Program-made: the position numbers and the translations under genes
Shown: positions 1-37,896 of the stretch, one piece after another
How positions within the stretch are numbered: position 1 is the first letter of the stretch
Layout of the letters: every line of letters begins with the position of its first letter
Notes under the pieces: generated by a model
The model's input: only the letters and a program-made list of their open reading frames with translations
What the model was told of the DNA's origin: nothing
The model's database searches: none
Source of the DNA: Basidiobolus heterosporus B8920
Taxonomy: Eukaryota; Basidiobolomycota; Basidiobolomycetes; Basidiobolales; Basidiobolaceae
Direction of reading: 5' to 3'
DNA length: 37,896 nt
NCBI GenBank assembly: GCA_000697455.1
Contig: JNET01035207.1
Location: 1 to 37,896 of the forward strand

Positions 1-841
1 GGTGCTAAATTATGTGAATTTCAACAATAACAAACTCCAAAATCAGTCTTCAATTCTGGATTCCAGAGACACATTTAGACTTTCATACTCCTGTGATAAA
101 CTAGTTAACAATGTCATCTTCCCTAGCTGTGGTACCAATTGCCTGCAATCTAGACACCATTGATTTTACTAAGCCATTAAGCCCTGTGATCAATAACAAC
201 CTCACTCACTTAATAATAGATTACTAAAGATCACCTCTCTGATGGCTTTACTCCCTCCTAACTAGGCAATTAGTTGCTATTTATATGACCTGAAGAAATA
301 TAAAGCTAACCGAGCAAATGATATTAGTTGTAGTCCTAATGTGGGGTTATTCAAGTTCTTTATCTGAATTATTTGGCACCTCTTGCTAGTATGTAATGAT
401 TTGCTAGTATGCAAAATCGATAAATATTAACATTGATGATGTTCGTTTATCTTGAGGTTACCTTATCTCGATTGTCTAAACCACCCATATAAGCACAACC
501 TTGATCAAACTAATTACGCAGCTTTAATATGGATTGTTATTATGGAAATAGGAAACAACTAATGATTATGTGGAGAGTTGATGACAGATGAATCCCTAAC
601 CCGTATTTTTAACCCATATCAGATGTACGATAAATACTCGGCTATATTTGGTAATTGTTGATCGTACGCAGACATTGCAGTCATTTTATTATTACTTTGC
701 TTTCTATAATATTAAGTACTAAAATCTTAAGCATTCTATATGATAGTACTAATGGGATTCGAGATAAAGGACAAGGAAGATAATATAACAAGTGGTAGGA
801 AACGCTGGCTTACAAAACTAGCGAGATTTGTAGAGAGCAGT
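1..841. other. AT-rich region, no gene seen
   Basis: No open frame with protein-like composition and flanking splice sites was found on either strand. The right end is the 3' flank of the elongation factor 3 gene. A gene extending beyond the left edge cannot be excluded. Confidence 0.5.
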
Positions 842-3800
842 TTAGATATCATCTTCGTCACTGCTAACTTCTTCACCATTAGCAATTCTTTGGGCTCTTC
901 TCTTTTGCTTTTGCTTGAGTTCCTTACGAGTAAGCTTCTTCTTGGATACGACCTTGGTAACGTTACCGAAGGCATCAACCTTGGTCTCAGCCTCCTCACG
1001 GGCTTGAAGCTTCTCACCGGCGTTGGTGGAGTAATCATTACCCTCGAGAGTGACGGTACCAGCATCAACTTTCCAGGTTTCGGTACAAAGGCTGGAGGTG
1101 AATTCCTTGTGATGGGAAATCATAACAACACCACCCTCATACTCCTTGATAGCCTCAGCAAGGGCACCAAGAGAGTCACGATCCAAGTAATTGGTAGGTT
1201 CATCAAGAACAAGCAAGTGAGGATTGAGCCACATAGCAGCAGCAATGACAACCTTGACCTTTTGACCACCGGACAAACCGCGGATACGGCTGTGGGTAGC
1301 GAACTCGGCGTCCAAACCAAGATCACCAAGATGTTTTTCAACTTCGGTGGCAGTCAATGATCTGGTCCAAGCACCAGCAAGGGCAGCTTCCTTAGCATCG
1401 TAGGCATCCAACATCTTCTTGAAGCCCCACTTCTCCAAATCTTCGCGAGGAACCCAGGCGTTGTCTTCGTGGCTCTTACCGACCCATTGAACTTCGTATT
1501 CGAAGGAACGACCAGCCTTACGACGACCGTACAAGTCCTCAACCTTAAGCTTTTCACCATCCCAAACAACAATGGTATCCATTTGCTTCTGTTCCTCCTC
1601 GGTGATTTGACGATCAGCCTTGTTCAGGGCTTCACGATCTTCACCGGTTTGGTAACGCCAGCGGATGTACTCGTTAGGAGTTTTGTCAAGATGCTTCTCA
1701 ACGTGATGGAAAGCGTGCTGAGCAACATAAGCAACACGAAGGTTAGGGTGCTTCTTGATTTCACCGCAGTCAGGAACGATTTCACCAGTGAGGACCTTGA
1801 TCATGGTAGATTTACCGGCACCGTTAGGGCCAATGACGGCAACACGAGAGCTCAAGGAGCATTGGACAGAGATGTTGTGCAAAGCAACCTTTGAGGCTCC
1901 GGGATAAGTGTAACCAATGTTGGTCATCTTCAAGATAGCCTTACCCTTGGACTTGACACCATCCAAGATACCAGGAGTAGGAAGCTTGAACTTGTGAGTA
2001 ACACTGGAAAGTTCGTAGTAAGATTTGGCCTCGGGGTATTGCTTCACGAATTCGGAAAGGTTACCCCTGTAGTTCTTCAATTTACGGTTCTCATAATGGA
2101 TGATACCAGTACAGACATTGTCCAAGAAACCAGAGTCGTGAGAAACGAGAATACTGGTCACGTTGGAAAGGCTGTTGAGGTAGTTTTCTAACCAGGCAAC
2201 GTTGGCAACATCCAAGTGATTGGTAGGTTCATCAAGGAGCAAGATATCAGCTTGCATCAACATAGCACGAGCCAATTCCAACTTCATCTTCCAACCACCA
2301 GAGAGGGAGGAAACAGCTTGAAGTTGCATATCTTCGGTGAAACCGACGCTCAAGAGCATATTCTTGATTTCTTCCTCGGAGATGTTAGCGAGGTTCTTAT
2401 CCTTGGCGATGAATTCGCGGACACCCAACTCAGCCTCCTCAGCTTGCAAGTTGTGTTCAACGAAGACGGTCTTAAGCTCATCAGGAGAGGGGAAACCGTT
2501 CAATTTACCTTCGGCAATGGATCTCATGAGGGTGGATTTACCAACACCGTTAGGACCGCAAAGACCGTAGCGTTGACCACGACGAAGCTTGAGTCTGGTG
2601 TTGTTCAACAAGATCATACCACCATAAGCGAGGGAGAACTCGCAGTCGCAAAGCTCTTCGCCTTCTTCCTCATCTGCAGCAGCAGCAGCTTCCTTAGCGC
2701 GGGCTTCATCCCAAGCGATGTAGTGCTTCAAAATGGTGGCGCAGACAGCTTCAGCGTTCTTCTGAAGAATGATAGGAGCAAGATAGGGAACAATGCACAT
2801 ATCCCAGTCAACCTCTTCGAAGCAACGTCTGTTAACAAGACCGGCACACATGGTAGAAACGTAGTTGAGAGCGGTGGTAGAAGCACCAAGCTTGGTAGGG
2901 GCAAGCTCGGTAATTTCCTTTTGAAGGAGGGCAATGACCTCGGAAGCTTCAATGGTCTCGAAGACTGGAGCAGCAGCTTCAGCGTTGGCACCACCGACAC
3001 GAACCAAAGTGGAACGAGCACGCTCAGCGACACTACGAAGCTCAGGGTTAGCACCAATCTCAATGATACGGTCAAGACCAGGGAGCAACTTGGGCAAGAA
3101 TTGAGCGGCATCAGCAGGGTTTTCAACCAACTTGCACATGTTGTCAATAATTACAGCAGTTTGACGTTGAACTGCAGGAGCACGCTCGGCCAAACCACGG
3201 GTAAGAAGAGGAGTCATGATGGCAAGAGCAGGAGCCTCAACTTGAGTAACAAAAGTAGTGGCAGCAAGTTTGTGAATACATTCAGGGACGTTTTCGGGAG
3301 CAGCGATACAGCCGATCAAATCATCCAAAGCAGGCTCAATATCAGGGTTGCCCACGACATCGTAGACATCGCGCATGGTAACCTTGGCAGCCTTTTGGAC
3401 TTCAGGCTTGGTATCCCACATAATCTCGGAAACACGAGGAACGATTTCGGGAAGGCAAGCTCTGACTTGTTGTGAGGAGGTGCGAGAAAGCTCGCTAATC
3501 AAGGACAAACTTCCGAGCTTGGTTTGCCATTTACCATTAACCAAAGCATCGAAGAGAACAGGCAAAAGAGCAGGAACAGCGTGCTCGCAAGGAAGAGCCA
3601 TTAAAGCAGCACCAGCAACTTTAGCGGCCTCACGAACGGCAGCGGATTTGTCAGCAAAACCACCCAAAATGATGGGCAATTCGGGGACGAGGTAGGGCTC
3701 GATGGTGTGACTAAGCTCCTTGGCAAGAGAAGCATAGACCAAAAGAGCACCCTCACGGTCGATGGGAGACTTCTTGTTCTGGGCAGCGATTTTAAGGATC

Positions 3801-4168
3801 TCAATCATACCGAAAGAGGTAACGGCTTGGAAAACGCCAACGTTACCAACGAAAGAGGCAACTTCTTGAGCGACTTGAGTTAAGGCTTCAGTGTTTTCGC
3901 ACTGAGCCAACTTCTGAAGTAGCGCTGAAGCTTTTCCTTTATCAGCAGCACGAACTTGGCATGACTCGTCAGCACATGGAGTTTCACAGTTCAAGTGGAG
4001 GTCAGCAACAGCAGCGGGAAGCTGGGCGATATCGTGGTTCATGTGAAGCATGGTAGAGAGACGATTCAAAGTGATGGAGTTAGGAAAAGCGTTGCCCTCG
4101 AAATCTGACGAAAGAGAGATGCCATCTCCAAGCGACGACGTCACATCATTTATAGAACTTGGCCAACC
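842..4168 (-). CDS. TEF3: Translation elongation factor 3 (eEF3), ABC-F ATPase
   Basis: eEF3 is the fungal ribosome-bound ATPase that helps release deacyl-tRNA from the E site and drives late translocation. The frame codes about 1100 residues, close to the usual 1045-1060 plus an N-terminal extension. Counting from the codon at 4144: HEAT repeats about 100-400, first ABC domain with P-loop GPNGVGKST at 530-538, signature LSGGW near 614 and ILLLDEPTNHLD near 634; second P-loop GPNGAGKST at 772; a chromodomain-like insertion at about 870-915 (FEYEVQWVG); signature LSGGQK near 957 and LLVLDEPTNYLD near 978. The basic tail ends SSDEDDI. The main exon has no upstream in-frame ATG: codon 4144 is GTG and the frame runs back to a pyrimidine-rich 3' splice site at 4169-4170, so the start lies in an upstream exon. 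One possibility is an ATG at 4537-4539 spliced from 4508 to 4157, adding MKNFDDNEPQ; otherwise initiation could be at an internal ATG (MLHMNHD). Confidence 0.95.
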   Translation of the reverse strand, partial: GWPSSINDVTSSLGDGISLSSDFEGNAFPNSITLNRLSTMLHMNHDIAQLPAAVADLHLNCETPCADESCQVRAADKGKASALLQKLAQCENTEALTQVAQEVASFVGNVGVFQAVTSFGMIEILKIAAQNKKSPIDREGALLVYASLAKELSHTIEPYLVPELPIILGGFADKSAAVREAAKVAGAALMALPCEHAVPALLPVLFDALVNGKWQTKLGSLSLISELSRTSSQQVRACLPEIVPRVSEIMWDTKPEVQKAAKVTMRDVYDVVGNPDIEPALDDLIGCIAAPENVPECIHKLAATTFVTQVEAPALAIMTPLLTRGLAERAPAVQRQTAVIIDNMCKLVENPADAAQFLPKLLPGLDRIIEIGANPELRSVAERARSTLVRVGGANAEAAAPVFETIEASEVIALLQKEITELAPTKLGASTTALNYVSTMCAGLVNRRCFEEVDWDMCIVPYLAPIILQKNAEAVCATILKHYIAWDEARAKEAAAAADEEEGEELCDCEFSLAYGGMILLNNTRLKLRRGQRYGLCGPNGVGKSTLMRSIAEGKLNGFPSPDELKTVFVEHNLQAEEAELGVREFIAKDKNLANISEEEIKNMLLSVGFTEDMQLQAVSSLSGGWKMKLELARAMLMQADILLLDEPTNHLDVANVAWLENYLNSLSNVTSILVSHDSGFLDNVCTGIIHYENRKLKNYRGNLSEFVKQYPEAKSYYELSSVTHKFKLPTPGILDGVKSKGKAILKMTNIGYTYPGASKVALHNISVQCSLSSRVAVIGPNGAGKSTMIKVLTGEIVPDCGEIKKHPNLRVAYVAQHAFHHVEKHLDKTPNEYIRWRYQTGEDREALNKADRQITEEEQKQMDTIVVWDGEKLKVEDLYGRRKAGRSFEYEVQWVGKSHEDNAWVPREDLEKWGFKKMLDAYDAKEAALAGAWTRSLTATEVEKHLGDLGLDAEFATHSRIRGLSGGQKVKVVIAAAMWLNPHLLVLDEPTNYLDRDSLGALAEAIKEYEGGVVMISHHKEFTSSLCTETWKVDAGTVTLEGNDYSTNAGEKLQAREEAETKVDAFGNVTKVVSKKKLTRKELKQKQKRRAQRIANGEEVSSDEDDI

Positions 4169-4503
4169 CTATGCCAAAAAAACGGAACGATTAGATAACC
4201 AGTGAAGGACAAAGATTTTGGGACAAATCGAAAATATTGATAAAAATGAAGACCAATGAGATAGAGTTGATGTGTTGATACGCCAAAACTAATTGATAAC
4301 TACTGAATGAAAGAATCAAAAAGAATTCAAACCATCACTAATCGAAGTTATGACTTCGTTTCGTAGAAAGCTTATTCCAAAAAAGAAATGAAAAGCTTCC
4401 TTCTTTTAGATACACCCACTAATTCCTCAGGTCCATTATTGGATAATCATAATACAAACCCGGACTCAACTAAATCTGGAAGCATTCTGATACAAGAGAA
4501 GTC

Positions 4504-4620
4504 CTACTTTTGGGGTTCGTTATCGTCAAAATTTTTCATGTCGTCATCGATCGGCCAATGATTTTGTTGGAAGGAGAATTTCGCAGCTTGCTTAGATGAG
4601 TAATCCAGGAAATCGTAATC
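4504..4620 (-). other. Orphan open frame upstream of eEF3
   Basis: A minus-strand frame ending in TAG at 4504-4506 reads protein-like (…QAAKFSFQQNHWPIDDDMKNF…). It is closed upstream by TGA, so it would need a splice acceptor near 4620, and I found no convincing partner exon. It may be the last exon of a very small gene between 4504 and 4943, where a GTAAGT donor sits at 4937-4942 on the minus strand. Alternatively its 3' part may be the first coding exon of eEF3. The rest of 4169-4960 shows no other convincing gene. Confidence 0.3.
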
Positions 4621-4960
4621 TCATTGTGGTCGAGACTGTCATTTATGCTGTGAGTACAGATGGCATGCGGATACTGCTAATTCAGCCAATTCTTCCTACT
4701 CGATCGTCACACCATCTTTACTATCTTATCTTCCCAAGACCAGTTGCCAGATTGTTGATATCTCAGAGAAATGTATTACTTAAGATGTTAGAGTTAGCCT
4801 ATGTTGATGAGCATTAGTCATTGGTAATGAAACAATCACCAGAGTATTCGTGATTGTTAACGTTAAAGCATCGTCATATTTGACAGCTATTTATTATTAC
4901 AGTCTTAACATATACATATATATAGGTCGCCTTTTTAACTTACAAAATTCTCACGTATTA

Positions 4961-7205
4961 TCAAAATGAGGAGTTGTCGATTGTCATCAAAGGTAAATGG
5001 CTGTCGAACCTGTTGACCTCGGGTTCTGAATTATTTGTCATTATTAGTGGAACGCTCACTACGGATGCTTTCGACGACGATTTACCAAACAACTTCTTTC
5101 GTGGCTTAGCTTCCTCTAGTTTGTCTGTATCAATCTGTGAATGGTTCTTTCTCGAGAACAGCTTTTTATGTTTGGGATGGTCCAGTGCCGTGTCTGTTGA
5201 GGCCCTGGGAATCCCTTTATATACCACAGATGGCGCCGAGTTCAAGTGAGTATGTGATAGGCCTAGATTGGGGTTATGCCCATGACTGTTTTTCTTGAAA
5301 AGCCCACCGGCCCATTGTTTCATATAATTGGCCCGTTGACGTACGGTTCTAAAGAAATATTAGAGTGGGGTTAGATTAAGATCAAGTCTTGAGCCTAAAG
5401 CAAGATTGAACATACCTCTTTGCCATCTGCATATTTATCTTTCCGGAGTTTTTCATCAAAAATAGAACTCCACAGTTTGCCATGAACAAGATTAGTAGGA
5501 ATAAATCGAACGAGCACCAGCGCACTAAAAGTGTGTACATCGTCAAGAAGAACAGGACCTTTCTACGACCTTTAACTGCCCCGATCTCTTTCAGTTCTAA
5601 ATCAATCAAACATTAATTAAATGTCGCTCCAAATTGACCATGAGAGAACTTACCAGCATAAGTCAGCTTCTTTTTTGTGGTTTGATCAACTTCAGGATAG
5701 GTAAGCAATGCAATGAATTGAATTGGAATGTCCCAAAACCCTACGCTATTTTGCTTCCTCTGGGGATTGTCCGATACTGGGGATTCAAACCAGTGCGACA
5801 AAACGCCCAGTCCTTGTCTGGACCACCAGTTTTCTCCTGAGTTGTCCACCTCATCGAATGAACAAGCGGAATGCTCAGAAGAAATAGAGTCGGGAAGCTC
5901 CTGTGGTAACGCAGATGGAGATGTATTTTGCGTTTTACGAATAAATTCATCGCCCGAATCTAAGTTGGTTTTGTCGTTCACAGGACTTGGCAACGATTGG
6001 GTCGTATATGAATGCTTCAAATCAGAGTGATATTCCTCGTCAGCACCATTACCTGACATCAGGTAAGGTTCATCCGCTTCGGGCTCCATCATTAATGAAT
6101 GTTGGGAAAGAATAGAAGATTCGTTATCAGTGGTAATGCTACCATGATGTGACTGTTCAGGATCATTTTTTTGTGAGGTTAGAGACTAAACCAATTCGAT
6201 GAGTAAGTACGAAAACGATATAACGCTTCTACTAGATGACTCACCGAAAAGTTATCATCATACCAGATTTTCAGCCATTTTGCGATGGATTTAGACGATT
6301 TTTTCCCACTTATTAAAGGGATTATCACTTGATTCAAGTATTGGAAATTATCAGAGACTTCATTATAATCGTTTCCTTCCGCCACTATGTACAGTAAATA
6401 AGAACGATTAGTTTATCTCTAAGGAAGCATGATCATTCCAAATAAAACAAATCGGTGAAGTTTCTCTAAAGCCTGTAGATCTCGTAAATGTCTAAACACC
6501 AAGTAATTCACCTTTATAGTGTGGAAAATGCTTGGTGATCACGCGATAAAAGCAGTGATATCTGTGAGGTTTTGAGGGATCAATAGCTTGTAAAATGAAA
6601 TAACTAGAAGCATCCAAGGTTTTTCTTCCTATGCTAGTACTAACAAGAGCTGCGCGAACCCACATATCTGACAAGTAAAAAGATGGAAGGAATAATTGTA
6701 GAAGATATGAAAGTTAGAATTCTAATTTAAGTGATGGAATATTGTTAATTTACAGTTACAAATACGTTAGATATTTAGCTTTAATAATAAAATCAAAAAC
6801 TCGATGAAAGAAACATATTTTCCATTTGGCTATCCGTTTGGTAACTATTTAGCCATCTACTTGCTATTAATTATTAATTGATTGATAGATCTTAGAGTTA
6901 GGCTATCCAATGTACCCGATTGAAATGTTGCAAATGGAAGAAACAGATTAGCAGATAATGGCCAATGATTGAAGTAGCTGAATTTAGGTCATAATCTCCT
7001 CATATCACATGTTACACCCCATACTTCATCCGAAACTAGAAATCACTGATTTTCTAACAAACAACTAAGCCTCTTACCATACTAGGCATCGGGGCCATGC
7101 GGTCAACTTTAGAATAGTTAGGTGATAGTGTGACTTACCATATGTGAGCAGAGTTGAAAAACGATTTCCCTTGGTTATCAGAATCACATCCAAATATAGA
7201 ACTTT
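4961..7205 (-). CDS. Unrecognised fungal membrane protein, 5' end unresolved
   Basis: Five minus-strand exons join in phase: 6667-6512, 6384-6245, 6185-5654, 5596-5416 and 5348-4961, all with GT-AG introns (GTGAAT, GTGAGT, GTAAGT, GTATGT). The N-terminal half is folded-looking (YFILQAIDPSKPHRYHCF); the middle, about 130 residues, is acidic and serine-rich. Next comes a conserved-looking block (GFWDIPIQFIALLTYPEVD), then two adjacent hydrophobic segments (VLFFLTMYTLLVRW and FDLFLLILFMANCGVLFLM), then basic MAKRTVRQRANYMKQWA and a basic, serine-rich tail ending in TIDNSSF. I infer an integral membrane protein with a long soluble N-terminus and a cytosolic basic tail, but do not recognise the family. 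An upstream exon ending at the GTAAGT donor at 7139 has the right phase, but would imply a 471-nt intron, long for this window. A further frame near 7291-7378 (IEKIAKSAGRFTAFLEYLTE) may also belong to it. Confidence 0.7.
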
Positions 7206-7586
7206 CTTCACTAGATCCGTTTTTTTTTTGCGCACGTTACAATCTTCACAACGCGCTTCTTTAGTGTTACCAGATCTTCGCTTAAAACACGAACTCAGTT
7301 AGATATTCCAAAAAGGCTGTAAACCTACCTGCACTTTTTGCTATCTTTTCAATCTTTTTATCCGTCCAAATGTTAATTTTTGGTGTTTGTTAGTGGACTC
7401 ATAAGAGATCTGTTCAAATGTGGTATACAAACGCGACATGTGTAGACTAATCAGAAATTTGTTTACAGATACTCAAGTCCTTTCATGAGAACGAATAGAA
7501 TCCATCAAAGTCACGGTTTCGATCGTAGTTGACTGATTTTGGTAAAATAGAACTTTCGCACGGGAAAAAGGTTAAGCTAACCTTAC

Positions 7587-7593
7587 TATAAAA
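7587..7593 (+). promoter_or_regulatory. TATA box of the GPI-protein gene
   Basis: TATAAAA lies 45 bp before the ATG at 7639. The same arrangement precedes the other two secreted-protein genes in the window. Confidence 0.5.
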
Positions 7594-7638
7594 CTTCATA
7601 TTCCACAGGCATGAGAATCATCCTCAACTTGTGTAAAT

Positions 7639-8214
7639 ATGAGATTGTCTACTGTTCTCGTTTCTTTGGTTTCCCTTGGCGTTGCTTCCAGCATCGTCAG
7701 TGCTGCTGATTGCTCTGATGCAGCAATCAAGAATTGTACCTCTACTTATGAAGGATTACAGAAGAAATGCGATAGCGATGATCATTGCAAGTGCGAAGAA
7801 GGCAAGAAGATCCTTGATTGCTACATCGGATGCGACGATTTGATGAAGAAAATTGATTACGAGTCAAAGAAAACTGAAGTTGATGCTATTTGCGAACTTG
7901 CCAAGAAGGTTGCTGTTACTAGTTCCACTAGCAAGACTGAATCCAAGACCTCAGAACCCAAATCTGAGGCTACTGCCTCTTCTGATGCTAAGTCCAGCAA
8001 GACCGAAGAATCCAGCAGTAAGTCTGCTACTGACTCTAAGAGTGGTTCCGAGTCTGCATCTTCTACCAGTAGTTCTGATCATGCCAAGGCTACCGGCAAT
8101 TCTACTCACAACTCTACCAAGGATGATGATGACAAGAAGAATGCTGCTTCATACACCTATCCCGGCTTCCTCCTTGCTGGTTTGATGGTTGTTGCTTCTG
8201 CCTTAGCTTTGTAG
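7639..8214 (+). CDS. Secreted 8-cysteine, serine-rich GPI-anchored wall protein
   Basis: This is a single-exon gene of 191 codons. Residues 1-22 form a signal peptide (LVSLVSLGVASSIVSA, cleavage near A-D). The mature start holds eight cysteines over about 65 residues in the order C-C-C-C-x-C-C-C-C (CDSDDHCKCEEGKK, LDCYIGC), a pattern seen in small fungal GPI proteins; it is not a clear CFEM domain. A long Ser/Thr/Lys-rich stalk follows (about 95-165), likely O-glycosylated, with N-glycosylation sites NSTHNST and an acidic DDDDKK run. The end is a hydrophobic GPI-attachment signal (FLLAGLMVVASALAL). It probably reaches the plasma membrane or wall. The ATG is the first in frame and follows a TATA box. 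Function unknown; structural or adhesive roles are only inferred. Confidence 0.85.
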   Translation: MRLSTVLVSLVSLGVASSIVSAADCSDAAIKNCTSTYEGLQKKCDSDDHCKCEEGKKILDCYIGCDDLMKKIDYESKKTEVDAICELAKKVAVTSSTSKTESKTSEPKSEATASSDAKSSKTEESSSKSATDSKSGSESASSTSSSDHAKATGNSTHNSTKDDDDKKNAASYTYPGFLLAGLMVVASALAL

Positions 8215-9376
8215 AATCATTTAATTATTTTTTATTAAATAAACATTCGTTGAGGACCCTCTCTTGAGGTCGATATCATCAATATTTATATTGCAACATT
8301 ATATTGTACTTTTCTCGTATCTTTGAACATATTTGCGCCAACAATGTAAGATATCTGAATGTCTTACTCGTTATCTTTAGCCACTGTACATATTCTCATT
8401 TTTAATAGGAATGAAGAAGATTTGTGGATCATTAATCCTAACCCTAAGAACTGTTGATTTTTATATATTTATAATTTAGCATTTTATGAAGAAAAATTAA
8501 ACCGTCATTATAGCCTTACCCAGAGGATATAGTACCTCTTACCCAATTCCTCTTAGAGGTCAGATGACTCTGTTTACATTATAGGTCCTTTTCGAATATG
8601 TTATTTGGATTATATAATATATGTAGGTTTGTCTTTACAGCACAATACTAATTAAAAGTGTTGTGAACGAAAGACTAACCAATGATCTATGACCTCACCA
8701 GAACAAGACGCTCATCCCAAAAGGTCTACGACTTGGCAGAATGGATCAATGCGAATGCCTAACAAGAAAGTGATCACGGGATATTAATACTGTCACCCCA
8801 GTTATGGGACACAATTGATTTTCAAGCTCACCATTTGGGTTGATTGAAGCTCATGTGTTGATTACATTGCATAGTGGATAGTGGATAGTATAATATAATA
8901 GTGGAATGTGGATTGAATCGAATTTAGTAATATCTCGGGTGAATGATCTTGGATGAATGATTTTCATCAGGTCAATATATTTAGCAACTACGCCGGAAGG
9001 ATAGGTAAACAAATGAGGCAGTGAAAATGACAATGGAAACGGGACTTTCGCTTCTGTGCTTCAATCTTGTTTATTATTTGTTAAAAGTACTTGTCACGGG
9101 GAAAGGGACTCAATATGGTAAAGAGTGGGGTCAAGAGAGGGGTTCACAAAATATCGGTACACTTAATAGCTACCACTCTCGAGAATAAGCCACACGAGCT
9201 GCTTGTTGAGACCAGAAACAGTCAAATGGAAACCGGTATAGCAAAAATTCGAGCCAATCCTTGCTGCTACCGACAAATGCGTGGAAATATAGCAAAGCGC
9301 AGACGAATTATCTCGGGGAAAAATTCATTAAAATAGAGGGAAATCTTCCTTGGCCTCTTCATCTATTCGGGTAACC
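8215..9376. other. Intergenic, no convincing gene
   Basis: This holds the 3' flank of the GPI-protein gene and the promoter of malate dehydrogenase. An 81-codon frame at 9091-9336 begins with a non-ATG codon and has no recognisable features, so it is not called. Confidence 0.5.
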
Positions 9377-10489
9377 ATGTTTGCTTCTCGTCAACTTGTC
9401 TCTATTACTCGTCGTACATTCTCAACTTCGATTTCTGCTGTATGTATTTTAAACTAGTCAATCTGCTTTTTGCTTACATCCTGATTCATTTTTATATTAC
9501 AGAACGTTACCAAAGTTGCTGTTCTTGGTGCTGCTGGTGGTATTGGACAACCTCTCTCTTTAATTTTGAAGCAGTCTACTCTCATTGACCATCTTAGCCT
9601 TTACGATATTGTTAAAACTCCCGGTGTTGCTGCTGATTTGAGCCATATCAACACACCTTCAAAGGTTACCGGACATGTTCCTGATAATGATGGTTTGAAA
9701 GAAGCTCTTACAGATGCTAGTGTTGTTGTTATTCCTGCTGGTGTTCCTCGTAAACCTGGGATGACTAGAGACGACTTATTCCAAACGAACGCCAGTATTG
9801 TTCGTGATTTAGCTAGTGCTGCAGCTCAACATTGCCCCAATGCTCACATCTTGGTCGTTTCGAACCCCGTGAACTCCACTGTTCCCATTGTGGCTGAGGT
9901 TTTCAAGAAGGCTGGTGTCTACAACCCTCGTAAAATCTTCGGTGTCTCTACTCTAGACGTTGTGCGTGCCTCTCGGTTTGTTTCGGAAATCCGCAAAGAT
10001 TTCGATCCTTCAACTCCTATCTCAGTCATCGGCGGCCATTCAGGGACTACTATAATTCCCATCCTTTCTAAGGTTCAAACATCTCAGAAGTTCTCTCAAG
10101 AAGAGGTTGAGGCCGTAACCCATCGAATTCAGTTTGGTGGTGATGAGGTTGTTAAAGCTAAAGCTGGTGCAGGGTCAGCTACTTTGAGTATGGCTCACGC
10201 TGGTGCTCGGTTTGCGCTTGACCTTTTAAACGCTACTGTTTCCAGAAAGAATGGAATTGTCACCCCAGCATTTGTTTCTCTAGAAGCGGATCCTGAAGGC
10301 GGAAAGGTGGTCAGAGGAGAATCAGACAATTGTGATTATTTTGCTGCCGACATCGAGCTTGGTACCGAGGGTGTCAAGAAGATCAACCCGGTGGGAGAAA
10401 TCTCGGAATTTGAGAGAAAATTACTTAACGAAGCCATCCCTCAACTTAAAACCAACATCAAGAGAGGGATTGATTTCGTTAATGCCTAA
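9377..10489 (+). CDS. MDH1: Malate dehydrogenase, mitochondrial
   Basis: NAD-dependent malate dehydrogenase interconverts malate and oxaloacetate in the TCA cycle. There are two exons: 9377-9439 codes only the 21-residue presequence [21 protein letters not shown], rich in Arg/Ser and typical of mitochondrial import; 9503-10489 codes the enzyme (intron GTATGT…TACAG, phase 0). Total 349 residues. Motifs: Rossmann [11 protein letters not shown] at the start, the substrate loop [24 protein letters not shown], and the catalytic histidine in [12 protein letters not shown]. The C-terminus (DFVNA) lacks a peroxisomal SKL, which with the presequence favours the mitochondrial isoform over the cytosolic or peroxisomal ones. 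The intron falls at the targeting-peptide/enzyme junction. Confidence 0.97.
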
Positions 10490-11397
10490 CGATGTCCATT
10501 TGTTTCCCGCAGCCTATACGCTGTGTACATGTACAGAAATTGGCTCGCCTTTTTTTGCATATCTAACATAGATCTCGTTCCAAACACACAGTCACATTAC
10601 ATGATATAACCAACAATGCCTACATTTTAAATAAACGCACTCCAGAAATCATATAATAACAATTCAAAGTAATTAGGTTTAATTTCTCCGTATTAGGAAT
10701 CTAGTTAAATATCTCTGAACTGTTATTGCGACAGTTTTTTTATCAAAGTTGTAGATATTTCGGGTTGAGTTGTAGCATTTGTTAAAATCTTTAAGTGACA
10801 TATATTGGAAGATCATCTAAAAAGAGATTATTTCACTCCTTTAGTTTAATGCCCAGAATAGTCCCAGATACATGAAGTCTAGCAGTATGGGGTTCTTGGT
10901 AGTTGTGTGAAATATAGATACAACAACTGTATGAACATCATGGAGAGTGTAGAGGAGGGTATAGAATCAAATATCCTGAACAATGGGAGTAAAATGAATA
11001 AGAGTTTGTGCTATTTCAACTAGTATTTGATGTATTTCAGGTTCATGGGACTATAGTGAACAAACAATTAAATAGGTGTAGAGCAAGGATCATGTAAGAT
11101 ATAGTACATCCCTTCAAATGAAAGAATTGTATTAAAAATAAATGAGACAAAGGAGATCATGATAGGAGGGGGTGGAGTGAGGTGAAGATGGCGGTGGTAA
11201 AGTAGTAGCTTTAATACCATGTAAAAGGGAAATAATATTCGGAGAGGAAATCACTTCGTAGGTTCCTTCTACAAAAGTCCTGTGAAAACCAGGCCAAGGG
11301 ATGGGGTGAGATAATGGGTTGGATGTCCATTGAATGAATTCAGTGAAAGTGACGGAAATGATTATGTAGTGAATCAAAGCTTCAACAAGATCAAAAA
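10490..11397. other. Tail-to-tail intergenic region
   Basis: AT-rich 3' flanks of malate dehydrogenase (plus) and HOG1 (minus). No further gene is visible; short frames here have no matching splice signals. Confidence 0.5.
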
Positions 11398-13189
<1,792 letters not shown>

Positions 13190-13697
13190 GATTTAGATGA
13201 TACAAGGTGTAGGTATTGGAAAGAAACAGAGGATAAAGAATAGACTAGGAAACTTGCGGGTGTAGTAGAATAAGGCTGGGCAAGTGATTATCAAACAGTA
13301 GCTGGCTTAACCCGGGTTAAAACGAAACCAAAATTTTACACACGATAGTCGAAACTAACAAGGGATTATTCACGCAAAACGTCAAGGAAACTAACCACCT
13401 TAATATATAATAATTTAAACAGGAACGTAGAGCTTCGGGGCATCGGCCCATGATTGGGTGCATATAGGAACCTGTGACGTAACATATTCGAACTCAGAAT
13501 TGCGATTATTTATCTCCGCTACAATATGGAAGGTCAATAGGATTTTGAAATTAATCTCCCATAGTTACATCAATGATTTAATCACATCCTACTTTTGTAC
13601 TTAAACATAGCCAATCAAGTGCTACCATTGGACTTGATTTGATATCACCAACATGGTAAAGACATCCCTTGTTAATGCCGGTGTAACTAGTCCCCGC

Positions 13698-13704
13698 TGA
13701 CTCA
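13698..13704. promoter_or_regulatory. AP-1/Gcn4-like site TGACTCA
   Basis: An exact TGACTCA heptamer about 510 bp upstream of the HOG1 start codon. A chance hit is possible. Confidence 0.3.
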
Positions 13705-13934
13705 ATCAAAATTATTACAAGTGGCATCTTTTAGGCATCTTCTTCGAAATAAGTCCAACAAACTCTCACAAACTCTGATTGTTTAAGATAGTGCAGCCAA
13801 AGGCGCAGCATAGGATAGGTGTAGAGGAAGCAAAGCAAAATGAAATCTAATCCTGTGTGTCAAGTAGCCTATGAACCAATACCTTCCCAGGTAATACAGG
13901 GGAGGAGCTGTAGAAATCCTATTATGTCAGTCGC

Positions 13935-13941
13935 TGACTCA
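13935..13941. promoter_or_regulatory. Second AP-1/Gcn4-like site TGACTCA
   Basis: Exact TGACTCA, 237 bp from the first copy, in the same divergent region. Confidence 0.3.
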
Positions 13942-14573
13942 TGAATGGATGTAAGAAGCCCACCTAACTCGCCATAGAGACCAATCAAACACATATTCCA
14001 TACATATTAGCAAGAAAGCAACGACCTGAATCCCTTCCAACAATACGCTAGCGTTTGTTGCCAACCGAGGAGTACAAAAATGGGCTTTCTCTATTTATGG
14101 AAGGGGGTGATATGTATGATCTCATTCGACTTGAACGCAAAAAGCTAATCTAGACAAGTGCGCTCCAGCAACGCTAGAGTTTTTCTTTGTTGAGCACAAA
14201 CCTGTAATAATCATCATTGAAGAAGGATCTCAAAAACCATGACACAATAGTCGAACCCTTAATAAGACGATCCTTCGATCATTCATAACCTTACATCTCC
14301 CTACACCGTACCCTAGCTCTAGAATAAAAAAATGAGTAACAAGGCTGTTCTAACTACTAATCAGGTCGATCAGCCTCGAAAGTATCTGAGCACATGAGCA
14401 CCCAAACGCCCAAAAACTACTGACGATGTATTCTCGATAATTTTTCGATAATCTACTTCAGACCTACTATTTATACGACTCCACAATAATCATAATAACT
14501 CCCTACTTTCAATTAGTACTGCCAGGTTATACGTCGTTGTCGTTGTCGTTGCGATGCTGGTGACTCCATGCAC

Positions 14574-14581
14574 TGACGTCA
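14574..14581. promoter_or_regulatory. CRE palindrome TGACGTCA
   Basis: A perfect ATF/CREB palindrome. Atf1-type bZIP factors are known targets of Hog1/Sty1 kinases, so a feedback role is conceivable but not shown. Confidence 0.35.
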
Positions 14582-14690
14582 ACATTATTTCAGCTGATTT
14601 CTATTCTTGGATGCTGTTCTGACTGAGTATCAGCTGTCTAATTATACGAAACGATACAATTATTGAGTCGAAGATATATCTAACCCTATT

Positions 14691-14712
14691 CACCCTCACC
14701 CTCACCCTCATC
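14691..14712. repeat. Short CACCCT tandem repeat
   Basis: About three and a half copies of the hexamer CACCCT followed by CATC. Low complexity; too short and wrong in sequence to be an interstitial telomere tract. Confidence 0.6.
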
Positions 14713-15722
14713 ATTTGAGTAGAGACATTACTATGTAGGAATTAGATGCAATGAGTAAGTAAAGCCATCTAAAGACAAAATATTCTTCTATTGATCGGTG
14801 TCTAATGATTTCTTGAGGGGATGTGGTGGAGTATGTCGTGAATATGAATTTCTTTAGTTTACATCTCTTACGTATGCCCACGTGAGGAGAATGATTTATT
14901 CTCCGATGACATGAAATATTCTACGCTAAGACTATTTTGTTCATTTATCCAAGCTTTGGTCATCACTTCCAAGAACTACTCCAATTGGTTCTCCTTGTGT
15001 ATAAAGTCCTTAGGCAAAGAGGGATTGTGTACCAGCTCCCGTTAGACAAGGGTAGAGTGTTGTGTGTGTGAAGCGATGTATGCTCACGTTTATGCGCTCA
15101 CCTACATCCACCTACATTTGAGCATGAATGCAGTAATATAGTAACCATTATTTATTTCTAAACAGTACGATGATAGCATTGAAAACCATGATTTAATTAC
15201 CTGCATGTAGGCTAACCCTTAATAATACTTCATATTGAGTTCATGTCTAAAGTTACTGTATGCTCGGACTAAACAAAGCAGCTTTGTTCCATACTTCTAT
15301 TGCATACCTCGTTGCCACTTTTTGTCAGTGTTTCCACGAGCCCTTGCTTTCTTTGTTTCTGCTTATTGATATATGAGAAATTCTATATTTCTGTTAAGCC
15401 TGTTCTTTGCTTGATAATACCCTCGCTTTTGCCTTCAGTCTGTTCATTCTAGTTGAATAGCCTTGACTTGTACCTCTCTTGGTAATTCAAAATACTTCTA
15501 TAATTGTACTCAAACAGTGAGAAGTCTTGTCCTTTTGTATTTCATACACAGCTTATTAGCCTGCAATATTCTTTGTAGTCAGAGATTAGGCTTTGAATCG
15601 GCTCGATATACTTTAGATGCAAAGAGCCTAAGCTCTCATTCACTTTCCATTTAAATTACTTTGTTACGTTTACTTCTTGCTTTACTTGTATCGTACTACA
15701 ACCTACTTGATAGACCCATAGA

Positions 15723-18614
15723 ATGCAAAAAATACTTGAATCCGGCTATAATAACTTTTTCACCAGTAAAGATACTAAAAGGCCTTCCTCGAATCTTACT
15801 CGATTTTCTCCAAACGAATGGATTGAAATCAAGGATCCGCAAAATACCGAAACATATTATGCTAATCCAGTAAGAATACTCACCATTTTTTGTTGTGTTT
15901 TCTACCTTGATACCGACTCCTCCGAAATTTTCTAGATAACTGGTGAATGTGCTACAAAGATACCCGTGAATGCAACTATGTTAGTTCTATTATATCAGCA
16001 TGCATGCCAAGAAAACTGCTCTAATTGGTTTGCTTTCTAGTCACCCTAACGATCCTGATGGCGAATGGTGGGAGCTATATGACGAGCAGAATGATCTCAA
16101 CTATTATTACAATACGCTGACAGGGCAAACTGAATGGCTCAGACCTGAAGTAGGACCTATAGTACCTTTATCAGCAATTCAAGTCAGTTCACTATATATG
16201 TGTAACAAAATCCAACCTACATTACTAACAAAACGCTCATTCAATAGGATACAGTAATAGGGCGTAGAGTTTCGATGGTGTTGGCAAATAGAGGCTCTTT
16301 GATCATAGCAGAGCACATAATCAAAGCAGCAGAGAGTGCTGGAAAATCCGGAAACCGTTTTTCATTAAACCAGCGCAATTTGGACTCTGGTGAATTCAAG
16401 GAAATATTATCACTTAAATCGTCGCAGGTTTTTATATTTATTTACTTTACAATAATGTGCTATATGTACTTACACCATTCTTGTTCCAGTTAAAGAATCC
16501 AAAAGTACCGAACACAGAGCATGAGGATAGTTGTGATCTAGGGGTTACGAATGTTACCGAAACCTCGGAAGTTCAGCCTGAACAATCTTGCAACAATTCA
16601 TTAGGAGTCTTAGAGCAGCCTACGACTGGCCATGGATGTGAGGGACCTTTAAGTTCAGGTACCTATTTGTTCATACAAATTCTATCCAACGATATTTCCT
16701 AAACCAAATTCATTTCTTTCGTAGATACTCCTATAGGTTTGTTGCAAAATAGTGCACAGGACTTTCCAACATACCCCGAAAAAGGGCAGCCTCCCCCTTC
16801 CCTAATAAAAAACGATAGCTATACGTAAGTCTCTAATTTGGTATTGAAATCACACTACTGCATCTGTAGATTAATCAAACATGGACTTCTCCCTTCAGTC
16901 CTGCCACCTTTCCACCACAACTGTTGGAGGAGATGAACCAGTTTAAAGTCGATGGGTTTGCTCAAAAATATTTCGCTGTTCATAAAAAAGGACTTTTCAG
17001 AAGAAAAATCTCTATGGAAAAGTTGCTACAATGGTCAAAGGTAAATGCATAATATCGTTAGCAAAATGCCACCAAATCTCACAAAGAACAAATCCTTATA
17101 CGTGAGTAGGACTCTTTGAAGCAACCTTTACTCGTCTTGAACAAATCAGCGCAGAGAGATGCACTGAAATGCTTTAAAAATATCCTTTGTCTTTCACATG
17201 TTTATGCTAACTTCTTTTACGCAACCTATTCCTTAACTTTTCCGTTCACTTATGCAAAGAATTATGGGCGATCGGGCTCATATCAGAGGATTTGGCTTGA
17301 GTAAAGACACACAATGGCTATTGGAAAGAGCCATCACTCTTGGAGAATTGCGAGACGAAGTCTACGTACAACTATGTAAGCAGCTGACCCACAATCCCAG
17401 CAGGTAAGGCTAGCTACAAAGGATTACAGATCTGATAATAACATTTTGCATTGGGATCACCAGTCAAAGCTTGTTTCATGGATGGCAACTGATGTGTGTG
17501 TTTACGGTGACATTCCCGCCATCCAAAAATTTCGAAAAATATATGCAGACCTTTATCAAAGCCCACTTTGATATAAAACAGAGTAAAATCGACATCCTTT
17601 CGAAGCATGCTTATAATAAGCTATTAAAGATTTCCAAGAGTGGACCGCGTGGAAAGGTGCTTACGAGTGAGGAGATTGAACAAGCCAAAGTAAGCTATAT
17701 GCAAAGAAAGTGTAATGTCATTCATTAATACTCACAGGATTTTCAGGAGTCTGCGTTCCATCCTACAGTATTTGGTGAATCTCTGGAATATGTGATGGAA
17801 ATGCAAGCACAATCCTACCCAGCTCTAAAAATCCCCCAGATCCTGTTATTCTTGGCGGAAAGTGTATTAATATTGGATGGTCAATTGTCTGAGGGTATCT
17901 TCCGTCTTTCTGGCGACCCTGAAGCGGCCACTTCATTGGTAAGATATCTTTCACTTAGTGATTACTAAAAGTTCCATTCTAAAACGTGCTCTTCTATTAG
18001 CGATTGAAAATCGAGAAAAGTAGGTCTCTCCATATCCTTACTCACTGAATAAACACTTAAAGCCTCTCCTAGATCAATACGACATTCAGGGGATTACTGA
18101 CCCAAATGTCCCTTCCTCGCTGCTCAAGTTCTGGCTTCGTGATTTGGCAGATCCTCTAATTCCAGCCGAATTTTAATATCCTTTTACAAACATTCTATTT
18201 TGCATTCAGTAACAAAATTCGTGACATTCTTTAACTGATTTACTGATTCGTGCATTCGACATGCCGAAGATTCGAAAGAATCTATCAAAATAGTCGAACA
18301 GCTTCCGGAAATTAACCGAATTGTAGTTCATTTCATGCTTAGTTTTCTTCAGGTAAAGTCTATCCCTGTTGATTCTTTCATGGTGTCAGTTTCTTATTCA
18401 GTTTGAATAGTTGTTCACCACGGAGGAAGCCACCAAGTACACAAAGATGACAGTGGCAAACTTGGCCATGGTATTTGCGCCCAACTTTCTACGATGCCCG
18501 AGTGAAAATCTGAATGAAATATTCGAGAAGACTCGGCACGAACAGGCATTTGTCAAAACCTTACTAGAGCACATGAAGCCAACACAAGTGGCTCCATTGA
18601 AGTCAGTCCTTTAG
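15723..18614 (+). CDS. WW-MyTH4-RhoGAP protein, ARHGAP39/Vilse-like
   Basis: A GTPase-activating protein for a Rho/Rac/Cdc42-type GTPase. Fifteen exons give 669 residues: 15723-15869, 15936-15979, 16041-16182, 16248-16427, 16490-16658, 16725-16824, 16899-17040, 17110-17179, 17250-17403, 17464-17689, 17738-17938, 18001-18019, 18073-18175, 18244-18352, 18411-18614. Domains: a first WW at about 31-60 (NEWIEIKD…YYANPITGE) lacking its second Trp; an intact second WW at about 70-100 (EWWELYDEQNDLNYYYN, TEWLRPE); a Ser/Thr-rich linker; MyTH4 at about 285-440 (CFKIMQRIMGDRAHIRGFGL); RhoGAP at about 465-660 with arginine finger R514 in EGIFRLSG and PNVPSSLLKFWLRDL. Domain order matches ARHGAP39/Vilse, whose animal members link Rac inactivation to the cytoskeleton. 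Two introns are AT-AC U12-type (separate entries). At 17738 or 17747 two in-frame acceptors differ by three codons (DFQ). Confidence 0.92.
17180..17249 (+). other. U12-type AT-AC intron 8 of the RhoGAP gene
   Basis: A 70-nt intron starting ATATCCTTTG and ending TTCAC. The branch site TTCCTTAAC at 17229-17237 is a perfect match to the U12 consensus and sits about 13 nt from the 3' end. Removal is phase 1 and joins CFK to IMQRIMGDR, the MyTH4 core. No GT-AG choice keeps this frame. Confidence 0.9.
18176..18243 (+). other. U12-type AT-AC intron 13 of the RhoGAP gene
   Basis: A 68-nt intron starting ATATCCTTTT and ending GATTTAC, with branch site TTCTTTAAC at 18227-18235, about 9 nt from the 3' end. 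Removal (phase 2) gives PLIPAEFYDSCIRHAED, which aligns with the EFY-x-x-CI segment of ARHGAP39-type RhoGAP domains. Confidence 0.9.
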
Positions 18615-19163
18615 ATCTCTTTTCTCCTTCGTAAACTAATACCCCGTATATACCTATCCACCCTTTGCGCCTTATTCTTTCAGTTTCTCTACAGAAATTG
18701 CATTCTTAGTTTCAAAATACCCCTCAACTCACCAGCATCATCTATCTTTTATCGACACTACCATTAGACCTTTTAGCATTAATTCTAGACAATGGCTTAC
18801 GCATACCTACTACTTACAGTTTGCCTCCTTCCATCAGATAATCACCAGTAATATTAGAAATGTACTCATAGAGTTGTTCACTTGCAACTACTCCGATTTA
18901 GGAGAATTTATTGAATGGAACATCCTTTCCTACCATAAACAAAAGCGTATTTAAACTTGATCCAATTTAGGTTGGTAAGACCTTTGCGAATAAGAGATCA
19001 AAATAGATTTAACCAACATGGACCCTTTCAAATGCATTAGTATTGGCCTGACATACCGAGATACGTTCCATATATTTGCAATGGCATCTCGAAAATTGAT
19101 TTGTCTATCTATATATATATCTGCTAGGCTTTTCTTGAATCTTTCTTCACTGTGCTGAAGAAT
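18615..19163. other. Intergenic, NAD synthetase promoter
   Basis: AT-rich spacer between two plus-strand genes, with a short (TA)n run near 19110. No gene seen. Confidence 0.5.
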
Positions 19164-22100
19164 ATGGGCCATTTAATCACCGTTGCCACTTGCTCGCTCA
19201 ACCAATGGGCTTTAGATTTTGACGGGAATTTGAAGAGAATTCTCGAAAGCATCAAAGTTGCCAAAGAAAAAGGAGCTACTCTTCGAGTTGGTCCGGAATT
19301 AGAGATAACGTAAGGTGTGAGCAAAATCAACCATTTGAGCTCTACTCTAACTACAAGGAATTTTTCTTTCAAGTGGATATGGTTGCCAAGATCACTTTTT
19401 GGAAAGTAAGTAACTCCACTTCCTTGAAAAGAATAGGGATAGATTCTAAACGGTTTAATTCCAGGTGATACATATCTTCATTCCTGGGAAGCACTTTCTC
19501 AAATCCTCAATAACAAAGAAACTCATGACATTTTACTCGACTTGGGCATGTAAGTGGGCTAACCATATAATACAGCACTATGTTGGGTATGCTGAAAGAG
19601 ATTGTATCCCTATTTTAGGCCTGTAGTTCACAAAACAGTGAAATACAACTGTCGAATCCTAGTACTTAACGGAAAGATCCTTCTTATTCGCCCTAAGATG
19701 TTTATGGCAAACGATGGCAATTATCGTGAAATGAGATGGTTTAATGCTTGGACTAAAGCTCGGACAACCGAAGCTTATTATCTTCCTAGAATCATTCGAG
19801 AAATCACTGGCCAGGTTACTGATGAATTGTGTAGAGTTGGTTGTTTGGTTCCCGGCTCTAATGGGTTGATTTAATCTTTACAGACTACGGCACCTTTTGG
19901 TGATGCAGTAATCTCAACTCTTGATACATGCATTGGTGTTGAAATGTGCGAAGAACTGTTCACGCCTAACAGGTTTTGGATTTTGCTTGCTTTTATCCGG
20001 CTATTTTGGTGTTAATTTGATTGATCACTTATAGCCCCCACATTCCAATGGGTTTAGACGGGATCGAAATCTTCACTAACAGTAGCGGCAGCCATCACGA
20101 ACTCCGTAAGCTTCATCGTCGAGTTGACCTGATCAAAGAAGCGACTCTTAAGGTTAGCTTTGTTCTTCCTCTTACTATGGATAAAGACTCACTAATAGGC
20201 ATGGTATAGAGTGGTGGTGTTTATTTGTACGCAAATCAACAAGGTTGTGACGGTGATAGGCTTTATTATGACGGTTGTTCCCTGGTTGCTATTAATGGCC
20301 AGGTGCTCAGTCAAGGAACTCAGTTCTCATTGAACGATATTGTAAGTAATCCTGCGTAACTCGATCCAGAGATGGTATGCTAAGCCATTACACAGGAAGT
20401 GGTTACCGCTACGGTTGACATAGAAGAAGTCCGATCATTCCGTGGGTCAAATATCAGTCGTGGTGTTCAGGCTGCTAGCTCATCACCATATCCCCGTATC
20501 GAAGTGGACTTTGCTCTCTCTACTTCGTATCTACAACGTCGACTCTCAGTAAAGCCTACACGTCCCATCGAAGTGCATTATCATACCCCAGAAGAAGAGA
20601 TTAGGTATGCAACATGCCACTCATAGAAAGCACACATCTTCCTTCTAACTTTTCTGGGTATAGCCTAGGTCCAGCTTGTTGGCTTTGGGATTATCTTCGT
20701 AGATCTGGAACCAATGGTTACTTCTTACCTTTGAGTGGTGGTATCGATAGTTGTGCCACTGCCACTTTGGTGTCGTCTATGTGTCGATTGGTTGCCGAAG
20801 CAGCCCAAAACGGCAGTAAGAACAACATGCCTACAATTACCAAACTGATTCATCATTTACAAGGTGGTATATAGATTCACAGGTAATTGAAGATGCCCGC
20901 AGAATTGCAGGGGTAGAGCAGGCCGATTATCTACCAACCGATCCAAAAGAGTTTGCTGGGTACTTACTACCATCTATTCCTTGTGGTCTCAACCATACTG
21001 ACCCTCGCTCACTCTAGACGTATTTTCCATACATGCTACATGGGCACCTCGAACTCCGGAGCTGAAACAAGATACCGCGCTAAAACATTGGCCGATGAGA
21101 TTGGAAGGTAATGCTTAAGAAAGTTCAAGCCACATAAGACTCTCAGTCGCTGATACTAGTTCTATGAAGCTATCACATCGACCTTAACATGGATGCTGTC
21201 GTCCAGGCAGTTATCACCTTGTTTGCGTTGATTACCGGGAGAACACCCAGCTATACTGTTCATGGCGGAACTAACACGGAGAACTTGGCACTTCAAAATA
21301 TCCAGGTGAGATAATCCACGTATTGTATGTTGATGATGATGATCACATCTTAACCAGCCATTCCTCGGCCTGCCCTTAGGCTCGACTTCGAATGGTACTG
21401 GCCTATCTACTCGCCCAGCTATTGCTATGGGTTCGTGGTAGAAGTGGTGGGTTGCTGGTTCTTGGAAGTGCAAATGTCGATGAAAGGTAAGGCTTGTCAC
21501 GTGCCTCACCCAAACTACACATTGATGACTGAATGTAAATACTAGTCTGCGAGGTTACATGACAAAGTACGATTGCTCTAGCGCTGATATCAACCCAATT
21601 GGTGCTATAAGTAAGAAAGATCTACGCCGGTTTATTGCCTATGCTCGGGATAACTTCCATATCGATATTCTGGATAGGTAAATTCTATTTTACAGATTTT
21701 AGAATGCTGACTCTTGGTATATATATGATTGCTAAATCTGAGCCACCTGTTTCCCCTCTTTCCCCTCTCTCCCCCTGCTTACCATTAGTTTCCTCCATGC
21801 CACCCCTACCGCGGAACTTGTTCCTTTCAGTGAAACCTATGTTCAGTCTGATGAGGTAAGTTCCAACCCGACTGGCCCATCTTTTTAGCTTAGCTTAACC
21901 CCAACGTGCACTAGGTTGAGATGGGTATGACCTATGATGAGCTATCCGTATTTGGACGCCTACGTAAGGTTCACAGATGCGGTCCATTTTCCATGTTCAT
22001 GAGCCTTGCCCATGAGTGGGGAGAGAGCCTGAAGCCATCTGAGGTATGCTTCCATCACCAGAGGCTCTAAGAGCCACCACCACTAACTATCTTCTAGATT

Positions 22101-22346
22101 GCTGTTAAAGTCAAGCGATTCTTCTTCTACTACTCGATCAATCGACACAAGTTGACCACCTTAACACCATCTTATCATGCCGAGTCTTACAGTCCTGACG
22201 ATAATCGGTTCGATCTTCGTCCTTTCCTTTACAACGCCAAATGGTCTTGGCAGTTCCGCAAGATTGACGAAGCAGTCAAAGTCCTAGAGCAGCCATTAGA
22301 CCAGCCAGCTGACACACAAGTCTTAGATACTACCGGTACAGCATGA
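19164..22346 (+). CDS. QNS1: Glutamine-dependent NAD+ synthetase
   Basis: It makes NAD+ from deamido-NAD+, ATP and glutamine, the last step shared by de novo and Preiss-Handler routes. Seventeen exons (first 19164-19309, last 22098-22346) give 717 residues, close to yeast Qns1 (714). The N-terminal nitrilase-type glutaminase has its catalytic triad in [11 protein letters not shown] (Glu), [19 protein letters not shown] (Lys) and EMCEELFTP (Cys). The synthetase half has the PP-loop [60 protein letters not shown] and the C-terminal [19 protein letters not shown]. Introns are 50-110 nt GT-AG; exon 10 starts at 20875 and exon 12 at 21170, chosen because nearer AGs break the frame. The start [19 protein letters not shown] matches the family's first residues. 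Confidence 0.97.
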
Positions 22347-22526
22347 AAGGGTGCACGAAAGCGGGCAAAGATGCTATCAATCAGAAAATTCACAGGCTTC
22401 AATGAATAGGTAAGAAAGGTTACACACTACGTAACGCATACCACGTAACGCACACTACACAATAAACAAAGAATGCCTGACAAATAAATAGAGTTCATTC
22501 TCGCATGAAACCTGTCTTTTGCTTAA

Positions 22527-22700
22527 TTAGAAGTTCTCGTTTCGATTGTAAGGATCAGATTGGGCTGGTCCAACTCTCAAGGTGAGACCACTGCGTGAGA
22601 ATAGAGGTTGGAGCATTGCATCATCTACAAAGAACACCCGGCACCCGGTCAAACTCAGAACCTCATCATCCACCAACACATGACTGAATCTCTCCAATTG
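22527..22700 (-). other. Unassigned protein-like frame, possible 3' exon
   Basis: A 57-codon minus-strand frame ending in TAA at 22527-22529 reads VLVDDEVLSLTGCRVFFVDD…LTLRVGPAQ. It faintly recalls an OB-fold strand pattern. It is closed by TGA upstream and has no ATG at its head, so it would need a splice acceptor between about 22680 and 22700; no matching 5' exon was found. The rest of 22347-23022 shows nothing convincing. Confidence 0.3.
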
Positions 22701-22972
22701 TCAGGTCTAGTTCCTGGGCAATGGGTATTCTTCGAATGCCAAATTAATCCAATTTTGTTTACATTTCGCTTGACGACCAATTTGGCGCATCAAATACCCA
22801 CCACCACCACTACTACTATCCAGCTAATTTAGATGCTTTATACAGATCGGCTCAGCATAAGCATTCAGCTTCTTCTAATTCTGAAGATGTGTGGCGCATA
22901 TAGATTGAGTTTTTAGAAGGTTGTACTACGCTAACCAGAAAGTCATAGAGAGCGATGACGGCATCAGTCACA

Positions 22973-22979
22973 TATAAAA
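22973..22979 (+). promoter_or_regulatory. TATA box of the small secreted peptide
   Basis: TATAAAA lies 43 bp before the ATG at 23023. Confidence 0.45.
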
Positions 22980-23022
22980 CCTGGCCATCCACCCGTCAAT
23001 TCATACATATTTTACCTGCACA

Positions 23023-23227
23023 ATGACCATCTTCTGCGTTCGTTCAATCTCGTTAATTGTCGCCTGCCTGTACTGTGTATCTGCTCTGGTGATTCCCCAT
23101 CATAATATCAACCTTAACACCGAGTTTGTTAACTGCGAACTGGTAAGGCTTCTTGGTAGATTCAACATTGTTTCCATGACTAATATATTTCTTATAGAGT
23201 TGTCAAGTTATCACTGCTGCCAAGTAA
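23023..23227 (+). CDS. Candidate small secreted peptide, 49 residues
   Basis: Two exons, 23023-23142 and 23198-23227, are joined by a canonical 55-nt intron (GTAAGG…TTATAG, phase 0). The product starts with a clear signal peptide (MTIFCVRSISLIVACLYCVSA) and leaves a mature peptide of about 28 residues, LVIPHHNINLNTEFVNCE then LSCQVITAAK, with two cysteines. A TATA box precedes it. I recognise no family. Without splicing the frame would run 88 codons with four more cysteines. Size makes it easy to over-call, so this rests on signal peptide, intron and TATA box together. Confidence 0.45.
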
Positions 23228-23572
23228 ACACTAGCCCTGACTGTAGATACCACGAAAATATAAATACTAGATGTATAGCCACTAAATGACTAAATTGATG
23301 CATTAAGCCGAAAGAACCCCAATCATGTTGATGTTTTGTGTATATTTCTTTCTAGCCAAAAATCCCCCCAAATAAAAGGAGTTGGACCATGTTGATCTTT
23401 GCAGTAGTGATCTCAATAGTGATCACAAGTGTATTGAATTCGTTTCAATGCAGTACACAGTTAAAGTTAAATATGTAGTATCGCGCCGTGTCGCCACGTC
23501 TACCAGCATTTAAATCATCAATGAAACAAAGAAAAGTCAACTGGAGTATCGTAGAAGAAAAGGTTGATTCCC
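23228..23572. other. Tail-to-tail spacer
   Basis: 3' flanks of the secreted peptide and the Orm gene; nothing else seen. Confidence 0.5.
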
Positions 23573-24273
23573 CTAATCAGTGTGAAGCATGTTAACGCCA
23601 AAAAGACGTACTCGGTGCATGGCGGGGAGTTTTCCGATCAGATTGACGATCAGTGCTGCCATATTAATCAAAAACGTTGAACCAGCGTAGTGAGTATAGT
23701 GGGTGCTTAGCAGAAACCTTTTCGGTTGAGAAAGTTCCAGTTCAATAAAAGTTCTCTAAACTATGGACTAAAAGGGGCTTACAGTAAGATAGGGGCGGCG
23801 GTGAAGTATTTTTTGGAGGGTGAGAATTGGATTCCACTATCCATTTGTTCCCAGAGAGTTAGCTCATCACAGACTCCCTGGTTGAACTCAAATGGAATCC
23901 CGATGATCCAATGGAAGACGACAAAACATATCTACAATGGGAAAGGAAACTTTAACTTGGCTTTCTTCTTCAGTTAGTTAAGAGGAAAGGGCATCGAACC
24001 AGATTGTAGGAGAGATTAGTAAGTGTCCAGCTAGCTTCAGAGGATATACCGGGAATGATGCCAAATAAGATTTTCAAACCAACAATGACCATGAAGTTGA
24101 ATATCCATACACCTTGACATTAGGGTCCAAATAGTGTTATACAATATTTCCCAAGGAGAACACAAAGTAAGAATACCTTTATAGTTAACCCAAGAAGAAT
24201 TTAGGTTGGTTTGACAAGAGGTATCAGTATACTGCGCATGATTAGAAGGCTTTTGTATGATAATGACTGACAT
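23573..24273 (-). CDS. ORM1: Orm/ORMDL family regulator of serine palmitoyltransferase
   Basis: Orm proteins sit in the ER membrane and restrain serine palmitoyltransferase, the first step of sphingolipid synthesis. Four exons, 24273-24177, 24112-24000, 23931-23783 and 23717-23573, give 167 residues, the usual ORMDL size. Diagnostic stretches: LNSSWVNYKGVW before the first membrane segment, IPGISSEASWTLTNLSYNL, FHWIIGIPFEFNQG, the DELTLWEQMDSGIQFSPSKK loop, FLLSTHYTHY, and KLPAMHRVRLFGVN at the end. Four hydrophobic segments are visible. The N-terminus before LNSS is short, without the long phosphorylated Ser-rich tail of yeast Orm1/2, so Ypk1-type control may be reduced; this is inference. 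It diverges from the coilin gene with 490 bp between starts. Confidence 0.95.
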
Positions 24274-24763
24274 TTTACTTAAAAGACCAGACGAAGTAAA
24301 CTGTAATCTGGTACTGCTAGAAGAAAGGAAGTAAAAACGGAAAAGGCGTTGTGAATGTGTATCAAATTTTACCGCCCTAGGTAACGACAAGGGGCTACAA
24401 CATCACATATTGACGAGTTACGGAAATCATTAACTCCGATCTGCGGAGTGTACCAAGCCCCTAATCTTACTCTAATAAAATCGTCCAACCATGGGTCGAG
24501 CTAATGAAAGGAGATATATGGGAACTCTGTCAAGGGAACTATCACCGTTCTCAAGTGTCAAGCGACTATTAACTCCGCATCCAAATAAGGTCATTCACAG
24601 GTCTTATTTTGATTGTATTTAGCTCGTATTTACCCTTTGGCATTCACACCACTGGGATTATTCCTTTTTTTTCTCAGTCCTTCAGTCATGTGACTCTGTT
24701 TTTCATATGCTGATCAATCCACTTGATTTTCTAATATACCTTTTGTACCAGGTAACCAACAAG
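24274..24763. other. Divergent promoter region, Orm and coilin
   Basis: 490 bp between two divergent start codons. A T-rich tract at 24662-24675 precedes coilin. No further gene seen. Confidence 0.5.
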
Positions 24764-26756
24764 ATGCGAGTTCGTCTGAGTTTCGATCCATTGATATTTC
24801 CACTGAGGTGTTGGTACGAGATCCCAGTCGAAGCTTCTCAAAACCCCTTTCGTCTTATCCGCATTCAAGATCTTCTTTCTATCTTAATCCGGGAATTTGA
24901 CATCCAACACAAACCAGAAGATGTCTACTTGGAGATAGATAGTTTTGAACTTTTACCGAGTGGCAATATCACCGGATTGATCAAAGAAAACGATCTGTTA
25001 TGGTTACTATGTTCCCACCCATGTTTCTACTTAACTTGTCGTTCTTAATCGTCTTGCGTTAGTGTTCGTTTAAGAGGTCCGAATTCCTTACCAATACCTT
25101 CAAACAAACCATTCGCGTCTGGTGAATCGAACGGTAATTATTGGCTGTCTCTACCATACTCACTCTACTATTGTTCCTTATCTCGTCTACTTTCCTATTC
25201 TCTTTCAGTTGAAAAGCCAGAGAGTCCAAGTGCCAAAAAAGTTTCCAAAACAACGGCAGACTCGGAAGGTACTTTACTACCCTGGAAAATCCACCTCAAA
25301 CAAAAACTTGCTAATTCCTCCATATTTAAAAGAGACTGTGACAAAACGTAAGAGCAAACAAAGAGACAAATCTGAAACACCCAAGAAATTGGAGTCACGA
25401 AAGCGGCGTAAAATCGAGGAGACGAAAGAGAGTCCCAAGAAGAAAAAAGAAAAAGGACTCAAACAAGCCATCAAAAAAGTGAAAGACAAGATTAAGAAAG
25501 TCAAGTCCAGCCATACCAAGGACACTGAGGTGAAGGGAAAAGAGTAAGAATAATGATGGTTGATAGATTTCAATTAACTGATACTGAGTTGGTTTTCTGC
25601 TTTAATAAGAACACAGCCAGCGGTAAACTCGATTGTTCCTGCTGATTCCTCTTTCAAACCAGAACTTGGTATCTTAGAACCACCTGTTAAGAAAGTGGAT
25701 TCGATCACTCATGTTATAAATGATACACCCATAGGCGACTTAAACTCTACACTGAATATGCTAGCTGCCCCTTCACCCGATACTATCCTCTTGAACGGTA
25801 AAACCCCGACTCAAGCTCGTAACGCGCGCAAACGTAAGAAGCGACAATTAGAAAAGTTGGAGCGTAATATGTTGAAGCAAGATTTAGCACAAACCGCACT
25901 CGAAGCTCCATCAATAAATAAGCCACATGAATTCTATGAGAACCCTTCAGCATCGCTAGTTAAAAACAAAAAGAAAGGTTTCCTGAAGGAGATGCTTAAC
26001 ACACCCCGTGAACATCTACGTTTTGATGAGCCAGTGATAAAAGTGGAGGCAGAGGCAGAAGCAGAAGCAGTAGATAGAGCGATCCCACAGAGTGCTGATG
26101 TAGGTACGACTCAAACAATCACTACCCCACAAAATCCACACATTTCCTCGAACGCTGTTTCTTCTGAGCCCAAACCACTTTCACCCCCTAGAGTGTATCA
26201 CAGCACAGTAGAACTTGGGTTTGATTCGAATCAATCGAACCGTAAGAACCGGAGAAAGTCTAAAAGAGGCTATCCAGAGAGTACCGGCTTTGATTCCCCT
26301 TCCAGCAATCAGGTTTTACAAGAAGAGGATCATGTTGCTCAGCCAATTTCCCCCGCGGTGCATCAAATCTCCAACGACCAACCGGTCGTAGTTGCACTTC
26401 CAGATGAAGGTCCCCGCAACTATACCATCCTGCAACCTCTTGCCAACCCAAAACCAGGGGATTTTATTGCGTACAAAATCCTCGAGATGACAGCCTCATA
26501 CACTCCGGAAATATCGGACTATAAAGAAGCCACAGTGATCTCATTTGATCATTCATCCAACTCGATAACACTGAAGCTGTCACCCCACGCGCTGAAAATT
26601 AATCAAGGCGATTGGGACGGAGTTTCTGCCAGGAAATTCGAATTACAACCCGGATCAGATGATGAATTCCTCATTGAAGGGCAGCAACCGCTAGAAGAAA
26701 TCACATTGGATTATGGCTTACTCATAGACCCACGAAAAATCCCCCAAAACCATTAA
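24764..26756 (+). CDS. COIL: Coilin, Cajal body scaffold
   Basis: Coilin scaffolds nuclear Cajal bodies, where spliceosomal snRNPs are modified and assembled. Five exons, 24764-25002, 25063-25133, 25209-25268, 25333-25543 and 25610-26756, give 575 residues. The N-terminal 95 residues match the coilin self-association domain: MRVRLSFDPLIFPLRCWY, LLSILIREFDI, VYLEIDSFELLPSGNI, ENDLLCVRLRG. The middle is Lys/Ser-rich and disordered, including a basic ARNARKRKKRQ motif resembling the SRSARRKKAKR of plant coilins. The C-terminal 100 residues match the atypical Tudor-like domain (NPKPGDFIAYKILEM, YKEATVISFDHSSNSITL, KFELQP). No RG box is seen. Introns 1 and 3 have weak donors (GTTACT, GTACTT) but are needed for frame. 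Confidence 0.88.
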
Positions 26757-27266
26757 GAACTGTAGACTAGCTGTTTGTCAGTGAATAATAAACGGGCTAT
26801 TTGTCACATTCTGCACTTTAATCCCTTAATTATCTCTACGTGCTAGCTCTATATTGAGTACGATATCTCGCTAGTCTATGAATGCCATATCCTTCCATGA
26901 TCTAAAACCGACTAGAAATTACCTGAGAATTTTGGGCATATTCACCTGCACCTGCACCCGCACCCGCACCGGTACCAATGAGCACCTTTCTATTCAAAGC
27001 TTACTGGATAGCAAGTCACGCAATGTTAATAATATAATAGAATTCGAAAACTCACCCATACATATATTTACTCACCTATATATTTACTGATATTAACCTA
27101 CAGATCCAATACATTTGGTGAGAATCCGAACTTAATGTATTGGCTGAACAGGAACGACTGGTAAAAATAGAATCCAGTCATTTTTTGTCTCTTCAAAATA
27201 GTTACTTTCCCTCAGAGTATCTACTTCCCTACTTATTCTCCCTTTAAGAAAGTAGTCAATGAAACT
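26757..27266. other. Intergenic
   Basis: Spacer between two plus-strand genes. Apart from the short repeat at 26943-26970, nothing is seen. Confidence 0.5.
26943..26970. repeat. CACCTG/CACCCG hexamer repeat
   Basis: Four to five imperfect copies of CACC(T/C)G-like hexamers; simple-sequence repeat. Confidence 0.6.
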
Positions 27267-28645
27267 ATGACCTCTGTATCTCGTTCAAGAAAATCCAGTT
27301 TTAGCTCTACCCACAACAACTCCAAGAAGAGTTCAGGTTACGAGTTCGATACTGGAGCTGTACATAGTCGAAAGCGCGCTTTTCCCAAGCGTAAGGTTGT
27401 ATTTGTAGATCCTGACGAGCCAACCGCTCCATATTGGTGGCCTGCGATGGTATGCTTTCATGAGGTTGAATAGGTGCTAAAGCTGGCATCTAACTATGTT
27501 TCCGTTCATTTTGCGATCCTGATCGTAGATTGTACCCGAACGTGAGATCGAAGCGTTCAAACAGACGATGGAGAACGACATTCAAGAACCGAAAAAAGGG
27601 GAACATCTTGTTTGTTATTTTGAAGATGGGTCTTTGTACGGTTTTTCTTTTACCTTTCTCTACCTTCCTTCCCTCTAGCGGAAGGGGGTTACGTGACACC
27701 CACTGATCAACCCTTTTTTTCTAGTTCGATCGTTCCTGAAACTGAAGCGGTCTCTTTTTCGCCAGTATTACCTCCTTATACAGACTATCTTAGAGGCTCA
27801 AATGCCGATGCGTTTTTGAAAGATAAGGCGGTCATGTTGGCTACGCTTTACTGGGAGACCGGGATCGTACCGCCTACCTTCACTTGGGTACGTGATGAAG
27901 AACGCTATACAAATGCGTCCGTTTTGCCTCTGGCTGAGCTTGGCACTACCCCCGAACAACTATCAACCCTTCAAGACGATCTCAAAAGTACCCTGTCTAC
28001 GAAGGGTATGGAAATTAAGCGAGAAACGTTTGAAACTCAAATGAATTTTATACACGACGTACCACTAGTAGAGAAGCCAATCTCCTTCTCTATCGGAGAG
28101 CCCACACAACCTGAGTGTACGCAGAAAAAAGAAAAACCCGTACCACCAAAAAAGGTAAGAAAGGTTGAATGCTTCTTTTCACCAGGGTTTCTCATCATTA
28201 CAATCGGCCATTTTCTGTTCTATAGAGTAAATCACCTCTGTCCACTCCCAAGAACCCTAAACCTGGTAAAACTAAGAATGGCTCGGTGAAAAATTCCAAG
28301 CATTGGAATACACATAGTCAAAGTTCCCCAAACACACCGAACACATCCTCTACCAATAGATCCTCTATGTCTTCTTATTCAGACACGCTATCTCCGTTGA
28401 CTACGGCCCTCCCGTTTGATTCGTTTACGGCTGGAAGCTGCTCGCATTGTGGTGAATATGCTGCCACCCGGATTACGAAAGTATTGTGTACAAGGTGTTG
28501 TGGTACCCTTGATGGACCCTGGAGTTGTGAAAGTTCCCTTTTTGAAGAACACAAGAATGGTTTGAAGCGGGTTAGAAAAGAACATGAGGATGGAAATGAA
28601 CAGACGCGTAAGCTAGTCTATTTCGAACTAGACAAAGCACACTAA
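27267..28645 (+). CDS. PWWP-like nuclear protein with C-terminal cysteine cluster
   Basis: Four exons, 27267-27449, 27529-27635, 27725-28154 and 28226-28645, give 379 residues. After a basic, serine-rich start the segment VVFVDPDE…YWWPAMIVPEREI…HLVCYFEDGSFSIVPET resembles a PWWP/Tudor-type chromatin-reader barrel (WWPA in place of PWWP), followed by a helical stretch as in PWWP proteins (FLKDKAVMLATLYWETG). A Lys/Ser/Pro/Asn-rich linker leads to a cysteine cluster, CSHCGEYAATR…VLCTRCCGTLDGPWSC, with CxxC spacing suggesting a zinc site. The end is charged. Nuclear chromatin binding is inferred. I cannot place it in a named family; another Royal-family fold is possible. Confidence 0.75.
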
Positions 28646-29389
28646 TTAATCTTTTTGTTTACTACATCAGCTTGCCCCGAATTTCATGTTCTTGGGGATA
28701 TTCTACCAAGAGGTCGCAAGCAACGTTTACTACATCATTTACAAAGTGGACTGGTCCCATATATTTAACAATTCCCTAGAAATTTGACCCAAGTCACCCA
28801 AATTGTTTATAGTTCCATCTTTCTCATAATTAGGGTTTATCTTGAATGATCCTTTCCCTCCCGCACTCACACTCACATCCACACTCACTGCCACTTCCTT
28901 TCCCTTTCCCACTTATTTTAATCTATCCTTCAGTGCTGCTTGTGACTGCAACGAACGATTTTCTACGGTGACAAGATAGTTCAATTTTCCATGTATATAT
29001 ATGATGATGCATTCAAGGTGAGATATCTTTTCCCTCGTTTTGATGCTCATTTGGTTCATGCTTATTAGTATTTTGGGTTTGCTCCGTTTCGGGTTCGTTT
29101 TCGTTATGTACTCTCGCCTCCTAGTTATTGCCCTCCATTTCTTAAATCAAATCTTTTTGTATGTAAGTCTTAGTGGAGACATCAATTTTTTCAATAATAA
29201 ACCAGGTGACTTTATATTGATTTGATATATTCATAGACCAGTCTCGAAAGCAGTCAAGTAATCTGTACGATCATTGGGTGTATATTTCAGTGTTTCTATA
29301 ATCCGTTCAATTATGGGAGATTGTGACTCGGGTGTTGTCGTAATATGGTCGATCTTAAATAGAATAACCATACAATTAGATAAATAACC
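28646..29389. other. Tail-to-tail intergenic region
   Basis: Contains a CACTCACA-type low-complexity tract near 28864-28892 and no supported gene. A 61-codon hydrophobic frame at 29040 starts with TTG and was not accepted. Confidence 0.5.
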
Positions 29390-30405
<1,016 letters not shown>

Positions 30406-31110
30406 GTGATTTAAAGGATTCTGCAAAATAAAGGTAAATGGATAAAGATGGAGGTAGAACTTCAATATATGAGAGGGTCATGATTTAATGGTGGTTGATA
30501 TGTACGAGGTTTGGTTAGCGTACATGCATTGACACGAGCACATCCTATATTTGATGTGTTGTATATTTGGAGTTGCAGCATCTCTCCAGTTTGTCGCTAT
30601 TACTCAAGAATACGTCAACAATGAAGGATGGCTTGTATAGTTGAGAATTGGAATGGGACATGACAAGAATCGACGGATATCGCATCAGCAGAAGATTATG
30701 TATCTCGAGTTGACGTGACCTTCATCTGCCGTACAGTTGGCATTTTGTTTGTTCATAACCATAGACGCACTTGAATATCACCGCCACGGGTAACTAGAAC
30801 ACGCCCTTGAATTTGATTGCTACGGAAGGTTGTAAGATGATTACTAGTGATGTCTTGTACCTATTCTTAGTGTAAAGAGATTAACTAGAGTATCTGGATT
30901 GGCACGTGTCCACAAGACTTGATGATTATTTGATAATGCAGCAAGTCACAGCAAGTCAGCAGATTGCTGGAATCCTAAGTTTGTGTGATGCTTGTTTGTT
31001 GCGGAATTTTGGTGCATACCACCTTTCTATATAAGGTCTCAGCAATATAGCAACGTGTATTATTTCGATCAAGTAGTGCGGAATTGTAAGCTTCATCTTT
31101 TTTCTTAGAC
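30406..31110. other. Divergent intergenic region
   Basis: Lies between the YPT6 start (minus) and the alginate-lyase-like gene (plus). No gene seen. Confidence 0.5.
31028..31035 (+). promoter_or_regulatory. TATA box of the alginate-lyase-like gene
   Basis: TATATAAG, 75 bp before the ATG at 31111. Confidence 0.45.
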
Positions 31111-32555
31111 ATGCGATTCCTTCTCAGCTCTAGGTTATACCTAGTATGTTCTTTGTTACACTTTGCTATCGGTCATGACTCCTTTGATTTCATGACCATT
31201 AATGCGCAGGTTCTCGCTGAAAATAAACTGCACATGTTGAATTATGACAGAGGTCTACAGGACTCATTCTATACCTTGAAAAGGCTATCTGAAAAGGCGA
31301 CCCGCAATGGCACCCCGTATACTGTCACGAGCAAAGCACAATTGGCACCAAGTAACAACCCCCATGACTACCTGTCTTTAGCCAGATATTTCTGGCCGAA
31401 CAATAGCACCGCGAACGGGCTACCTTATATCCGTCGAGATGGGCACGTCAATCCAGAAATCACTACTGTCCCCGATTACAAGGTTTTCCGTTCCCTGGTT
31501 AGTATAGCCTATAGAACGGTCATTGGTATTTCGGGAATTGTAATTTTGCTGACTCACTGATCATTTAGGTCCGTGAAGTACAGATCCTGGGACTTGGCTA
31601 TTACTTTTTCGAAAATGAAACGTACGCTTTAAAAGGAATCTCCCGGCTACGATCCTGGTTTCTGGATGACTCTACTCGAATGAATCCGCACCTTCACTTT
31701 GCCTCATTTATCAAAGGCTCAGCTGAGGGACGAAGACAGGGTCTCATCGATTTCAGCGTTGTAAATGATATGTTTGACGTTCTTCCAATCCTACAAAAAT
31801 CAAAGTACTGGCTTCAGAGCGACACCGAAGGGTTGCAGGACTGGTTTACCAAGTATCTAGAGTGGCTAGATACCAGTCAACACAGTATAGAAGAAAGAAA
31901 TTCCATCAACAACCACGGTTGGTACCAAACTTGTCCAGTTGATCACTCATTATATGCTAATAACACTGTCCCAACAGGTACCTATTTTGATGTCCAATAC
32001 ATGGGAATAGCTCTATTTCTAAAGCGTACGGATTTGGCCCTGAAAGTGGCACAGAACGCCTCCATTGCGCGTATTGCAGTCCAAATCGCAATGGATGGCT
32101 CACAGCCTCACGAAACAGCCAGAGCTGCATCATGGTTTTACTCTATTTTCAATTTGAATGGCCTTTTTCTACTCTCCGCATTGTCGGCTCGAGTGGGAGT
32201 AGATCTCTACCATTTCCAGACTGCTGATGGAAGAAGTATCAGAAAAGCTGTTGACTATCTTCTTCCTTACGCCCGAAATCCTCAAACCTGGCCATATGCC
32301 AACATTGACGGGTTTAACTCAACCGTATTGTATGCCAAGGTCTTACAATCCGCCTTCCTCGTCTATCAAAATCCAGAGTACCTAAAGGCCTCTAGAGAGC
32401 TACTTGGCAACTACAATACAAATCATAACCTCACTCGACTTCTCCAACCCTTGAAATTATTTGCTGAATCCGATAATTCGGCAAGCATAATTGCATCTTG
32501 GCAATTTGACCTCATTGCATTAACGTTGCTTTCTTGTATTGTTCTCTATATTTAA
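31111..32555 (+). CDS. Secreted GPI-anchored alginate-lyase-family protein
   Basis: Two exons, 31111-31497 and 31569-32555 (intron GTTAGT…CATTTAG, phase 0), give 457 residues. A signal peptide (LVCSLLHFAIGHDS) is followed by a protein of alginate-lyase-domain type: SKAQLAPSNNPHDYLSLARY, FWPN, GLPYIRRDGHVNPE, SWFLDDSTRMNPHLHFAS, and NNHGWYQT, which resembles the NNH motif at the active site of bacterial AlgL/A1-III lyases. Several N-glycosylation sites occur. The C-terminus ends with small residues near NSAS and a hydrophobic tail (LIALTLLSCIVLYI), as for a GPI anchor. Fungi make no alginate, so the substrate is unknown; wall or environmental polyuronides are guesses. Active-site completeness was not verified. 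Confidence 0.88.
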
Positions 32556-33018
32556 CTTCTACCACTATACCCTTGTTATATTGATTCCGTTCATTCTATC
32601 CTCGAACCAATAACCACAACGAATGCTTCTTACATCTGAGGTAATACCCGTTGGAAGGCAACCATCTCAACGTAGTGGCATTAGTTCGGTTGACATTACA
32701 CCTCACATATGTATACATATCTAAATACACCTATCGTTTCTCCTTTAACTGTAAGAAAACCCTCAATTGAGCCAGCAAGAAGTGGGTTCCTTTGAAATTG
32801 AGCGTATATTTACCTCGTTTACACTGTTCTATCTAAATGGACATGACGCACCTAGGATAACCGAATTTTCATAGCGATACTCCAACTAGGCAATACCACA
32901 ACGCTTAAAGATCTGGAGTCAAAGAATAATAAATAAACATGGATTTTACTCAGCATAAATCAGCTGAACGAAGCACACTCAAGTCTAGAAGCTAAAAAGA
33001 ATAATAGAAGTTTATTTT
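32556..33018. other. Tail-to-tail intergenic region
   Basis: 3' flanks of the lyase-like gene and Sec61 beta; no gene seen. Confidence 0.5.
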
Positions 33019-33445
33019 TCAACCGCGAGTAAGCTTGCCGTAAATGTGGAGAGCAAACACGGAAGCAATGAAAACGAGGGAAAGGACCAGCACAACAACT
33101 GGATCGCTGTATCAAGTAAGGTTAATTTCGGTTGGTTGAAAGTAATAAAAAGAGGGAGTTTACACTCTAAGCCCAGGTGTCTCGACGCTGTACATACGTG
33201 TCGCATTAGCGACACTAGCTCCACCACGGGAACCACCGGCTTTGGAAGCACCGGTACGACTTCTATTTTTCAGAAAATGAGGATTAGATTCATTACAATG
33301 TAGACTGAAAACCAAACAATATCTACCTAAGATTACGTCCAGGAGAAGATGAGCCAGACTAAAGGTAAAATGATTAAAATAAGAGAAGCCAAAATGAGTA
33401 CCGCTAGTGTATCAAAGGAGAATCACAAGTTGAAATACCGACCAT
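33019..33445 (-). CDS. SBH1: Sec61 beta subunit of the ER translocon
   Basis: A small tail-anchored subunit of the Sec61 protein-conducting channel. Four coding exons, 33445-33443, 33358-33327, 33262-33164 and 33106-33019, give 73 residues: M-SGSSSPGRNLR, then RTGASKAGGSRGGASVANAT, the conserved RMYSVETPGLRVDPVVVLV motif, a single C-terminal membrane segment (LVLSLVFIASVFALHIYG) and KLTRG. The first coding exon appears to be the ATG alone, with donor GTCGGT; reading on (ATGGTCG, then donor GTATTT) would give the wrong frame. The other donors are GTAGAT and GTAAAC. Confidence 0.92.
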
Positions 33446-34264
33446 GTTGTGTATGTTAGAGTGAATTAGGCAAGTATGGTCTAAAGGTCTCGAGAAATAT
33501 TTAACTATAAAACGGTAAATGCTACTCGGGATATATGATTTCTAAACGCTAGTACACTGAATTGGATGTGGCCCATCCTGATTGGGAGAACTTGAGTTAT
33601 CTTAATTAATTAAATCTCACTGTGAATCAAGTAAGATGGTTAACTTGGTGTTTATATTTAAACAACACATGTTTGGAAGTGTTTGCTAAAAAAGGAGTCT
33701 CTGGCATATGTAAACCTTCCTCACAATGTAGTGCATGATGTACGTTCAAATGATGTATGCTAGACATCGGAAATCACAGAAATTAAACAATGTTTATTCG
33801 ACAACCTGTGCTTATGTTAGTGGAGTATTTCCAAATGGCAGGGGTTGTTGGCGAGAATGAAATAGTGATTCCATCCAATGAAGTACTGCAAAAATCACAT
33901 GATACCATGAGGAAAGTCACCGTTTGGGCGAATGATGAAGTGTAAACACCAAGTGACTATTATAATAGGATCTCTCCCCAATCCTGACTCTCATCTATAA
34001 CTCTATTTGGTTTTTTTTACCCTTAACGCTGTTTTGATTGGATAGTGTGGTTTGTTTACCAGCGAGTACTAAATAGATGACTTGAACCCCCGTCAAGTAT
34101 TCCCCTATCTGATTGAAAATCCTTCTCTATTGCTGCCTTCAATATCCCGTTTTTGCTTGTCTATTGAACACGTTATTCATTATCCTTGACTTTCTCTATT
34201 CTTTGACATTGTTACGTATTCGGGAACCTTGTGTCAATTAAGTTGTCCTTCATAGTCAGTGGTA
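33446..34264. other. Divergent intergenic region
   Basis: Lies between Sec61 beta (minus) and the next plus-strand gene. No supported coding exon was seen. Confidence 0.5.
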
Positions 34265-35449
34265 ATGTCTTCAAGCACACCCATTAGAAATTCGGAGTTT
34301 CCCTCCAATCTCTTTCAGAAAGAGTTAGGAACCCCACCAAAATTTAGACTTAAGAAACCTAAGGAGTCCTGGGACCAGATCATTCGCAAAGCGGTAACCC
34401 TTCGTCCAAAAACAACAACGAACTTCCACGTGCGGGAAATATATGGCCGCGTCATAGAAAGTTTCCCATTTTTCCGCACTGAAAACCCAGAAATTGTTCT
34501 ACAAAACATTAGTGAGGCATTGAAGCAGAGTGACAGTTTTAAATCCTTGGAAGAGAAAGATAATTGGTCTTTGGAGGAAGATATCAAAGGATCTATTTCA
34601 CAAGGCTCCGCTCCTAAACAAGGAAGTTTTGGTGTAGAGTTGAACCAGAATACTTTTAAAATCCCTACTTCCTATGCATTCTCTCCAATTCGGGAATCTA
34701 ATTCTATCGTAAGGCCCTTGGTTCCAAATAATCGACAGATATTACCTGCTGGTGATCCTTTTGGCCCACCCAAGCTTGCTCCCTTACTTCCTTCCTCACC
34801 TACACCATCCTCTCAAAGTTCTCGACGAACACCTCGTAAGCTAAGGGAAAGAGAGCATACTATCAAGATTCTTCCATCTATGGCTTCTTCGGGTTTCAGT
34901 CCTATTCGCTCCCAATCCGGCATCACAGATGTATTTATGAATGATCGACATGATTCTGATACAGAAGACGAAGACTGGAAATCAATTGGGCCCAACAATC
35001 TCTCTCTAAAGAAAAAGATTCCACGCTTTCCATTGGAGCAACTTGTACCATCAACACCATCCAAACGAGTCAACTCAGGCACGGATTCACCCAACTGTTC
35101 CCTACCGCCCACACCAGTAACGCCGTCGACCCCTCTTGCCTGGGCCAGACCAGTCGACATTTTACCTCATACCACCCCTAAGGGAGCGCCACAAGATGAC
35201 GACGAAGATACCGATGATGAAAACTGGGCTCAAATGGACCTCACACCCAAACGGAAACCAGCTTTAGAGTCACATACGCCGATGAAAAAGGCTTTAGACG
35301 ACATTGGAAATGTGGATGAACAACTACCAAACGACAAAAAAATAGCTCTGGAAGCATTGGCGTTATTGTGCTGCTCACCCAATCGAGGCACCATTTCAAC
35401 AGATACCAACCGACATAGCGATGTAAGACCCCCGGCAATATCACTCTAA
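34265..35449 (+). CDS. SP/TP-rich nuclear protein with a forkhead-like region
   Basis: A single exon of 394 residues starting at the first ATG (MSSSTPIRNSEFPSNLF). Residues about 30-100 (SWDQIIRKAVTLRP…FHVREIYGRVIESFPFFR…NISEALKQSDSF) follow the pattern of a forkhead/winged-helix domain, in which an IY-x-x-I-x-x-xFP(Y/F)(Y/F)R segment precedes the recognition helix, but the recognition helix itself is not standard. The rest is disordered and full of minimal or full CDK sites (TPRK, TPSKR, TPKRK, TPMKK, SPIR). Two acidic-Trp motifs, DSDTEDEDW and DDEDTDDENW, are spaced about 85 residues apart. Near the C-terminus a helix (KKIALEALALLCCSP) is predicted. A cell-cycle-regulated transcription or replication factor is my inference; no family name is secure. 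Confidence 0.75.
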   Translation: MSSSTPIRNSEFPSNLFQKELGTPPKFRLKKPKESWDQIIRKAVTLRPKTTTNFHVREIYGRVIESFPFFRTENPEIVLQNISEALKQSDSFKSLEEKDNWSLEEDIKGSISQGSAPKQGSFGVELNQNTFKIPTSYAFSPIRESNSIVRPLVPNNRQILPAGDPFGPPKLAPLLPSSPTPSSQSSRRTPRKLREREHTIKILPSMASSGFSPIRSQSGITDVFMNDRHDSDTEDEDWKSIGPNNLSLKKKIPRFPLEQLVPSTPSKRVNSGTDSPNCSLPPTPVTPSTPLAWARPVDILPHTTPKGAPQDDDEDTDDENWAQMDLTPKRKPALESHTPMKKALDDIGNVDEQLPNDKKIALEALALLCCSPNRGTISTDTNRHSDVRPPAISL

Positions 35450-35993
35450 CTTGGAGAACTTGGAAAATGCAGTCGCGACATTCTTGCAAATCTCGGAAAT
35501 TTCCCACCGGAAACAAGCAGAGAAAACCAATTTTGAATCATTTAGTAATATTTTTGTTGTTCTGCACGTACAAAAAACCTCATTTCACGGTATATACTTT
35601 TCTACGATCCACACTATATATAACCTCGTTTCTTTTCCCAGTTTAAGAGTCACAAGCATCATTTGTAACAAAATCCAGATCATGCATTCTTAATATTGGC
35701 CAATATAGTTCACCTCATCCATATTGCTATCCATTACCAGGTTTATTTCGGGGACATCTCTAGAAAGAATTAGTCTATATACAACTGACCTTCGAGTAAG
35801 AAAGAGATTTCCGAGGGGCTTTGGGGAAAGGGCGCCCGGAAATTAGTCGACATAATAAGTGGGAGAAAATACAACGAGGGGAGACAAAACGATGCAAGGA
35901 AGGGGGAATGATGGAAAGGAAAAGAAAGGAAAGGGAGGGAGGGGGAAGCAGTAGCAGTAGCAGTAGCAGAAACACAAGGAAAAGAAAGGAAAA
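35450..35993. other. Tail-to-tail intergenic region
   Basis: Contains purine-rich low-complexity DNA from about 35870 and the GCAGTA repeat. No gene seen. Confidence 0.5.
35948..35969. repeat. GCAGTA tandem repeat
   Basis: About 3.5 copies of the hexamer within a purine-rich tract just 3' of the Myb-like gene. Confidence 0.6.
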
Positions 35994-36554
35994 TCACTTC
36001 TTCAGAAATGCATCAATTAACCTTTCCAGCAATTCGTTCCCACGGGTATTTTCTTTTTTCAATTCCTCGACACATTCATGTTGAAGACGCAAGCTTTCTT
36101 GGGAGATTCTTAAATATTGCTTTTGAAGGGATAAAGTCTCATGTTGTAAGTGGTGACTTTCCTCGAGTAAATCCATCAATCTACCCTGCCAATCTTTTTT
36201 CATTTGTTTGGCTGCCGGAACGTCGTACAAATTCCCCTCTTCCGAAGCCTTCCGTTTGGCAGCCTGAAGCTCGGCCAGTTGCTTCTCCGCTTCTTCCCGA
36301 AATCTCAGTCGTTGATCCACCAATTTATCGACCATGGTTGGATCCAGGGAGTCCTCTGTGCTCGACCGTTCAGGTGTTTCGTTCTCTATGATGGACAAGA
36401 CTAGGTCACAGTATTTGGGTTTTTCAATGGGAAGATCGTATTGGATATGGGCTGGTTTCGATCGACGATATGCGTTCACCGCTGATCGAAGGTTCTTAAA
36501 TCTAAATGCTCGATTAGACACTCATTCCTTGATATAACCAAGATCAATGATCAA

Positions 36555-36587
<33 letters not shown>

Positions 36588-36948
36588 CTACCTTGAATGG
36601 AATTAGTAAACTCACTTACTTGTAATAAAGTTGATCTACAGTGGCCGGTTTGTCAGGAAACTTCTGCGTAAACATCTCATGAATTACTTTCCACCCAACC
36701 TGCTCTTTGTTACGGGTAGTGGTTGGATACAGGGACAGGACATCCTTCAATGCGGTTAGTAAGAAATAGGTTTCGTCGGTGGAGAATTTTTGTCGCTTGT
36801 TTCGCTGGGAGGCACTACCACCTGGACTGGAAGTTGAGGATATCTCGGGAATGTTGTGGTGGTGAGGATGGGGGTGTGCATGTTGTGAATGCTGGTGAAG
36901 GGTGGTGGTGTCCGGTGTAGTGGGTGGTGCAGCTCTAGAGTTCGACAT
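35994..36948 (-). CDS. Myb/SANT-like DNA-binding, coiled-coil protein
   Basis: Two exons, 36948-36620 and 36501-35994, joined in phase 2 (donor GTAAGT, acceptor CATTTAG). With the ATG at 36946-36948 the product is 278 residues. Order: a Pro/Thr/His-rich start with a histidine-rich run; a Myb/SANT-like helical domain (KFSTDETYFLLTALKDVL…GWKVIHEMFTQKFPDKPAT…YYKFKNLRSAVNAYRR); then a long Glu/Leu/Gln-rich coiled coil (LRFREEAEKQLAELQAAKR, LQHETLSLQKQYLRI) to the end. This resembles trihelix or Myb/SANT-like transcription factors with a dimerising tail. The frame stays open upstream of the ATG to a TGA near 37040, so an extra 5' exon is possible. The 118-nt intron carries a TG/CA microsatellite. 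Confidence 0.75.
36554..36588. repeat. CA dinucleotide microsatellite
   Basis: About 17 CA units with one CG interruption, inside the intron of the Myb-like gene. Confidence 0.9.
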
Positions 36949-37896
36949 CGCCTCTACAAAAGAGGACAACAACGTATTGGACGCCACTTTGGGCGAATCA
37001 GCAGCGATCGAATGTGGCTTCGGAGGAGGTGGCAGGATGGTTCAGAAATGTACAAATGTGAAGACAGTCTATCTCGCGACGTGTAATCGATGAAGAAGTC
37101 GAAACGCATCAGAAACCAAAACTCCACTAAATTGAATTTCTACAGTTTTCTTAAAGACCTCCTCCCCCACGAAAGTCTCCTCCAATGAACAAACCCGACA
37201 TCTAAGATTATCAATCACCAACTGATAATCGCAACGAAAGATCACTTGTTGTCTCCTCAAAAAGGGCAGTCATGCTAAATGGCTCCTCAAGTACTACTTC
37301 CATTGGCTGTACGCTATGGATCTGTGATACATTACTTTTGTTCATCATCGAAAGGTACATCATCCCTCTTCTGGTTGGCGGATTCATTTATAAGATGGTT
37401 AGTTAACATGTCCACTGATCAATCTGAGATGTTCGTGGCCTTGAGTTTCTTGTGCTTCATCCCTATACAGCCTTCTACAACCCCCTAAATTCTGTTTGAT
37501 CACATTCATTAGCGAAGAAATAAAATTAAAAGTGCTTTCTCTATAACTACATAAATCAATTATTACCTAATTAGTATATACTTTCAACTTGATTGAATCT
37601 AACCCAGATTTGCCTTAAATTTAGGTGTAAGCAGATTTTAAAGCCAGCTTAGACCTGATGTAACATCGCATATATGGATTAATAGGTTGCTATTTAGCCA
37701 CTATTATGTAGTCCAACATTATGGAGTTCTTCGTAGTCTACCTATTGTTGAAATATGCTTGTTTGGTATCAATGTATATGGTTATGCAAAGTGTATTTTG
37801 TATTAGTGGTCTATTTAATTAGTTGAAAACACTCAACATAATTTTGGACAAATTATCATGTTACAAAAATATTGGATTTAGCAGAGACTCAAACAT
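36949..37896. other. Right end of window, unresolved minus-strand frames
   Basis: Two overlapping minus-strand frames read protein-like: 37387-37211 (starts ATG, MNPPTRRGMMYLSMM, 58 residues) and 37260-37069 (…FSGVLVSDAFRLLHRL…, no ATG). I could not join them by GT-AG splicing, so neither is called as a gene. From 37490 to the end the DNA is AT-rich with no coding signal. Confidence 0.35.

What the first reader, a model, noticed from the sequence alone, without database searches (positions are those of the whole stretch)
18176..18243. Second AT-AC U12 intron in the same gene, inside the RhoGAP domain
It begins ATATCCTTTT, has TTCTTTAAC about 9 nt before a terminal AC, and its removal gives PLIPAEFYDSCIRHAED, matching the EFY-x-x-CI segment of ARHGAP39 proteins. 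The rival reading, AT to AG after 34 nt, runs into a stop. Two AT-AC introns in one gene are unusual anywhere, since AT-AC is the minority subtype even among U12 introns.
Basis: partly seen in the sequence, partly recalled or inferred. Interest (0 to 1): 0.85.

Follow-up and report, generated by a model that had tools for sequence, protein, structure and literature searches.

The report
AT-AC minor intron in fungal ARHGAP39
A small rare-type intron interrupts a signalling gene of what is probably a Basidiobolus fungus, and a public protein of a close relative stops exactly where this intron starts; the intron looks real, but it is one more example of a known kind in a fungal genus already reported to be rich in such introns.

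Summary
Window 18176-18243 is a 68-nt, phase-2 intron: TTTTA | ATATCCTTTT ... TTCTTTAAC-TGATTTAC | TGATTC. Of 422 donor/acceptor pairs tested it gives the best protein against five of five homologues; the upstream AT-AC intron, 17180-17249, is likewise first of 759. The gene model has 15 exons (WW, MyTH4, RhoGAP; ARHGAP39/Vilse type), 12 GT-AG and 2 AT-AC introns. The closest proteins are from Basidiobolus. The B. ranarum protein ends at ...PLIPAEF, where exon TA plus intron A reads TAA in the window, so its gene model probably ran into the same intron. The rarity claim is overstated: a strict U12 pattern finds 36 sites in the 8.1-Mb assembly (reversed control 2), 18 starting AT and 18 GT; B. 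meristosporus is published with 249 minor introns; about 50 human genes have two U12 introns. In its favour, GT-AG is the majority in most species and genes with two U12 introns are scarce. No transcript was available; snRNA searches were uninformative, since U2 was not found either. Verdict: a real U12-type AT-AC intron, a new member of a known kind.

The parts
18176..18243 (+). AT-AC U12-type intron 13 (68 nt, phase 2), the finding
   Evidence: First of 422 donor/acceptor pairs against five of five homologues; letters
18176..18185 (+). U12-type 5' splice site ATATCCTTTT
   Evidence: Direct reading
18227..18235 (+). U12-type branch-site motif TTCTTTAAC (one letter from TTCCTTAAC, a consensus recalled, not taken from a call)
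   Evidence: Direct reading
18242..18243 (+). 3' terminal AC, 8 nt after the branch motif
   Evidence: in the 15 AT-AC readings among the 36 genome-wide hits this distance is 7-17 nt (my reading)
18174..18176 (+). Junction-made stop: exon TA + intron A reads TAA if the intron is retained
   Evidence: Translation of the retained form ends AEF*
17180..17249 (+). First AT-AC U12-type intron of the gene (intron 8, 70 nt, phase 1): ATATCCTTTG ... TTCCTTAAC ... CAC
   Evidence: First of 759 pairs against five of five homologues; strict genome-wide pattern hit
15723..18614 (+). WW-MyTH4-RhoGAP (ARHGAP39/Vilse-like) gene, 15 exons, 666 aa; 12 GT-AG and 2 AT-AC introns
   Evidence: Gene model and translation; Pfam MyTH4 102.9 bits, RhoGAP 94.4 bits, WW 28.5 bits; stop TAG at 18612-18614

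Best explanation
It is a genuine minor-spliceosome (U12-type) intron of the AT-AC subtype in the RhoGAP part of an ARHGAP39/Vilse-like gene, probably of a Basidiobolus species. Shown: the sequence signals, the exact coding continuity, and the presence of many similar introns in the same assembly. Inferred: that U11 and then U6atac pair with ATATCCTTTT, that U12 pairs with TTCTTTAAC, and that the minor spliceosome joins 18175 to 18244. If removal fails, the reading frame ends at once at a TAA formed across the 5' junction and the second half of the GAP domain is lost; nonsense-mediated decay of such transcripts is a likely consequence, and there is no evidence that it is used for regulation.
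For: Full match to the U12 5' site and a branch motif one letter off consensus (consensus recalled). 18176/18243 is first of 422 donor/acceptor pairs against each of P0001, P0003, P0005, P0010 and P0063; for P0001 it scores 1699 against 1577 for the best GT-AG pair and 1285 for retention. RhoGAP profile score 96.1 bits (positions 13-147) spliced against 38.8 bits (13-75) if retained. 119 of 120 homologues align across the junction without gap or insertion at it. The annotated B. ranarum protein K7432_002844 (P0002, 91% identity over query 1-301) stops after ...PLIPAEF, at this exon end. The assembly holds 36 strict U12 hits against 2 in the reversed control. Starting with A goes with ending in AC: the first AC or AG 7-17 nt after the branch motif is AC:AG 17:1 for the 18 A-type hits (the upstream intron of this gene included) and 7:10 for the 18 G-type hits (one has neither), Fisher p = 0.0009. 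Of 15 joined A-type peptides from other loci given to Pfam, 8 have a domain above cut-off that spans the junction: VPS9, ATP_bind_1, CLP1_N, zf-C3HC, PSP, zf-TFIIIC and BRCT as AT-AC, MT-A70 as AT-AG. 249 minor introns are reported in Basidiobolus meristosporus (PMC10639083, passages).
Against: No RNA evidence. The branch motif has one non-consensus letter. U11, U12, U4atac and U6atac were not found in the assembly by Rfam models nor U6atac and U12 by recalled motifs, nor CCDC84/CENATAC. But the U2 snRNA control, which the fungus must have, was not found either, only part of the first-look candidates was scored, and no control genome rang in any of these family searches, so the blanks carry little weight. 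Of the 15 A-type peptides given to Pfam, 7 have no domain across the junction. A major-spliceosome AT-AC route cannot be excluded by sequence alone.
Confidence: 0.93

Rival explanations
1. An AT-AC intron removed by the major (U2) spliceosome.
For: U2-type AT-AC introns exist (SCN4A intron 21; PMC2831892, passage).
Against: The sodium-channel examples all carry G at +5; here +5 is C, and the 5' site is a full U12 match with a U12-like branch motif near the 3' end.
Confidence: 0.03
2. No intron: an assembly error or a pseudogene, or a true short protein ending at AEF as annotated in B. ranarum.
For: Read straight through, the frame stops at AEF*; the public B. ranarum protein ends there too.
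Against: The next exon continues the RhoGAP domain in frame, without gap or insertion at the junction against 119 of 120 homologues; an error would not make a complete U12 intron at the break, twice in one gene. The B. meristosporus protein (78% identity) runs across the junction.
Confidence: 0.02
3. The intron is spliced by the minor spliceosome but also regulated: retention serves as a switch that makes a truncated protein with WW and MyTH4 but half a GAP domain.
For: Retention gives an immediate junction-made TAA and a 562-aa product; the B. ranarum model has the same end and is also 562 aa.
Against: The shared end is explained by gene prediction that does not call AT-AC introns; no expression data.
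Confidence: 0.05

Closest known systems
U12-type AT-AC introns of animals and plants (U12DB; passages of PMC2831892)
   Same: ATATCCTT 5' site, TTCCTTRAC-like branch motif close to the 3' end, AC terminus, non-zero phase
   Different: Very short (68 nt); the host gene is a fungal ARHGAP39-like gene, for which one search of the held library found 0 papers with both 'ARHGAP39' and 'minor intron'
Minor introns of Basidiobolus meristosporus and Rhizophagus irregularis (Larue and Roy 2023, PMC10639083; passages)
   Same: Same genus as the closest proteins, same intron class; 249 and 205 minor introns reported
   Different: The individual introns and the AT-AC share for Basidiobolus were not in the passages seen; supplements were not available
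ARHGAP39/Vilse (WW-MyTH4-RhoGAP)
   Same: Domain order and residues around both junctions in fungal homologues
   Different: Human or fly gene structure not compared; residues of the human protein were only recalled

Membership tests
U12-type (minor) intron, AT-AC subtype | 5' site RTATCCTT | tested here: met
   ATATCCTTTT at 18176
U12-type (minor) intron, AT-AC subtype | Branch motif TTCCTTRAC near the 3' end | tested here: met
   TTCTTTAAC at 18227-18235, one letter off, 8 nt before the end
U12-type (minor) intron, AT-AC subtype | Terminal AT and AC give the correct coding junction | tested here: met
   First of 422 pairs for five of five homologues
U12-type (minor) intron, AT-AC subtype | Removal depends on U11/U12/U4atac/U6atac | not testable with these tools
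   Needs RNA experiments
U12-type (minor) intron, AT-AC subtype | Minor snRNAs present in the organism | tested here: inconclusive
   None found, but the U2 control was not found either and the assembly is probably partial
U12-type (minor) intron, AT-AC subtype | Minor intron at the same position in orthologues | tested here: inconclusive
   Indirect only: the B. ranarum model stops exactly here; no DNA of relatives available
ARHGAP39/Vilse | WW, MyTH4 and RhoGAP in this order | tested here: met
   Pfam scan of the 666-aa model: WW 30-53, MyTH4 353-456, RhoGAP 501-629
Major-spliceosome AT-AC intron | G at +5 of the 5' site (as in the sodium-channel examples) | tested here: not met
   +5 is C

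The most novel reading that the evidence does not exclude
In Basidiobolus the AT-AC subtype makes up about half of the minor introns, and retention of this one is a conserved switch that ends the protein at the junction-made stop, giving a WW-MyTH4 form without a working GAP domain.
Probability: 0.05. Interest if true: 0.5.

Novelty: new member of a known kind. Interest (0 to 1): 0.3.

Why it matters
It adds a clear, doubly interrupted gene to the fungal cases of minor splicing and points to a practical consequence: gene prediction that does not call AT-AC introns probably truncates proteins in public Basidiobolus genomes (the B. ranarum ARHGAP39-like entry lacks half its GAP domain). The even A-type to G-type split seen with the strict pattern, if borne out by a census, would make Basidiobolus a useful place to ask what keeps the AT-AC subtype.

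Tried and rejected
Rejected: the AT-AG 34-nt reading (stop after 8 residues); AC at the branch motif (18235; wrong frame and a stop); the GT-AG pairs in the region (best 1577 against 1699 for P0001). An apparent frame problem at intron 2 vanished once GTTAGT at 15980 was taken as donor. Led nowhere: Rfam U6atac, U12, U4atac, U11 and the U2 control, two recalled snRNA motifs, CCDC84. Two more U12-like 5' octamers in the window, at 18032 inside GT-AG intron 12 and at 26887 (surroundings of 26887), gave no hit with a branch motif. Looser ATATCC sites at 34142 (+) and 24047 (-) do have a branch-like motif downstream; 34142 was looked at and its 5' site continues ATATCCCG, not the U12 consensus; 24047 was not looked at. 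Breaks at the first AT-AC intron in 4 of 120 homologues (P0044 and P0085 start after it, P0103 and P0112 have gaps) are only a lead: P0085 comes from a 1310-bp contig, and gaps also occur elsewhere. A PDB sequence search gave only MyTH4 regions of myosins and RhoGAP domains of other proteins and added nothing on the intron.

Full report
Observation. The exon ends GAA TTT TA, the intron starts ATATCCTTTT, holds TTCTTTAAC at 18227-18235 and ends in AC at 18243, and the next exon starts T GAT TCG TGC. It is 68 nt long and phase 2. The first AT-AC intron of the gene is 17180-17249 (70 nt, phase 1; ATATCCTTTG, TTCCTTAAC, CAC).

Test of the junction. I listed every donor (GT, GC, AT) and acceptor (AG, AC) pair at least 30 nt apart around the site, 422 pairs, translated each joined form, and aligned it with five homologues, chosen from the 120 held (P0001 Basidiobolus, P0003 Thamnocephalis, P0005 Funneliformis, P0010 Paraglomus, P0063 Rozella). 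The pair 18176/18243 came first in five of five; at the upstream intron 17180/17249 came first of 759 in five of five. The RhoGAP profile rises from 38.8 to 96.1 bits with the intron removed.

Gene. The model is 15 exons over 15723-18614, 666 aa, with 12 GT-AG introns of 53-74 nt and two AT-AC introns. Pfam finds WW, MyTH4 and RhoGAP, the ARHGAP39/Vilse arrangement.

Organism and relatives. The protein search listed 120 of 379 matches. The two best are Basidiobolus meristosporus (78% over the whole query) and B. ranarum (91% over query 1-301), so the window is most likely from a Basidiobolus species; this is an inference from one protein. The B. ranarum entry K7432_002844 (P0002) ends ...DLAEPLIPAEF. 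In the window the same place reads TAA across the exon-intron border. Of the 120 homologues it is the only one whose own end lies before query residue 365; the other 119 align across this junction with no gap or insertion in query residues 298-305. At the first AT-AC junction 118 of 120 cover query residues 67-75 and 2 of these have gaps there (P0103, P0112); P0044, a second B. ranarum protein, and P0085 start just after it: a lead only. The B. ranarum P0002 model reads through the first junction, so the two AT-AC introns were not treated alike by that annotation, or the first differs there.

Genome-wide. The strict pattern RTATCCTTT-N25-55-CCTTRAC has 36 hits in 8.1 Mb against 2 for the reversed pattern. 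All 36 were read with flanks: 18 start with A and 18 with G. By my reading, 15 of the 18 A-type hits (the upstream intron of this gene included) keep an open frame with an AC 7-17 nt after the motif, one uses AG (an MT-A70 gene), and two are unclear (L012, L042). Of the 15 A-type peptides outside this gene that were given to Pfam, 8 have a domain above cut-off across the junction, one has a sub-threshold match that does not cross it, and 6 have none. Of the 18 G-type hits only 2 were scanned, and both span a domain (Ras; Topoisom_bac). The two strict G-type hits on contig C310 lie 1055 bp apart on one strand; the first is in a topoisomerase gene by Pfam, and the second is probably in the same gene (not tested), so this may not be the only gene here with two minor introns. 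The strict pattern may favour A-type introns, whose 5' sites are recalled to be the more uniform, so the even split is not a census.

Machinery. No minor snRNA or CCDC84 was found, but U2 snRNA was not found either, and no control genome rang in the family searches. The searches cannot speak on this assembly, which is probably partial: the contigs whose lengths I saw are all above 10 kb.

Literature, passages only in each case. PMC10639083 reports 249 minor introns (0.554%) in B. meristosporus, one of the highest densities outside Amoebozoa, and requires at least two minor snRNAs to call presence; it also says GT-AG is the majority in most species and AT-AC about 26% in human. [quoted passage not shown] PMC3584512 gives about 50 human genes with two U12 introns, one per gene being typical. 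PMC2846911 gives near-equal subtypes in Phycomyces. PMC8280824 shows that 92% of A-type minor introns respond to CENATAC depletion in human cells. One search for ARHGAP39 with minor intron found 0 papers.

Conclusion. A well-supported U12-type AT-AC intron, ordinary in kind for this fungus. The pair in one gene is uncommon, but genes with two U12 introns have precedents. The most useful by-product is the likely truncation of a public protein at this intron.

Noticed in passing
P0002 (B. ranarum K7432_002844), C-terminus; window 18175/18176: The annotated protein ends exactly at this AT-AC intron, lacking half its RhoGAP domain: a likely gene-model error.
   Followed up: partly
L030 1501 and 2556 (G000 C310:18904 and 19959): Two strict GT-type U12 hits 1055 bp apart, the first in a topoisomerase III-like gene by Pfam, the second probably in the same gene.
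   Followed up: partly
L025 from 1501 (G000 C256:11966): A U12-type intron that appears to be AT-AG in an MT-A70 methyltransferase gene.
   Followed up: partly
window 18032: ATATCCTTAC, a U12-like 5' octamer, lies inside GT-AG intron 12 of the same gene without a branch motif.
   Followed up: no
P0044, P0085, P0112, P0103 near query residues 65-76: Predicted homologues start or have gaps at the position of the first AT-AC intron, which may mark unrecognised introns in other fungi.
   Followed up: partly
window 842-4168 (-), 9485-10489 (+), 25578-26756 (+), 31569-32555 (+), 34256-35449 (+): Neighbouring ORFs match elongation factor 3, lactate/malate dehydrogenase, coilin Tudor, alginate lyase and, below cut-off, forkhead domains in Pfam.
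   Followed up: no
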